58,961 nt of DNA from an uncultured Spirochaetota bacterium (GTDB lineage: Bacteria; Spirochaetota; Spirochaetia; Treponematales; UBA12059). Below, piece after piece: positions 1-58,961 of the stretch (the stretch's first letter is position 1; every line of letters begins with the position of its first letter). Both the position numbers and the translations under genes were made by a program. The stretch is taken from NCBI GenBank assembly GCA_937873275.1, contig CALMRC010000020.1, forward strand, positions 1 through 58,961. The letters run 5' to 3'. Under the pieces are notes generated by a model. That model was not told the origin of the DNA. It was given only the letters and a program-made list of their open reading frames with translations, and did not search any database.

Positions 1-389
1 GCATGGAGAGCTCGGACCTCAAGACCCGCCTGGAGGCCGAGGAAATCTCCCTGGCCCTTCCCGCGGGGGCCAACGGCAAGCTGTACGGCGCCGTCACCAA
101 CGCCACCGTGGCGGACGAGCTCCTCAAGAAGGGCTTCTCCGTGGACCGCAAGCGGATCGAGATCCCCGGCCGCGTGATCAAGAGCGTAGGGAACTACAAG
201 GTTTCCATCCGGCTGTACGAGAAGGACGAGGCCCTGATCAAGCTCGTGATCCGGGGTCAGTCCGACAAGGAGGCTCGGGCCGAGTCCGCGGCGGCCGCGC
301 AGGTCGCACCCAAGGTCCAGCGCTTCCAGTCCGCCCACGTGGAAGAGGACGAGGAGATCGACGAGAGGCTCCCCGAAGACCGGGTCTAA
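1..389 (+). CDS. rplI: Ribosomal protein L9, C-terminal part (5' end outside window)
   Basis: This is the C-terminal domain of 50S ribosomal protein L9, which binds 23S rRNA near the base of the L1 stalk. The visible frame starts at base 3. The first residues match the end of the connecting helix, and the stretch NGKLYGAVTNATVADELLKK is the typical start of the C-terminal domain. The ATG at 3 is probably an internal methionine, because the whole N-terminal rRNA-binding domain is missing and must lie upstream. After the domain there is a tail of about 40 residues, rich in Ala and then in Glu/Asp, which shorter L9 proteins such as that of E. coli lack. dnaB follows after six bases, the common rplI-dnaB arrangement. 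Confidence 0.9.
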   Translation, partial: MESSDLKTRLEAEEISLALPAGANGKLYGAVTNATVADELLKKGFSVDRKRIEIPGRVIKSVGNYKVSIRLYEKDEALIKLVIRGQSDKEARAESAAAAQVAPKVQRFQSAHVEEDEEIDERLPEDRV

Positions 390-395
390 GAGCCC

Positions 396-1733
396 ATGGC
401 GCCGGCTCAGCTCAGGGACAAGGTTCCGCCGCACAACGCGGAAGCGGAACAGGCCGTGCTCGGCGCCATTCTCCTCGACCCCGACTCCGTCACCCTCGTT
501 CTCCGGTTCCTGCGTCCCGAGGATTTCTACGTCAACGCGAACCGGAACATTTTCTTCGCCATCATATCCCTGTACGAAAAGGGCCAGAAGCCGGATCTCA
601 TAACCCTGACCGACGAGCTCCGGCTCCTGGCCCTGCTGGATGCCTCCGGGGGCGCCGGGTACGTCGCGGACCTGACCAGCACGGTCCCCTCCAGCGCAAA
701 CGTGGAGTACTATGCCCGGATCGTCCAGGAGAACTCGGTACGCCGGGCCCTCCTCAAGCTCTCCCAGCAGATGACCGCGAAGGTGTTCGACGACTCCGTC
801 GAGAGCGCCCTGATGCTGGACGAGGCCCAGGCGTCCATCTTCGACATCAGCAACAAGCGGCAGGCGGTATCGTACAAGAGCGTCAAGGAGCTTCTTCCCG
901 ACACCATCAAGATGATCGAGAAGCTCTACCGGACGAAGACGCCGTACACGGGCATTCCCAGCGGCTTCGCGGAGCTGGATTCCATGACCAGCGGGTTCCA
1001 GGATTCGGAGCTCGTCATCATCGGCGCGCGCCCCTCCCAGGGCAAGACCGCCTTGGCCCTGACCATCGCCGCCCATACGTCCATCCACGAGAAAATTCCC
1101 ACCGCCTTCTTCTCCCTGGAGATGGCGGATACCGCCCTCATGCAGCGCATGGTGGCCAGCGAGGCCCGGATCGGGTCCGAGAAGATCCGCACGGGCCTCA
1201 TGAAGCACAGCGACTTCCAGAGTCTCATCGACGCGGCGGGGCGCATCTACGACGCGCCGCTCTACATCATCGACATGCCCAACATGAAGCTCCTGGACCT
1301 CCGGACCCTGGCCCGGCGACTTCGGGCGGAAAAAGACGTCCGGATCATCTTTGTGGACTACCTGACCCTGGTCACTCACGAGAACACCGAGCTTCCCCGC
1401 TGGGAGCAGATCGCGAGCATATCCCGGTCCCTGAAGGCCCTGGCCCGGGAACTCCGCATCCCCGTCGTCGCCCTTTCCCAGTTGAAACGGGAGGCGGAGG
1501 GCAAACAGCCCACCTTGGCGGACCTGCGGGAATCGGGCTCCATCGAGCAGGACGCGGACTTGATCCTCTTCCTGCACCGGGACCGGGAGCTCGGGCGCAC
1601 CCAGGAGGAGCGGTCCAACCCCATCGAGACGGAACTCATCGTCGCCAAGCAGCGAAACGGCCCCACGGGCACCACCAAGATCCTGTTCCTTCCCGCCTTC
1701 ACCCGCTTCGAATCGATTGCAAAGCACTCCTGA
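396..1733 (+). CDS. dnaB: Replicative DNA helicase DnaB
   Basis: This is the hexameric 5'-3' helicase that unwinds DNA at the replication fork and recruits DnaG primase. The 445-residue product has the N-terminal DnaB domain (about residues 10-110, with PPHNAEAEQAVLGAILLD) and a RecA-like C-terminal domain. The Walker A loop is GARPSQGKT near residue 210 and the Walker B strand is IIFVDYLTLV. The downstream LSQLKREAEGKQPTLADLRE segment and the SGSIEQDADLILFLHR segment are family hallmarks. Length is normal and no intein is present. It starts at ATG six bases after rplI and is surely co-transcribed with it. The primase gene dnaG is elsewhere in this window at 35423. Confidence 0.97.
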   Translation: MAPAQLRDKVPPHNAEAEQAVLGAILLDPDSVTLVLRFLRPEDFYVNANRNIFFAIISLYEKGQKPDLITLTDELRLLALLDASGGAGYVADLTSTVPSSANVEYYARIVQENSVRRALLKLSQQMTAKVFDDSVESALMLDEAQASIFDISNKRQAVSYKSVKELLPDTIKMIEKLYRTKTPYTGIPSGFAELDSMTSGFQDSELVIIGARPSQGKTALALTIAAHTSIHEKIPTAFFSLEMADTALMQRMVASEARIGSEKIRTGLMKHSDFQSLIDAAGRIYDAPLYIIDMPNMKLLDLRTLARRLRAEKDVRIIFVDYLTLVTHENTELPRWEQIASISRSLKALARELRIPVVALSQLKREAEGKQPTLADLRESGSIEQDADLILFLHRDRELGRTQEERSNPIETELIVAKQRNGPTGTTKILFLPAFTRFESIAKHS

Positions 1734-1809
1734 GGGCGGTACACTGTTCTTGTTTCCGGATCGCGATACCGAAACCGCCCGTCGCGGGGCGGGAGACGGG
1801 GAGGGGCTC

Positions 1810-2106
1810 ATGGAACTTCGGCAGATGTACGATTTCAGCATTCTGGTCAACGAAGCCGAGCGGATGGTCCTGGACGAGCTGGATCGCCAGCTGGACGACG
1901 CCGAATCCCGGAGCATCTGCACCTGCGAGGACTGCGTGCTGGACATGGCCGCCCTGGCCTTGAACACGATCAAGCCGCTCTACCGGGTCTCCCTTCTAGG
2001 GACCCTGTACGCCCAGGCCGCGGACGGCACGGAGTACGCGAACCACGTCCGGAAGGCCGTGGAGGCCGCGGTGGAAAAGGTCCGGAAGAACCCGTCCCAT
2101 GACTAA
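1810..2106 (+). CDS. ComFB-like late competence protein
   Basis: This is a 98-residue protein of the late-competence ComFB family. The family signature is clear: a Cys-rich turn, C37-T-C39-E-D-C42, followed by VLDMAALALNTIKPLYRVS, probably a metal-binding site. The reading frame is open further upstream into dnaB, but the ATG at 1810 has a purine-rich ribosome binding site (GGGGAGGGG) just before it, so it is the better start. It follows dnaB by 76 bases and precedes a strong hairpin, so it is probably the last gene of the rplI-dnaB transcript. The biochemical role of ComFB-type proteins is poorly known; some cyanobacterial members are reported to bind cyclic dinucleotides. I do not infer a competence role here. 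Confidence 0.8.
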   Translation: MELRQMYDFSILVNEAERMVLDELDRQLDDAESRSICTCEDCVLDMAALALNTIKPLYRVSLLGTLYAQAADGTEYANHVRKAVEAAVEKVRKNPSHD

Positions 2107-2108
2107 GC

Positions 2109-2140
2109 GTCAGGAGGCCGGCTTGCGCCGGCCTCCTGAC
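2109..2140. terminator. Perfect 14-bp hairpin after the comFB-like gene
   Basis: The arms GTCAGGAGGCCGGC (2109-2122) and GCCGGCCTCCTGAC (2127-2140) are exact reverse complements around a TTGC loop. The hairpin starts three bases after the stop codon at 2106. It lacks a T-run itself, but a second hairpin with a T-run follows at once. Confidence 0.6.
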
Positions 2141-2232
2141 GGCGCCGAAGCCTAGAGCTTCGGCGATTTTTCCTGATACATCCGGCTTGCGCCGGCCTCT
2201 TTACGGCGTCGAAGCCAACAGCTTCGGCGATT
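2118..2232. repeat. Tandem pair of 51-bp double-hairpin repeats
   Basis: Bases 2118-2168 and 2182-2232 are two copies of a 51-bp unit that differ at five positions by my alignment. Each unit holds a short CCGGC-TTGC-GCCGG hairpin and a CGNCGAAGC/GCTTCGGCG hairpin. The second copy has a T in the first arm of the second hairpin and no T-run after it. The pair fills the gap between two convergent genes and may be a local duplication of a terminator or a dispersed palindromic element. Confidence 0.75.
2143..2171 (+). terminator. Intrinsic terminator of the rplI-dnaB-comFB unit
   Basis: A 9-bp perfect stem, CGCCGAAGC (2143-2151) and GCTTCGGCG (2157-2165), with a five-base loop, is followed by ATTTTT. 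This is a classic intrinsic terminator on the plus strand. It lies between the plus-strand dnaB unit and the converging minus-strand rseP unit. Confidence 0.75.
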
Positions 2233-2276
2233 ACCATTACGTACCGAACAACTCCGTCATCCTTCAGGGAAGGATT

Positions 2277-2897
2277 TTACTTCGCGTCCTCGTCCGGGTC
2301 CGCCTCCAGGACGCGCACGGAGCGGTAGGTCCCCGCGAAGATCCTCGAGAAGGGGTCCTCGGCGGATTTCCGCGACAGGTCCTCGAGGGCCTTGTCGTAG
2401 AGGGAGGCGGGAACCTTGACCACCCCCGCCGCGTCCTCCTTGAGGCCCCAGACATCGAACAGGAAGGTGCCGTCCTCCCGGCCCGCGTACTCGATGACGA
2501 TTTCCGCGTCCGGAGCGTCCTGCTGGGCCCGGGCCAGGAGAAGGTATTTCAGGAGCTCCAGGGCCCGGGGGGAAACCCCGTCCCGGACCGCCCGCATGCG
2601 TTCCACGAGTTCCCGATACCCGATGACCGCCTCGGCGCCCGACGGCAGGGGTACGGCCCCCCGGTAAAACGCGTACCGCTCCATCTCCGGCACGACCTGG
2701 ATGTCCAGGTTCCTCGATCCGGAAAATACCCGGACCGGCAGGTCCGGCTTGACCACGGTACCGCATTCGGGACAGCGGGCGGTCAGGAAGGTCCCTTCCA
2801 GGATCTCCTCGACCGTCCGGGGGCGGGCGTCCAGATCGACGGTCTCCGGGAGATCCGCCTCGAACACGGCTTCGCACGGGCATGTCACGTTTCGCAT
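2277..2897 (-). CDS. CpXC domain protein
   Basis: The 206-residue protein starts MRNVTCPCEAVFEAD and has a second pair CPEC near residues 42-45. Two CxC/CxxC pairs around a short hairpin are the mark of the CpXC domain, a likely zinc ribbon of unknown role. The rest is predicted soluble and has no motif I recognise. The ATG follows a strong GAGGAGGG site. The gene sits 40 bases after rseP on the same strand and is probably the last gene of the rpsB-to-rseP unit. It ends just before the tandem hairpin repeat, which could also stop transcripts from this side. Confidence 0.75.
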   Translation of the reverse strand: MRNVTCPCEAVFEADLPETVDLDARPRTVEEILEGTFLTARCPECGTVVKPDLPVRVFSGSRNLDIQVVPEMERYAFYRGAVPLPSGAEAVIGYRELVERMRAVRDGVSPRALELLKYLLLARAQQDAPDAEIVIEYAGREDGTFLFDVWGLKEDAAGVVKVPASLYDKALEDLSRKSAEDPFSRIFAGTYRSVRVLEADPDEDAK

Positions 2898-2937
2898 CCA
2901 ACCCTCCTCGTCGACGGAGCGGGCGGCACCCCGGGGG

Positions 2938-4305
2938 TCACCGGCCCGAGAAGAACGTAAGGTCCGATATGGTGGTCAACAGGAAAATCGCCAGGACGAC
3001 CGCCATCCCCACGGCCTGGTATCGGTACACGGTCTTGAGCTTAAGGGGCCTGCGACGGATCCCCTCCACGATGAACAGAAGGATCTGCCCCCCGTCCAGG
3101 AGGGGAATCGGCATGAGGTTCATGATGAACAGGCCCACCGAGAGCAGGGAGAGGAAATTGAAGAGCTGGGAGAGCCCGTTGGCCCAGCCGTCCCTCAGGC
3201 TTCGGCTTGCCACGGTACCGACCATGTAGGTGATCCGGGCCGGTCCGGAGACCGCGTTGGCCACCTTGACGTTCCCCCGGAACAGTCCCGCCAGGCCCTG
3301 GAGGGTGCCCGTAATGGTCGTCCAGGTATCCTTCCATCCCCTCCGGAGCGCGTCCCGGGGCCCGTCGGCCTGGATTCGGAACGCGACGGTCCGGAAGGTA
3401 AGTCCCAGGTCGGGGTTCCCGTCCTTGTCCCAGGTCGGGACGACCTCGACGTCCGTCCGGACTCCGTTCCTATCCAGTTCCAGTCGGAGGATCCGGGGCC
3501 GTTCCAGAAGGGCCTTCTGGAACGCCACGTCGTGGTCCACGGCGGTACCGTTCACGGATAGGATCCGATCGCCGGGGGCCAAGCCGGCCACGAAGGCGGA
3601 CCCGGAGGGATCTACCCGCTCCACGACGGGATCCACCCAGGCGTACAATCCGACACGTCCGGCTCCGGTTTCCCGGTCCAGGGCGGGGACGACGGTCAAC
3701 TCCAGGCGCCCGCCTCCCCGCTCCACCGTCAGCCGCAACGGCTTGTCGGGGGACCGGAAGATGATTTCCTGGATCTGGGAATACATCTCCGTCTCGACCC
3801 CGTCGATCGCCACGATCCGGTCCCCGGTACGCAATCCGGCCTTCTCCGCGGGGAGGGCGGCGGCGGGCATTCCGAACAGGGAATACTCCGAGGCCAGGAT
3901 CACCTTGTTGCCGGAAGTCCGCAGGGTATATCCGGCCGCGGCGATCACCACGGCGACGATGAGGGCGAACGCGAGGTTCGCCAGGGGTCCGGCCAGGGCG
4001 ATCACGATGCGGCGCCACGGGGGGGCGCCGTAGAAGCTGCCGGGCTCCCGGGGCATGTCCTCGTCCCCGCGCTCCAGGGCGGCCTTGAAGGCTTCCTCGC
4101 CCTTCATCCGGCAGTATCCCCCGATGGGAAACACGGAGACCCGGTACTCCGTGCCGTTCCGGACGAATCCGGCCAGACGGGGGCCCCAACCCAGGCTGAA
4201 CGCCTCCACGTGGACACCCATCCAACGGGCGGCCAGGAAATGTCCCAGCTCGTGAACGAAAACGACGATTCCCAGGCCGAACAGGCCCAGCAGGATTACC
4301 ACCAT
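2938..4305 (-). CDS. rseP: Site-2 intramembrane metalloprotease RseP
   Basis: This is a zinc protease of the inner membrane that cleaves transmembrane segments, for example of anti-sigma factors or signal peptides. The 455-residue product begins MVVILLGLFGLGIVVFVHEL. The zinc motif HELGH is at residues 18-22 in the first membrane segment. Two PDZ domains follow (about residues 110-320), then NLMPIPLLDGG, the LDG motif that supplies the third zinc ligand, and a final membrane helix. The frame is open far upstream into dxr, but this ATG starts the conserved membrane segment and lies five bases after the dxr stop. Dxr, CdsA and UppS upstream make the usual bacterial cluster. Confidence 0.95.
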   Translation of the reverse strand: MVVILLGLFGLGIVVFVHELGHFLAARWMGVHVEAFSLGWGPRLAGFVRNGTEYRVSVFPIGGYCRMKGEEAFKAALERGDEDMPREPGSFYGAPPWRRIVIALAGPLANLAFALIVAVVIAAAGYTLRTSGNKVILASEYSLFGMPAAALPAEKAGLRTGDRIVAIDGVETEMYSQIQEIIFRSPDKPLRLTVERGGGRLELTVVPALDRETGAGRVGLYAWVDPVVERVDPSGSAFVAGLAPGDRILSVNGTAVDHDVAFQKALLERPRILRLELDRNGVRTDVEVVPTWDKDGNPDLGLTFRTVAFRIQADGPRDALRRGWKDTWTTITGTLQGLAGLFRGNVKVANAVSGPARITYMVGTVASRSLRDGWANGLSQLFNFLSLLSVGLFIMNLMPIPLLDGGQILLFIVEGIRRRPLKLKTVYRYQAVGMAVVLAIFLLTTISDLTFFSGR

Positions 4306-4310
4306 GTTCC

Positions 4311-5441
4311 TCAGGTTCCTTTCGCGGCCTCCAGGGCCGCATTCCGCGCCCGGCCGTCCACGGAGAGCACCTCGCCCACGTCGTCGATCCGGGAGGGCCA
4401 GGCGAGGTCCAGGACGGCCGCGGTGACCGGCGCGAGATCCGTGAAGCGGATCCGTCGGCGGACGAACAGGTCCACCGCCGTCTCGTTGGCGGCGTTGTAG
4501 GCGATGGTGTGCCCCTCTCCCGACTTCACGGCCCGGTACGCGAGGTCCAGGAGGGGAAACCGGGCCGGGTCGGGAGCCCGGAAGGTCAGGGTGAGGTCCG
4601 CGAGATCGAGGCGGCCGAAGGCGCAGGCCTCGGTCCGGGGCCAGGTCAGGGCGGATTGGATTGCCAGGCGCATGTCGGTGCCCGAGATCTGGGCGTACAG
4701 CGCGCCGTCCCGCATGCGGATGAGGGCGTGCACCCGGCTCTGGGGGTGGATCAGGACTCGCACCCGATCCGGGTCCACGCCGAAGAACCGGACCGCCTCG
4801 ATCACCTCGAGGCCCTTGTTCGCCATGCTGGCGGAATCGATGGTGATCTTTCGGCCCATGCTCCAATTCGGATGGGTCGAGGCCTCTTCCGGGGTCGCCC
4901 GGTGGAGCTCCTCGATCGGACGGTCCCGGAACGCCCCCCCGGAAGCCGTCAGGACGATCTCGTCCAGGTCCCCGGAGCCGAAGCGCTCCACCAGCTGGAA
5001 CACCGCCGAGTGTTCGGAATCGACGGGGATGACCCGGACACCGGCGGCCGCGGCCCGTTCCAGGACCAGTCGTCCCGCCAGGACCATGGTCTCCTTGTTG
5101 GCCAGGGCGAGATCCATGCCCGCAGCGATGACGTCCAGGGACGGACCGAGTCCGGCGGCCCCGGAGATCCCGTTCAGCGCGACCTCCGCGGGGTTATCCT
5201 CCAGCATCCGACGGATCCCCTCGGGACCCCGGTACCGCACGTCGGAGGATCCGGATTCGGTCCCGGTCACGCAGAGGGCCGCGCCGGGTACCTTCCGGGC
5301 CGCTTCCAGGAGTTCCGACTCCCGGGCATGGGCCGAAAGGCCTACCACCCGGAACAGATCGGGCCGGGAGACCGCGACGTCCAGGGCGGAACGCCCGATG
5401 GACCCCGTGGCTCCCAGTATGATGATGCGCTTGGGTTGCAC
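4311..5441 (-). CDS. dxr: 1-deoxy-D-xylulose 5-phosphate reductoisomerase
   Basis: This enzyme converts DXP to 2-C-methyl-D-erythritol 4-phosphate with NADPH, the committing step of the MEP isoprenoid pathway. The 376-residue product shows the NADPH loop ILGATGSIGRSALDV, the metal-binding VDSEHSA motif, SGGAFRD, and the active-site segment HPNWSMGRKITIDSASMANK. Length is typical. The start is a GTG preceded by GGGGGAG, although the spacing is tight. It lies between cdsA (8 bases upstream) and rseP (5 bases downstream) and is surely part of their operon. With uppS in the same unit, the cluster links isoprenoid precursor supply to the lipid carrier of peptidoglycan synthesis. Confidence 0.97.
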   Translation of the reverse strand: MQPKRIIILGATGSIGRSALDVAVSRPDLFRVVGLSAHARESELLEAARKVPGAALCVTGTESGSSDVRYRGPEGIRRMLEDNPAEVALNGISGAAGLGPSLDVIAAGMDLALANKETMVLAGRLVLERAAAAGVRVIPVDSEHSAVFQLVERFGSGDLDEIVLTASGGAFRDRPIEELHRATPEEASTHPNWSMGRKITIDSASMANKGLEVIEAVRFFGVDPDRVRVLIHPQSRVHALIRMRDGALYAQISGTDMRLAIQSALTWPRTEACAFGRLDLADLTLTFRAPDPARFPLLDLAYRAVKSGEGHTIAYNAANETAVDLFVRRRIRFTDLAPVTAAVLDLAWPSRIDDVGEVLSVDGRARNAALEAAKGT

Positions 5442-5449
5442 GACTCCCC

Positions 5450-6307
5450 CTAGACCAGGTCCAGGATGGTGACCGCGGCGTAGAACACGGGCGCCGCGAA
5501 AAGAATGCTGTCGAAGGTGTCCAGGAATCCGCCCCGCCCGGGGATGACGCTGCCGGAGTCCTTGATCCCGGCGCTCCGCTTCAGGGCCGACTCGAAAAGA
5601 TCGCCGGCAATGACCGCGGTGCCGACCAGGAGTCCGAGGAGCACGAGCTCCCAGGATCGGCCGGACAGGAGGCCCGGGTACAGGACGGGCCCCAGGAAGG
5701 CGGCCGCCAGGGATCCGCCGTAGGCTCCCAGGAAGCCTTCCGCGCTCTTGTTCGGGGAAACGGCGACGACGCCCCGGTGCCGGCCGGCCATCATTCCCAC
5801 GGCCCAGGCCGCGCTGTCGTTCCCGAACACCAGCAGGGCGAACCAGATCAGGGCCGCGGTGGAGGACCCGGGCAGTTCCGCGATCAGGACGATGGAGGCG
5901 GAGAGCAGTCCCGGATAGAGCAGGGGAAAGGCGCGGGCCGCGGACCGGGACAGGGAAATCCCGATCGCCTCCGCGTTCCGGGGGAAGGCGAGGGGCAGGA
6001 AGGCCGCCAGGAGGGCGAGCCCGAATCCCGCGACGAAGACGCCCGGCACGGCCGCTTCGGGGGACAACCGGAAAGAAAACCAGAGGAGCAGGGCGGGGGC
6101 GGCGGAAAGCGCGGAGGTCAGGGGTCCCGGGGCCGGAAATCCCCGGAGGCGGAGCAGTCCCGCGAGCTCGGATCCGCAGCCGGCGGCGAAGGCCAGGACG
6201 ATGGCGACGACGGCCGCGTGTCCGTACTGGGGCAGGTACACGGCCGCGGCATACAAGGCGGGCAGCGCCACGGCCACGAGCAGGAACCTTGAGAGGAAGT
6301 TCTTCAT
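5450..6307 (-). CDS. cdsA: Phosphatidate cytidylyltransferase
   Basis: CdsA makes CDP-diacylglycerol from phosphatidic acid and CTP in the inner membrane, the branch point of phospholipid synthesis. The 285-residue product has about eight hydrophobic segments. It ends with the signature region SALKRSAGIKDSGSVIPGRG followed by GFLDTFDS, which keeps the K-D pair and the final D, although the usual His-Gly-Gly is Arg-Gly-Gly here. NDSAAWAVGMMAGR is the other conserved loop. The start ATG overlaps the uppS stop (ATGA, 6304-6307), so translation is coupled; a longer open frame upstream is uppS read in another frame. Confidence 0.95.
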   Translation of the reverse strand: MKNFLSRFLLVAVALPALYAAAVYLPQYGHAAVVAIVLAFAAGCGSELAGLLRLRGFPAPGPLTSALSAAPALLLWFSFRLSPEAAVPGVFVAGFGLALLAAFLPLAFPRNAEAIGISLSRSAARAFPLLYPGLLSASIVLIAELPGSSTAALIWFALLVFGNDSAAWAVGMMAGRHRGVVAVSPNKSAEGFLGAYGGSLAAAFLGPVLYPGLLSGRSWELVLLGLLVGTAVIAGDLFESALKRSAGIKDSGSVIPGRGGFLDTFDSILFAAPVFYAAVTILDLV

Positions 6308-6999
6308 TTCGTACCGCCGAACCGGCGCTCCCTGCGATTGAAGGAATCGACGGCGGCCGCGAGGTCCTCGGCGGACCAGTCGGGCCACAGCTTGTCGGAA
6401 AAATACAGCTCCGCGTAGGCGGACTTCCAGAGCAGGAAATTGGACAGCCGCAAGTCCCCCCCGGTGCGGATGATGAGGTCGGGGTCCGGGAGTTCCGGAG
6501 CGTCCAGGAAGGGTCGGAAGGATTCCTCCGTGATCTCCCGGGCGCCCGACGCGAGAAGCTTCCGGACGGCCCGCAGGACCTCGTCCCGGCCGCCGTAGTT
6601 GATGGCCAGGTTGACCGTGATCCCGTCGAATCCGGAGGTGTCCTCCATTACGGAGCGGAGGGCATCCCGGACATCCGCCGGAAGGCCCTCGGGATCCCCG
6701 GAGTGCACGATGCGGATGCGGTTTTCCCGGTAGAAATCGAACTCCGCCTTCAGGTGGGAGGAGATGAGGGACATGAGGAAGGAAACCTCCTCCACGGCCC
6801 GCTTCCAATTCTCGGTGCTGAAGGTGTAGAGGGACAGGTACCGGATGCCCAGATCCTCGGCCGCCCGGATGATACGCTTGGCGACCCGGAGCCCCTCGCG
6901 ATGGCCCTCGGTGCGGGGAAGACCCCGAGCCTTGGCCCAGCGCCCGTTTCCGTCCATGATGATGCCCGCGTGGGCGGGAGCGGCCCTGCCGTTCGCCAT
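6304..6999 (-). CDS. uppS: Undecaprenyl diphosphate synthase (cis-prenyltransferase)
   Basis: UppS adds isopentenyl units to farnesyl diphosphate in cis to make the C55 lipid carrier of cell-wall synthesis. The 231-residue product has the active-site loop IIMDGNGRWAKARG with the catalytic Asp at residue 16, then YLSLYTFSTENWKR, and near the end DLIIRTGGDLRLSNFLLW followed by AYAELYF, all family signatures. It begins one base after the frr stop and overlaps cdsA by four bases, which indicates tight coupling. No odd features were seen. Confidence 0.97.
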   Translation of the reverse strand: MANGRAAPAHAGIIMDGNGRWAKARGLPRTEGHREGLRVAKRIIRAAEDLGIRYLSLYTFSTENWKRAVEEVSFLMSLISSHLKAEFDFYRENRIRIVHSGDPEGLPADVRDALRSVMEDTSGFDGITVNLAINYGGRDEVLRAVRKLLASGAREITEESFRPFLDAPELPDPDLIIRTGGDLRLSNFLLWKSAYAELYFSDKLWPDWSAEDLAAAVDSFNRRERRFGGTK

Positions 7000-7000
7000 C

Positions 7001-7552
7001 TCAAACTTCCAGGATTTCCTTTTCCTTTTCCTCCAGGACCTTGTTCACCTGGGCGATGTACGCGTCCGTCAGCTTCTGGAGGTCCTCTTCCGCCTTTTTC
7101 AGGTCGTCCTCGGAAGATCCGTCGGGCTTGTGCTTCTTCAGGGTCTCGATGCCGTCCCGGCGGATGTTGCGGATGGACACCCGGCTGGTCTCCGCCATGT
7201 TCTTGGCGGTCTTGGCCAGCTCCTTGCGGCGCTCCTCCGTGAGGGGAGGGATGGCGATCCGGATCACCTTGCCGTCGTTGGAGGGGTTCAGGGAAAGCTC
7301 CGAAGTGCGGATGGCCTTCTCGATCTCCGCGATCTGGGAGCGATCCCAGGGCTGGATGACGATGAGGCGGGCTTCGGGAACCGAGACGGTGGCCACCTGG
7401 GGAATGGGCGTCTTCTCCCCGTAATAGTCCACCCGGATCCGGTCCAACAGGGCGGGGGAGGCGCGGCCCGTGCGGAGCCCGTTGTATTCGTCCTTGAGCG
7501 CCCCGACGGCCTTGCGCATCCTATCCTCGCAGGAAGCCTTCACATCCTCCAT
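7001..7552 (-). CDS. frr: Ribosome recycling factor
   Basis: RRF works with EF-G to split post-termination ribosomes. The 183-residue product carries LRTGRASPALLDRIRVDYYG near the N-terminus, the domain-II segment TPIPQVATVSVPEARLIVIQ, and the helical C-terminus, as expected at this length. I choose the ATG at 7552, which has GGGAGGA four to five bases upstream. A TTG four codons earlier is in frame but would fall inside that ribosome binding site. It follows tsf after 92 bases that hold a GC-rich hairpin. Confidence 0.96.
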   Translation of the reverse strand: MEDVKASCEDRMRKAVGALKDEYNGLRTGRASPALLDRIRVDYYGEKTPIPQVATVSVPEARLIVIQPWDRSQIAEIEKAIRTSELSLNPSNDGKVIRIAIPPLTEERRKELAKTAKNMAETSRVSIRNIRRDGIETLKKHKPDGSSEDDLKKAEEDLQKLTDAYIAQVNKVLEEKEKEILEV

Positions 7553-7593
7553 GGTTCCTCCCAAGCGTTCCGGTTTGGTGATCGATGCGGGAA

Positions 7594-7634
7594 ACGGGGC
7601 CGGCGGGCGGTCATGCCCCGGAAGCCGGCCCCGT
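7594..7634 (-). terminator. GC-rich hairpin between tsf and frr
   Basis: On the minus strand ACGGGGCCGGC (7634-7624) pairs perfectly with GCCGGCCCCGT (7604-7594) around a 19-base loop. Only a short TTTC follows, so it is a weak terminator or attenuator that would lower frr-uppS-cdsA expression relative to rpsB-tsf. No other promoter is obvious in this gap. Confidence 0.4.
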
Positions 7635-7644
7635 AGATTCTATC

Positions 7645-8487
7645 TCAGTTCTCGCCCACGCGGAAGACCACGTAGTCGACGATGGACAGGGAAGCTCCGG
7701 AGGACTTGGAGACCTCCGCCATGACCTTGGCCACGGACTGCTTCTCGTCCTTCACGAAGCCCTGATCCAGGAGGCAGATCTCCGCCATGAGCTTGTTCAC
7801 CTTGCCCTTGACGATGCCCTCGAGGACGTTGGCGGGCTTGCCCTTCATCTTCTCGTCGCCCTCGATCTGCTTCTGGAAGATCTCCTCCTGCTCCTTGAGG
7901 TAGGCGGAGTCCACCCGGCCGCGGTCCAGGAAGAGGGGCCGGAAGGCGGCGATATGGAGGGCCGTGTCGTGGATGAAGGCTTGGACGGCGGGATCCGCGG
8001 GCTTGTCCGTCTTGGCCTTCAAGACGACCCCGAGGGTACCCTCGCCGTGGACGTAGGTATGGAGGACTTCCCCGGCGGCGGCCTTGACGCAGATGACCCG
8101 CTTGAGGGCGATGTTCTCCTTGATCACGCTGGCCATGTCGCGGACCATGGTCTCCATCTCCGCGTCCGGAGCGGAGGCTTCCTTCTTGTGCACTAGGTCC
8201 GCCAGGACGGCGCCGGACTTGATGAAGTCCTCGTTGCGGGCGACGAAGTCCGTCTCGCAGGCGACCTCGACCATGGCGACCTTGCCGCCTTCCTCCTTGT
8301 TGAACACGCGACCCTCGTTGGTGGCCCGGCCGGAGCGCTTCTCCACGCCCGCGAGCCCCCACTCCTTGATGAGCTTCTCGGCGGCGGCGGGATCCCCGCC
8401 CGCCTCCGTGAGGGCCTTCTTGCAGTCCATCATGCCCGCCCCGGTCTTCTCCCGGAGGGTCTTTATATCCTGAGCCTTGATTTCCAT
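7645..8487 (-). CDS. tsf: Elongation factor Ts
   Basis: EF-Ts recycles EF-Tu by exchanging GDP for GTP. The 280-residue product starts MEIKAQDIKTLREKTGAGMM followed by DCKKAL, the canonical UBA-like N-terminus, and has VACETDFVARNEDF in the core domain. The start is the ATG at 8487; the frame is open for another 1.6 kb upstream, but that is the shadow of rpsB and maf. The gap to rpsB is 20 bases with a purine-rich site, so the two are one transcript, as in most bacteria. Confidence 0.97.
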   Translation of the reverse strand: MEIKAQDIKTLREKTGAGMMDCKKALTEAGGDPAAAEKLIKEWGLAGVEKRSGRATNEGRVFNKEEGGKVAMVEVACETDFVARNEDFIKSGAVLADLVHKKEASAPDAEMETMVRDMASVIKENIALKRVICVKAAAGEVLHTYVHGEGTLGVVLKAKTDKPADPAVQAFIHDTALHIAAFRPLFLDRGRVDSAYLKEQEEIFQKQIEGDEKMKGKPANVLEGIVKGKVNKLMAEICLLDQGFVKDEKQSVAKVMAEVSKSSGASLSIVDYVVFRVGEN

Positions 8488-8507
8488 TTCGTTCTCCTTG
8501 CGATGGC

Positions 8508-9389
8508 TTAGCGGTCGTACAGCTTGTCTTCGTCGATGGCGGCGGCCGGGGTCGGCTCCTCCGCCTTCTCCTCGACCGCGGGCTTCTCCTCGGGGGTGTA
8601 GGTGGAGATGTCGATCTCGACCTCCTCCTCCGCCTGCCGGGCGTCCGTCCGGACTTCCTCGACGGCCTCTTCCTCCTCCTGGAGGTTCTCGATGATCTTG
8701 AGGCCCGTCTCGTTGTCCGCCTCGACGACCGCGTTGGCGATGATCTGGGTGAACAGGGAGATGGACCGGATGGCGTCGTCGTTGCCCGGGATGGGGTAGG
8801 TGATGCCCTCGGGGTTGCAGTTGGTGTCGACGATGGCGACGATGGGAACGCCCAGGCGCTGGGCTTCCGCCACGGCGATGGCTTCCTTGCGGGTGTCGAT
8901 CACGAAGAGGATGCCGGGCAGGTCCTTCATTTCCTTGATGCCGCCCAGGTTCTTCTCCAGCTTGATCTTCTCCTTCTGGAGGCCCGCGATCTCCTTCTTG
9001 GTCAGGTTCTCGAAGGTGCCGTCGACTTCCATCTTCTCGATCTTCTTGAGCCGGAGGATGGATTTCTTGATGGTGGAGAAATTGGTGAGCATGCCGCCCA
9101 GCCAGCGGTTGTTCACGAAGAACATGCCGCAGCGCTCGGCTTCCTTCTGGATGGCCTGCTGGGCCTGCTTCTTGGTGCCCACGAAGAGCACGCTCTTGCC
9201 GGAGGCGACGCACTTGCGGACGGCCTCGTAGGCTTCCTTGATGGACTGGATGGTCTTCTGCAGGTCGATGATGTGGATGCCGTTGCGCTCCGCGAAGATG
9301 AACTTCTTCATCCGCGGATCCCAGCGCTTCACCTGGTGACCGAAATGGACACCGGACTCCAGGAGATTCTTCATCGTGACTACGGCCAA
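8508..9389 (-). CDS. rpsB: Ribosomal protein S2 with acidic C-terminal extension
   Basis: S2 is a late-assembling protein of the 30S subunit that helps bind S1. The 293-residue product has the classic opening [20 protein letters not shown] and the segment [20 protein letters not shown] followed by [14 protein letters not shown]. The start is TTG at 9389, chosen because AGGAGG lies just upstream and MAVVTMK is a conserved opening; the ATG five codons later has no site. The last 65 or so residues ([21 protein letters not shown] and on) form an acidic, low-complexity tail absent from many shorter S2 proteins. A hairpin sits directly upstream of the ribosome binding site. Confidence 0.97.
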
Positions 9390-9406
9390 GAGATCCTCCT
9401 ACCGAC

Positions 9407-9427
9407 GGCCGTACGCGGAGTACGGCC
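9407..9427 (-). promoter_or_regulatory. Hairpin in the rpsB leader
   Basis: GGCCGTAC (9407-9414) and GTACGGCC (9420-9427) form a perfect 8-bp stem with a five-base loop. On the minus strand it ends about seven bases before the AGGAGG of rpsB. Its position suggests a leader structure for control of the rpsB-tsf operon, for example by S2 itself, but this is inference from position alone. Confidence 0.35.
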
Positions 9428-9515
9428 CCCTTCTCTGGTTCTCGCCGTTCCGGAGTCGCGCCCCGGGTACGGCGGAAGATTCCGGGCGGTCCGGGATACG
9501 GTCCGCTCCGGGCGG

Positions 9516-10100
9516 CTACCTCAACGGGTACCCGCAGTCCCGTAGGATGACATAAAACGACCGGAGAGGCAAGCCCACGACGCAGGACCAGGAGCCGACG
9601 ACGCGCTCCACCAGGAAGGCGGCCCGGCCCTGGATGCGGTAGGCCCCCGCGGCTCCCTCCCACTCCCGGGTGTCCAGGTACGCCTCGATCTCCTCCTCGG
9701 AAAGCTTCGAGAAGAGGACTTCCGTCTCCTCCAGGATCGACCGGACCGTGCCGGATTCGCGGTCCGTGAGGGCCAGGGCCGAGGAGACCCGGTGGGAAGC
9801 GCCGGAAAGGAGTTCCAGGAATCCCCGGGCCTCGTCCCGGGTCCCCGCCTTGCCCAGGACCCGTCCCCCCACGGAGACCAGGGTGTCCGCGGACAGGATC
9901 CAACGGGGGTCCCCGTCGCGGACGGCGGCGGCCGCGGCGCGGCCCTTGTCCAATGCCAGGGCGACGACCCGCTCCTCCACGGGAAGGTAATCCCGCAGGG
10001 ACTCGTCCGTGTCCGAGGGCCGGACCACGAGGGGAAAACCGAATTGTTCCAGGATCTCCCGGCGGCGGGGGGACCCCGATGCTAGTAGGATGGTGTCCAT
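9516..10100 (-). CDS. maf: Maf family nucleotide pyrophosphatase
   Basis: Maf proteins hydrolyse dTTP, UTP or modified nucleoside triphosphates to monophosphates. The 194-residue product shows ILLASGSPRRREILEQFGF at the N-terminus, the conserved ILSADTLVSVGGRVLGKA with the catalytic Asp, and REWEGAAGAYRIQGRAAFLV near the end. The usual Asp-Thr-Val-Val is Asp-Thr-Leu-Val here. The ATG comes immediately after the T-run of the terminator that follows tRNA-Arg, so the only purine-rich site (GGGAG) lies inside that terminator hairpin. The gene ends 126 bases before rpsB and may be transcribed with it. Confidence 0.93.
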   Translation of the reverse strand: MDTILLASGSPRRREILEQFGFPLVVRPSDTDESLRDYLPVEERVVALALDKGRAAAAAVRDGDPRWILSADTLVSVGGRVLGKAGTRDEARGFLELLSGASHRVSSALALTDRESGTVRSILEETEVLFSKLSEEEIEAYLDTREWEGAAGAYRIQGRAAFLVERVVGSWSCVVGLPLRSFYVILRDCGYPLR

Positions 10101-10123
10101 AAAAAAAGAGGCTCCCGGGAGCC
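10101..10123 (-). terminator. Terminator after tRNA-Arg, abutting the maf start
   Basis: On the minus strand the palindrome GGCTCCCGGGAGCC (10123-10110) is followed by TC and seven T residues. The maf ATG begins at the next base. The hairpin has at most a four-base loop. It should end the tRNA-Arg transcript while letting some read-through reach maf. Confidence 0.6.
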
Positions 10124-10143
10124 GTGCTCCAGGAAGCCTGCAT

Positions 10144-10217
10144 TGAGCGATACGGGATTCGAACCCATGACCTTCGGCTCCGGAGGCCGACGCTCTATCC
10201 AGCTGAGCTAATCGCTC
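10144..10217 (-). tRNA. tRNA-Arg (anticodon CCG)
   Basis: The minus strand folds as a 74-base tRNA. The acceptor arms GAGCGAT and ATCGCTC pair perfectly, the D arm is GCTC...GAGC, the anticodon loop is CTCCGGA inside TCGGC/GCCGA, and the T arm carries GGTTCGAATCC. The anticodon CCG reads the Arg codon CGG, which suits a GC-rich genome. The discriminator is A and no CCA is encoded. Confidence 0.95.
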
Positions 10218-10223
10218 GACCGC

Positions 10224-10253
10224 ATCCTACGTCGGAACCCCCGGCGATGTCAA
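10224..10253 (-). promoter_or_regulatory. Sigma-70 promoter of tRNA-Arg
   Basis: On the minus strand TTGACA (10253-10248) and TAGGAT (10229-10224) are separated by 18 bases. Transcription would begin about six bases later, almost exactly at the mature 5' end of tRNA-Arg (10217). Confidence 0.75.
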
Positions 10254-10331
10254 GTGAACCCGTCCGCCCCGAGACCCGATGTTGCACCGGAGCGGACGGA
10301 TCCGCGGACGGGAACCGGAGGACGCCGGCTC

Positions 10332-11063
10332 CTATTTTCCGCTCGAGGAGGAGCTCGCCGCGGACTTGCGCAGCTTGTCCAACACCTGCCGGGCCTTCTG
10401 CTTGACCGGAATGATGTAGTTGCCGTCCGCGATGCGGAGCACCGTCCGGACGATGGACGGATCCTTGATCCCGACGCCGGCGTCCACCAGGCGTTCCAAG
10501 GCCACGAGGGTCTCGAAGGCCAGGCTGTTGTCGGGCTGGAGGATGTCGTACTTGTTCACGATGAAGGAGATGGTCTGGGTGACCTCGTCGTTGTCGTTGA
10601 TCCCGATCTTGCCCAGGGAACGGATCGCGGCGCTGATCACCATGGGTTCCCGGTCCGACAGGGCGACGCGGAGCAGGGTGTCCTTGGTCTCGACGGTGGG
10701 GAACTCCGCCAGCATGTCGCAGGCCTTGGCCCGCACGTCGGGGTAGTCGTTGATGATCCGGCCGACGCCGGCTTCCCGGACTACGGTCGTGGAGGTTTCC
10801 AGGGCGAGATACTCGAGGGACTTCCGGACTTCCTCGTTCTTCCGTCCCTCCTGGATGGACTGATCGATGTACTGGAGGGCGAGGAGCTTCAAATCCCGGG
10901 TATCCCCCCGGGCCTGCTCCTTGATGATCATGGTTTCCAGGGTTTCCTGGAGGTACGCTTCCTCCACGGTCCTCTCCCCGGACCCCGTCGTCTGGGCGGC
11001 GGCGCCCGTCAGGGCTACCGCGAGAAGCGCGGCCAGTGCCGCCGAACGCAATGAACGCATCAT
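10332..11063 (-). CDS. Exported HEAT-repeat protein
   Basis: The product is about 243 residues and starts with a signal peptide (MMRSLRSAALAALLAVALTG then AAAQ). The mature part is helical and repetitive (for example VREAGVGRIINDYPDVRAKA, then DTLLRVALSDREPMVISAAI), the pattern of HEAT-like repeats that bind proteins. It ends in a Ser-rich tail. Two ATGs are adjacent: the one at 11063 overlaps the upstream stop as TAATG, and the one at 11060 has better spacing to GGGAGG; I keep the first. It is coupled to the lipoprotein gene upstream. A role in the periplasm, perhaps as a scaffold, is inferred only from the signal peptide and repeats. Confidence 0.75.
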   Translation of the reverse strand: MMRSLRSAALAALLAVALTGAAAQTTGSGERTVEEAYLQETLETMIIKEQARGDTRDLKLLALQYIDQSIQEGRKNEEVRKSLEYLALETSTTVVREAGVGRIINDYPDVRAKACDMLAEFPTVETKDTLLRVALSDREPMVISAAIRSLGKIGINDNDEVTQTISFIVNKYDILQPDNSLAFETLVALERLVDAGVGIKDPSIVRTVLRIADGNYIIPVKQKARQVLDKLRKSAASSSSSGK

Positions 11064-11608
11064 TACCTCCCGGTTCCTATTTTCCACGATTCGCCTACTT
11101 TTTCAAGGTAGTAATACACTTGTCGATCCCCCGAGGGGGTGATGGTCACGGCCTTGACCTGGGTGGGGCTGGTGAACTCTATGTCGTCCACCCGGACGCT
11201 CTGCCGGGAGGGATACACGACATAGAGGAAATAGTCCTGCAGGGACTCGAGCTTGATCCCCTGCCGCTTCAGCACCGCGGATTCGGACATCTCCGAAAGG
11301 ACGGCGGGGGCGGAATAGAAGGTGGAATACTCCGCCGTGAGGTAGCCCCGCCAGGCCGCGTAGTCCTTCCTCCGGATGACCTGGTTCAGCTCGCTGATGA
11401 CGGACTTCACGACCTCCATGGTGTCCCGCTTGACCTCCGGGGTGATGCTGGACGGATCGAAGACCGGGGGCGCGGCCGGATCGACGGCCGCGGCCGACGG
11501 CGGGGGATCCGGCGGAGGAACCGCGGGGGTGGGTGCGGGAGCGCCCGCGCAGGCGATCAGCAGCGCCGAGAGAACTAGGGAGGAAAAGGGCACCATCACG
11601 GGTCGCAT
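11063..11608 (-). CDS. Putative lipoprotein with NTF2-like C-terminal region
   Basis: The 181-residue product has a signal peptide ending in a lipobox-like LLIAC at about residues 16-20, then a Pro/Ala-rich linker of about 30 residues. The remaining part (MEVVKSVISELNQVIRRKDY, then TAEYSTFYS and VYYYLEKVGESWKIG) resembles small NTF2/DUF4440-type folds, in which a helix pair is followed by a curved sheet; this is a fold guess, not a firm family call. The stop overlaps the start of the HEAT-repeat gene, so the pair probably works together at the membrane. The start ATG has a weak ribosome binding site; an ATG four codons later is an alternative. Confidence 0.65.
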   Translation of the reverse strand: MRPVMVPFSSLVLSALLIACAGAPAPTPAVPPPDPPPSAAAVDPAAPPVFDPSSITPEVKRDTMEVVKSVISELNQVIRRKDYAAWRGYLTAEYSTFYSAPAVLSEMSESAVLKRQGIKLESLQDYFLYVVYPSRQSVRVDDIEFTSPTQVKAVTITPSGDRQVYYYLEKVGESWKIGTGR

Positions 11609-11712
11609 GGTGTGATTCTACTTCCGGCGGAGCGAATTGTCAAAGAAGCGCGGAAGAATCGGAGGATTCCCGAACGGCGGGACCGGAAGTCGGGGTTTGA
11701 CGCATTTTTCGT

Positions 11713-11741
11713 TTGAACCTTGGGCGTTCATAGTATATCAT
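11713..11741 (+). promoter_or_regulatory. Possible sigma-70 promoter of the galactokinase-like gene
   Basis: TTGAAC (11713-11718) and TATCAT (11736-11741) are 17 bases apart in an AT-richer gap between divergent genes. Transcription would start about 37 bases before the ATG at 11785. The rest of the 176-base gap (11609-11784) shows nothing else clear. Confidence 0.45.
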
Positions 11742-11784
11742 GAGGGCTCCGGCACACCATTTCGTTCGATAGCAAGGCTGGTCG

Positions 11785-12930
11785 ATGAAGGATATTGCTG
11801 ATCTCCATGCCCGGGAATTCGAGGCCGTCCCGGAGGTTGTAGCCTCCGCCCCGGGCACGATTCGGTTCCTGGGCGAGCATACCGAAGAGTCGGAAGGCGT
11901 CGTCCTCTCCATCGCCATATCCCAGCGCGTCGCGGTGGCGGTGTCCCCGCGCCGCGACTCCTCCCTGCGATTCTATGCGGCGGACCTGAACGAGCGGAAG
12001 AGGACCAGCCTGGCGAACCTGAAGTTCAAGCGCGAGGACCGCTGGGCGAACCTCCCCAAGGGGGTCCTGGCCTCCCTGTTCGACCAGGGCGCCCCCTCCC
12101 AGGGCTACAACGTGACCGTCTCCGGCAACATTCCCCAGGGCATCGGGCTGGGTTCCTCCGCCTCCTTCGTGGTGGCCTCTGCGGCTGCCTTCTCGGCTCT
12201 CCTGGGAAGGAACCCGGGCAACGACGGGATCGTCGAACTATGCCGAACCGCGGAATCCGAGTTCTGCGGACGGGAATTCGGACCCGCGGAGCATGTCGTG
12301 CCGGTCGTCTCCCGCCCCGGCACCGCAGTTTCCGTGGACGCGCGGAACGGCCGTCCGCGCCTCGTCCCCTTCGACATTGGCCAGTCCGTGGTCCTGATCA
12401 CGGACTCCCGGGTGCCCCGGTTTTCCGTGGACACCGAGCTTCGACAGAGGGGGGAGGACTGCCGGCAATGCCTTCACCACCTCAACCGCCGGCACCCGGG
12501 GCGCACCCTCCGGGATTACTCGCCCGAGGACCTGGACGAGCTGATGGGGGAACTCCCGGAGGGGATGCGCCGGCGATGCCTCTTCATCCTGGAGGAGATC
12601 CGCAGGGTTTCCGAGGCGGAGGACCTGCTCGCCCGGGACGACCTGGCCGGGTTCGGCCGGGTGGTCAACAAGTCCCAGGCGGGTCTGCGGAACCTCCTGG
12701 AGGTCTCCTGTCCCGAGATCGACTGGCTCGTGAAGAGAAGCTCCGAGATCGAAGGGACCCTGTGCAGCCGCCTGACCGGAAAGGGTTTCGGGGGATGCAC
12801 CGTCTCCATCATGAGCCGGGAGGCCGTGGAGGATTACAAGAGCCGCCTCGAGGAGTACGAGCGTATTTTCGGTTTCAAGGCCGCGGTCTACGAGACGACC
12901 GTCTCCGGCGGCGTCGAGCTCCAAGGTTGA
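11785..12930 (+). CDS. Galactokinase-like GHMP kinase lacking catalytic residues
   Basis: The 381-residue product has the galactokinase layout. Motif 1 is APGTIRFLGEHTEESEG (about 22-38), motif 2 is GNIPQGIGLGSSASF (114-128) and motif 3 is LTGKGFGGCTVSI near residue 330. Key residues differ from true galactokinases: the sugar-binding GEHTDY is GEHTEE, and the CGxMDQ segment with the catalytic Asp is CGREFGPAEH (161-170), with no Asp in that place. ATP-binding motifs are intact. It may phosphorylate another substrate or act as a sensor. The ribosome binding site is weak. It is the first gene of a plus-strand group with surE, but surE has its own promoter overlapping this stop codon. Confidence 0.75.
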   Translation: MKDIADLHAREFEAVPEVVASAPGTIRFLGEHTEESEGVVLSIAISQRVAVAVSPRRDSSLRFYAADLNERKRTSLANLKFKREDRWANLPKGVLASLFDQGAPSQGYNVTVSGNIPQGIGLGSSASFVVASAAAFSALLGRNPGNDGIVELCRTAESEFCGREFGPAEHVVPVVSRPGTAVSVDARNGRPRLVPFDIGQSVVLITDSRVPRFSVDTELRQRGEDCRQCLHHLNRRHPGRTLRDYSPEDLDELMGELPEGMRRRCLFILEEIRRVSEAEDLLARDDLAGFGRVVNKSQAGLRNLLEVSCPEIDWLVKRSSEIEGTLCSRLTGKGFGGCTVSIMSREAVEDYKSRLEEYERIFGFKAAVYETTVSGGVELQG

Positions 12931-12955
12931 ATCCTTCCCGGGCTTCCGCTACAAT
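12927..12955 (+). promoter_or_regulatory. Sigma-70 promoter of surE
   Basis: TTGAAT (12927-12932) and TACAAT (12950-12955) are 17 bases apart. The -35 element overlaps the stop codon of the galactokinase-like gene. Transcription would start near 12962, about 29 bases before the surE ATG, and the leader carries GGGGGAAGG. Confidence 0.7.
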
Positions 12956-12990
12956 CGCCCTATGATGCGGGCGGGGGAAGGTTCCCATCC

Positions 12991-13728
12991 ATGAAGATCC
13001 TCGTGACCAACGACGACGGAATCCATTGCGAAGGCATCCAGGTCCTAGCCGGCGAGCTGGCTCGGGACCATGAGGTCTGGACCTTCGCCCCCGACGGGGA
13101 CCGGTCCGGATCGAGCCATTCCATGACCCTCCGGTCCCCGGGCAAGGTCCGCCGTCTGGACGATCGTACCTTCACCTGCAGCGGCATGCCCGCGGACTGC
13201 GTGCTGCTGACCCTCCGGGGAGCCCTGCCGTTCCGGCCGGACATCGTGGTCTCCGGCATCAACCGGGGACCCAACCTGGGAACGGACATCGTCTATTCCG
13301 GCACCGCCGCCGCTGCCCGCCAGGCCGCCCTCCACGGCATGCCGGGCATAGCCGTCTCCCTGGCCGCCGACGAGCCCCCCTTCGACTTCCGTCCCGCGGC
13401 CCGCTTCATCCGGACCAACCTGGACGCCCTGCTCTCCGCCTGGGACGCCTCGGTGTTCCTGAACGTCAACGTGCCACCGCTGCCGGACGCGGACACCCGG
13501 GGCGCCGTGTTTTCCCGACCGGGCAAGCGCGTCTACCGGGACACCCTCCATACCTTCGAGGCCCCGGACGGCTACACCTACTGCTTCCTCACCGGGGAGG
13601 CCATCGCGAATCCGCGGGAGGATCTCACGGACACGGGCGCCGTGGAGTCGGGGCGCATCGCCGTCAGCCGTATCCTCGTCGACCCCCAGGTGCCCGCGGA
13701 TTTCCCCGCGGGCAAGAGTTTTCCGTAA
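12991..13728 (+). CDS. surE: 5'/3'-nucleotidase SurE
   Basis: SurE is a metal-dependent phosphatase that removes phosphate from nucleoside monophosphates, often linked to stationary-phase survival. The 245-residue product starts MKILVTNDDGIHCEGIQVLA with the metal-binding Asp pair at residues 8-9. It also has the conserved SGSSHSMTL and VSGINRGPNLGTDIVYSGTA segments, followed by ARQAALHGMPGIAVS. Length is normal. It has its own promoter and a good ribosome binding site. The TPR gene follows after 23 bases. Confidence 0.96.
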   Translation: MKILVTNDDGIHCEGIQVLAGELARDHEVWTFAPDGDRSGSSHSMTLRSPGKVRRLDDRTFTCSGMPADCVLLTLRGALPFRPDIVVSGINRGPNLGTDIVYSGTAAAARQAALHGMPGIAVSLAADEPPFDFRPAARFIRTNLDALLSAWDASVFLNVNVPPLPDADTRGAVFSRPGKRVYRDTLHTFEAPDGYTYCFLTGEAIANPREDLTDTGAVESGRIAVSRILVDPQVPADFPAGKSFP

Positions 13729-13751
13729 GGCGCGGCGGGAAGGCGGAATAG

Positions 13752-14426
13752 GTGCGCGGCGAGATCCGGGAGGCCCTGAGGTCGTACTCCGAAGGCGATT
13801 GGGCGGAAGCCCTGCGGCTCCTCTCGGACACCGACCTTTCGGAGGAGGAATTCGCGGACTCCGCGTACCTCCTGGGCCTGTGCCACGTGCGGCTGGGCAA
13901 TTACGACGAAGCCCTCCTCTACCTCGAGCAGGTGGTGACCTCCGAGACGGATCCCGCCCGGCTGTACCAATGCCGCATGGCCCTGGCGTACGTGTACGCC
14001 GTGACGGAGCGGGTCAAGCTGGCGGAATACGAACTCTCGCGGCTCCGGGAATCGGGATACGAATCCGCCCAGATCTGCGCCGCCCTGGGATACACGGCCT
14101 GGACCCAGGGCAACATCGACGAAAGCCTGGAGTGGTACGGCCGGGCTCTGGACCTGGAACCGTCCCACCCCACATCCCTGAACGGACTGGGGTACGTCCT
14201 GGCCTACCGGGGGGACGACCTGACCCGGGCCCTGTCCTGCTGCCGAAAGGCCGTCGAGGCCCGACCGAACAATCCCGCCTACCAGGACAGCCTGGGCTGG
14301 GTGTACCTCAAGCTGGGTTTCTTCGACGAGGCCGAGACCTGGCTGGAGCGGGCCTTGAAGGGAGCCCCGGAGGAGCGGGAAGTCCAGGAGCACGTTCGCA
14401 CCCTCCGGGAGCTGAAAAACCTATGA
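13752..14426 (+). CDS. TPR-repeat protein
   Basis: The 224-residue product is built of about six tetratricopeptide repeats (for example SAYLLGLCHVRLGNYDEALL and ICAALGYTAWTQGNIDESLE), with no signal peptide or membrane segment. Start is GTG at 13752 after a weak AAGGCGG site. The gene ends in an ATGA overlap with the next gene, whose product is an exported TPR/NHL protein, so the two are translated together and may share a complex. Its cellular partner is unknown; TPRs bind other proteins. Confidence 0.8.
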   Translation: MRGEIREALRSYSEGDWAEALRLLSDTDLSEEEFADSAYLLGLCHVRLGNYDEALLYLEQVVTSETDPARLYQCRMALAYVYAVTERVKLAEYELSRLRESGYESAQICAALGYTAWTQGNIDESLEWYGRALDLEPSHPTSLNGLGYVLAYRGDDLTRALSCCRKAVEARPNNPAYQDSLGWVYLKLGFFDEAETWLERALKGAPEEREVQEHVRTLRELKNL

Positions 14427-16504
14427 AGCAGTCATCCGCCCTCATCGCCTTCCTTCTGGCCTGCTCGACCGCCTGGGCGCAGTTTCCCTACAGGCTCTCG
14501 GATCCCTCGGGGCAGGAAAATTTCCGGCTCGGCGTTCAGGCCTACCACCGCGGGCGCGTCGCGGAATCCATCCTCCTGTTCGAACGGGTCCTGTCCTCGA
14601 ATCCTAGGGACGCGCTCACCCTGTTCTGGCTCGGCCGATCCTATTTCAAGAACGGGTTGGAAAGCACGGCCCTGGACCGCTGGGACGCCGCGGTCCGGGA
14701 AGGGGGACGGTCCCTCCTGGTGGAGAGCTTCACCGAATTCGTTTCCTCCCGGAGATCGATCGAGCCCGGCATCGGCCGGGACGGATACATCTCCGCGGGA
14801 GAGATCCCGGGTCGGCAGGACCGGGAGGATCGTTTCCTCCGTCCGTCCTGGGTCCAGCCCCTTCCGGACGGCGGCTTTTTGCTCGTTTCCCACGGTACCG
14901 GGGAAGTCCTCCGGGTGGACGTCAACGGGGTGGTCCGCGCCCGGCTTCGGGGAGGCCTCGGGGGATTCGACCGGCCCTACTCCTTGACGCCGGCCCCGGA
15001 CGGGGGGTTCTGGGTATCCGAGTTCCAGGGGGACCGCATCTCCCGTTGCGACCGGGACGGAAACGTCCTCTCCCGAATATCCGGCGGGAAAGGACGGGAT
15101 CGGCTTTCGGGACCCCAGTACCTGGCGTCCGATCCGGGTGGATTCCTGTTCGCCGTGGACTACGGCAACGGCCGGGTCGTCAAGTATTCCCCCGCCGGGG
15201 AGTTCCTGCTGGAATTCGGCCGCCCCTCCGCGGGATTCCCGGGATTCCGATCCCCGACGGGGATCGCCGTGCGGGACGGACGTGTGTACGTGGCGGACTC
15301 GGTCCGGAAGGGCGTGTACGTCTTCGACGATTCCGGGAACTTCCTCGAGGGATTCGCGGAGGGAGCCCTGGTCGGACCGGAAGGGCTGTCCTTCGCCGGG
15401 AACGGGGACCTGCTGATCGCCGACCGGCGGCGCGTGGTGGCGGTCGACACGGAGACCTTCGACCTCCGGGAGGTCTACCGATCCCCGCGGCCCGCGGCCC
15501 GTATCGTTTCGGCCGCTCTGGACGCCAACGGGAACATCCTGGCCGCGGATTTCGACGCGTCCTTGGTGGATGTCCTTTCGGATCCCGCCGTGGTCTACGG
15601 GGGGTACTTCCTGGAGATCGAGCGGATACGGTCGGACGGATTCCCCGTGGTCGAGGCGGATATCTACGTCCGGGACCGGTTCGGCAACCCCGTCGTGGGC
15701 CTGGACCAGGGAAATTTCTACGCCTCCGAGAACATCGTCTCGGAACGGACCGTCAAGGAAGGGGACACGGAGGCCCGGGTGAGGACGGAGACCCTGACCC
15801 CCGTGAAGGAGCTGACCCTGGAGGGAAGGGAATCCGACACTCCGGGCATGTCCGTGGCCCTCCTGGTCGAGCGTTCCCCCGGCATCGACGCGTACCGTTC
15901 CGAAGTCCGGCAGGCCGTGGAATCCGTGGCCGCGGGATTGCCGCAGCCGTCGGAATCCTACCTGATCACCGCGGGCCGCCTTCCGGTCCTCCAGGGGACC
16001 GCCTCCGGGGCATCCGGCGGACCCGTGCTGGCCCGGCAGGCCCTGGCGGCCCCGATCGATCCGCAGTGGCGCTTCGACTCGGCCCTTCGGCTCGCGGTGT
16101 CCGCCCTCGCCTCGGGACTCCGCAGGTCCGCGGTGGTGTACGTCACCACCGGTACGGTGAACGAATCCCGGTTCGAGGGGGCGACGCTGTCGGAGCTCGG
16201 CACCTACCTGCGCAACAACGGCGTCCGGTTCTACGCCGTCGTGGTGGGGGATGCCCCGGTCTCGGACGCCGTGCGGTTCCTGGCCGAGACCGCCGGCGGC
16301 GGTGTATACCGGGTCTGGGAGCCCGCCGGACTCGGACGGATCGGCCGTGACCTGGCGGCATCCTCGACCGGTCGGTACCGCCTGCGGTTCACCAGCGCGG
16401 CGGATCCCGGCTTCGGACGCACGTATCTTCGACTGGCCGTCGAAGGATACTTGTTCCGCAAGTCCGGGAAGGACGAATCCGGGTATTTCGCCCCCCTCCG
16501 GTGA
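14423..16504 (+). CDS. Exported TPR / NHL beta-propeller / vWA-like protein
   Basis: The 693-residue product has a signal peptide (ALIAFLLACSTAWAQ). Next come a short TPR segment (about 30-90) and an NHL-type propeller (about 130-400) with repeating blades such as RPSWVQPLPDGGFLLVSHGT and RSPTGIAVRDGRVYVADSVR. A C-terminal region of about 240 residues resembles a von Willebrand A domain (PGMSVALLVERSPGIDAYRS, then SAVVYVTTGTVNES). The metal-site DxSxS is replaced by ERSPG, so a metal site is unlikely. The start ATG overlaps the stop of the upstream TPR gene. It probably acts outside the inner membrane in protein contacts. Nothing else identifies its role. Confidence 0.7.
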   Translation: MKQSSALIAFLLACSTAWAQFPYRLSDPSGQENFRLGVQAYHRGRVAESILLFERVLSSNPRDALTLFWLGRSYFKNGLESTALDRWDAAVREGGRSLLVESFTEFVSSRRSIEPGIGRDGYISAGEIPGRQDREDRFLRPSWVQPLPDGGFLLVSHGTGEVLRVDVNGVVRARLRGGLGGFDRPYSLTPAPDGGFWVSEFQGDRISRCDRDGNVLSRISGGKGRDRLSGPQYLASDPGGFLFAVDYGNGRVVKYSPAGEFLLEFGRPSAGFPGFRSPTGIAVRDGRVYVADSVRKGVYVFDDSGNFLEGFAEGALVGPEGLSFAGNGDLLIADRRRVVAVDTETFDLREVYRSPRPAARIVSAALDANGNILAADFDASLVDVLSDPAVVYGGYFLEIERIRSDGFPVVEADIYVRDRFGNPVVGLDQGNFYASENIVSERTVKEGDTEARVRTETLTPVKELTLEGRESDTPGMSVALLVERSPGIDAYRSEVRQAVESVAAGLPQPSESYLITAGRLPVLQGTASGASGGPVLARQALAAPIDPQWRFDSALRLAVSALASGLRRSAVVYVTTGTVNESRFEGATLSELGTYLRNNGVRFYAVVVGDAPVSDAVRFLAETAGGGVYRVWEPAGLGRIGRDLAASSTGRYRLRFTSAADPGFGRTYLRLAVEGYLFRKSGKDESGYFAPLR

Positions 16505-16628
16505 GCGATTTCGCCCGGATTCCGGTTCCGCCGGGGTGGACAAGGACGGGCGGGGTATGCTAGGGTAGGGCCCGTTCCGGAACCGGATCGAGCCGCCTCC
16601 GGGCGGACGGCCGGGGACGCGAGCGAAA

Positions 16629-16640
16629 CGCCATCTTAGC
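16629..16640. repeat. Left attachment-site copy
   Basis: CGCCATCTTAGC here is identical to 32505-32516, where it forms the start of tRNA-Thr. This copy is followed by unrelated sequence, so it is the residue left when the element entered the tRNA 5' end. Confidence 0.8.
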
Positions 16641-16733
16641 GTCTCAACCAAACTCCATCATCTGTTGTAACCTCCTCTACAGAAAAGACTTACAGGGTGT
16701 CTAAAAATCGAGTTTTTACTCGAATGAGACAAA

Positions 16734-16743
16734 GTCTGAGAAA
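16734..16743. repeat. Possible integrase arm-type site (left)
   Basis: GTCTGAGAAA matches, with one change, repeats near the other end of the island (32351-32383). It lies between the left att copy and the integrase gene. Integrase or excisionase binding is inferred from position and repetition only. Confidence 0.35.
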
Positions 16744-16772
16744 ACTTTTTGCAGTTTTTTCGGAGGTTTTTG

Positions 16773-17974
16773 ATGGAGAAGGTACCATTTTCGATACACG
16801 CACGGACCACTAAAGCCAACAAAAAGGTCTTCTACGCTCAGTTCCGTGATGCCAACGGCCGGCTCGGTTCCGCAGTTTCCACGGGTCAGACCAACCGTGT
16901 GGCTGCCCGTCGCTGGGCGGAAGACCGGCTTCGAAAGTCCGGGATCAACGCGCACGCGATGTCCCAGGAGGGTTGGGCGCCACTGCGTGTCTGGGCTGAA
17001 AGGTTCTACGTTGACGGGTGCCCGCACTGTTCCCGGCTTGCAGAGGAAGGGAAGCCGATCACGTCCGGATGGATCAAGGCCAGCCGGCGATACATGAACA
17101 CCCTTGTCCTCGTGGACAGCGATCTGGCGGACCAGCCCCTAGCCCATATCTCCCGGAACGAGCTGCTCGAATTCCGCACTCGGTCCTTGGCCCGGACCAC
17201 CGTGGTCCAGACCAACCGGGCGATCTCCCTCTTGAAGGTCATCCTCCGGGAGGCCTATTTCCGCGGCATCATCCCGAACGACCCGACCCAGGGGATTGGC
17301 CAAGTCCAGCACCATGCGAAGCCTAAAGCGATCCTCTCAACAGAGGAGCTCCGACTCTTGCTGGAGCGGCGCTTCTGGAACAGCGACCTCTCTCACCTAG
17401 CCTTCACAACCCTGGTCATGACCGGGATGAGGACCGGGGAAATGAGGGCATTGCACTGGGACCAGATCGATTTCGCCTCTGCTCGCCTAAAAATCAGTCG
17501 GGCCGTGAAGAATCGCTCTACGGAGATCGGCCCGCCCAAGAACGGAAAGCCCCGGGTGACCGCGCTCCCGGCATTCCTCTCTGCCGCCTTTCGAACTGCA
17601 TACGAGAAGGACGGCCGCCCCCAGAACGGACTCGTTTTCCTAAGGATGGGAAAGTCCAACCCGTATATTGGTTCCGAAACCAACTTCTGGCTGCCTGCTT
17701 CCGCGCTGGGTTGGAGTCTGAAGGACGCTCGATCAGCCCGCACGCCCTGCGGCACACCGTCGCCACCAGGCTCCTGGACGCCGGAGCGGATCCTCGGAAA
17801 GTACAGGCAGCCCTAGGGTGGCAGTCTACAGCGATCATGGACAACTACACCCACTCGGAGGCTTTCGATTACTCCTCTTTGGGGAACATCCTGGACGCTC
17901 CCGCCACCCACAAGGATATGACAGAAGAGTGTGATAAACCTGACATGCTTACAATAACGGATGCTTTCGAATAG
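16773..17974 (+). pseudogene. Tyrosine integrase interrupted by a frameshift
   Basis: This is a site-specific recombinase of the phage integrase family. The first part (to about 17700) has an N-terminal arm/core-binding region and box I, TGMRTGEMRALHWDQI, with the first catalytic Arg. The remaining catalytic residues, SPHALRHTVATRLL (His-x-x-Arg), LGWQST (Trp) and the nucleophile Tyr in NYTH, are in the -1 frame from about 17710 to the stop at 17974. The frames must join between about 17640 and 17735, consistent with loss of one base. No slippery heptamer is apparent. I start it at ATG 16773 because CGGAGG lies seven bases upstream. It may be a real mutation, a sequencing error or, less likely, programmed. 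Confidence 0.8.
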
Positions 17975-18070
17975 GATATCTTCGGAGCTAAATTAAAGGC
18001 TTCCAGAATCAAATAAATATCGTGAAATAGAAACGCTCACAAGTTGAGGCGGATCCCTGCTTTTTCTCAG

Positions 18071-18099
18071 TTGCGGGCTCTGATATGGCATAGTATTCT
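18071..18099 (+). promoter_or_regulatory. Possible promoter of the defence operon
   Basis: TTGCGG (18071-18076) and TATTCT (18094-18099) are 17 bases apart. Transcription would start near 18106, about 85 bases before the helicase ATG. The gap 17975-18190 is otherwise AT-rich and featureless. Confidence 0.45.
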
Positions 18100-18190
18100 A
18101 AGTCTCGATACTAGAGGCCCTGAGGACCGTGGATCCAGGTGCCATGCTGGTTCTGCCGTCAGGAATCAAAAAACTGTAAGAAGGTCCCCA

Positions 18191-21100
18191 ATGGCAAGGC
18201 TTGAAGACCTCACTCCCCATGCATCCATCCGCGGCATTTTGCCGGAACAGATGGTGTCTGTCGTGTCCGTGCAATGGTTCGGCTCCGCGGCGCTGGAACT
18301 GACATATAAAGAACCAACCGGTAGGGTGGGCAATCGTCTTCTCTACCGGGACGACGAGGCCCGACTCGAACTCGTGGAAACCGGCCGGCCCTGGAGCTTC
18401 GACGGGGAGGGAGCCCTCTTCCGCCTGGTGTCCGAAGCCCAACGGATCCGATTGGCCCACCTCTTCGATCCCGTTCTGGCGGTCCACACCTCCGTGGTGG
18501 AGCCCCTACCACACCAGATCACCGCGGTCTACGAGGCGATGCTGCCCCGCCAGCCCCTGCGGTTCCTCCTGGCGGATGATCCGGGCGCCGGGAAGACCAT
18601 CATGGCGGGGCTCTTGATGAAGGAGTTGGCCGCTCGGGGAGACCTTCAGAGGTGCCTTGTCGTGTGCCCCGGAAGCCTCGCGGAGCAATGGCAGGACGAG
18701 CTCTACCAGCGCTTCCATCTGCCCTTCCAGATCCTGACCAACGACCTTTTGGAGTCAGCCCGCACGGGCAACTGGTTCCTGGAAGTGGACCTAGTCATCG
18801 CCCGGCTGGACAAGCTGGCCCGGGACGAAGCGGTCCAGGAGAAGCTGAAGGCCCCGGACTGCCAGTGGGACTTGGTAGTCTGCGACGAGGCGCACAAGAT
18901 GTCCGCCACCTTCTTCGGCGGGGAAGTAAAGTACACCAAGCGCTTCCAGTTGGGCCGAATGCTTTCCGCGACCACCAGGCACTTCCTCCTCATGACCGCC
19001 ACTCCCCACAACGGCAAGGAGGAGGACTTCCAGCTCTTCCTGTCCCTCCTGGACGGCGACCGGTTCGAAGGCCGGTTCCGGGACGGAGTCCATCAGAGCG
19101 ATGCCGGCGATCTCATGCGCCGGATGGTGAAGGAGCAGCTTCTCAAGTTCGACGGGAAGCCCCTCTTCCCCCAGCGTATCGCCTACACGGTCCCCTACAA
19201 GCTTTCCGCCCTGGAGGCGTCCCTGTACGCCGCGGTGACTACCTACGTCCGGGAGGAGTTCAACCGGGCCGAGGACCTGGAGAACGAGAAACGCACCCGC
19301 ACCGTGGGCTTCGCCCTGACGGTCCTCCAGCGGAGGCTGGCTTCCTCTCCGGAAGCCATCTATCAGTCCCTGAAGCGGAGGCGGGAGCGCCTGGAGACCC
19401 GGCTCCGGGAGATGGAGCTAGTCCACCGGGGCCAATCGGCCGCGGGCGACCTGGGTTCCGGCCCCGTCCTGGACGAGGAGGACGTGGAGGACCTGGATGA
19501 GGCCCCGGACAACGAGGTGGAGGCCGCAGAAGAGGAGATCCTGGACCAGGCCACCGCAGCCCGGACCATCCAGGAGCTCAAGGCCGAGATTTCCACCCTC
19601 CGGCACCTGGAGGAGCTGGCCGGCAGTGTCCGGCGGAGCGGCCAGGACACCAAGTGGCGGGAACTGGCCGGGCTCTTCTCGGAGATCTTCCGGGCCGATC
19701 CCGGCGACGTGTCCGCCGGACCCGCCGCAGCGGAAATCCGGCCCAAACCCTCCCCGAAACAGAAGATCGTCATCTTCACGGAGCACCGGGACACCCTCAA
19801 CTACCTGCGCCGGAACATCCAGACCCTCCTGGGCCGGGAAGACGCGGTGGTTGAGATCCACGGCGGCATGGGCCGGGAAGAGCGGATCAAGCACCAGGAG
19901 GCATTCAAGTTCCAGGCGGAGGTCCAAGTCCTCCTGGCCACGGACGCCGCGGGGGAGGGCATCAACCTCCAGCGTGCCCACCTGATGGTCAACTACGACC
20001 TGCCCTGGAACCCCAACCGGCTGGAACAACGATTCGGGCGAATCCACCGGATCGGCCAGACCGAGGTCTGCTTCCTGTGGAACCTCGTGGCCGCGGAAAC
20101 CCGGGAGGGCGACGTCTACCGCACCTTGCTGGACAAGCTGGCCGAGGCCCGGCAGGCCCTGGGCGGACAGGTCTTCGACGTGCTGGGCAAGCTCCAGTTC
20201 GAGGGCAAGTCCCTCCGGGACCTCCTGATCGAGGCGGTGCGGTACGGCGAGCGGCCGGACGTCCGGGAAATGCTGAATCGGGTAGTGGAGAACGCCCTGG
20301 ACCGAGGCAAGCTGGAAGAGCTCCTGGAAGAACGGGTCCTGGTCCACGACGCAATGGACGCCAGCCGCGTCCGGAAGATCAGGGAGGAGATGGAGCGCGC
20401 GGAAGCCCGGAGGCTCCAGCCCCACTACATCGAGTCCTTCTTCCTGCAAGCCTTTTCCCGGCTGGGCGGCACGATGCGCCTCCGGGAGCCGAAGAGGTAC
20501 GAGATCACCCACGTGCCGGCCTCGGTCCGGAGTCGGGACCGGGAAATCGGGATACGGGAGACCGTCCTGCCCCGTTACGAGCGGGCGACCTTCGAGAAGG
20601 ACTCGATCGCTCCCCCGGGACAGCCCCTGGCGGCGTTCCTCTGCCCGGGCTCCCCCCTGCTGGACGCGGTCCTGGACCTGACCCTGGAGCGGAACCGGGA
20701 CCTCCTGCGGCGCGGCGCGGTCCTGGTGGACGACCGGGATTTCGGCAAGGCCACCCGGGTGGTCTTCTACCTGGAACACTCCATACAGGACGCCAGCCTG
20801 ACCCGGTCCGGAGAGCGAAGGACCGTTTCCCGGAGGGTCCTGCACGTCGAACTGGACCCCGTCGGAATCCCCCGGCACGCCCAGTGCGCCCCGTACCTGG
20901 ACTACCGGCCCCTGGCGGAGGACGAGCCGAAGGTGGAGGAGATCCTTGCCAGCCCCGAATGCGCCTGGATCGGCAAGGACCTGGAACGCCAGGCCCAGAC
21001 CTACGCGGTCACATCCGTGGTGCCGGAGCATCTGGAAGAGGTGGATCGGGAACGTCTGGGGCGCATCGAGAAGACCCGGGCTGCCGTCAAGGAGCGCCTG

Positions 21101-21751
21101 ACCAAGGAGATCAACTACTGGGATCATAGGGCGGAAGAGCTCAAGCTCCAGGAGAGGGCGGGCAAGGCCAATGCGCGACTCAACTCCGAGGAGGCCCGCA
21201 GGCGGGCGGACCTGCTCCAGGGGCGGCTGCAGAAGCGACTTCAGGAGCTCGAGAACGAGGCCCAGTTGAGCCCCCTGCCGCCGGTCATCCAGGGCGGATT
21301 TTTGGTAGTGTCCCGGGGCCTTCTTCTAGCCCTACAGGGCAAGCCCCTGCCGGAGCGATCTCATCCCGTAGACACCCAGGAGAGCGCGGCCCGGGCCCGG
21401 GCCATCATCATGGATATCGAGCGGAGCCTGGGATACGAGCCCCGGGACCGGGAGTTCGAGAAGGTCGGGTACGACATCGAGAGCCGGGTGCCCCAGACCG
21501 GGAAGCTCCGGTTCATCGAGGTGAAGGGCCGGGTCTCCGGGGCGTCGTCCATCACGGTCACCCGGAACGAGATCCTCACCTCCCTCAACAAGCCCGAGGA
21601 CTTCATCCTGGCCATCGTGGAGTTCCTGCCCGAGGGCGGGCACAAGGTCCACTACGTGCGCCGGCCCTTCCAGGCCGAGCCGGACTTCCTCCTGACCAGC
21701 TCGGACTACGACTTTGCGGGCTTGATCGCCCGGGCGGAGGAGCCCCGGTGA
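18191..21751 (+). CDS. SNF2-family helicase with C-terminal DUF3883
   Basis: This is a superfamily 2 DNA translocase of the type found in DISARM (DrmD) and helicase-methylase-ATPase defence systems. The 1186-residue product has Walker A DDPGAGKTIMAG (near 126-137), the DEAH box VVCDEAHKM (near 229), motif III TATPHNG, a long coiled and acidic insert (about 400-520), the helicase C domain with RFGRIHRIGQTE (near 610-620), and a C-terminal DUF3883 region (GYDIESR...RFIEVKGR, about 1089-1160), probably a degraded nuclease-like or DNA-contact fold. I start at ATG 18191 after AAGG; the frame extends upstream without homology. It is the first gene of the island operon and Fic follows after 84 bases. 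Confidence 0.9.
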   Translation: MARLEDLTPHASIRGILPEQMVSVVSVQWFGSAALELTYKEPTGRVGNRLLYRDDEARLELVETGRPWSFDGEGALFRLVSEAQRIRLAHLFDPVLAVHTSVVEPLPHQITAVYEAMLPRQPLRFLLADDPGAGKTIMAGLLMKELAARGDLQRCLVVCPGSLAEQWQDELYQRFHLPFQILTNDLLESARTGNWFLEVDLVIARLDKLARDEAVQEKLKAPDCQWDLVVCDEAHKMSATFFGGEVKYTKRFQLGRMLSATTRHFLLMTATPHNGKEEDFQLFLSLLDGDRFEGRFRDGVHQSDAGDLMRRMVKEQLLKFDGKPLFPQRIAYTVPYKLSALEASLYAAVTTYVREEFNRAEDLENEKRTRTVGFALTVLQRRLASSPEAIYQSLKRRRERLETRLREMELVHRGQSAAGDLGSGPVLDEEDVEDLDEAPDNEVEAAEEEILDQATAARTIQELKAEISTLRHLEELAGSVRRSGQDTKWRELAGLFSEIFRADPGDVSAGPAAAEIRPKPSPKQKIVIFTEHRDTLNYLRRNIQTLLGREDAVVEIHGGMGREERIKHQEAFKFQAEVQVLLATDAAGEGINLQRAHLMVNYDLPWNPNRLEQRFGRIHRIGQTEVCFLWNLVAAETREGDVYRTLLDKLAEARQALGGQVFDVLGKLQFEGKSLRDLLIEAVRYGERPDVREMLNRVVENALDRGKLEELLEERVLVHDAMDASRVRKIREEMERAEARRLQPHYIESFFLQAFSRLGGTMRLREPKRYEITHVPASVRSRDREIGIRETVLPRYERATFEKDSIAPPGQPLAAFLCPGSPLLDAVLDLTLERNRDLLRRGAVLVDDRDFGKATRVVFYLEHSIQDASLTRSGERRTVSRRVLHVELDPVGIPRHAQCAPYLDYRPLAEDEPKVEEILASPECAWIGKDLERQAQTYAVTSVVPEHLEEVDRERLGRIEKTRAAVKERLTKEINYWDHRAEELKLQERAGKANARLNSEEARRRADLLQGRLQKRLQELENEAQLSPLPPVIQGGFLVVSRGLLLALQGKPLPERSHPVDTQESAARARAIIMDIERSLGYEPRDREFEKVGYDIESRVPQTGKLRFIEVKGRVSGASSITVTRNEILTSLNKPEDFILAIVEFLPEGGHKVHYVRRPFQAEPDFLLTSSDYDFAGLIARAEEPR

Positions 21752-21783
21752 GGCGTCCGGGGCGCCATGTTCCATTCTGTGAT

Positions 21784-21829
21784 ATATGCCCCGGGATATG
21801 TCGCAAAAAGACGGAAAATGCGATATACT
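21784..21829 (+). promoter_or_regulatory. Dyad-rich control region before the Fic gene
   Basis: ATATGCC-CC-GGGATAT (21784-21799) is an imperfect palindrome. TATGTCGC (from 21797) and GCGATATA (21820-21827) form a second inverted repeat. TATACT (21824-21829) could be a -10 box, which would place transcription start at about the Fic ATG (21836); no good -35 is visible. Together these suggest a local, perhaps autoregulated promoter. Confidence 0.35.
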
Positions 21830-21835
21830 AAACCG

Positions 21836-22924
21836 ATGGATCCTCGCAAGCCTTTCACCCCGCCGCCCCTACCGCCCGACCTCGACTGGGAGGCGAAGGA
21901 TCTGACGCAGCTTCTCCTGGCGGCCCGGACTGCATTGGGAGAACTGAACGGATTCTCCTTCGCCGTGCCCAACCCGATGCTCCTGCTGACACCGTCCATC
22001 ATTCGGGAATCAGTAGAAAGCTCACGGATCGAGAACATCAACACCACCGTCGAGCTTGCGCTCCAGGGCTGGCTCTTTCCCGAGGAGGAACGGCGCCAGC
22101 CGGACAAGGAGGTCCTCCGATATCGGGACGCCGTGCTCTGGGGCTGGAAGGAACTGGAACGTCTTCCCATCGGGCACCGGGTGATCTGCGGGATCTTCGA
22201 AAAGCTCCTGCCTGATATGGGCGGCGAGTACCGGAGGTTGCCGAACGCCATCCAGAACAGCCAGACCGGGGATATCCTGTATACCCCGCCGCCCGCAGAC
22301 GCCGTACCTTCCTGCATGGCTGAATGGGAGAGGTTCCAAAATGCCCCTGCGGGATCCATCGATCCCCTGATCAAGGCCGTCCTTCTGCACTACCAGTTCG
22401 AGGCCATCCATCCCTTCCCGGACGGCAACGGGCGGACCGGCCGGATCCTTCTGGTGCTGGGGCTCGTACGGGACGGGTTCCTTAGGCTTCCCATTCTCTA
22501 CCTCTCCGCGTTCATCAACAAGAACCGCTCCCGGTACTACGAACTCCTTTCCGGCGTCACCCAACAGGGCGCCTGGATGGAGTGGGTCCAGTTCCTTCTG
22601 GGCGGGATCGTGGAGCAGGCCCGAAGCACCACGGAGACATTGCAGAGGATCTATGCGCTGTACCAGAGACAGAGGGATCGCATTCGCACTTTGTCCGGCC
22701 GGATCGCCGCCTTGGACATGGCGGAGCAGATCTTCCTGAATCCCATCCAATCTCCGGTGAATCTGGGACGGGCCTTGAGCGTCCACTACACCACAGCTAC
22801 GCGATACCTCAAGAGTCTGGAAGGGGCGGGTATCCTGGAGCATATGGAAATCGGGAAGTACCAGCTCTATGTGCACCGGGAATTGATCGAAATAGTTTCC
22901 GGTAATGATGTAGGAAGTCATTAA
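21836..22924 (+). CDS. Fic/DOC protein, class II (self-inhibited)
   Basis: Fic enzymes transfer AMP or another nucleotide part onto target proteins and can act as toxins. The 362-residue product has the complete active site HPFPDGNGRTGR at residues 192-203. An N-terminal inhibitory helix, S62-S-R-I-E66-N67, matches the (S/T)xxxE(G/N) rule, so the protein is class II and does not need a separate antitoxin. The C-terminus (about 290-355) looks like a winged helix that could bind DNA. I start at ATG 21836; ATG 21818 is also in frame, and neither has a clear ribosome binding site. The stop is one base before the SIR2-like gene. Confidence 0.88.
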   Translation: MDPRKPFTPPPLPPDLDWEAKDLTQLLLAARTALGELNGFSFAVPNPMLLLTPSIIRESVESSRIENINTTVELALQGWLFPEEERRQPDKEVLRYRDAVLWGWKELERLPIGHRVICGIFEKLLPDMGGEYRRLPNAIQNSQTGDILYTPPPADAVPSCMAEWERFQNAPAGSIDPLIKAVLLHYQFEAIHPFPDGNGRTGRILLVLGLVRDGFLRLPILYLSAFINKNRSRYYELLSGVTQQGAWMEWVQFLLGGIVEQARSTTETLQRIYALYQRQRDRIRTLSGRIAALDMAEQIFLNPIQSPVNLGRALSVHYTTATRYLKSLEGAGILEHMEIGKYQLYVHRELIEIVSGNDVGSH

Positions 22925-22925
22925 G

Positions 22926-23867
22926 ATGGGGCGATTAATTCCTGAAAGTTTTATTGAAACCCTATGTGAACCAAATAATTTATTTATTTTAGGCGCAGGG
23001 GCTTCTGCTGAATTTATCAAGCCCGGCAATGGATTCTATAGAAAAATAGGCTCGCTTTGGCTTGACGGGGGAGGCTATTCTCCTCGCCGAAGTTCATCCT
23101 CTATAGCTAAGAAGATCATTGAAAGTGGTGTGTTTCGCGATGGACTCGATGCTGCGATCATTTCTTCCATACCTGAACGTGGTGGCGAATGGCTTGTTTC
23201 GTATATTTTATCCCTTCCAAATAGCATTCAGCGGTTTTTTAGTTATGAGGTATTTAAGAAATTTCAACGCCCATTCAGTATCGTCAACTATAACCATGAC
23301 AATCTTGCCCGTTTAAGTCTAAAAAACGTCGAAGAAGTTACAATCCAGGAGCCACATGGTTCATCTCATCCGCGGTTATGTGAATTATTTGATTCATTTG
23401 AAGTACAGGAACTCGCCGATTTTGACATTCCAGCCCCATTTTCTGAACGGCTTATTATGCTTCGGAAAGAGCCTTCTGAGTTTTCTCGTTCAAGTTTTTT
23501 TTCTTACCTCGATCGATATAGGACGTATCTAAATAAAGTGATTTTTATTGGCTACACTTTTAGCCAACAACCGGATGGTTCAAGAGATGATTCTATCTCC
23601 TTTGAGTATTTTTCTGAATATCTCCATTGCCGCAAAGTTTTTATTGTATCTCCAAATCCCGAACAACTTGCAGAAGAGCTAAGAGATATTTCAAGGAGTA
23701 AGAATATCCAACCAATTCCCCTAAAATGGAATCTATTTTCTGAAGCAGTTATTCGATTGCGTATCCTATTTAACATTGAAAGCCGATCTTTCAGCTGTCG
23801 ATTCACGGATGATGTTGAAAGAATGTATTCACAACTGGAATCTGAAGAGGAAAACCAAATACAATGA
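22926..23867 (+). CDS. SIR2-like protein, probable NADase effector
   Basis: The 313-residue product has the scattered marks of a SIR2-like fold: LGAGAS at 22-27 (nucleotide loop), NYNHD at 121-125 (in place of the usual TxNYD), a His in EPHGSS at 144 and IGYTFS at 208-213. SIR2-like proteins in phage defence often destroy NAD to abort infection; that role is inferred here. Sequence outside these motifs is unfamiliar. The gene starts one base after the Fic stop and ends in an ATGA overlap with the methylase, so it is firmly inside the operon. Yet it is strongly AT-rich (rows of 35-37% GC counted by hand at 23281 and 23581), pointing to a foreign source. Confidence 0.7.
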
Positions 23868-26761
23868 ACACTTCTAGCATCTCCCCCAAGAAACTCATCG
23901 AGGTCGCACTTCCCCTGGAGGCCATCAATATTGCCAGCGCCCGGGAGAAATCCATCCGACACGGACACCCTAGTACCCTGCACCTCTGGTGGGCCCGGCG
24001 ACCCCTGGCTGCGGCGCGGGCGGTGATCTTCGCCCAGATGGTGGACGACCCTTCCTCGTTCCCGGACCTCTTCCCCACCGAGAAAGCCCAGGAGAAGGAG
24101 CGGAAGCGCCTGTTCAAGATCATCGAGGACCTGGTCCAGTGGGAGAACACCACCAACGAGACGGTGCTCCAGGCGGCACGGGACGAGATCTGGGCCAGCT
24201 GGCGCCGGACCTGCGCCCTGAACGCGGACCATCCCCGGGCCGCGGAGCTCTTCGACCGGAACAAGCTGCCTGGTTTCCACGACCCCTTCGCGGGGGGCGG
24301 GTCCCTGCCCCTGGAGGCCCAGCGCCTGGGCCTGGAGGCCTGGGCCAGCGATCTCAATCCCGTGGCAGTCCTGATCAACAAGGCCATGATCGAGATCCCG
24401 CCCAAGTTCGCGGGCCGGCCCCCGGTCAATCCCGAGGCCCGGAGGGACAAGGACCTGATCGCCCGGGAGTGGAATGGCGCCCGCGGCCTGGCCGAGGACG
24501 TGCGGTACTACGGGAAGTGGATGCGGGACGAGGCGGAGAAGCGGATCGGCCACCTGTACCCCAAGGTGGAGGTGACGCCCGAAATGGCCGCCGAGCGGCC
24601 GGACCTCAAGCCCTACGTTGGACAGCGCCTGACGGTCATCGCCTGGATCTGGGCCCGGACCGTGAAGAGCCCCAACCCGGCCTTCCGGAACGTGGACGTG
24701 CCCCTGGCTTCCACCTTCCTGCTCTCCACCAAGCCGGGCAAGGAAGCTTACGTCCAGCCGGTGATCGAGAAGGGAGGCTACCGGTTCACCGTAAAGGTCG
24801 GGAAGCCGAAGGATCCCGAGGCGGCGAAGAACGGGACTAAGCTGGCGCGAGCAAATTTCACTTGCATTATGTCGGGTGCACCGATTTCTGGTGATTATAT
24901 AAAAGCAGAAGGAGTGGCAAAGCGAATCGGTTCTCGGTTGATGGCCATTGTTGCGGAAGGTGCTCGAGGACGAGTCTATTTGACCCCCTTGCCGGAGCAT
25001 CACGCGGTGGCACAACAAGCTGTACCTACATGGTTTCCTGAAGGTGAGATCGCGAAACATATGACAGGCGGTAATTGCACACCTTACGGATTGACCTCAT
25101 GGGGTGACCTCTTCACCCCCCGCCAGCTCGTGGCTCTGACCACCTTCTCCGATCTCGTGGGCGAGGCGCGGGAGCTGGTATGGAAGGACGCCGCAGCGGC
25201 CGGGATGGCGGAGGATGGGCAGAGGATCGCGGACGGGGGAAGCGGGGCCGCGGCCTACGCGGATGCGGTGGCGGTGTATTTGGGGTTAAACGTCAGTAGA
25301 CTTTCGAATAGAACTGCGACGTTAAACTTTTGGGATTCATTGGGAGAAAAAATTCAACAAGTTTTTGCACGACAGGCATTGCCAATGACTTGGGATTATG
25401 TTGAAGGGAATCCATTAAGCAACTCATCAGGTAATTTCTTTGGGCAATTAGAATACTTGATGCATGTTGTAAATGAATCATTGCCTTCAAAACCAGAGGG
25501 ATATGTTTTTCAAAACGATGCACAAAGCCAAAGCATTACTTCAAACAAAATTGTATCAACCGATCCTCCCTATTACGATAACATCGGTTACGCAGATCTT
25601 TCAGATTTTTTCTATACTTGGATACGTCGTTCGATTCGTTCAATCTTTCCTGAAATGTTTGCAACCCTCGCTGTTCCAAAGGTAGAAGAACTTGTCGCCA
25701 CACCATACCGTCACGGAAGCAAAGAAAAAGCAGAGGGATTCTTCCTGGATGGAATGACACAAGCAATGCGATGCCTGCGACACCAAGCAAATATTGGCTT
25801 CCCTGTAACAATTTATTATGCTTTCAAGCAGGCCGAAGTAAAAAGTGATTCCGGTACTTCGAGCACAGGATGGGAGACTTTCCTAGATGCAATCATTAAT
25901 GCAGGGTTCAGTCTAACTGGTACTTGGCCAATTAGAACTGAATTGACTGGGAATCTTAAAAAGAACTTTGCAGCTCTCGCCTCCAGCATTGTCCTCGTCT
26001 GTCGCCGCCGCCCGGAGGATGCCCCGGAGGCTTCCCGCCGGGAGTTCCTGGCCGCCCTGCATGCCGAGCTCAAGCCCGCCTTGGTACAGCTCCAGAAGGG
26101 CAACATCGCCCCCGTGGACCTGGCCCAGTCCGCCATCGGCCCGGGCATGGCGGTCTTCACCCGGTACTCCAAGGTCCTGGATGCCTCGGGGAAGGCCGTG
26201 TCCGTGCGGGAAGCCCTGGCCCTGATCAACCAGGCCCTGGACGAGATCCTGGCGGAGCAGGAGGGGGACTTCGACGCGGACACCCGCTGGGCCCTGGTCT
26301 GGTTCGAGCAATTCGGCTTTGCCGAGGCGGAGTACGGAGAAGCGGAAAAGCTTTCCAAGGCCAAGGACACCTCTGTAGCTGGCATGGCCGAGGCGGGCAT
26401 CCTGGTCTCCGGCAAGGGCAAGGTCCGCCTCCTCAAGCCCGCGGAGCTGGACCCGGCCTGGGATCCCGCCAAGGATACGCGCCTGACCTCCTGGGAGACC
26501 GTGCACCAGTTGGTACGTGTCCTGGAGTCCCGGGGGGAAGGCGCCGCCGCGGACCTGGTCCGCTCCCTGGGAGACAAGGCCGAGACCGCACGAGAACTCT
26601 GCTACCGCCTCTACACCCTCTGCGAGCGCAAGAAGCGCGCCCAGGACGCCCTGTCCTACAACGCCCTGGTACAGAGCTGGCCGGAGATTCTCAGGCTGGC
26701 GCAGGAGGGGGGGAAGGGCAAGCCATCTGTGGGGGAATTGTTCGACGGAATACAGGATTGA
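23864..26761 (+). CDS. DUF1156 DNA adenine methyltransferase
   Basis: This is an amino-methyltransferase of the DUF1156 type linked to phage defence, probably marking host DNA. The 965-residue product opens with the DUF1156 region ([20 protein letters not shown], then [18 protein letters not shown]). Motif [19 protein letters not shown], is near residue 139 and binds S-adenosylmethionine. The catalytic motif [20 protein letters not shown] is near 567. The frame is intact, but composition changes sharply: about 24841-25110 and 25280-25980 are AT-rich, while the flanks are GC-rich (38% against 73% in hand-counted rows). The second patch covers the catalytic motif, so this part of the gene seems to have been exchanged. 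Confidence 0.9.
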
Positions 26762-26788
26762 AAATAATCCGAACAAGGGGAGTGCGCT

Positions 26789-28591
26789 ATGTCCGCGACC
26801 GGCAAGTACGAGGTTCACAACCAGCCCATCGAGGTGATCCTGGCATGGCTTACCTCCGGGGAGATTGCGATCCCGGAGATCCAGCGGCCCTTCGTCTGGG
26901 ACACCACCAAGGTCCGGGATCTCCTGGACTCCCTCTACCAGGGATACCCGATCGGATACCTGATCGCCTGGCAGAACCCGAATGTCCGCCTCAAGGACGG
27001 AAAGGAATCCTTCGGCAAGAAAGTACTGATTGACGGCCAGCAGCGGGTCACGGCCTTGGCCGCCGCAGTGCTGGGCCGCCAGGTGGTCACGGCCGACTAC
27101 CGGAAGACCCGGATAAAGATCGCATTCAATCCTCGGGACCAGCGCTTCGAGGTTTTCAACCCCGCGATCGAAAACGACGTCTCCTGGATTCCCGACGTCT
27201 CCCCGCTCTACACGGGAGAGTCCGACGTCCTTGCCATGCTGAAGGCCTACGTGCAGACCAATCCAGGGGTCGACGAGTCCCAGGTGTTTTTTACGCTCCA
27301 GAAGCTCCTTTCCATCAAGAGCAAGCAGATCGGCATCATCGAACTGGCCCACGACCTGGAGATCGACACGGTGACGGAGATCTTCATCCGCATCAATTCC
27401 AAGGGCGTCGTCCTGGGACAGGCCGATTTCGCCATGTCCAAGATCGCCTCCTCCGAGCTCTACGGCGGGCCGGTCCTCCGGAAGACCATCGATTATTTCT
27501 GCCACATGGCCGTGGAACCCGCCTTCCATGACACGGCCAAGGAAGTGGATCCGGAGTTCGCGGCCACGGATTGGTTCTCCCGCATGGCCTGGCTTCGGAA
27601 AGAGAACGACGACATCTACGACCCGGATTACTCCGACCTCCTCCGGGTGGTCCTGATCGCCAAGTTCGGGCGGGGGAAGCTGGCGGACCTCGTCAGCCTT
27701 TTGTCGGGACGCAATTTCGAGACCCGTACCTTCGAGTCCCGCATCGCGGAATCGTCCTTCCGCGTCCTGGAGGAGGGCATCCGGGATTTCATCAACGAGG
27801 ACAACTTCAAGCGCTTCGTCATGATCATCCGGTCGGCAGGCTTCCAGGATTCCTCCCTCATCCGCTCCCAGGCGGCCCTCAACTTCTCGTACGCCCTTTT
27901 CCTGGCGCTCCGGGACATGAAGGTGGAGTCCGGACTCGTCGAGCGATGGGTGCGGCGGTGGTTCGTCCTGTCCCTCGTGACAAGCCGGTACACGGGTTCG
28001 CCCGAATCGGCCTTCGACGAGGATATTCGGAACCTCAAGGAACAGGGCCCTCAGGCTCTGCTGGAGAATGCCGAGGCTATGCTCCGCACGGACACCTTCT
28101 GGGACGTGACGGTCGCCCAAGGCTTGGAGACCTCCTCCACGACCAGCCCCTACTGGGGTGTCTTCCTCGCGGCCCAGATCAAGATGAAAGATCGGGGCTT
28201 CCTGTCCCGAGACATCAGCGTGGAGGACCTGGTCACCCACATGGGGGATATCCACCATATCTTCCCGAAGGATTTCCTCAAGAAGCACGGCCTTACCAAG
28301 GGGAAATACAACCAGATCGCGAATTACGTCTACATGCAGAGCGAGATCAACATCAAGATTGGGAACAAGGCCCCGAAGGCCTACTTCGAGATACTTCGCA
28401 CACAGTGCGATGGCGGACCGGTCAAGCTCGGATCCATCGACGACCTGCAGGAGCTTCGGAAGAACCTCGCGATGAATTGCGTTCCCGAATCCGTCATGCA
28501 CATGGACTTCGGAGATTTCGAGGAGTTCCTGTCCGAGCGCCGCCGTCTCATGGCCCGGCATCTGAAGGAATACTACCTGAAGCATTTGTAA
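26789..28591 (+). CDS. DUF262-HNH protein (GmrSD-like)
   Basis: The 600-residue product has an N-terminal DUF262 domain, related to ParB NTPases, with IPEIQRPFVWDTTKVRDLLD (from 28) and LIDGQQRVTAL (80-90). The C-terminal part has an HNH-type DUF1524-like site, GDIHHIFPKDFLKKHG (486-501) followed by NQIANYVYMQSEINIKIGN. This layout is that of single-chain GmrSD type IV restriction enzymes, which cleave modified phage DNA. Such proteins would complement a methylation-based system by acting on phages with modified bases; that is inference. It starts 27 bases after the methylase with AAGGGG upstream and has the island's GC-rich composition. Confidence 0.85.
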   Translation: MSATGKYEVHNQPIEVILAWLTSGEIAIPEIQRPFVWDTTKVRDLLDSLYQGYPIGYLIAWQNPNVRLKDGKESFGKKVLIDGQQRVTALAAAVLGRQVVTADYRKTRIKIAFNPRDQRFEVFNPAIENDVSWIPDVSPLYTGESDVLAMLKAYVQTNPGVDESQVFFTLQKLLSIKSKQIGIIELAHDLEIDTVTEIFIRINSKGVVLGQADFAMSKIASSELYGGPVLRKTIDYFCHMAVEPAFHDTAKEVDPEFAATDWFSRMAWLRKENDDIYDPDYSDLLRVVLIAKFGRGKLADLVSLLSGRNFETRTFESRIAESSFRVLEEGIRDFINEDNFKRFVMIIRSAGFQDSSLIRSQAALNFSYALFLALRDMKVESGLVERWVRRWFVLSLVTSRYTGSPESAFDEDIRNLKEQGPQALLENAEAMLRTDTFWDVTVAQGLETSSTTSPYWGVFLAAQIKMKDRGFLSRDISVEDLVTHMGDIHHIFPKDFLKKHGLTKGKYNQIANYVYMQSEINIKIGNKAPKAYFEILRTQCDGGPVKLGSIDDLQELRKNLAMNCVPESVMHMDFGDFEEFLSERRRLMARHLKEYYLKHL

Positions 28592-28646
28592 GGATTACTG
28601 CGGGAGATGCCGCGGATAACCTGTACGGTATAATGGAGAAGCGATA

Positions 28647-31600
28647 ATGGCCATAAGCAACTACGAGCGTGTCGGGAAAGCCCTGGAAATCTTAAAAGCG
28701 GGGCTTGCTCCGTTTGCGGAGCGGGAAGTCTTCGCCCGGCTCCGCCCCGGGGACGCCCAGCAACTGATCGAGGATTTTGCATCCGGGGACCGGATGCTTC
28801 ACGGCAAGTCCATGGAAGCCTGGGATGTTGCGGCCCTCCTCAATTTTTTGTGGGGCCGGTGGAATGAAGTGTTCTCCCGGACCCTTGGCAACGCGGAGCG
28901 GAGCCTGGTCAGCGAGCTCCGGGAGCACCGGAACCGCTGGGCCCACCAAGGCGCCTTCTCCAGCGACGACGCCTATCGAGTCCTCGACTCCGCCGGGCGG
29001 CTCCTGACCGCCGTATCGGCCCCGGAGGCCGAGGAAATCGAGAAGATGAAGATCGAGCTCCTCCGTCTTCGCTTTGACGAACAGGTTCGGGCGGAAAAAC
29101 GGAAGGGCATCAGTTCCATCATCGAGAGCGCCGCTTCGGGAAGCCTCAAGCCCTGGCGGGAGGTGGTGACCCCCCATCGGGACGTGGCCTCGGGCAAGTA
29201 CCAGCAGGCGGAGTTCGCCGCGGACCTCTGGCAGGTGCACATGGGCGAGGGTTCCGAGGAGTACCGTAACCCCGCAGAGTTTTTCCGGCGCACCTACATG
29301 ACCGCCAGCTTGAAAGGGCTTCTTTCCGGGGCTATTCGCAGGCTGACAGGCACGGACGGAGATCCGGTCGTCCAGCTTCAGACGAACTTCGGCGGCGGGA
29401 AGACCCACTCCATGCTGGCCCTGTACCATCTCTTCTCCGGCGGAAAGCCCGCGGAGCTTTCGGGCGTGGAAGAGGTGATGAAGGAAGTGGGAGCCGCGGA
29501 ACTGCCCCCCGTGCGGCGCGTCGTGCTGGTAGGGAATAAAATCTCCCCCGGGAATCCCGTCACCAAACCGGATGGAACGGTTGTCCGAACCCTGTGGGGA
29601 GAGCTCGCCTGGCAGCTCGGCGGGCGCGAGGCCTACGACCGCATCGCGGCCGACGACCAGAACGCCACGAGCCCGGGAGACGCCCTGCGGGATCTCTTCA
29701 ACCAGTACGGTCCTTCCATGATCCTGATCGATGAGTGGGTCGCCTACGCCCGCCAGCTTCATGACCAGGGCGACCTGCCGGCCGGGACCTTCGAGACCCA
29801 CTTCAGCTTTGCCCAGGTGCTTACGGAGTCTGCAAAACTCGCCCGCAATTGCCTCCTTGTCATCAGTCTTCCGGCCTCCGACGATTCGGGCTCTCCCCAT
29901 ACCCTCGCGGACGACGCCGAGGTGGGCGGTGCTAGGGGACGGGAAGCCCTGGTCCGACTGAGAAACGTCGTAGGGCGCGTGGAATCCTCCTGGCGGCCCG
30001 CTACTGCGGAGGAGGGTTTCGAGATCGTGCGGCGGCGCCTTTTCGAACCCCTCGGGGACGCCTCTCACTTCAAGGAGAGGGACACCGTGGCCCGGGCCTT
30101 CTCGGATTTCTATCAGGCACAGCAGCAGGAGTTCCCCCCGGAGTGCCGGGGCGTCGAGTACGAGAAGCGGATCAAGGCCGCATATCCGATCCATCCCGAG
30201 GTCTTCGACCGGCTGTACACCGACTGGTCCACCCTCCTCAAGTTCCAGCGGACCCGGGGGGTACTGCGACTCATGGCCGCGGTTATCCACACGCTCTGGG
30301 AAAAGGGGGACAAGAACCCCCTCATCATGCCGGCCAACATCGCCATCGACGACTCCCGAGTCCAGTTCGAGATGACCCGCTATCTTTCGGACAACTGGGT
30401 GCCCATCATCGAGCGGGACGTGGACGGCCCCGATTCCCTTCCGCTGAAAATCGACACCGAGGTCCCTAACCTGGGCAAGTTCGCTGCAACCCGCCGTGTC
30501 GCCCGGACCGTGTACCTCGGATCCGCGCCTACCACCGACGCGTCCCATCACGGCATCGAGGACCGGAGGATCAAGCTCGGATGCGTCATGCCCGGAGAGT
30601 CACCGGCCATCTTCGGGGACGCCCTCCGGCGCCTGGCCGGATCCGCGACCTATCTGTACCAGGACGGTTCGCACTACTGGTACTCCACCCAACCCACGGT
30701 CACCAAGCTGGCGGAGGATCGCTCGGAACAGCTCAAACGCGAGGCCGACAAGGTCATCCAGGAGATCGACGACCGAATCCGGGAGGACCTGAAGGACCGC
30801 AGCCTCTTCCCGAGGGTCCATCCCTTCCCCCACGGGGGTCAGGACGTGCCCGACGACCGGGACGTGCGGCTCGTGGTGCTCGGACTGGACCATCCCTATA
30901 CCAAGGAGCCGGACAGCCCGGCGGAAGCGGATGCCAAGAGGATTCTCGAGTCCCGGGGCTCCGCTCCCCGGATCTACCGCAATACCCTCGTGTTCCTGGC
31001 GGCCGACAAAGCCCGGCTTCAGGACCTGGACGAGGCGGTCCGGAAGTACCTGGCCTGGGAATCCATCCTGTCGGAAAAGGACCAGCTCAACCTGTCACCC
31101 TCCCAGGTCAAGCAGGCGGAACAACAGCGGAAGATGACCGAATCGACTGTGGTCATGCGGATCCCGGAGACCTTTCAGTGGCTGCTTGTCCCGGAACAGT
31201 CCTCCGCTCAATCCCCGGTCCAGTGGAAGGCCTCCCGCCTCACGGGGGCCGATCGCCTGGCTCCCCGGGCGTTCAAGAAACTGAAAGCCGACGAGTCTGT
31301 CATCCTCGAGTTCTCCCCGACCGAACTCAGAAAGGTCATGGACAAGATCCCCCTCTGGCGGGAAGACCATGTGAGCGTTCGGCAGCTGGTCGAAGACTTT
31401 GCCCGGTACCCATACCTGCCTCGCCTGCTGACTCCCACGGTGTTGACCCGGGCCGCGGCGGATGGTGTAGGCTACCTGACCTGGGGAGAGGATACCTTCG
31501 CCTGCGCCGACGAGTTCGACGACCAGGCTGGCCGGTATCGAGGACTCCGGAGCGGACAGAACCTGGATAGCCTGGACATGGACAGCAGCCTCCTGCTCGT

Positions 31601-32165
31601 GCGCGCTCACATCGCCCGTCATCAGATGGAAGCGGAAGTGAAGCCGGCCCGGTTGGAATTGATTCCGGACAGAATCGATTTGTCTCCGGGCGGATCCTTC
31701 GCATTCAAGCTCCAGGGCTTCGACGTCGACGGACGATCCGTTCAAGCCTCCAAGGCCGAGTGGTCGGCCACCGGGGGAACCGTGGACGCCTTCGGCTCCT
31801 TCACCGCGGGCAGCCAGCTCGGTCAATACCATGTGGACGCGGAACTCTACGGCCTGCATGCCCGATCTGTCGTGAATGTCACCGAGTCTCCCCCTCCGCC
31901 TTTACCGCCTTCTTCGACAAGGCGTTCCCAATATAAACGGTATCATGGCACCGTTCAGATCGATCCAATTCGTGTAACCCGGGATGTGGGCACAATTGCG
32001 GAGGAGGTAATCGCGCATCTTACAGGTATGGATAAGGCGCATGTTCGGATCTCCCTGGAAATTGAGGCCGAATTCGAGACTGACGTGCCCGATCACGTTG
32101 TTCGCACGGTCACGGAAAACGGGCGGACGTTGAAGTTCGATAGCCAGGGATTCGAGAAGGAGTAG
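28647..32165 (+). CDS. HEPN-DUF499 ATPase with Ig-like segment
   Basis: The 1172-residue product begins with a Swt1-like HEPN domain (about 1-130) carrying RNRWAH at residues 95-100, the Rx4-6H motif of many HEPN ribonucleases. The DUF499 ATPase follows, with FFRRTYMTASLKGLL, Walker A NFGGGKTHSM (near 250) and Walker B MILIDEWVAY (near 357). Near residues 996-1090 there is a stretch like a bacterial Ig-like domain (LELIPDRIDLSPGGSFAFKL, then WSATGGTVDAFGSFTAG). The C-terminus (VRISLEIEAEFETDVPDHVV followed by RTVTENGRTLKF) is typical of DUF499 proteins. It is the third core part of the helicase-methylase-ATPase set and the last operon gene. Confidence 0.88.
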   Translation: MAISNYERVGKALEILKAGLAPFAEREVFARLRPGDAQQLIEDFASGDRMLHGKSMEAWDVAALLNFLWGRWNEVFSRTLGNAERSLVSELREHRNRWAHQGAFSSDDAYRVLDSAGRLLTAVSAPEAEEIEKMKIELLRLRFDEQVRAEKRKGISSIIESAASGSLKPWREVVTPHRDVASGKYQQAEFAADLWQVHMGEGSEEYRNPAEFFRRTYMTASLKGLLSGAIRRLTGTDGDPVVQLQTNFGGGKTHSMLALYHLFSGGKPAELSGVEEVMKEVGAAELPPVRRVVLVGNKISPGNPVTKPDGTVVRTLWGELAWQLGGREAYDRIAADDQNATSPGDALRDLFNQYGPSMILIDEWVAYARQLHDQGDLPAGTFETHFSFAQVLTESAKLARNCLLVISLPASDDSGSPHTLADDAEVGGARGREALVRLRNVVGRVESSWRPATAEEGFEIVRRRLFEPLGDASHFKERDTVARAFSDFYQAQQQEFPPECRGVEYEKRIKAAYPIHPEVFDRLYTDWSTLLKFQRTRGVLRLMAAVIHTLWEKGDKNPLIMPANIAIDDSRVQFEMTRYLSDNWVPIIERDVDGPDSLPLKIDTEVPNLGKFAATRRVARTVYLGSAPTTDASHHGIEDRRIKLGCVMPGESPAIFGDALRRLAGSATYLYQDGSHYWYSTQPTVTKLAEDRSEQLKREADKVIQEIDDRIREDLKDRSLFPRVHPFPHGGQDVPDDRDVRLVVLGLDHPYTKEPDSPAEADAKRILESRGSAPRIYRNTLVFLAADKARLQDLDEAVRKYLAWESILSEKDQLNLSPSQVKQAEQQRKMTESTVVMRIPETFQWLLVPEQSSAQSPVQWKASRLTGADRLAPRAFKKLKADESVILEFSPTELRKVMDKIPLWREDHVSVRQLVEDFARYPYLPRLLTPTVLTRAAADGVGYLTWGEDTFACADEFDDQAGRYRGLRSGQNLDSLDMDSSLLLVRAHIARHQMEAEVKPARLELIPDRIDLSPGGSFAFKLQGFDVDGRSVQASKAEWSATGGTVDAFGSFTAGSQLGQYHVDAELYGLHARSVVNVTESPPPPLPPSSTRRSQYKRYHGTVQIDPIRVTRDVGTIAEEVIAHLTGMDKAHVRISLEIEAEFETDVPDHVVRTVTENGRTLKFDSQGFEKE

Positions 32166-32350
32166 GGGAGAAGGTCTTCTAATATGCGTAACAGCTCTAG
32201 TCCGACTTTTCTCTATTATATCTATTTTATATATTTCAGTAGGTGAAACAAATAGATCCGACTTCGCATGGATAAAATCAAGATTCTCAAAGACAGGCTA
32301 CCGTACATCCCCTCACCAAGGATCACAGTAATGAGTCCGAATTGCGTAGA

Positions 32351-32383
32351 GACTGAGAAAAAGTCTGAGATAGGACTGAGAAA
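32351..32383. repeat. Cluster of possible integrase arm-type sites (right)
   Basis: GACTGAGAAA (32351-32360), GTCTGAGATA (32363-32372) and GACTGAGAAA (32374-32383) are direct repeats spaced 11-12 bases apart, about one helix turn. A matching copy lies near the left end at 16734. The 11-base string AAAGTCTGAGA is common to both ends. Confidence 0.45.
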
Positions 32384-32418
32384 CATAGCCGACATATATC
32401 TCAGGCAAAACAGAGGTA

Positions 32419-32448
32419 TTGACATACGGCGCCGAATCACGCTAGTTT
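32419..32448 (+). promoter_or_regulatory. Element-borne promoter for tRNA-Thr/tRNA-Tyr
   Basis: TTGACA (32419-32424) and TAGTTT (32443-32448) are 18 bases apart. Transcription would start near 32455, about 50 bases before tRNA-Thr. The pair lies inside the island, so it would have replaced the original promoter of the tRNA genes. Confidence 0.5.
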
Positions 32449-32504
32449 ACAGCAGTTTTAGCACCCTACAACGCGGACAACAGATACGTAGGAGTAGGTT
32501 GCAG

Positions 32505-32516
32505 CGCCATCTTAGC
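32505..32516. repeat. Right attachment-site copy at the tRNA-Thr 5' end
   Basis: CGCCATCTTAGC is identical to 16629-16640. Eleven of its twelve bases are bases 1-11 of tRNA-Thr, so the element restores the tRNA sequence on integration. Confidence 0.8.
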
Positions 32517-32578
32517 TCAGTCGGTAGAGCGCGTGACTTGTAATCTCGAGGTCCCCGGTTCGATTCCGGGAGATGGCT
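32506..32578 (+). tRNA. tRNA-Thr (anticodon TGT)
   Basis: The 73 bases fold as a tRNA. The acceptor arms GCCATCT and AGATGGC pair perfectly, the D arm is GCTC...GAGC, the anticodon loop CTTGTAA has TGT, and the T arm is CCCGG-TTCGATT-CCGGG. The anticodon stem CGTGA/TCTCG has one T-T mismatch in its centre. No CCA is encoded. It is the integration target of the defence island and lies 28 bases before tRNA-Tyr. Confidence 0.95.
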
Positions 32579-32606
32579 CGAGCCTGGCGGACGGCGTGTT
32601 TCATAG

Positions 32607-32688
32607 GGGGAGATTCCCGAGTGGTCAAAGGGGGCAGACTGTAAATCTGTTGGCTATGCCTTCGAAGGTTCAAATCCTTCTCTCCCCA
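32607..32688 (+). tRNA. tRNA-Tyr (anticodon GTA)
   Basis: The 82-base class II tRNA has acceptor arms GGGGAGA/TCTCCCC, anticodon loop ACTGTAA with GTA, a long variable arm (GGCTATGCCTTC region) and T arm GAAGG-TTCAAAT-CCTTC. The discriminator is A. It is followed at once by a terminator and is co-transcribed with tRNA-Thr. Confidence 0.95.
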
Positions 32689-32689
32689 G

Positions 32690-32717
32690 AACCCTCTCAC
32701 CAACGAGAGGGTTTTTT
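32690..32717 (+). terminator. Terminator of the tRNA-Thr/tRNA-Tyr unit
   Basis: AACCCTCTC (32690-32698) pairs with GAGAGGGTT (32705-32713) around a six-base loop. A run of six T residues ends at 32717. Confidence 0.85.
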
Positions 32718-32737
32718 CTTGCCCGGAGGTGCCTTGG

Positions 32738-33223
32738 ATGAGCGACGCGTTCCGGAACGGGGGACTCCCCTTCGAATGCACCCGGTGCTCGGACTGCTGC
32801 CGGCATGAACCCGGCCTGGTCCTCCTTTCCCGATCGGATATACGGCGTCTCCTGGGAGCGTTGGGCCTTGATTTCCGGGGATTCTATGCCAAATACTGTA
32901 GGGTAGTGTCCCTCGGCGGGGGGACCGGCCTGAGTCTTAGGGAAACCGAACGGTTCGATTGCATATTCTGGAAAAACGGCTGCTCCGTATACGACGCCCG
33001 CCCCGTACAATGCAGGACCTACCCGTTCTGGCCGGGGGTCGCGGATTCCCGGGAAGACTGGATCCGGGAAAGCCGACGCTGCCCCGGCATAGGACGGGGA
33101 CCCGTACGCTCCCGCTCGGAGATCGAGGAGGCCCTATGGGAATACCGCAGGAACGCACCGCTGCTTCTCGGACCCGGCGAAGCCCCGGAGTCCCTGGATG
33201 AAGATACGATTCTGGGGGGTTAG
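32738..33223 (+). CDS. YkgJ-type cysteine-cluster protein
   Basis: The 161-residue product belongs to the YkgJ/UPF0153 group, thought to bind zinc or an iron-sulfur cluster. It has CTRCSDCCRHEPGLVLLSRS near the N-terminus, then FDCIFWKNGCSVYDARPVQC followed by RTYPFWPG, the usual spaced cysteines. The ATG at 32738 follows GGAGGT by seven bases; a GTG three codons earlier lies inside that site. It overlaps the metallo-hydrolase gene by 26 bases and begins a long plus-strand unit that runs on to dnaG and rpoD. The family's biochemical role is not settled. Confidence 0.85.
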   Translation: MSDAFRNGGLPFECTRCSDCCRHEPGLVLLSRSDIRRLLGALGLDFRGFYAKYCRVVSLGGGTGLSLRETERFDCIFWKNGCSVYDARPVQCRTYPFWPGVADSREDWIRESRRCPGIGRGPVRSRSEIEEALWEYRRNAPLLLGPGEAPESLDEDTILGG

Positions 33224-34136
33224 GGGATCCATTCCGACGCCCCTGAGTTCCGACGCCATACGGAGCAAGATCGCCGCGGTGGTCCAGCGGATATCCCGCA
33301 AGGACATCGAGAATCCCGCATGCCGGGAGAGGTTCCTCGCCTCCCTTCCCGAGGAGATCTTCTCCACCGTCGGCGGCAACACCTCCTGCGTGGAGGTCGT
33401 CGTGCCGGAGACGGACCGGATCATCTTCGACGCGGGCACGGGAATCCGGGACCTCGGAACGGCCATCGCGTCGTCCCGGGGGCCCGCCCGGTGCAACATC
33501 TTCTTCTCCCACTTCCACTGGGACCACCTGCAGGGGCTCCCCTTTTTCGCCCCGGCCTTCAATCCCTCGTCCCGGATCACCTTCTACAGCCCCGATCCGG
33601 AGCTCCGGAGCATCCTGGAAGGCCAGATGCGACCTCCGTATTTCCCGGTGACCATGGACATCCTGCGGGCCTCCCTGGAATACGTGCGGATCGGAACCGA
33701 GGGCGTCCGGGTCGGCAACGCCCGGGTGGTTCCCCGACGGATGAACCATCCGGGGGGGTGCTGGAGCTATTCGGTACTCTGCGACGGCAAGAAAGTGGTA
33801 TATTCGACGGACACGGAGCTGCAGCCCGTGGATTTCGAGCGGACTCCGGAAAACGCGGCGTACTTCCGGGGTGCGGACGCCCTGATCATCGACGCCCAGT
33901 ACACCCTGGGGGAGGCCATCGAGAAGTTCAACTGGGGACATTCCTCCTTCAGTCTGGCCGCGGACTTCGCCTCCACCTGGGGGATCAAGCGACTCGTGCT
34001 CTTCCATCACGAACCGTCCTACGACGATCGGAAGATCCACAAGCTCCTGCAGTCCGCCGAATGGTATGTGGAGCGGCTTTCCTCGAAGGGACTCGAGGTC
34101 ATCCTGGCCCGGGACGGGCTTACGGTAGAGGTATGA
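33198..34136 (+). CDS. MBL-fold metallo-hydrolase
   Basis: The 312-residue product starts MKIRFWGVRGSIPTP, common to a group of metallo-beta-lactamase-fold hydrolases. It has the metal motif HFHWDH (about residue 112), then MNHPGGCWSYSV and the later ligand region ALIIDAQYT. Related proteins act as phosphodiesterases or other hydrolases, so the substrate cannot be named. A loop of about 35 residues between the first strand and STVGGNTSC is longer than in many relatives. It overlaps the YkgJ-like gene and is followed after one base by a small gene, so it is translated as part of the operon. Confidence 0.88.
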   Translation: MKIRFWGVRGSIPTPLSSDAIRSKIAAVVQRISRKDIENPACRERFLASLPEEIFSTVGGNTSCVEVVVPETDRIIFDAGTGIRDLGTAIASSRGPARCNIFFSHFHWDHLQGLPFFAPAFNPSSRITFYSPDPELRSILEGQMRPPYFPVTMDILRASLEYVRIGTEGVRVGNARVVPRRMNHPGGCWSYSVLCDGKKVVYSTDTELQPVDFERTPENAAYFRGADALIIDAQYTLGEAIEKFNWGHSSFSLAADFASTWGIKRLVLFHHEPSYDDRKIHKLLQSAEWYVERLSSKGLEVILARDGLTVEV

Positions 34137-34137
34137 C

Positions 34138-34356
34138 GTGACGATCCTGGATCCCTACGACCTGCGACTGAGCCCGCGGGAGACCATCGAATTGTACCGG
34201 TTCCTGAAGAAAACGGAGGACGCGATGCCCGCGGACGTGTCCGGAGTGCTGGACAAGCTCCGGGAGCGCTTGTATTCGAGGCTTTCCATCGAGGAGATGG
34301 AGAACCTGGAAGTGTACCTTGGAATCCTCACCGCGGCCGAGGCCGCGCGCCGGTAG
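34138..34356 (+). CDS. Small conserved-looking protein of unknown function
   Basis: This 72-residue frame starts with GTG one base after the metallo-hydrolase stop and ends five bases before mltG. The product (MTILDPYDLRLSPRETIELY, then RLSIEEMENLEVYLGILTAA) is predicted helical and charged, with no cysteine and no membrane segment. I do not recognise a family. Its tight fit between two operon genes and normal GC-rich codon use support it as real. A small regulatory or adaptor role is possible but not shown. Confidence 0.65.
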   Translation: MTILDPYDLRLSPRETIELYRFLKKTEDAMPADVSGVLDKLRERLYSRLSIEEMENLEVYLGILTAAEAARR

Positions 34357-34361
34357 GACGT

Positions 34362-35426
34362 ATGGCGAAGAAATCCTCCCCCCGATCCGCCCTGAAGGCG
34401 ATCCTCCTCCTGCCCCTCTTCCTCGCGGGGTTCGGCATCCTCCTGGCCGCCGGCGCCTTCGCGGCGTTCGCGGCCCTCGACGCGGCCCCGGAGGGGATTC
34501 CCGCCGAAGGCGCCCTGTTCACCGTGGGTCCCGGGGAGTCCGGTGCCGGGATCGCCCGCCGCCTGGAGGACGAGGGTCTCATCCGGTCGTCCCTGGCCTT
34601 CGAGGGGCTCCTGCGGGTCCGGGGCCAGCAGGCATCCCTGAAGCGGGGAACCTACCGCATCGAGCCGGGAATGCGGGGACGGGACGTCCTGGAGCTTTTG
34701 GCCTCGGGGAAGCAGGCCCTTGTCCGGGTGACCGTCCCGGAGGGGCACACCCTGCGGCGAACCGCGGACGTCCTTTCCCAGGCGGGTGTCGTGGACCGGG
34801 AAGAATTCCTGGCGGCCGCCCGGAATCCGGAGCTCCTGGCCGCCCTAGCCATCCCCGCGGCATCCGCGGAAGGGTACCTCTTTCCGGATACCTACTATCT
34901 TCCCCGGGAAACCCCGGGAGAGGAAGCCGTCCGGCTGATGGTGGGCGCTTTCCGGACCCGGTTGGCCGAGGGCTTGCCGGAATCGTCCGCCCTCTCCCCG
35001 AAGGAGCTCCATCGTCGCGTCATCCTGGCATCCATCGTAGAGCGGGAGTACCGCTTGCCGGAGGAGGCCCCCCGGATCGCGGGGGTCTTCTGGAACCGGC
35101 TCAAGATCGGCATGGCCCTCCAGTCCTGCGCCACCGTGGTGTACATCATCACGGAAGTACAGGGTAAGAAGCACCCGGAAGTCCTCTACAACCGGGACAT
35201 CGAGATCAAGCATCCCTTCAACACCTACGTGAATCCGGGACTGCCCCCCGCCCCGATCTCCAACCCCGGAATGACCGCCCTGACGGCGGTCTTCCGCCCC
35301 GAGCCGTCGCGATACCTGTATTTCCGCCTCCTGGATCCCGGCTCGGGCCGGCACTACTTCTCGGAAACCCTGGACGAGCACATCAAGGCGGGGGCCCTCG
35401 CGGTCAAGGGCATCGGGGGACGATGA
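34362..35426 (+). CDS. mltG: Endolytic peptidoglycan transglycosylase MltG
   Basis: MltG cuts nascent glycan strands within the membrane-linked polymer and sets strand length. The 354-residue product has a single N-terminal membrane anchor (about 12-35) and a LysM-like region. The YceG core has GYLFPDTYYL, the catalytic Glu in LASIVEREYRLPEEAPRIAG (near residue 226) and HPFNTYVNPGLPPAPISNPG. The usual Tyr in the PYNTY motif is Phe here. The ATG follows five bases after the small gene and the stop overlaps dnaG by four bases (ATGA). Confidence 0.94.
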   Translation: MAKKSSPRSALKAILLLPLFLAGFGILLAAGAFAAFAALDAAPEGIPAEGALFTVGPGESGAGIARRLEDEGLIRSSLAFEGLLRVRGQQASLKRGTYRIEPGMRGRDVLELLASGKQALVRVTVPEGHTLRRTADVLSQAGVVDREEFLAAARNPELLAALAIPAASAEGYLFPDTYYLPRETPGEEAVRLMVGAFRTRLAEGLPESSALSPKELHRRVILASIVEREYRLPEEAPRIAGVFWNRLKIGMALQSCATVVYIITEVQGKKHPEVLYNRDIEIKHPFNTYVNPGLPPAPISNPGMTALTAVFRPEPSRYLYFRLLDPGSGRHYFSETLDEHIKAGALAVKGIGGR

Positions 35427-37219
35427 AGAAAATTCGCAAGACCTCCCTGGAAGCCGTCCTGGACCGGACGGACATGGCCGCCGTCATAGGCGAATATGTC
35501 CGTCTTCAGCGCGCCGGATCGTCCTACAAGGGGCTGTGTCCCTTCCATCAGGAGAAGACTCCCTCGTTCAACGTGGTGCCGGAAAAGCGCCTCTTCTACT
35601 GTTTCGGATGCCAGAAGGGCGGGGATGTCATCGCCTTCCTCCGGGAAATCGAGGGCCTTTCCTTCGTGGAGGCGGTGGAACGATTGGCGGAGAAGGCGGG
35701 AATCCCCCTGGAATACGAGGGGGAGGACGGGTCCCCGGACCAGGCTTCCCGGGAGTCCCGGGAGCGGGATTCCCTGTTCGAGCTGTACGAACGCCTCACC
35801 GCGGCCTTCCAGTGGCTGCTCCGGGAGCATCCTTCCGGCAAAGCGGCCCGGGACTACCTGGCGCGCCGAAGCGTCTCCCCGGAGATCCGGGACGCATTCC
35901 GGCTCGGCTACGCCCCCCGGGACCGCCGGTGGCTCTTCGGATTCCTCCGGGGGAAGGGCTACTCTCCGGAATTCCTCGCATCCACGGGGCTCTTTTCCCG
36001 GGACCGCCCGGATCGCGCCTTCTTCGCGGACCGGGTCATGTTCCCCATAACCGACGCCCGGGGGCGGGCCGTCGCGTTCGGGGGTCGGCTTCTGGAAGGG
36101 GAGGGGCCCAAGTACCTCAATTCCCCGGAATCCCCGGTTTTCCACAAGCAGGACAACCTCTTCGCCCTGTCCGCGGCGGCCCAGGCCGTGCGCCGGGACC
36201 GGACCGCCCTGATCTGCGAGGGATACATGGACGTCCTGGCCTTCCACCAGGCGGGGGTCGTGAATGCCGTGGCGCCCCTCGGCACGGCCTTCACGGACGG
36301 ACAGGCGAGGCTTCTGAAGAGATACGCGGACCAGGCGGTCTTCTGCTTCGATTCCGACGAGGCGGGTCAGCGAGCCTCCGAAAAGGCCCTCCTGACGGCC
36401 GCCCGGAACGGATTGCGGGCCCGGGTCCTCGTTTTGGAGGGCGGAAAGGATCCCGCGGAAATTCTCGAGACCCGGGGCGCGGAGGAATTGAAAAAACTCT
36501 CGAGTTTCACTATAAATGGAGACGATTTTGTCGTGCGCCGCGCCCGGTCGGTCCACGATATCTCGACTGCCGAAGGGAAGGCCCTCGCCCTGAAATCGTT
36601 GTTTCCATACATGTCCGCCCTGGATTCGGAGATCCGCCTCGCGGAATTCGCCGATTTCGCCGCCCGGGAGTTCCGCAGCAAGACGGACCGGGTCCTCGCG
36701 GACTTCGAGAAGTACCGTTCCGGGGGAGGGCGGGAGCCGGAGCCCCCGGGACCCCGGGCGCCGGCCCTGCGGCCTACCCAAGACCTGGGATTCCTCGCCG
36801 CGGCGGCCCTGAATCCCGGTCAGTTCGCCGGAATCCGGGGCCGCATGGAGGCTTCGGACCTGGACGACGAGTCGTCCCGGGAGCTCTTCCTGGCCCTGGA
36901 GGAGTGCTTCCGGAGCGACGAGGAGGGGCTGGACGACCTTCTGGCGCGGATCGAGAATCCCGGCCTGCGGACCTTCCTGATGGAAAAGGCGGCCAGCGGG
37001 GAGTTTTCCATCCAGGCGGACCGGCTGATCCGGGACGGGATCTTGAACGTCCGGGAGCGAAGCCTTCAGCGGAGACGGGCTCGGGTGGTCCGGCAGATCG
37101 CGGACTACGATTCGGAACGGGAAGCGGACTCGGTTTCGGTGAACGACCTTCTGTACGAGAAGATGTTCATCGACCAAGAGCTGGAAAAGATAAAGGAAGA
37201 GCGGAATGAGCGATCTTGA
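35423..37219 (+). CDS. dnaG: DNA primase
   Basis: DnaG makes the RNA primers for lagging-strand synthesis. The 598-residue product has the N-terminal zinc finger with C39-P-F-H42 and C60-F-G-C63 ligands. The TOPRIM catalytic core shows [16 protein letters not shown] and [13 protein letters not shown], and a helicase-binding C-terminal region follows. Length is typical. The start ATG overlaps the mltG stop and the end overlaps rpoD by 14 bases, so the classic dnaG-rpoD pair is preserved and translated in coupling. Confidence 0.97.
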
Positions 37220-38921
37220 ACTCGATCCCGCGGTAACCAAACTACTCGAGTACGCCAAGTCGAAGAATTCGATCACCTTCGACGAGCTTTCGGATTTCCT
37301 TCCGGAGCACGTGCTCAACACGGACAAGATCGACGTCGTCCTGGCCCTCCTGGAAAGCCACAACATACGGCTCGAGGAGGAGGAAGCCCCCGCGGACGAG
37401 GAGACGGCGGTCAAGGAGATCGATTCCGCCAAGAAGCGCCTGGTCTACACGGACAAGGAATCCGCGGTAGACGACCCCATCCGCCTCTATCTTCGGGAGA
37501 TCGGCAAGGAAAACCTGCTCACGGCGGAGCAGGAGGTGGAGCTCTCCAAGCAGATGGAGGAGGGCGAGGGGATCATCAAGGGCATCATCCGCACCAGCGG
37601 GATGCTCATACCGGAATTCTACCAGATCGCCCAGAAGGCCAAGCGCGAATCGGGGCCCCAGCGCAAGGAGAACACGGAGAAGATCGCGGAGCGGAGGCGC
37701 CTCAACCAGTTCTACCGGGACGTCATCCGGGACACCGCCGCGGACCTGCGGGCCTACGTGGACACGAAACGCAGGATCATCTCCCGGGGCGGCGACGCCC
37801 TGAAGGACGAGAGCCTGGAGACGTCCCGGGTGGCGCTCCTGGAGAAACTCCAGGACGTGGAGATCCACCCCGAGGAGATCAACTCCTTCTCCGAAAAATT
37901 CATCCTGGCGGCCAAGAAGATCCGGAAATTCCGTCGGGAACAGGAACGCCTGGAGAAGACCCTGCAGGTGTCCAACCTCCGGGAACTCCGTGCCCTGGGG
38001 CGGAACCTCACCATCCGGGACCGACGGGACCGGATCGAGGAGGAGATCGGCCTCTCCTCCGACGAGATCAAGGAGCGGATCCGGCAGATCCAGGTGACGG
38101 AAAAGCGCCTGGAGGAGCTGGAGAACACCTTCGAGTGCGGCTGCGACGTCATCCTCACCATGGCCAAGGAAATCAACCGCGGCCGGATCATGATGAAGAA
38201 CGCCAAGGACCGCCTCATCAAGGCGAACCTGCGGCTGGTGGTCTCGATCGCCAAGAAGTACACCAATCGCGGCCTCCACTTCTTCGACCTGGTCCAGGAA
38301 GGGAACATCGGCCTCATCAAGGCGGTGGAAAAATTCGAGTACCGCAAGGGGTACAAGTTCTCCACCTACGCCACCTGGTGGATACGGCAGGCCATCACCC
38401 GGTCCATCAGCGACCAGGCCCGGACCATCCGGGTGCCGGTCCACATGATCGAGCAGATCAACAAGGTGGTCCGGGAATCCCGCCAGCTCATGCAGAAGCT
38501 CGGCCGGGAGCCCACGGACGAGGAAGTCGCCCAGCAGCTCGGCTGGCCCGTGAGCCGGGTCAAGAGCGTGAAGAACGTCGCCCGGGAGCCCATCTCCCTG
38601 GAGACGCCGATCGGGGAGGACGAGGATTCCCTCCTGGGGGACTTCATCGAGGACAAGGAGATCGAGAACCCCTCGGTCCAGACGGACTACAAGCTGTTGC
38701 AGGAGCAGATCCGCTCCGTGCTCTCGACCCTGCCCCCCCGGGAGCAGGAGGTCCTCCGCATGCGCTTCGGATTGGACGACGGGTATTCCCTGACCCTGGA
38801 GGAGGTGGGCCTCTATTTCAACGTGACCCGGGAACGGATCCGCCAGATCGAGGCCAAGGCCCTCAAGAAGCTCCGGCACTTCAAACGGAGCCAGAAGCTC
38901 CGGGACTACATAGATCATTGA
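37206..38921 (+). CDS. rpoD: Primary RNA polymerase sigma factor (sigma-70)
   Basis: The 571-residue product has region 1.1 at the N-terminus, region 1.2 ([20 protein letters not shown]), a non-conserved insert of about 200 residues rich in Lys/Glu/Arg, regions 2.1-2.4 ([20 protein letters not shown], then [16 protein letters not shown]) with the -10-binding helix, region 3 and region 4.2 ([20 protein letters not shown], then [10 protein letters not shown]), which binds the -35 element. It is the housekeeping sigma factor, in line with TTGACA/TATAAT-like promoters seen here. It starts inside the end of dnaG. Confidence 0.97.
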
Positions 38922-38983
38922 TGACGACCCGGGTTCCGTGCTAAGGTGGCGGACTTGGACAATAAACTACGAGGTGATTCCCT

Positions 38984-39838
38984 ATGTTGATGGAAGAGGT
39001 TTTCGATCGGCTCCGGCAATTCCAGGACATCCTCAAGGAACGAGTCGAGATCGAGAGGGAGATCGAGGACATCCCCAAGTCCCTGGTGGCCCAGGAGGAA
39101 CTCCTGGCCCGGGTCAAGAAGGGTTACGCCGAGAAAACCGAGCAGCTCCAGGCCGTCACGGCCCGGGTTGCGGAGCTCCGAAACGAGCTGGCCGAGGCGG
39201 AAGCGGCCCGGGAGAGGGCCGAGAAGCAGATGGACTCCATCTCGACCCAGCGGGAATACGAGGCCCTGAACAAGGAAATCCGCGACGCGACGGACAAGGA
39301 GCACCAGGTCCGGAAGGATCTCCAGAAGGAGGAACGGTCCCTCGCGGAGATCGAGGAATCCTTCAAGCGGGACGAATCCATGATCCAGCTCCAGGAATCG
39401 GAAATCCTCGACAAGAAGCGCAGGATCGCCGAGGAAACCGCCCAGAAGCAGGCCCGGGTTTTCGAGCTTCGGACCTCCGAATCGAGCGTCACCGACGGCA
39501 TCGACACCGAGATCACCTTCAAGTTCGAGCGGATCATCCGGTCCAAACAGGGCCTGGGCATCGTGCCGGTCCGGGGCTACGTCTGCTCCGGCTGCTCCAT
39601 GATCCTTCCCGCCCAGTTCGTGAACGAGGTGCGGCAGGGCAACCGGATCATCTTCTGTCCCTACTGCTCCCGGGTTCTCCACTACCAGGAGACCGAGGAG
39701 GCCGAGGGCGATCTGATCGCGGACATCGAGTCCGGGAGCCTGGCGGACCTGGACGACTTCTCGGACGAGGCGGACGAGGACTCCTACGACGAAGATTCGG
39801 AGGACTCCGACAAGGATCTGTCGGACTCGGACGAGTGA
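38984..39838 (+). CDS. Coiled-coil protein with C4 zinc ribbon
   Basis: The 284-residue product starts with a long charged coiled coil (about 10-165; for example ELRNELAEAEAARERAEKQM). A zinc ribbon follows, with CSGC (about 199-202) and CPYC (about 223-226), and the end is a strongly acidic tail of about 45 residues, almost all Asp/Glu/Ser. This is the zf-RING_7/DUF164 type, of uncertain function, sometimes described as nucleic-acid binding. The start ATG follows GAGG. It sits between rpoD and rnpB, as in treponemes. Confidence 0.85.
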   Translation: MLMEEVFDRLRQFQDILKERVEIEREIEDIPKSLVAQEELLARVKKGYAEKTEQLQAVTARVAELRNELAEAEAARERAEKQMDSISTQREYEALNKEIRDATDKEHQVRKDLQKEERSLAEIEESFKRDESMIQLQESEILDKKRRIAEETAQKQARVFELRTSESSVTDGIDTEITFKFERIIRSKQGLGIVPVRGYVCSGCSMILPAQFVNEVRQGNRIIFCPYCSRVLHYQETEEAEGDLIADIESGSLADLDDFSDEADEDSYDEDSEDSDKDLSDSDE

Positions 39839-39918
39839 CGCAAGCCGGGGCCCGGCGACGGGTCCGGGCGGCGCGGAAGCCGGGGAGCCCGGATCCCGCG
39901 CGGAAATTGGGTGTATGT

Positions 39919-40331
39919 GGGGGCAGGTCGAGCCGCCGCCGTCCCGGACCTCAATCGGCCGGGGCGGAGGAAAGTCCGGGCTCGCTACGGCACAGCGCCG
40001 GCTAACGGCCGGGCGTCGGGGACGGTCTTCGGACCGCTTTCCGGCGACAGACAGCGCAACAGAGAGCAGACCGCCGAATGGGCCCGCGAGGGTCCATGGC
40101 AAGGGTGAAAGGGTGGGGTAAGAGCCCACCGCGTTTCCGGTGACGGGAACGGCACGGCAAGCCTCGCTGCGAGCAAGGTCGAGCAGCGGACGGGCCGCCG
40201 GCCCGGCCGCGCCTTCGGGCGCGGCGATCCGCGGGTAGACCGCTGGAGGCCCCGGGAAACCGGGGGCCGAGAGAGATGGCGGCGTCGCCGAAAGGCGTAC
40301 GGAACCCGGCTTACAGACCTGCCCCTTTTTT
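39919..40331 (+). ncRNA. rnpB: RNase P RNA (bacterial type A)
   Basis: This is the catalytic RNA that matures tRNA 5' ends. The conserved core is plain: GAGGAAAGTCCGGGCTC near 39967, ACAGAGAGCAGACCGCC near 40055, AGGGTGAAAGGGTGGGGTAA near 40100, and GGAACCCGGCTTACAG near the 3' end. The outer stem P1 is GGGGCAGGTC (39920-39929) with GACCTGCCCC (40316-40325), followed by TTTTTT, so the 3' end doubles as a terminator. The 5' end may be off by a base or two. Open frames over it are chance. Confidence 0.95.
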
Positions 40332-40402
40332 CTCTCCCGGAAGTACGCACTCCTGTCGATTGACGAGGGGTGTACGGGCATGGTAAAAATTTGCACGTCC
40401 TT

Positions 40403-41380
40403 ATGTACGAAATCCCTGGCAATTCAGCGATTTTTGAACGCCGCCCTTCTCGCCGGCGCAAACGGCTCCTGCGAGTCATCCTGGCCGTCTCCCTGGTCGC
40501 CGCGGTCGGCGTCACGGCCTTCGGGGTGCCGGCCCTGTACCGTTCCGTCCGAGCCCGGAACCCGGAAATTCCCTCGGAAGAAAGCATCCTGGCGGCCTGG
40601 AACGCCAAGGACTACGACGGGGTCCTGAGCCTCAGCGGGGAGGGGCTCGCACGGATTCCCCTGGATCCCTTCCGTCTCGTGCTGAGCGGTTTCGCGTCCT
40701 TCTACCGGGGCGTCGGGGAATCGGACGGGGAGATACGCCTGAAGTACATGGACGACGCGATATTCTCCTTGCGGAAAGCCCTGACCTTTCCGTCCGTACC
40801 GTTCCGAAGCCAGGTGGACTACGTGCTCGGCAAGGCTTACTACCAAAAAGGCCCGTACTACATGGACGAGGCCGTACGGTTCCTGGATGCCGCAATCCAG
40901 GATTCCGAGACCCGCGGCGAGCCGCCTCCCCAGGATATCCTGGAATACTCCGCGGTCGCCTACTCCATCCTCGGGGAACCCGTCCGAAGCGTCGCGGCCT
41001 TCGAGAAGGCCCTTGCCCGGGGAAAGACGGACCTCCTGCTCCTGGCCGCCGCCCGGGCCTACGACCTGAACGGCCAGAAGGACAAGGCCGAGATCTCCGC
41101 CCTGGACGCCCTCTCGCTGACCGAGGATTCCCTGGTTCGGGAAAAAGCCCGGTTCCTCCTAGGCGCCCTCTACCTGGAGAGGAAGGACTTCAAGCTGGCG
41201 GAGGAGCAGTACAACCTCATCCTCGAGATGAACCCGGAATCCGCCGACGCTCATTACCATCTCGGATTGATCTGGCAAGAAAAAGGCGACCCGGTCCGTG
41301 CGCGCGCGGCATGGCGCAAGGCCGTATCCCTGGACCCCATGCACACCGCGGCCCGTCAGAAGCTCGCGGAACGGATTTAA
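40403..41380 (+). CDS. Membrane-anchored TPR protein
   Basis: The 325-residue product has an Arg-rich N-terminus, one membrane segment ([20 protein letters not shown], about residues 24-43) and then several TPR repeats in the part facing outward (for example [20 protein letters not shown] and [20 protein letters not shown]). The start is uncertain: ATG 40403 lacks a clear ribosome binding site, and GTG 40370 in the same frame would lie too close to GAGGGG. TTGACG at 40360-40365 may be a -35 element with a poor -10, giving a very short leader. It lies just upstream of mreB and may help assemble the rod complex. Confidence 0.75.
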
Positions 41381-41394
41381 CGACTGGAGGCATC

Positions 41395-42432
41395 ATGGCT
41401 CGCCGCAACCTGTTCGATTCTCTCTCCCTGGACATAGGGATCGACCTGGGGACCTGCAACACCCTCATTTACGTACGGGGCAAGGGCATCGTCATCAACG
41501 AACCGTCCGTGGTGGCGGTGGAACGGGGCACCAAGCGGGTCGTGGCCGTCGGGTCCGAGGCCAAGCGCATGCTCTGGAAGACTCCGGGCGACATCATCGC
41601 GATCCGTCCCCTCCGGGACGGAGTTATCGCGGATCCGGACACCACGGAGAAGATGATCAAGTACTTCATCCAGAAGGTCATCCCCCGCCGGTGGTTCGTG
41701 AAGCCCCGGATGGTGATCGGCGTCCCGTCCTGCATCACCGAGGTCGAGCGCCGGGCCGTGGAGGACGCGGCCTACAAGGCGGGCGCCCGTGAGGTGAAGG
41801 TCATCCACGAGTCCCTGGCCGCCGCGATCGGCTCCGACATTCCCATCCACGAACCCGCGGGGCACATGATCTGCGACATCGGCGGCGGAACCTCCGAGAT
41901 CTCCGTCATCTCCCTCAAGGGCATGGTGGTGACCAGCGCCATCCGTATCGGCGGGGACGAGTTCGACGAGGCCATCATCAAGCACATCCGCAACGCCCAC
42001 AACCTCATCATCGGGGAGCAGACCGCGGAACGGCTGAAGATCGAGATCGGCAACGCGTCTCCGGACAAGATCATCGAGAAGGTGGAGATCAAAGGCACCG
42101 ACGCCATCACGGGACTGCCCCGCAGGCTGGAAATCGACTCCGTCGAGGTCCGGGAAGCCCTCCAGGAACCCATCAACCAGATCGTCGAGGAGATCAAGCG
42201 GACCCTGGGCCAGACGCCCCCCGAGCTCGCCGCGGACATCGTCGAGCGGGGCATCGTCATGGCCGGGGGCGGCAGCCTGCTCAAGGGCCTGCCCAAGCTG
42301 ATCGCGAAGGAGACCGGCGTGCCCGTCATCCTCGCGGAGCGGCCCCTGGAATGCGTCGCCATCGGGGCGGGGAAATTCTTCGAGACCATGAACAGCCAGG
42401 ACGGGTCCCTCTACGGGTCGCTGAACATATAA
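41395..42432 (+). CDS. mreB: Rod-shape actin MreB
   Basis: MreB forms membrane-bound filaments that direct lateral wall synthesis. The 345-residue product has the phosphate-1 loop [20 protein letters not shown], phosphate 2 [16 protein letters not shown], and the adenosine segment [20 protein letters not shown]. Length is normal. The start ATG follows CTGGAGG by four bases. Its stop overlaps mreC as TAATG. The operon is mreB-mreC-mreD-mrdA-rodA. Confidence 0.97.
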
Positions 42433-43289
42433 TGTCCGACGCCGCGGAGCGCCAGCTGGCGCGCAGGAGGAACCTCGTATTCGTCCTCGCCCTCGGGGCG
42501 TCCCTGCTCCTGCTCCTGATTTCCACCAACTCCCTGGCCGGCGTCCCCCAGCGCGTCGGACTTTCCGTGCTCTCCTTCTTCCAGAAGGGGTTCGACGCCG
42601 TCGGGAACTTCGCCTCGGGAACCCTCAACAGCATCGCGGAACTCCGGGACCTTCGTTCGCGGTACAAGGAACTCGTGGGAAAGATGGAGGAGTACCAGAA
42701 CCTGGAGCGCAGCCTGACGGACCTCAGGCGGGAGAACGAGCGTCTGCGCTCCCAACTGGGATACCTCAAGGACGCCCGTTACCGCGCCTCCTCGGCCCGG
42801 ATAATCGCCAAGGATCCCGGGAACCTCTATTCCACCTTCGTGATCGACAAGGGCCTCGAGGACGGCCTCCGCAAGAACCTTCCCGTCGTGGCGTACCAGG
42901 ACGGATCCGAGGGGCTCGTCGGCAAGGTCCTGGAAGTCGGGCGGTCCTCCAGCATCATCTCTCCGATCTACGACGCCTCCGCCCATATCTCCGCCCGCCT
43001 GGACCGAACCCGGTACGAGGGTCTCGTCTCGGGAGGAGGAAGCCCGGACACTCCCCTCACGATGCGGTACGTCAAGAAGAGGGCCAAGGAGGAGATACAG
43101 TTCGGGGACCTGGTCGTGACCTCGGGATTGCAGTCCCTGTATCCCCGGGACGTCATAATCGGACGGGTAACCCGGATCCTCTCCGCCGATTACCAGACGT
43201 CCCTGGACATCGACGTGGAGCCGGTGCTCGACTTCGCCCGGCTGGAGTACGTCTTCATCGTGTTCCCCGAGGAACGGGCGGAGGATTGA
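42432..43289 (+). CDS. mreC: Rod-shape protein MreC
   Basis: MreC is a bitopic inner-membrane protein that activates PBP2. The 285-residue product has a membrane segment near residues 15-35 (LVFVLALGASLLLLLISTNS), a coiled coil (about 75-105) and a beta-barrel domain containing VIDKGLEDGLRKNLPVVAYQ and LVGKVLEVGRSSSIISPIYD. It starts in a TAATG overlap with mreB. mreD follows after one base. Confidence 0.94.
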   Translation: MSDAAERQLARRRNLVFVLALGASLLLLLISTNSLAGVPQRVGLSVLSFFQKGFDAVGNFASGTLNSIAELRDLRSRYKELVGKMEEYQNLERSLTDLRRENERLRSQLGYLKDARYRASSARIIAKDPGNLYSTFVIDKGLEDGLRKNLPVVAYQDGSEGLVGKVLEVGRSSSIISPIYDASAHISARLDRTRYEGLVSGGGSPDTPLTMRYVKKRAKEEIQFGDLVVTSGLQSLYPRDVIIGRVTRILSADYQTSLDIDVEPVLDFARLEYVFIVFPEERAED

Positions 43290-43290
43290 C

Positions 43291-43797
43291 ATGCTGAGGA
43301 CCATCCTTGTCGCGACGGGGACCGCGATCGGTTGTTCCCTTCTACAGTCGACGTGGCTGAACGCCGTGGCCGTGTACGCCGTGATTCCCGACCTGGCCCT
43401 CCTGGTGGTCGTCTACACGGCCTTCCACAACGTCAAGGCCGAGGGGATAGCGGCCGGGTTCCTCTCGGGACTCCTCCAGGATTTCATCTCCTCCGCGCCC
43501 CTGGGTTTCAACGCCTTCGTGCGGACCGTGGTATCCTTCGGGTTCAACCTGATCTCCGGCAATTTCTACATCGACCGCATCCTGATGCCCATGTTGTTCG
43601 GAGCCTCGGCCACCCTGATCAAGGCCCTGGCGACGGCGATCCTGGCTCTGGTCTTTCCGGCCTTCGTTCACGGGTACGACTTCCTGGACCGGATCCTCTG
43701 GATCGAAACCGCCTACAACGCCGTCCTGGCTCCGGTCCTCTTCTTCCTGTTGGGGCTCCTCGGGCCCCTGTTCGTCACCGCACGGAACCGCGGATGA
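43291..43797 (+). CDS. mreD: Rod-shape membrane protein MreD
   Basis: The 168-residue product is nearly all hydrophobic, with five or six membrane segments, including AVYAVIPDLALLVVVYTAFH and GIAAGFLSGLLQDFISSAPL (the LxGLLxD turn is common in MreD), then GFNAFVRTV. It is small and variable in sequence, and its place between mreC and the PBP2 gene is the main support. It starts one base after mreC and overlaps mrdA by four bases. Confidence 0.9.
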   Translation: MLRTILVATGTAIGCSLLQSTWLNAVAVYAVIPDLALLVVVYTAFHNVKAEGIAAGFLSGLLQDFISSAPLGFNAFVRTVVSFGFNLISGNFYIDRILMPMLFGASATLIKALATAILALVFPAFVHGYDFLDRILWIETAYNAVLAPVLFFLLGLLGPLFVTARNRG

Positions 43798-45665
43798 GCG
43801 ACCTGCAGCCCGAAGCGTCGCCGGCCGACCCCCGCCGGGTTCTCCTGTTCCGCCTCCTGGTCGTCGCGATCCTGGCGGCCTACACGGGGCGCCTCTTCTA
43901 CCTCCAGATCCTGAGGGGAGGGGAGTTCCGCACCCGGGCGGCCAGCATTTCCCGGCAGTCCTCGGTCCTTCCGGCCCAGCGGGGGGAGATCTACGACCGG
44001 GGCGGCAACATACCCCTCGTGCTCAACGTGGACTCCTTCGCCCTGGACATCGTGCCCGCGGAAGTCCCCGCGGACCTTCGGGACACGGTGTTCCTCAAAC
44101 TGGCCCACATCACCGGACGGCCCGTCGAGGAGCTTCGATCCAAGATCCCCGCCTCCTACTACCACCTCTACCAGCCCGTGGAGGTGATCGGCGCGGTTCC
44201 CTATTCCATGATCGTCGCCGTCGCGGAACGCCTGGACGAACTGCCCGGGGTGACCTGGCACGCCAAGCCCCGCCGGAACTACGTCGAGACGGGCTCCCTG
44301 TCCCACCTCATCGGGTACGTCGGGGACATCACCCGGGAGGAACTCAAGCTCCTGTTCAACCAAGGGTACCAGGCCGGGGACGTGATCGGAAAATCCGGCA
44401 TCGAGAAGCAGTACGACTCCCTTCTCCGGGGACGGGACGGCCGGGAATACCGGGTCGTCGACGTTCGAGGCCGGAAGATAGCCGGTGCGGAGCCTTCCGT
44501 GGATCCTCCCGTAATGGGTCGCAACGTCATCCTGACGATCGACCGGAGGATCCAGGAGCTCGCGGAGAAGGCCCTGGGACAACGGATGGGTTCCGTGGTG
44601 GTCCTGCGTCCCGCCACGGGGGAAGTCCTGGCCATGGTCTCCTATCCCTGGTACAACCCCAACCTCTTCCTGGAGGCCGACGGGGGACGGGCCTACTCGG
44701 GCCTCCTCAACGATCCGAACAAGCCCCTCCTGAACCGCGCCGTCCAATCCGCCTATCCCCCGGCCTCGACGTTCAAGGCCGTGGTTACGGCGGGCATCCT
44801 GGAGGAGAACGCCTTCCCTCCCGACAAGACGGTCCTCTGCCAGGGCGAGGTGACCTACGGCGATCGGGTGTTCCGGTGCTGGATCCGGAAGCCGGGCCAC
44901 GGCGCCCTGGACCTGAAGGGCGCCCTGGCCCAATCCTGCGACATCTATTTCTGGACCGTCGCCCGGGACCACCTGGGCATCGAGCGTCTCGTTTCGTATT
45001 CCAAGGAATTCGGATTCGGCGCCGCCTCCGGGATCGACCTGCCCGGGGAGATCTCCGGGTTCAACCCCAGCCCCCAATGGAAGGAGCGACGGTTCCACGA
45101 AAAGTGGCTGGGCGGGGACACGATGAACATGGCCATCGGCCAGGGATACCTCCTGGTGACTCCCCTCCAGATGGCCAACATGGTCGCCATGATCGTCAAC
45201 AACGGCGTGATCTACCGGCCCCACATCCTGTCGGAGGTCCGCGACCCCTCCTCGGGCGCGGTAATCCGGAGCACGACCCCCGAGGTGCTCTCCCAGTCCC
45301 GGATCAAGCCGGAAACCTTCCGGACGGTCCGGGATAACATGCGGGCGGTCATCACCGAAGGTACCGCCCGATATCCCGTGAACACCAAGGCCGTCCTGGT
45401 GGCGGGCAAGACGGGGACCGCCGAGGTGGGGCTGGCGGACCGCTGGCACTCCTGGTTCGCGAGCTTCGGTCCCTACGGGGCCGAGAAACCGGAGGACGCG
45501 GTCGTGGTGGTGGTGATGGTGGAGGCCACGAACCCCTGGGAATGGTGGGCCCCCTACGCGTCCAATATCATCTTCCAAGGTATCTTCGCGAACCAGAGCT
45601 ACGACGAGGCGGTCCAGGCCCTGGGACTTTCCTACATGCTGAAGCCTACGGAGCGGGTGGAATGA
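43794..45665 (+). CDS. mrdA: Penicillin-binding protein 2
   Basis: PBP2 is the transpeptidase that cross-links peptidoglycan with RodA during elongation. The 623-residue product has one N-terminal membrane helix, the pedestal domain with LPAQRGEIYDRGGNIPLVLN and LSHLIGYVGDI, and the transpeptidase domain. Catalytic residues are visible: Ser325 and Lys328 in PPASTFKAV, the SxN-equivalent SCD, and AGKTGTAEV. The start ATG is in an ATGA overlap with mreD; a longer upstream frame is the mreD shadow. It overlaps rodA by four bases. Confidence 0.96.
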   Translation: MSDLQPEASPADPRRVLLFRLLVVAILAAYTGRLFYLQILRGGEFRTRAASISRQSSVLPAQRGEIYDRGGNIPLVLNVDSFALDIVPAEVPADLRDTVFLKLAHITGRPVEELRSKIPASYYHLYQPVEVIGAVPYSMIVAVAERLDELPGVTWHAKPRRNYVETGSLSHLIGYVGDITREELKLLFNQGYQAGDVIGKSGIEKQYDSLLRGRDGREYRVVDVRGRKIAGAEPSVDPPVMGRNVILTIDRRIQELAEKALGQRMGSVVVLRPATGEVLAMVSYPWYNPNLFLEADGGRAYSGLLNDPNKPLLNRAVQSAYPPASTFKAVVTAGILEENAFPPDKTVLCQGEVTYGDRVFRCWIRKPGHGALDLKGALAQSCDIYFWTVARDHLGIERLVSYSKEFGFGAASGIDLPGEISGFNPSPQWKERRFHEKWLGGDTMNMAIGQGYLLVTPLQMANMVAMIVNNGVIYRPHILSEVRDPSSGAVIRSTTPEVLSQSRIKPETFRTVRDNMRAVITEGTARYPVNTKAVLVAGKTGTAEVGLADRWHSWFASFGPYGAEKPEDAVVVVVMVEATNPWEWWAPYASNIIFQGIFANQSYDEAVQALGLSYMLKPTERVE

Positions 45666-46981
45666 TCGCCAACCTAAAGGCCCTGTTCAGCGACATCGAC
45701 TGGTACATCCTCGGGGCCACCATCATCCTCATGGTGGTGGGTGTCCTGTTCATCTTCTCCTCCGGGATCACGAGCACGGGGGTCGTAGTGTCCACGGAAT
45801 ACCTGCGCCAGATCGTCTGGGTCTCCGTCGGCCTCGTCTTCTTGATGCTCGTGATCCTGGTGGACTACAAGCGGCTAAAGGATTCAAGCCTGGCCATCTA
45901 CGCGGTCGTGATCGTCCTGCTCGTGTACACCCGCCTCTTCGGGCGGGTCGTCAACGGCGCCCGTTCCTGGATCGGGATCGGGGAGCTCGGAATCCAGCCT
46001 TCGGAGTTCGCGAAGATCGCGACGATCTTCTTCCTCTCCCGGTACCTCGAGGGAACCCGCCACTCTCTGCCCGGCCTTCGTCGCTTCCTGGGGGCCCTGG
46101 TCATCGTCGGGGTACCCATGCTGCTGGTCCTCTCCCAGCCGGACTTCGGAACCGCCCTGGTCTTCATACCCATCCTGCTGACCATGTCGTACCTGGGGGG
46201 GCTCGAGCGCAGGTACATCGTGTTCCTCCTGTCCACCGTGGCGCTGACCTTGGTGCTCGTCGTTCTCCCGCTCTGGGAACGGAACATCGCCGCCCGGGCC
46301 ACGGGTTTCCTCTTCGTGCTGTACGAGGGGTCCTATCGGTACGGGATCCTCGGAGCCTGCATCGTAACCCTGGGGCTCTCCGTCTGGGGCTTCCTGGCGT
46401 TCCGGAAGCGGTATTACTACTGGATCGCCTACGTATTCCTGATCGGGATCCTCTCGCTGGTCGGTTCCGAGCTCGGGCACCGGGTCCTCAAGGATTACCA
46501 GATCATGCGGCTCATCGTCTTCCTGGATCCCACCGTGGACCCCCGGGGTTCCGGATGGAACATCCTCCAGTCCATCACCGCCATCGGCTCGGGGGGCTTC
46601 GCGGGTCGGGGCTTCCTCCAGGGTACCCAGAGCCATTACCGCTTCCTGCCGCAGCAGAGCACGGACTTCATATTCTCCATCCTTTCCGAGGAATGGGGAT
46701 TCCTCGGGGGCATCGTGGTGTTCGGGTTGTACGGCCTGATCCTCTGGAGGTCCCTGGCCCTCCTCAAGACCGTCAAGGATCCCTTCGCGGTGGGAATCGT
46801 GGCCGGGCTCTCGGGCATGATCCTCTTTCACTTCATGATCAACGTAGGCATGACCATGGGCATCATGCCCATCACCGGCATTCCCCTGTTCTTCCTGTCC
46901 TACGGCGGATCCTCCCTCTGGGCGGTCCTCGTAGGCATCGGCCTGATCCTGGGAATTTCCGCCCGGAGGTACCACTCCTGA
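45662..46981 (+). CDS. rodA: Peptidoglycan polymerase RodA
   Basis: RodA is a SEDS-family glycosyltransferase that polymerises lipid II together with PBP2. The 439-residue product has about ten membrane segments and the family segments GARSWIGIGELGIQPSEFAK, LVFIPILLTMSYLGG and near the end GMTMGIMPITGIPLFFLSYG followed by GSSL. It starts in an ATGA overlap with mrdA. The stop TGA overlaps a CTG that appears to start the next gene. Confidence 0.96.
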   Translation: MIANLKALFSDIDWYILGATIILMVVGVLFIFSSGITSTGVVVSTEYLRQIVWVSVGLVFLMLVILVDYKRLKDSSLAIYAVVIVLLVYTRLFGRVVNGARSWIGIGELGIQPSEFAKIATIFFLSRYLEGTRHSLPGLRRFLGALVIVGVPMLLVLSQPDFGTALVFIPILLTMSYLGGLERRYIVFLLSTVALTLVLVVLPLWERNIAARATGFLFVLYEGSYRYGILGACIVTLGLSVWGFLAFRKRYYYWIAYVFLIGILSLVGSELGHRVLKDYQIMRLIVFLDPTVDPRGSGWNILQSITAIGSGGFAGRGFLQGTQSHYRFLPQQSTDFIFSILSEEWGFLGGIVVFGLYGLILWRSLALLKTVKDPFAVGIVAGLSGMILFHFMINVGMTMGIMPITGIPLFFLSYGGSSLWAVLVGIGLILGISARRYHS

Positions 46982-49473
46982 ACCGAATCGATCCCGTCGC
47001 CCTCCTCGGCAAGCGGCTGCTCTCCGTGGAAAAACCCGCCCGGTATCTGGGCGGGGAACAGGGCGCCACCTTGAAATCCGGGCGCCTCCTCACCGTCGCG
47101 CTCTGTTTTCCCGACCTCTACGAAATCGGAATGTCCAACAACGCCCTCCGTATCCTCTACGCGGGGCTCAACGCCCTGCCGGGGGTCCGGTGCGAGCGGG
47201 TCTTCGCCCCCGCCCGGGATTTCGAGGAACTCCTGCGGGATACCCGTACGCCCCTATATACCCTCGAGAGCGGAATCCCCCTCTCGGACGTCGACATCCT
47301 CGCCTTCACGATCGGGTACGAGCTATCGGCGACCAACATCCTCACGGTCCTCGATCTCGGGGGGATTCCCCTGGAATCGTCCGCCCGGGCGGAGGGTCAT
47401 CCCGTCGTGATCGCGGGAGGCCCCGCGGTGACCAATCCCCTTCCGCTTTCCCGGTTCCTGGACGCCGTCTGGGTAGGGGAGGCCGAGGCGGGGTTCTTCG
47501 ACCTCGTCCGGGGGTTGTCGGAGACGGACGCGGGCGGCCCGGGACGCTCCGCGATTCTCGCGCGGTTCCGGGAGGAGCCCGCTTTCTGGTTGCCCGGAAA
47601 GACCGCCGTCCGTGCCGTGGACGCCGGTTTCCCGGATCGGGAATACCCCCTGGCGTTCCCGTGGCCCGCGATCAAGCCGGTCCAGGACCACGGCACCGTG
47701 GAGATCATGCGCGGTTGCCCGAACGGGTGCCGGTTCTGCCACGCGGGATACCTCTACCGTCCCCAGCGGGTCCGCTCCCGGGAGCGCATTTTCCGGGAAG
47801 TCGAAGGCCTGGTGCTGCAGTCGGGATACCGGGAGATAACCCTTTCCTCCCTGTCCTCGGGGGATTATCCCGGCATCGTGGACCTGGTTCGGGCCCTGAA
47901 CCGAAAATGGGCCGGAGACCGCGTCTCCTTCCAGCTTCCGTCCCTCAAGGTGGAAAGCTTCGACCTTCCGGTCCTGGAGGAGATCGCCCATACCCGGAAG
48001 AGCGGACTCACCTTCGCGGTGGAGACCCCCGAGGATGCCTGGCAGAGAAGCATCAACAAGACCGCCACCCTGGATACGATCCTGGCCATCCTGGGAGCGG
48101 CCGCGGCCCAGGGCTATCGCCTGGCCAAGTTCTATTTCATGGTCGGCCTCCCGGTCCCCGGCGCCTCGGGCGCCTCGGAAGCGGAGGCGATGATCGGTTT
48201 CCTGAATGAACTCCTGGCGAAAACCCGGTTCAACCTGAACGTGAACATCGGAACCTTCATTCCCAAGCCCCACACTCCCTTCCAGTGGGCGCCCCAGATC
48301 GGCGAGGAGGAGGCCGGATCGAGGATCCGCGCGATCCGCGACGCGTTCCGACACGAGCGGCGGATCAAGATCTCCTTCCATTCCCCCTTCGTGTCCGTCC
48401 TCGAGGGGATCTTGAGCCGGGGGGACGAACGGGTAGGGGAGCTCGTCCTCTCCGCCTGGAGGAACGGGGCCCGGCTGGATGCCTGGGAGGATCGTCTGGA
48501 TACGACCGCCTGGACGCGGGCTCTGGAAAACGCTCCGGCGGATATCGCTCAAGAGGCCCTGGAGGGCCGCCCCCTGGACGCCCCGCTTCCCTGGGATTCG
48601 GTATCTCTTCGAGTAGGCCGGGCCTTTCTCCGGCGCGAATGGGAGCGCTCCCTCGACTGCGTAAGCACGCGCGCTTGTATCGAAAACTGCACGGATAGGT
48701 GCGGATCCTGCAGCGATTCCGGCGCGACTGTATCCAATAGATTACATCCTACAACCCCGGGCCAATCGAAAGAAACGACCTCCGCTTCGCAGGAAACCCT
48801 CGAGGCCGGAACGTCCCGCTATCGACTGGTGCTTCGATACCGTAAGACCTCTTCCGCTTCGTTCCTGCCTCACCATTCCGTAATAGATCTGTTCTATCGG
48901 GCCCTTCAGCTTGCCCGGCTCCCCGTGGTCTTTTCCCAAGGGTTCAATCCGACTCCCCGGCTCGAGATCGAGGATCCCATCCCCCTGGGCATGTCCTCCT
49001 TGGAGGATTACGTCACCCTGACCCTCCTGTCTCCGGCGGAACCCGATCTGTGCAAGGACACGCTGAACAGGTTTCTTCCTTCGAATATCCGGATCGATAG
49101 CGCGCATCTATACCGTCACCGGGAGGGCAAGAAGAATCCTTCCCTGTCTTCCATGCTTTGGGGCTCGGACTACCGGGTGGATTCATGTCTACAGGATACC
49201 CACCTCATCCTGGGGAACCTGCTCTCGGATCCCCGATTGGAAGGCTCCGCGATTCTATCGGAGCCCGGGCCGGATTCGATGGGCATGTCGTTCCGTCTTC
49301 GATCCGCGGGAATCCGGGAAATCGGGTTCGGCTCCCTGTTCGAGCGCGCTTTCGGACAGCCCTTCCTGAAAAGCCCGCACGTCGTCACCCGGATTCGCCA
49401 ATGGGCAGATATCGGACAAGGACGCATGGATTTCCGCAAGGCGTTCGAAACGCTGTACGGAGAGTCCCCCTAA
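46978..49473 (+). CDS. Radical SAM protein fused to DUF2344 (TIGR03960-TIGR03936)
   Basis: The 831-residue product has an N-terminal B12-binding-like region (PARYLGGEQGA, then CFPDLYEIGMSNNALRILYA) and a radical SAM core with C247-P-N-G-C251-R-F-C254, which holds a 4Fe-4S cluster. A Cys group CVSTRACIENCTDRCGSC lies near residue 562, and the C-terminal DUF2344 domain has RLVLRYRKTSSASFLPHHSV and FSQGFNPTPRLEIEDPIPLG. The fusion is common in spirochaete-like bacteria, but the reaction is unknown. No ATG or GTG fits the start; CTG at 46978 has GGAGGT eight bases upstream and a 4-base CTGA overlap with rodA. It ends the rod-shape operon. Confidence 0.85.
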   Translation: MNRIDPVALLGKRLLSVEKPARYLGGEQGATLKSGRLLTVALCFPDLYEIGMSNNALRILYAGLNALPGVRCERVFAPARDFEELLRDTRTPLYTLESGIPLSDVDILAFTIGYELSATNILTVLDLGGIPLESSARAEGHPVVIAGGPAVTNPLPLSRFLDAVWVGEAEAGFFDLVRGLSETDAGGPGRSAILARFREEPAFWLPGKTAVRAVDAGFPDREYPLAFPWPAIKPVQDHGTVEIMRGCPNGCRFCHAGYLYRPQRVRSRERIFREVEGLVLQSGYREITLSSLSSGDYPGIVDLVRALNRKWAGDRVSFQLPSLKVESFDLPVLEEIAHTRKSGLTFAVETPEDAWQRSINKTATLDTILAILGAAAAQGYRLAKFYFMVGLPVPGASGASEAEAMIGFLNELLAKTRFNLNVNIGTFIPKPHTPFQWAPQIGEEEAGSRIRAIRDAFRHERRIKISFHSPFVSVLEGILSRGDERVGELVLSAWRNGARLDAWEDRLDTTAWTRALENAPADIAQEALEGRPLDAPLPWDSVSLRVGRAFLRREWERSLDCVSTRACIENCTDRCGSCSDSGATVSNRLHPTTPGQSKETTSASQETLEAGTSRYRLVLRYRKTSSASFLPHHSVIDLFYRALQLARLPVVFSQGFNPTPRLEIEDPIPLGMSSLEDYVTLTLLSPAEPDLCKDTLNRFLPSNIRIDSAHLYRHREGKKNPSLSSMLWGSDYRVDSCLQDTHLILGNLLSDPRLEGSAILSEPGPDSMGMSFRLRSAGIREIGFGSLFERAFGQPFLKSPHVVTRIRQWADIGQGRMDFRKAFETLYGESP

Positions 49474-49555
49474 ATCATGTCCGGCAAAGGAGTTCCTCGT
49501 TCCATATTCCATGTCCGGAGTCGACAGAATGTACATTATAGGAAGTAACGTCGAT

Positions 49556-50293
49556 TCACTCCGCGACGTCCATTCCTATACAATGCGTGCCTCCGACGAA
49601 ATACGAAGGTCTACTGTATACCTCGATGAACGAGCCGTCGTACCCTATCGCGAGCACGTAGACGAGAAGATAGGTCTTTCCGGTATCCGCATCGTAATTA
49701 TCTCCGGATCGCAGGTCATCGTACCCTAACGTCGCGTTCCGTTCGTTTCCCGAAAATCCTATACCGGAATACCCCGTGACGGTCCTGTGCAGTTCTGCGG
49801 GCAATACGGGCTGAGTTCCGATGCCGAGGTCATCGACCGACATGACCGCCGGGTTCGTCGTTCCGGTGACCGCGGAAGAAAAATCGAGGGAAATCACGAA
49901 GGACGTCCCTCGATCCGGAACTGAAATAACCAAGTCCGTATCTTCTGCATTTCCAATTTTCAGGTCCCGGAACGCCGCGGAAGTTTTCATCCTAGAGTAG
50001 ATCGATGTCGGATACGAGGCGAACAGGGAGGATACGGTGGAAATCGCCGAGCCGACGGCGTCTTCGCTGGGAAGAAATTTGTAGAGAAGCCTATATCCGA
50101 TGAAGACGGCGGGATCGTTCTGTGTATTGTTCGTCAGCGTGAGAATGTTCGAACTCAACGTGGTATCCGGCGGTTCCAGATAAACGTACTCCTCGAGACC
50201 GCAGGAGGAAACACCCAGGGCGGCCGCGACCGCCAGGGCCGTAAGCCAGCGCCGGAGCGGACCGTAAAGAGACCCGCCCGAATCCGCAATCAC
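49556..50293 (-). CDS. Putative lipoprotein downstream of the cyclase
   Basis: The 245-residue product has a positive start (GPLRRWLTALAVAAALGVSS) and a lipobox VSSC at about residue 30, then the mature part CGLEEYVYLEPPDTTL. The rest is beta-rich and has no family I know (SSNILTLTNNTQNDPAVFIG, ending PSYFVGGTHCIGMDVAE). GTG at 50293 is my start. A CTG at 50308, in a CTGA overlap with the cyclase stop and after GGAGAGG, is a second candidate. Codon use is somewhat less GC-rich than in the neighbours. It faces the radical SAM gene end to end with an 82-base gap and no clear terminator. Confidence 0.65.
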   Translation of the reverse strand: MIADSGGSLYGPLRRWLTALAVAAALGVSSCGLEEYVYLEPPDTTLSSNILTLTNNTQNDPAVFIGYRLLYKFLPSEDAVGSAISTVSSLFASYPTSIYSRMKTSAAFRDLKIGNAEDTDLVISVPDRGTSFVISLDFSSAVTGTTNPAVMSVDDLGIGTQPVLPAELHRTVTGYSGIGFSGNERNATLGYDDLRSGDNYDADTGKTYLLVYVLAIGYDGSFIEVYSRPSYFVGGTHCIGMDVAE

Positions 50294-50304
50294 GACCGCG
50301 CTCT

Positions 50305-52743
50305 TCAGCGTTCCTCTCCGCCCTTCCGGACAGGACCGGAGGAGTCCACGGGCTTGGCGGGTTCCAGGGGCTCGAGACAGTCCACGAGTTCGTAGATGGA
50401 AACAGGCTTGAACTTTCCCTTGACCCGGATGTTGTCCATCTCCCGGACGATGAACTTGTCCTTCACCAGGCCGTAGGTGAATTCGCTGATGATGACGTTC
50501 GTGCCGTATTCCTTGTTCGTGCCCTCCAGCCGGGCGCCCAGGTTCACGTTGTCCCCGGTCAGGGTGTAGTTCATGCGCGCGGGACTGCCCATGTTCCCCA
50601 CGGTCATGATCCCGGAGTTGATCCCGATACCGATGTTGAGGCGAATGGGCTCGGGCCACTGCTGGTTCCACTCGTTCAGCTTCATCATCTGCTTCAGGGC
50701 GCACTTGCAGGCCAGTACCGCGTGGTCCGGCTGGGGCAAGGGGGCTCCCCAGAATCCCATGATCTCGTCGCCCACGTACTTGTCTAGGTATCCCCCGAAC
50801 TCCAGCAGAACGTCGGTCATGACGGTCAGGTAGCTGTTCAGGTGGTTCACCAGCTCCTGGGTGCTCATGCTCTCCGAGAGGGTCGTGAATCCGCGGATGT
50901 CGGAGAAGAGGACCGTCAGTTCCTTGTTGACGCCCCCGAGTTCGGGAGGATTGTCCACGAGCTGTTCGACGACCTTGGGGGAAAGGTATTTCCCGAAGGT
51001 TTCCTTCATCTGCCGCTTGGCGCGGTCCTCCGTCAGGGCCCGGTAGACGATGACGGCGATGAAGGTGAACAGGGTCGCGAAGGCGGGCATCGTGTAGTTC
51101 AGCAAATAGGCGGAGGTGTCGAACATCGCGGAGGCGATGAAGAAATACGCGATAACCGAGACGAGGGTGTACCCTACCCCGATCAAGGCCGAGAGGCGGG
51201 ACACCAGGAAGGCGGTGATCAACACCATTCCCACCAGCACGAGGACATCCACCCACGCGGGCGCCTTGTGGACGAAATTGTCCATGAGGATGGTGTTCAG
51301 CGCGTTGGCGTGGATCTCGATGCCGTACATGAGCCCGTAGGGCGTGGGCTTCTCGTCCTCCGCCATACCGCTGGCGAAGGCTCCGACCATCACGATCTTG
51401 TTGGCCACCCCCCGGGTCCTTCCCCACCCGGCCGGATCGGGTCCCGGGACGCGGTCGGCGTATCCGGCGTAGGAACGCACCGGGAAGGTCTGGTGGCCGT
51501 CGAGGCTTTCGCTGGATCGGTGCCCCATGTAGTTGACCATCATCTGCCCGAACTCGTTGATCGGAATCCGGATCTCGGGCACCTCCCGGGTCACGGCCTG
51601 CCTGACGACGTTCCCGTCCTTGTCGTATTCCTCCCGGGACACGAGGATCGTGTACGGCACCCACTGTCCGGTGGCGGCGTCGAACTTCCTCGGGGACGGG
51701 ATGAGGATGTGATCCCCGAGCACCACCTCGATCTCGTCCAGGGTCCTTCCGAAGTAATCCAGGGCCAGGGAAAGGGTGATCGCGGGGACGAAGGTGTCCC
51801 GGAATTTCCGGACGATGAAGTACTGCGCGTCCGGAGTTCCGTCCTGGTTCGTGTCCTCCACGATGGGAGGAGCCCTTCGGGCCATCTCCGCCTTCAGGGT
51901 CGCCAGGGATTCCGCGGTCAGGGGCACGTCGATCGTGTGGTATTCACCCCGGTCGTCCTGCCAGGCCAGCCGCTCCAGGTTCTTCTCGTCCACCGTGAAT
52001 CCCGGGCCCAGGTCGTCGAGCTTGAGAATTTCCTGCAGGACCGACGACTTGATCACCAGGGGCTGGCGCCGGTAGATCTTGTCCGCGTCGGCGATGAAAT
52101 TGGCGTGACCGTAGCCCCGGGACGCCCGGCCGTGGGGCTCCAGGGGAGGCTCGTAGCCGTAGAATCCGGGGACGGACTTCCAGTCTCCCCGGATGTCGCG
52201 GATGGCTCCCCAGGTCTCGTAGAGCGCCTCCTGCCGGGTGTCGAGGTCCGCCTCCTCCGCGGCCAGGGACTGGGTCGGCATCAGTACGGTTTCCAGGAAG
52301 ACCCGTCCGGATTTCTGGATGCTGTCCACGAGGAGGGCGTCGTTGGCGGGATTCCGGTCGGGATCGATGAAGAAAATGTCCAGGAACAGGGACCGTTCCC
52401 GGTTGTCCTGGTTGCGGATCCGGGAGAAGGAATTGACCAGGTCCGCGTGGATCCTTCGGGGGAAGGGCCAGTTCCCGTATTTCGACAGGGTGCTCGTGTC
52501 GATCCCGACGATCAGGATATCCTCCGAGATCTTGACGTCCCGCTCGGTCTGCACGGCCCCCTCCTGGAGGGTCCGCTTGTCTTGGGTGGTCTTCAGGACG
52601 AAGAATGTGTCCAGTACCTTGAGTTCGAGCTTGGCCAGGAGGCCCGTCTCGTAGTTCAGGAGCAGGAAGATGCCCAGCACGAGACCGCCGATGATCAAAC
52701 CGAACCACCGGGCTTCCAGTATCTTGGGACGCTTCTTCGCCAT
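50305..52743 (-). CDS. CHASE2 adenylate cyclase, membrane-bound
   Basis: This is a class III cyclase making cAMP (or, less likely, cGMP) in response to a signal sensed outside the membrane. The 812-residue product has an N-terminal membrane helix (about 13-33), a large CHASE2 sensor domain (about 60-410; for example LFLDIFFIDPDRNPANDALL), three membrane helices (about 430-520) and a catalytic domain. Metal-binding Asp residues are in VLFSDIRGFTTLSE and KYVGDEIMGFWG, and TGDNVNLGARLEG is intact. The start ATG follows AGGAGG. A terminator lies just upstream, so expression may need read-through from the TPR gene. Confidence 0.92.
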   Translation of the reverse strand: MAKKRPKILEARWFGLIIGGLVLGIFLLLNYETGLLAKLELKVLDTFFVLKTTQDKRTLQEGAVQTERDVKISEDILIVGIDTSTLSKYGNWPFPRRIHADLVNSFSRIRNQDNRERSLFLDIFFIDPDRNPANDALLVDSIQKSGRVFLETVLMPTQSLAAEEADLDTRQEALYETWGAIRDIRGDWKSVPGFYGYEPPLEPHGRASRGYGHANFIADADKIYRRQPLVIKSSVLQEILKLDDLGPGFTVDEKNLERLAWQDDRGEYHTIDVPLTAESLATLKAEMARRAPPIVEDTNQDGTPDAQYFIVRKFRDTFVPAITLSLALDYFGRTLDEIEVVLGDHILIPSPRKFDAATGQWVPYTILVSREEYDKDGNVVRQAVTREVPEIRIPINEFGQMMVNYMGHRSSESLDGHQTFPVRSYAGYADRVPGPDPAGWGRTRGVANKIVMVGAFASGMAEDEKPTPYGLMYGIEIHANALNTILMDNFVHKAPAWVDVLVLVGMVLITAFLVSRLSALIGVGYTLVSVIAYFFIASAMFDTSAYLLNYTMPAFATLFTFIAVIVYRALTEDRAKRQMKETFGKYLSPKVVEQLVDNPPELGGVNKELTVLFSDIRGFTTLSESMSTQELVNHLNSYLTVMTDVLLEFGGYLDKYVGDEIMGFWGAPLPQPDHAVLACKCALKQMMKLNEWNQQWPEPIRLNIGIGINSGIMTVGNMGSPARMNYTLTGDNVNLGARLEGTNKEYGTNVIISEFTYGLVKDKFIVREMDNIRVKGKFKPVSIYELVDCLEPLEPAKPVDSSGPVRKGGEER

Positions 52744-52760
52744 GCCCGCCTCCTGGTAAT

Positions 52761-52791
52761 AAAACGGCGGCCCGGGAACCCCGGGCCGCCG
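52761..52791 (-). terminator. Terminator between the TPR gene and the cyclase
   Basis: CGGCGGCCCGG (52765-52775) and CCGGGCCGCCG (52781-52791) form a perfect 11-bp stem with a five-base loop. On the minus strand four T residues follow. The T-run is short, so some read-through to the cyclase is likely. Confidence 0.65.
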
Positions 52792-52811
52792 AAGATTCGG
52801 ACCGTCTCCGG

Positions 52812-53573
52812 TTACGGCAGGAGTCCCTGGGACTTCAGGAGGATTATACGGTCCCGGGCGAGCTTTGTCCAATCGTTCTCGGGATACGCCGCGATGAGCT
52901 TGTCGTACTGCTCCTTGGCCTGGGCGTACTGCTTCGTATCCTCGTACAGGGAGCCCAGGGCGAAATGGGCGTGCGGAACGCCCACGGTTCCGGCCAGGCC
53001 GACCACCTTCATCCAAAGCTCGATGGCCGCCTGGGTGTCCCGCCGTTCCTCGGCGGCGACCGCGGCCTCCTGCAGGGCGAATCCCGCGAGCAGGCTGTCT
53101 TTCCGGAGATCCGCCGCCTCCCGGAACAGCTTTTCCGCGGCGGCCCAGTCGCCGTTCCGCGCCTGCACCCGGCCGGCGAGCACGACGGCTTTCTGGGCGG
53201 CGTAGCGGCGTCCGTACTTCGACCGGATGGACTCGAGGGCGGCCAATATCTCGTTCGCCTTTTCAGTCGCGGCCGGTCCGGGCTCCATTCCGTACCATTC
53301 CTGGAGGGAAGCTTCCGCGGTCTCCAAGGCCTGGGCGGAGCGGGCGGCGACACGCTCGTCGGCGATCGTCCAGACCGCCGCTACGACGACGGCCAGCAGG
53401 CCGGCGGCGAACACGGCGATCACCGCCGCGCGGTATTTCCGCAGGAAGTCGTTCAACCGGGAATGGATGCTGGGCTTCTCCTCCCGCGCGGCCTTGTCCT
53501 GAGCGGCCGGCGCGGCTTTCTCGTGCGCGGTCCGCGCAGCCTTATCCAGCGCGGAGGATTCCTTTGAGGCCAT
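52812..53573 (-). CDS. Inner-membrane TPR protein (YfgM-like)
   Basis: The 253-residue product has an Ala/Lys-rich N-terminus of about 45 residues, one membrane segment (AAVIAVFAAGLLAVVVAAVW, near 49-68) and then TPR-type helices (for example LAGRVQARNGDWAAAEKLFR and HAHFALGSLYEDTKQYAQAK). This resembles YfgM/TPR_21 proteins, which are anchored in the inner membrane and project into the periplasm; the fold call is moderate. It starts three bases after the sigma-54 activator stop, so it is in the same operon. Confidence 0.78.
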   Translation of the reverse strand: MASKESSALDKAARTAHEKAAPAAQDKAAREEKPSIHSRLNDFLRKYRAAVIAVFAAGLLAVVVAAVWTIADERVAARSAQALETAEASLQEWYGMEPGPAATEKANEILAALESIRSKYGRRYAAQKAVVLAGRVQARNGDWAAAEKLFREAADLRKDSLLAGFALQEAAVAAEERRDTQAAIELWMKVVGLAGTVGVPHAHFALGSLYEDTKQYAQAKEQYDKLIAAYPENDWTKLARDRIILLKSQGLLP

Positions 53574-53576
53574 ATA

Positions 53577-55088
53577 TCACTCCTTGTAGTCGTTTATCGA
53601 AAGTTCCTTGATGAGCCGGGAAAGATAGGTCCGCTGAATGTCCAGGACCTTGGCGGTTTCCGTCTGGTTCCAGTCGTGGTCCTCCAGGGCCCTCCGGATG
53701 AAATGTCGCTTGAAAATCGAGAGGGAATCCTTGAGGCTCTTGCCCCGGTAGGCGTCCCCACCCTCGGCTCGCCCCCCCAGGAGCAGGTCGGCCCGGCCGA
53801 TGTACTGGTCCTTAGCGATGACGCAGGCGCGTTCCACCGCGTTCTCCAATTCCCGGACGTTCCCCGGCCAGGGGTAGGAAAGCATGGTGTCCATGGCCTC
53901 GTCGGTGAAGCCCCGGAACTGCTTCTTGGTCTCCCGCCCGAACTTTTTCAGGAAGTACTCCGCCAGGGCGGGTATGTCCTCCTTGCGCTGCCGGAGGGGC
54001 GGGACGTAGAGGGGAAGCACGTTCAACCGGTAATACAGGTCGCTCCGGAACTCCCCCGTCTCCACCAGGGCCTCGATGTCCCGGTTGGTCGCCGCCACGA
54101 TGCGAACGTCCACGGTCACCGAGTCGCTGGACCCCACCCGTTCGAAGGTCTTCTGCTGGAGCACCCGGAGGAGCTTGGCCTGCAGCTTGAGGGGCAGGTC
54201 CCCGATCTCGTCCAGGAAGATGGTCCCCCCGTCGGCCAGCTCGAAGCGGCCCCTACGGTTCTGGACCGCATCCGTGAACGCTCCCTTGACGTGGCCGAAG
54301 AGCTCGCTTTCCAGGAGTCCTTCCGGAAGGGCCGCGCAGTTGACCCGAACGAAGGGGCCCTTGCGACGGCCGGACCGGAGGTGGAGCTGCTCCGCGAAGA
54401 GCTCCTTCCCCACCCCACTTTCCCCGAGGATCAGCACCGAGGAGTCCGTGGGCGCTACCCGCTCTATCAGCTCCAGCTTTTCCTGGATGAGGGGGCTGGC
54501 GGACACCAGGACGTGGTAGCCCTTGTCGATGTCGATCTGCTCCCGGAGGTAGCCGATCTCCTCCCGGGCGCGCTCCAGGTAGCGGGCGTTCTCGATCGCG
54601 ATGGCCGCCTGGACCGCGAAGATCTCCAGCCACTGGAGATCCTCCTGGGTGAAGTATTTCTTGTCCTTCTTGTTGATGATCTCGATGACGCCGACGCAAT
54701 TGTCCCGGACCACCATCGGCACCGCCAGGATGCTGTAGGTCGGGAAGCCGATGCTCTTGGAGATTTCCCCGTAGAACCGGCTGTCCGTCTCCACGTCGTT
54801 GACGATCAGCGACTGCGAGTGTGCGGCCACCCAGCCCGCGATGCCCTCCCCCGGATTCAGGGAGAATTTCTTGACGTCCCGGCCTTTGGGGCCCAGGGCG
54901 ATCTCGAAGTAGAGTTTCCCGTCCTCCGGGTTCTTGAGCACCAGGCTGGAGGCCTCGCCCTCGGTCAGCCTCGTGGCGGACTCGATGATATGGGTGAGCA
55001 GGGCCGTAGCGTCCGCGTAGTTCGAGTTGATCAACGTGTTGATCTCGATGAGGGTCTCGAACTTACGCGGGTCGATACGTTCAAGCAT
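53577..55088 (-). CDS. GAF-domain sigma-54-dependent activator
   Basis: The 503-residue product has a GAF sensor domain (about 20-165), a short coiled linker, an AAA+ core with Walker A GESGVGKE (222-229), sigma-54-contact loop GAFTDA (269-274), Walker B GGTIFLDEIGDL (288-299) and the sensor/arginine-finger region YRLNVLPLYVPPLRQRKEDI. A Fis-type helix-turn-helix is at 478-496 (TAKVLDIQRTYLSRLIKEL). There is no receiver domain, so it probably responds to a small molecule through GAF. The contact loop is GAFTDA rather than GAFTGA. It sits six bases after cmk-rpsA. Confidence 0.93.
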   Translation of the reverse strand: MLERIDPRKFETLIEINTLINSNYADATALLTHIIESATRLTEGEASSLVLKNPEDGKLYFEIALGPKGRDVKKFSLNPGEGIAGWVAAHSQSLIVNDVETDSRFYGEISKSIGFPTYSILAVPMVVRDNCVGVIEIINKKDKKYFTQEDLQWLEIFAVQAAIAIENARYLERAREEIGYLREQIDIDKGYHVLVSASPLIQEKLELIERVAPTDSSVLILGESGVGKELFAEQLHLRSGRRKGPFVRVNCAALPEGLLESELFGHVKGAFTDAVQNRRGRFELADGGTIFLDEIGDLPLKLQAKLLRVLQQKTFERVGSSDSVTVDVRIVAATNRDIEALVETGEFRSDLYYRLNVLPLYVPPLRQRKEDIPALAEYFLKKFGRETKKQFRGFTDEAMDTMLSYPWPGNVRELENAVERACVIAKDQYIGRADLLLGGRAEGGDAYRGKSLKDSLSIFKRHFIRRALEDHDWNQTETAKVLDIQRTYLSRLIKELSINDYKE

Positions 55089-55094
55089 CTCGGA

Positions 55095-57461
55095 TCACGA
55101 GTTCTTGCCCGAGCCGCCCCTCTCCTTGAGCATGTCGCCGAGGGTGTAGCCCTCCGCCGCGTCGTCCTGCATGAAGCGGGAGATCTCCTCCCTCTGCTGC
55201 TTCTTCACGAGGTCGCGCACGGACAACGAGAGCTTCTGCCGTTCCGGGCTCAGTTCCACGATGACCGTCTTGATGGGCTGCCCCACCTCCACCTTCTTGA
55301 CCGCGTCCTCGAAGGTCTCGTCCCGGTCCGTGGAGAGGTTCGACTTGTTCACGAGCCCCTCGATGTCCCCCTGGACCTTCACGAAGACGCCGAAGTCGGT
55401 GATCGAGGATACGGTGCCGTCCACCACGCTGCCCACGTGGAAGGCCGTGGCGAAGGAATGCCAGGGATCCTCGGAGAGCTGCTTGATGCCCAGCCGGATG
55501 TTCCGGTTGTCCTGGTCGGAGTCGATGACCATGACCTCGATCTCCTGGCCCACCTGGAGCTCGGAGCCGGGGTGCTTGACCCGCTTGGTCCAGGAGATGT
55601 CGTCCACGTGGAGGAATCCGTCGATGCCCTCCTCGAGCTCGATGAAGGCTCCGGCGTTGGTCAGCTTCACGACCTTCCGGGTCAGGCGCATGCCCACGGG
55701 GTATTTCTCGGAAACCTGGTCCCAGGGGTTGTCCTGTACCTGCTTGAGTCCCAGGGAGACTTTCCCGGCCTGGAGATCGTAGGCCAGGATCATGCACTGG
55801 ACGGGATCGCCGATCCGGAGCATCTCCTCGGGCTTGCGCACCTTGCGCACCCAGGAGAACTCGGAGATGTGCGCGAGTCCCTCGATGCCCTCCTCGATCT
55901 CGATGAAGGCGCCGTAGTCCGTGAGCTTGGTGACCTTGCCGTTCACCACGTCGCCGACGTGGTAGCGGGCCTCGAAGGACAGCCAGGGATCCTCGGTGAA
56001 ATGCTTGAGGGAGAGGTTGATCCGCTTCTCCTCGGGATCCATCCGGATGACCTTGAGCTCGATCTCCTGCCCCTTCTTCACGAAGTCCTTGGGCCGGGTT
56101 ACGTGTCCCCAGCTCATGTCGTTGATGTGCAGGAGGCCGTCGAAGCCGCCCAGGTCGATGAAAGCCCCGAAACTGGTGAAGCTCTTGACCTCGCCCTTGA
56201 CGGTGTCCCCGATCTGGACCTTGGAGAAGAATTCCTCGCGGTTCTTCTCGGTCTGCTCCTCCAGCCACTTGCGCCGGTTCACGACCAGGTTGACGCGCTT
56301 TTCGGAGTAGAGACGCTCCACGTAGAACTTGGTCTTGACGCCGACGAGGTAGTCGCCCTTCTCCACCCGCTGGGTGTCCGCCTTGGAGATCGGCAGGAAG
56401 GCCCGGAGGTTGGGGCCGAGGTTCACGTCGAACCCGCCCTTGATCTCCTTCTCGATGACTCCGTCCACGGGTTCGTTGTCCCGGAAGGCGTTGGAGATGA
56501 TGCGCCACCGGAGCTTCTCGTCCGCCCGCTTCTTGGACACGACGATCTCACCGGTGTAGGTCTCCTTCTTGAGGAGCACCACGCTGACCGTATCCCCGAT
56601 CTTCGGGGCCGTATCGAATTCGACCAGGGGGATCTTCCCCTCGGACTTGGCCCCCACGTCGATGAAGACGCAATCGTTCGCGACCTCGATCACCTGACCG
56701 TCGACGAGTTCCCCCTCTTCGAGGTGATCCATGGACTTGAGATACTGTTCCTGCAATTGTGTCTGGAAATTGTCCTCGGGGGACGCGGACCCTTCCATTC
56801 CCACTTCCTTCACACCCATAATGTTCCCTTGCTGTTGAATTTTCGTGTACACTTTCTCATAAACTTCCTCTATGGTCAAGTGAGAGGTGTCCAAATACAC
56901 GGCGTCCGGGGCTACTTTTAGGGGCCCCTCCGGTTTTTCCCGATCGATGCGGTCCCGCATCTCGATGTTTTGCCGGATCTCCTCCAGGCTCATCCCGCTC
57001 GTACCCTGGGAGAGTCTCCTCCGGGCCCGGCTTTCCGCCGTGGCGTCCAGGTAGAACTTGTACTCGGCGTCCGGGAAGACCGTGGTGGTCATGTCCCGAC
57101 CCTCCACGACGATGTCCAGGCTCCGGGAAAGCCCCCGGACCACGTCGTTTACCCGGTGACGGAGGGGCACGAAGGCGCTGACCTGGGCCACCCAGGCCTC
57201 CACGGCGTCGGTGCGAAGGTTCTCCTCCACGTCCCGGCCATCCAGGTGGACCCGTCCTCCCCGGTAATCAAGGCGGGCGGTCCGGGCCCATTCGACCGCG
57301 GGCCCCTCCTCGGAGGGGTCCAGGCCCGCGGATAGGATCCCGTAGGTCAGGGCGCGATAGAGGCTCCCGGAATTCACGTAGGTGAAGCCGAGGCGCTCGG
57401 CCACCATCCGGGCTATGGTGCTCTTGCCGGTTCCGGCGGGGCCGTCGATGGCTACGATCAT
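55095..57461 (-). CDS. cmk-rpsA: Cytidylate kinase fused to ribosomal protein S1
   Basis: One 788-codon frame joins two normally separate proteins. Residues 1 to about 210 are CMP kinase, with the P-loop IDGPAGTGKSTIARMVAERL and VVEGRDMTTTVFPDAEYKFY. From about 230 on there are six S1 repeats, such as GAFIDLGGFDGLLHINDMSW and GAFIEIEEGIEGLAHISEFS, the mRNA-binding part of the 30S subunit. The two genes are often neighbours, and a treponemal fusion is known. An in-frame ATG at codon 215 (56819) has AAGGGA five bases upstream and could give free S1 of about 574 residues. The start overlaps rluB by four bases. Confidence 0.94.
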   Translation of the reverse strand: MIVAIDGPAGTGKSTIARMVAERLGFTYVNSGSLYRALTYGILSAGLDPSEEGPAVEWARTARLDYRGGRVHLDGRDVEENLRTDAVEAWVAQVSAFVPLRHRVNDVVRGLSRSLDIVVEGRDMTTTVFPDAEYKFYLDATAESRARRRLSQGTSGMSLEEIRQNIEMRDRIDREKPEGPLKVAPDAVYLDTSHLTIEEVYEKVYTKIQQQGNIMGVKEVGMEGSASPEDNFQTQLQEQYLKSMDHLEEGELVDGQVIEVANDCVFIDVGAKSEGKIPLVEFDTAPKIGDTVSVVLLKKETYTGEIVVSKKRADEKLRWRIISNAFRDNEPVDGVIEKEIKGGFDVNLGPNLRAFLPISKADTQRVEKGDYLVGVKTKFYVERLYSEKRVNLVVNRRKWLEEQTEKNREEFFSKVQIGDTVKGEVKSFTSFGAFIDLGGFDGLLHINDMSWGHVTRPKDFVKKGQEIELKVIRMDPEEKRINLSLKHFTEDPWLSFEARYHVGDVVNGKVTKLTDYGAFIEIEEGIEGLAHISEFSWVRKVRKPEEMLRIGDPVQCMILAYDLQAGKVSLGLKQVQDNPWDQVSEKYPVGMRLTRKVVKLTNAGAFIELEEGIDGFLHVDDISWTKRVKHPGSELQVGQEIEVMVIDSDQDNRNIRLGIKQLSEDPWHSFATAFHVGSVVDGTVSSITDFGVFVKVQGDIEGLVNKSNLSTDRDETFEDAVKKVEVGQPIKTVIVELSPERQKLSLSVRDLVKKQQREEISRFMQDDAAEGYTLGDMLKERGGSGKNS

Positions 57462-58234
57462 GACGGGCGGCTCCTGGAATTGGATTTGGACGGGGGATTC
57501 GAGGCCGAGTCCCGCAGGGTGTCCCGCTCCGGCCCGGTCAAGTCCCGGAAGGCCCCGGGCGGGAGCCCCTCGAGGGTGACGGGCCCGATCCGGACCCGGG
57601 TCAGGCGGACCGCGGCCAGCCCGAAGGCGGCCAGGGCCCGGCGGATTTCCCGGTTTCGGCCCTCGATCAGCACCACCCGGAGGGTACGCTCGTCCTCGGG
57701 CGCGACGGAACGGGCCCGGAGGATCTGCCCCCCCTCCGGGATGCCCCGCTCGAAGGCCTTCGGGAAACCTTCCGGAACCGGACGGTCCGTCCGGACCCGG
57801 TACTCCTTCTCGATGTCGCCGGAGGGGTGGCCGACGAGACCCGCGAAGTCTCCGTCGTTGGTGAACAGCAGGAGCCCCTCGGAGTCGTAGTCCAGGCGGC
57901 CGATATTGTAGACCCGTTCCTCCACGGAAGGCTTCAACAGGTCCACCGCCACGGGCCGTCCATGGGGATCCGAGGCCGAGGAGAGCACCCCCGCGGGCTT
58001 GTGGAGGACCAGGTACCGCTTCCGCGTCTCCGGCCGGACGGGCGTGCCGTCCACCTCGACCCGGGTCCCCTCGCCTACCCGGACCCCCATCTCGGTGACG
58101 ACCCGTCCGTCCAGGGAAACGCGGCCCGCCCGGATGAGATCCTCGCAGGCACGGCGGCTCGCGACCCCGCAGGCGGCCAGGTAGGCCTGCAGGCGCGTGC
58201 CCCGGGGGCCCGGGGCGGCCTCTCCCTCCGTCAC
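57458..58234 (-). CDS. rluB: Pseudouridine synthase (RsuA/RluB/RluE family)
   Basis: The enzyme converts uridine to pseudouridine in ribosomal RNA. The 258-residue product has an N-terminal S4 RNA-binding domain (RLQAYLAACGVASRRACEDL, then IRAGRVSLDGRVV). The catalytic domain has LVLHKPAGVLSSASDP and GRLDYDSEGLLLFTNDGD, where the first Asp of LDYDSEG is the catalytic residue, and ends with EGRNREIRRALAAFGL. RluB is the best guess from the scpA-scpB-rluB order; the exact target uridine cannot be told from sequence. It overlaps scpB and cmk-rpsA by four bases each. Confidence 0.9.
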   Translation of the reverse strand: MTEGEAAPGPRGTRLQAYLAACGVASRRACEDLIRAGRVSLDGRVVTEMGVRVGEGTRVEVDGTPVRPETRKRYLVLHKPAGVLSSASDPHGRPVAVDLLKPSVEERVYNIGRLDYDSEGLLLFTNDGDFAGLVGHPSGDIEKEYRVRTDRPVPEGFPKAFERGIPEGGQILRARSVAPEDERTLRVVLIEGRNREIRRALAAFGLAAVRLTRVRIGPVTLEGLPPGAFRDLTGPERDTLRDSASNPPSKSNSRSRPS

Positions 58235-58779
58235 GGCTCCTCCCTCTCGAACCGTTCCCGGTCCAGTTCGTCCAGGCGGGGCAGGTCCGCGATGGAGTCG
58301 AGTCGGAAGTACTTGAGGAATTCCTTGGTGGTCCCGTACTGGATGGGTCGGCCCGGAGCGTCCTTCTTCCCGACCTCCTTGATCAGCTCCTTCTCCAGGA
58401 GGAAGTGGATCATGGTGTCCGCCCCGACCCCCCGGAGGGCCTCGATCTCCGCCCGGGTCACGGGCTGGGAATAGGCGATGATGGACAGGGTCTCCAGGGC
58501 GGCCTTGGAGAGCTTGGACTCCTTCTTCCGGCCGTAGTGCTCCCGCAGTCCCTCCCAGAGGTCCCGCTTGGGGGCCAGGGTCCAGCCTCCGCCGATCCGG
58601 ACAAGCTCCAGGCCGTGATCCGGCGCCGCGAGGGACTCCTCGAGGCAGCGGAGCGCGGCTTCCACCACGTCCTTGCCGAGACCGGAAATCCTCACCAGGG
58701 CCGCCAGGTCCTGGGGTTCCGGCTCGAGGAAGAGTATGGTCTCCAGAAGGGCGGTCTCACGCTCCAGGCGCACTTCCAT
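58231..58779 (-). CDS. scpB: Segregation and condensation protein ScpB
   Basis: ScpB joins ScpA and SMC to form the bacterial condensin that organises the chromosome. The 182-residue product has two winged-helix domains, including LSKAALETLSIIAYSQPVTR followed by AEIEALRGVGA, the family's best-kept segment, and GRPIQYGTTKEFLKYFRL. I start at ATG 58779, which has AGGAG six bases upstream. An in-frame ATG at 58821 would add 14 residues and has a weaker site. The gene overlaps the end of scpA, and its stop overlaps rluB. Confidence 0.94.
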   Translation of the reverse strand: MEVRLERETALLETILFLEPEPQDLAALVRISGLGKDVVEAALRCLEESLAAPDHGLELVRIGGGWTLAPKRDLWEGLREHYGRKKESKLSKAALETLSIIAYSQPVTRAEIEALRGVGADTMIHFLLEKELIKEVGKKDAPGRPIQYGTTKEFLKYFRLDSIADLPRLDELDRERFEREEP

Positions 58780-58961
58780 CGGGGGCTCCTGAGTCGTCGA
58801 TTCGTTCGCTTCGTTTGTCATGCCGTCTTATCTGTATGTCTCCGAAGAGTTTGTGCTGATAGATAGCGATCCACCGCAACTTCACGGCCTCCAGCACGGC
58901 CAGGAAGGCGCAGATGACGTCGAGGGTGGACTTCCGCCGGGTCAGGAGGTCCGTGAAGTCG
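58757..58961 (-). CDS. scpA: Segregation and condensation protein ScpA, C-terminal part
   Basis: Only the last 67 codons are in the window; the gene continues beyond 58961. The visible part, DFTDLLTRRKSTLDVICAFL followed by AVLEAVKLRWIAIYQHKLFG and DIQIRR, matches the C-terminal winged helix of ScpA (kleisin), which binds the SMC head. It ends with about 20 polar residues read in a different frame over the start of scpB, with which it overlaps by 23 bases. This is the usual scpA-scpB pairing. Confidence 0.85.
   Translation of the reverse strand, partial: DFTDLLTRRKSTLDVICAFLAVLEAVKLRWIAIYQHKLFGDIQIRRHDKRSERIDDSGAPDGSAPGA

Follow-up and report, generated by a model that had tools for sequence, protein, structure and literature searches.

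The window, by which we mean the whole stretch of 58,961 nucleotides analysed here, contains an operon of four genes on one strand, in the order galK-like, surE, TPR and TPR/NHL-repeat. The first gene, which encodes a putative pseudo-galactokinase recognised from its domains, alignment and structural model, occupies positions 11785..12930 (+), and an ORF check of the window returned an ATG start and a frame of 381 amino acids at exactly these positions. It is followed by surE (12991..13728, +), which encodes a 5'/3'-nucleotidase (PF01975, E 2.7e-54) with intact sequence motifs and a TIGR00087 score of 174.6 bits, exceeding the cut-off of 135.1. The third gene (13752..14426, +) encodes a TPR protein that matches Pfam TPR families and is conserved downstream, and the fourth (14423..16504, +, with an approximate start) a TPR/NHL-repeat protein (PF01436 NHL, E 9.7e-13), whose counterpart we take to be TP0421. 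TP0421 is described as an uncharacterized protein that is predicted to be outer-membrane (PMC5015957).

Upstream of the operon, and divergent from it, lie genes for a small protein with no Pfam match (11063-11608, -) and a HEAT-repeat protein (10332-11087, -), each present at 12 of the 41 loci from the window's order. Just downstream is a tyrosine-recombinase/integrase-type ORF (16749-17816, +; PF00589, E 1.4e-06), hinting at an integrated element beside the operon. Another gene of the SurE family lies elsewhere in the same genome, away from this operon (G000:C17:11849-12394).

The galK-like protein contains GalKase_gal_bdg, GHMP_kinases_N and GHMP_kinases_C domains, all above the Pfam gathering cut-offs, and these domains together with the fold place it in the GHMP superfamily among proteins of the galactokinase fold. 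Human GALK1 is its closest solved relative (E about 1e-49, HMMER). An AlphaFold2 model, for which 44 family rows served as the alignment, had a mean pLDDT of 93.5; comparison with GALK1 in VIA-align 2 gave Z 44.9 and an rmsd of 2.0 over 366 residues, comparison with yeast Gal3p gave Z 34.6, and Foldseek and VIA-align 2 returned galactokinases as the structural neighbours. The model predicts a complete galactokinase fold, and this protein shares with GALK1 the whole fold, the length, the domain order and ATP motifs 2 and 3. All five NCBIfam galactokinase models aligned with most of the protein, yet each scored under its curated cut-off, the nearest to its own being TIGR00131 (208.4 against 226.65). 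A second GalK-like gene in the genome (G000:C95, locus L001) has R37, D46 and MDQ; it has itself diverged, with E43 replaced by Asn, and is also below the galactokinase model cut-offs.

Residues were matched using an ungapped HMMER alignment and a MAFFT alignment, and are given below in human GALK1 numbering. Unlike GALK1, the window protein has R37, D46, Y47, D186 and Y236 all replaced. The catalytic Arg of galactokinases, R37, is absent, with Thr25 (11857..11859, +) lying opposite it in both alignments, and the position of the catalytic Asp186 is occupied by Glu169 (12289..12291, +; HMMER alignment); R37 and D186 are the residues that we take to be the catalytic pair of GALK1. The galactose signature GEHTDY reads GEHTEE, with EHTEE (residues 31-35; 11875..11889, +) opposite EHTDY 43-47, such that D46 becomes Glu34 and Y47 becomes Glu35. 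Y236 pairs with Leu219 in both alignments, while E43, H44 and G183 (Gly166) are retained. The sequence-only reading of this DNA had reported the change to GEHTEE and the absence of the catalytic Asp, and the alignments bear out both. It had also taken CGREFGPAEH as the replaced CGxMDQ segment, which put the register off: in the ungapped HMMER alignment GPAEH pairs with GIMDQ, and the glycine at 183 is kept. Its description of the site loss was incomplete, having missed the changes at R37 and Y236. The possibility it raised of another Asp at the catalytic position finds no match at the aligned site, which the sequence alignment gives to Glu169; if a distant Asp were to reach into the site, the order-invariant Asp207 would be a candidate.

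Residue counts were made over 93 family members, 3 operon members whose site is intact and 43 canonical galactokinases, after leaving out two rows with very long branches (L001, L222) and three that were partial or disrupted (L042, L030, L043). R37 is found in 43/43 canonical galactokinases versus 24/93 family members, the position otherwise holding V, S, I, T, C or other residues. D46 and D186 are each present in 43/43 canonical sequences; in the family the D46 position is occupied by E, D, W, A, I and others, and the D186 position by D (55 of 93), E (11), N (9), A (5) and others, with N, A, V, I or Q found in some of the window protein's close relatives. Treponema-like members (family f3) retain R37, D186 and mostly H44, and R37 and D186 still occur together in 22 of the 93. 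The complete set of R37, E43, H44, D46 and D186 is carried by 40/43 canonical galactokinases versus none of the 93 degenerate members; two of the three intact-site operon members have it, and the third has Asp at E43. Across the spirochaete homologues, then, the replacements at R37, D46 and D186 are not conserved. With the motif columns excluded from the tree, the minimum number of changes was 5 for R37, 6 for D46, 19 for D186, 15 for S141, 9 for S142 and 8 for G349. An entropy permutation test found the seven sugar-site columns more variable than the rest of 47 columns conserved in canonical GalK, but only marginally (P 0.051 in the order and 0.020 elsewhere), so the stronger argument is that no replacement set is complete or shared. 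Judged from these alignments, the predicted enzymatic inactivity of the window protein is well supported, and the protein is very likely not a galactokinase.

The galactokinase ATP motifs GLGSS and GxGFGG are both present, in agreement with the earlier statement that GNIPQGIGLGSSAS and LTGKGFGGC are kept: in the window GHMP motif 2 (GNIPQGIGLGSSAS; 12124..12165, +) and motif 3 (GKGFGG; 12778..12795, +) are intact. An adenine-side segment, EDRWANLPK (residues 84-92; 12034..12060, +), has its W, N and K in 53/53 order members, a conservation exceeding that in canonical GalK, and its Trp87 corresponds to Trp106 of GALK1. Trp106 stacks on an adenine mimic in inhibitor structures of GALK1, and Arg105 is implicated in phosphoryl transfer by molecular dynamics (PMC8056384). 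The equivalents of W106, N108, K111, G138, G347, F348 and G349 are invariant in all 53 order members. So are those of the Asp at N224, the Pro at R228 and E235, and a loop-4 signature, D207-S-R-V-P-R ... E218 (12403..12438, +), is found order-wide. Two further segments, SCPEIDW (308-314; 12706..12726, +) and YERIFGF (358-364; 12856..12876, +), contain residues that are invariant in 93/93 family members, namely the P, E and W of the former (at P323, E324 and Q327) and the I and F of the latter, while canonical GalK varies at most of these positions. The window protein thus carries all of the family marks, SCPE-DW, YERIFGF and a position upstream of surE. Outside the window's order the ATP motifs decay: S141 and S142 of motif 2 are variable elsewhere in the family, the motif-3 glycines are complete in 74 and incomplete in 19 of the 93, and motifs 2 and 3 have been lost in some lineages that retain the gene. 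Since some of the class has lost these motifs, nucleotide binding cannot be the function that all members share.

The galK-like coding sequence is under strong purifying selection, with a dN/dS of 0.115 between the window and G001 and of 0.06, 0.03 and 0.11 for three more pairs; for surE the window and G001 gave 0.196. The pairs L047/L048, which are mutually out of frame, and L028/L033, which are saturated, were left out of the dN/dS analysis.

The adjacent surE had been read as a hint at phosphate or nucleotide metabolism, and this hint is stronger than was supposed, with surE downstream of the galK-like gene at 33/41 order loci and 40/44 class loci. The ends of the two genes frequently overlap by 4 nt, a count for which the surE start was found by pattern in 44 of 69 loci. 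The NHL cluster lies downstream at 36/41 order loci and 30/44 class loci, and the TPR cluster at 27/41 order loci at least, as the choice of ORFs missed the window's own TPR gene. The 14 class loci without NHL comprise 11 of the f7/f8/f13/f22 type (L164, at a short contig end, L165, L169, L175, L183, L194, L200 and L218-L221) as well as L166 and L187, which are short stretches, and L185; several class loci have surE without TPR/NHL. Among 248 class genomes, 161 have both a profile match and SurE, 19 the profile match only, 23 SurE only and 45 neither, which gives a Fisher odds ratio of 16.6 (p 1e-17) when shared ancestry is ignored. The linkage between the galK-like gene and surE is strong, and no single operon partner is obligatory; a universal, obligate pairing with SurE is rejected by the 19 and 23 exceptions.

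When two family models were run against the ORFs around surE in profile-negative loci, no hidden degenerate copy was found upstream of surE, the sole match being the known copy at L251, and a one-sequence search with the ORF beside surE in L241 gave no family match (E 0.065 and 0.037). In L238 and L245 an Lnt-like gene adjoins surE, which we read as a clean deletion of the galK-like gene. In one f4 group (L033, L034, L065 and L069) the galK-like gene and surE are followed by MltG- and DnaG-like ORFs in place of TPR/NHL; these names were read from sequence (clusters 21 and 27), and the L069 stretch ends before these ORFs.

A protein search covered 58 genomes from the window's genus, family and order, counting its own. 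Of these, 56 had a strong match (E 1.7e-56 or better), and G002 and G019 had weak matches only. The absence from G002 may reflect an assembly edge, the operon-type SurE there (L250) stopping at a contig end. Profile A1, of 35 rows, matched 180 of the 248 class genomes (E up to 1e-30), a count that can include canonical GalK, and 161 of 296 sampled phylum genomes (E up to 1e-45); the seven out-of-class matches inspected (L211-L217) have R37, D46 and D186. A scan of named-species genomes found at least 80 loci, and among the matches listed nearly all were titled as spirochaete MAGs or Treponema. One contig titled Smithella sp. SCADC (L115, JQDQ01000136.1) encodes a family member with 48% identity to the window protein, probably through misbinning of a spirochaete contig or through transfer.

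Most genomes of order relatives have a second galactokinase-like gene, and the protein search gave weak third matches in G048 and G054. Some f3 (Treponema-type) genomes have a further galactokinase-like paralogue (G027:C1:525462-526193, L222; G024:C1:2252701-2253873); L222 has Asn at the D186 position and has lost motif 3, so judging from it a second degenerate GalK lineage may exist. The f3 genome G032, a single contig of 1.14 Mb, encodes the galK-like protein and gave no second galactokinase match, TIGR00131 matching the galK-like gene alone.

Three loci (L192, L193 and L195) have the same operon with the GalK catalytic residues retained, and their proteins already show the family-specific conserved positions. 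In quick, unrooted trees, with and without the motif columns, they fall between canonical GalK and the degenerate group, and each group forms one side of a branch in the tree without motif columns (supports of 97 for the intact, 95 for the canonical and 93 for the degenerate group). Since these members combine the constrained positions with an intermediate branching, the extra constraint predates the loss of the sugar site. The simplest reading is of an active operon galactokinase in which the extra constraint came first and sugar phosphorylation was lost later, with repeated further decay.

The sequence-only reading had offered a different substrate, a different mechanism or a non-enzyme sensor. 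Of these, the non-enzyme is the best fit, given that no conserved residues take the place of those lost; a sensor that binds galactose as Gal3 does is not supported, because it is the sugar side that has gone. The main rival to a pseudoenzyme is a neofunctionalised kinase that would use ATP to phosphorylate another sugar, a polyol or a nucleotide, with a base such as Glu169 or Asp207. The nearly invariant ATP side and the new loop signature D-S-[RK]-V-P-R...E of the order would suit such an enzyme, as would the acidic residues at the D186 position in many family members and the retained residues of the f3 proteins. There is, however, no common new active-site set: the replacements at R37, D46, G183 and D186 are not the same from one subclade to another, or even within a single subclade, some close relatives have N, A, V, I or Q at D186, and GHMP motifs 2 and 3 are gone in other lineages that keep the gene, so we regard this explanation as possible but rather unlikely. 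That the protein is simply an active galactokinase tolerating D186E, D46E and R37T is improbable. In its favour, a change from D to E is conservative, neither the fold nor the ATP motifs are damaged and the NCBIfam models align over nearly the full length, but R37 and D186 are universal among the canonical enzymes counted, every galactokinase equivalog model scores below its curated cut-off, and the genome has another GalK-like gene (L001) with R37, D46 and MDQ.

A Gal3-like sensor would be a galactokinase paralogue that binds both galactose and ATP, does not turn them over, and passes on its signal through protein contacts. The common fold and the additional galactokinase-like gene of most genomes are consistent with this, but the galactose-contacting residues such a sensor would need intact, R37, D46, G183 and D186, are exactly those lost in the family, and the 1.14-Mb genome G032 has the protein with no second galactokinase match; we consider it very unlikely. 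We give still less credence to a decaying pseudogene retained solely for translational coupling to surE. The repeated catalytic-residue changes on the tree and the frequent 4-nt overlap would be expected of one, but the frames are open across the order and the gene is retained in genomes lacking surE, and the low dN/dS (0.03-0.12) together with the sites invariant in 93/93 led us to reject a pseudogene.

The explanation that we favour, with a probability of roughly 0.55, is that the protein is a pseudoenzyme that serves the galK-like/surE/TPR/NHL operon as a regulator or scaffold responsive to nucleotides, and we infer a partner role for it there. The ancestral operon galactokinase would have gained a second, non-catalytic role, to which the constrained DRWANxxK, SCPE-DW-KR and YERIFGF segments would belong; most lineages would later have given up sugar phosphorylation but kept the second role. 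The protein of the window's order is predicted to bind adenine nucleotide still, and it could serve SurE and/or the TPR/NHL proteins, its most plausible partners, as a regulatory or scaffold subunit that responds to nucleotides. A more specific version, which is speculative and which we hold to be doubtful, has an adenine-nucleotide-sensing subunit binding SurE (and TPR/NHL where present) and gating the nucleotidase, the kinase having become a regulatory subunit early in the class by way of a bifunctional stage that three of the sampled lineages still show.

Yeast Gal3p, a transducer derived from a galactokinase, has the galactokinase fold in common with the window protein, whose non-enzymatic role is presumed. 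Gal3p functions together with galactose, ATP and Gal80p (entry 3v2u, title), whereas the window protein has lost the sugar side. We know of no Gal80-like partner for it. SurE shares its operon, and often overlaps its gene, but is not homologous to it (PF01975 versus GHMP). XOL-1 is a pseudoenzyme of the GHMP fold. As in pseudoenzymes of other kinase folds and in XOL-1, the fold and the selection on it have been retained in the window family, with catalysis predicted to be lost; the window family differs in being bacterial, operon-bound and class-wide. Literature searches that paired galactokinase with pseudoenzyme, paired GHMP with pseudokinase or looked for degenerate spirochaete galactokinases found no paper, and the titles and abstract openings of papers on galactokinase in Treponema held none on the galK-like protein.

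The near full-length alignment to galactokinase profiles means that the galK-like protein is easily misnamed a galactokinase and misread as a sign of galactose use, a risk that extends to the reduced 1.14-Mb genome G032 with no other galactokinase match. Within one operon there is a natural series from an intact site, through a dead sugar site with ATP motifs, to the loss of both, so that the passage from enzyme to pseudoenzyme can be tested directly. The galK-like gene is also a first handle on the conserved and poorly understood spirochaete operon surE-TPR-NHL. Most spirochaetes of the window's class keep this protein, probably for a job that is not enzymatic.
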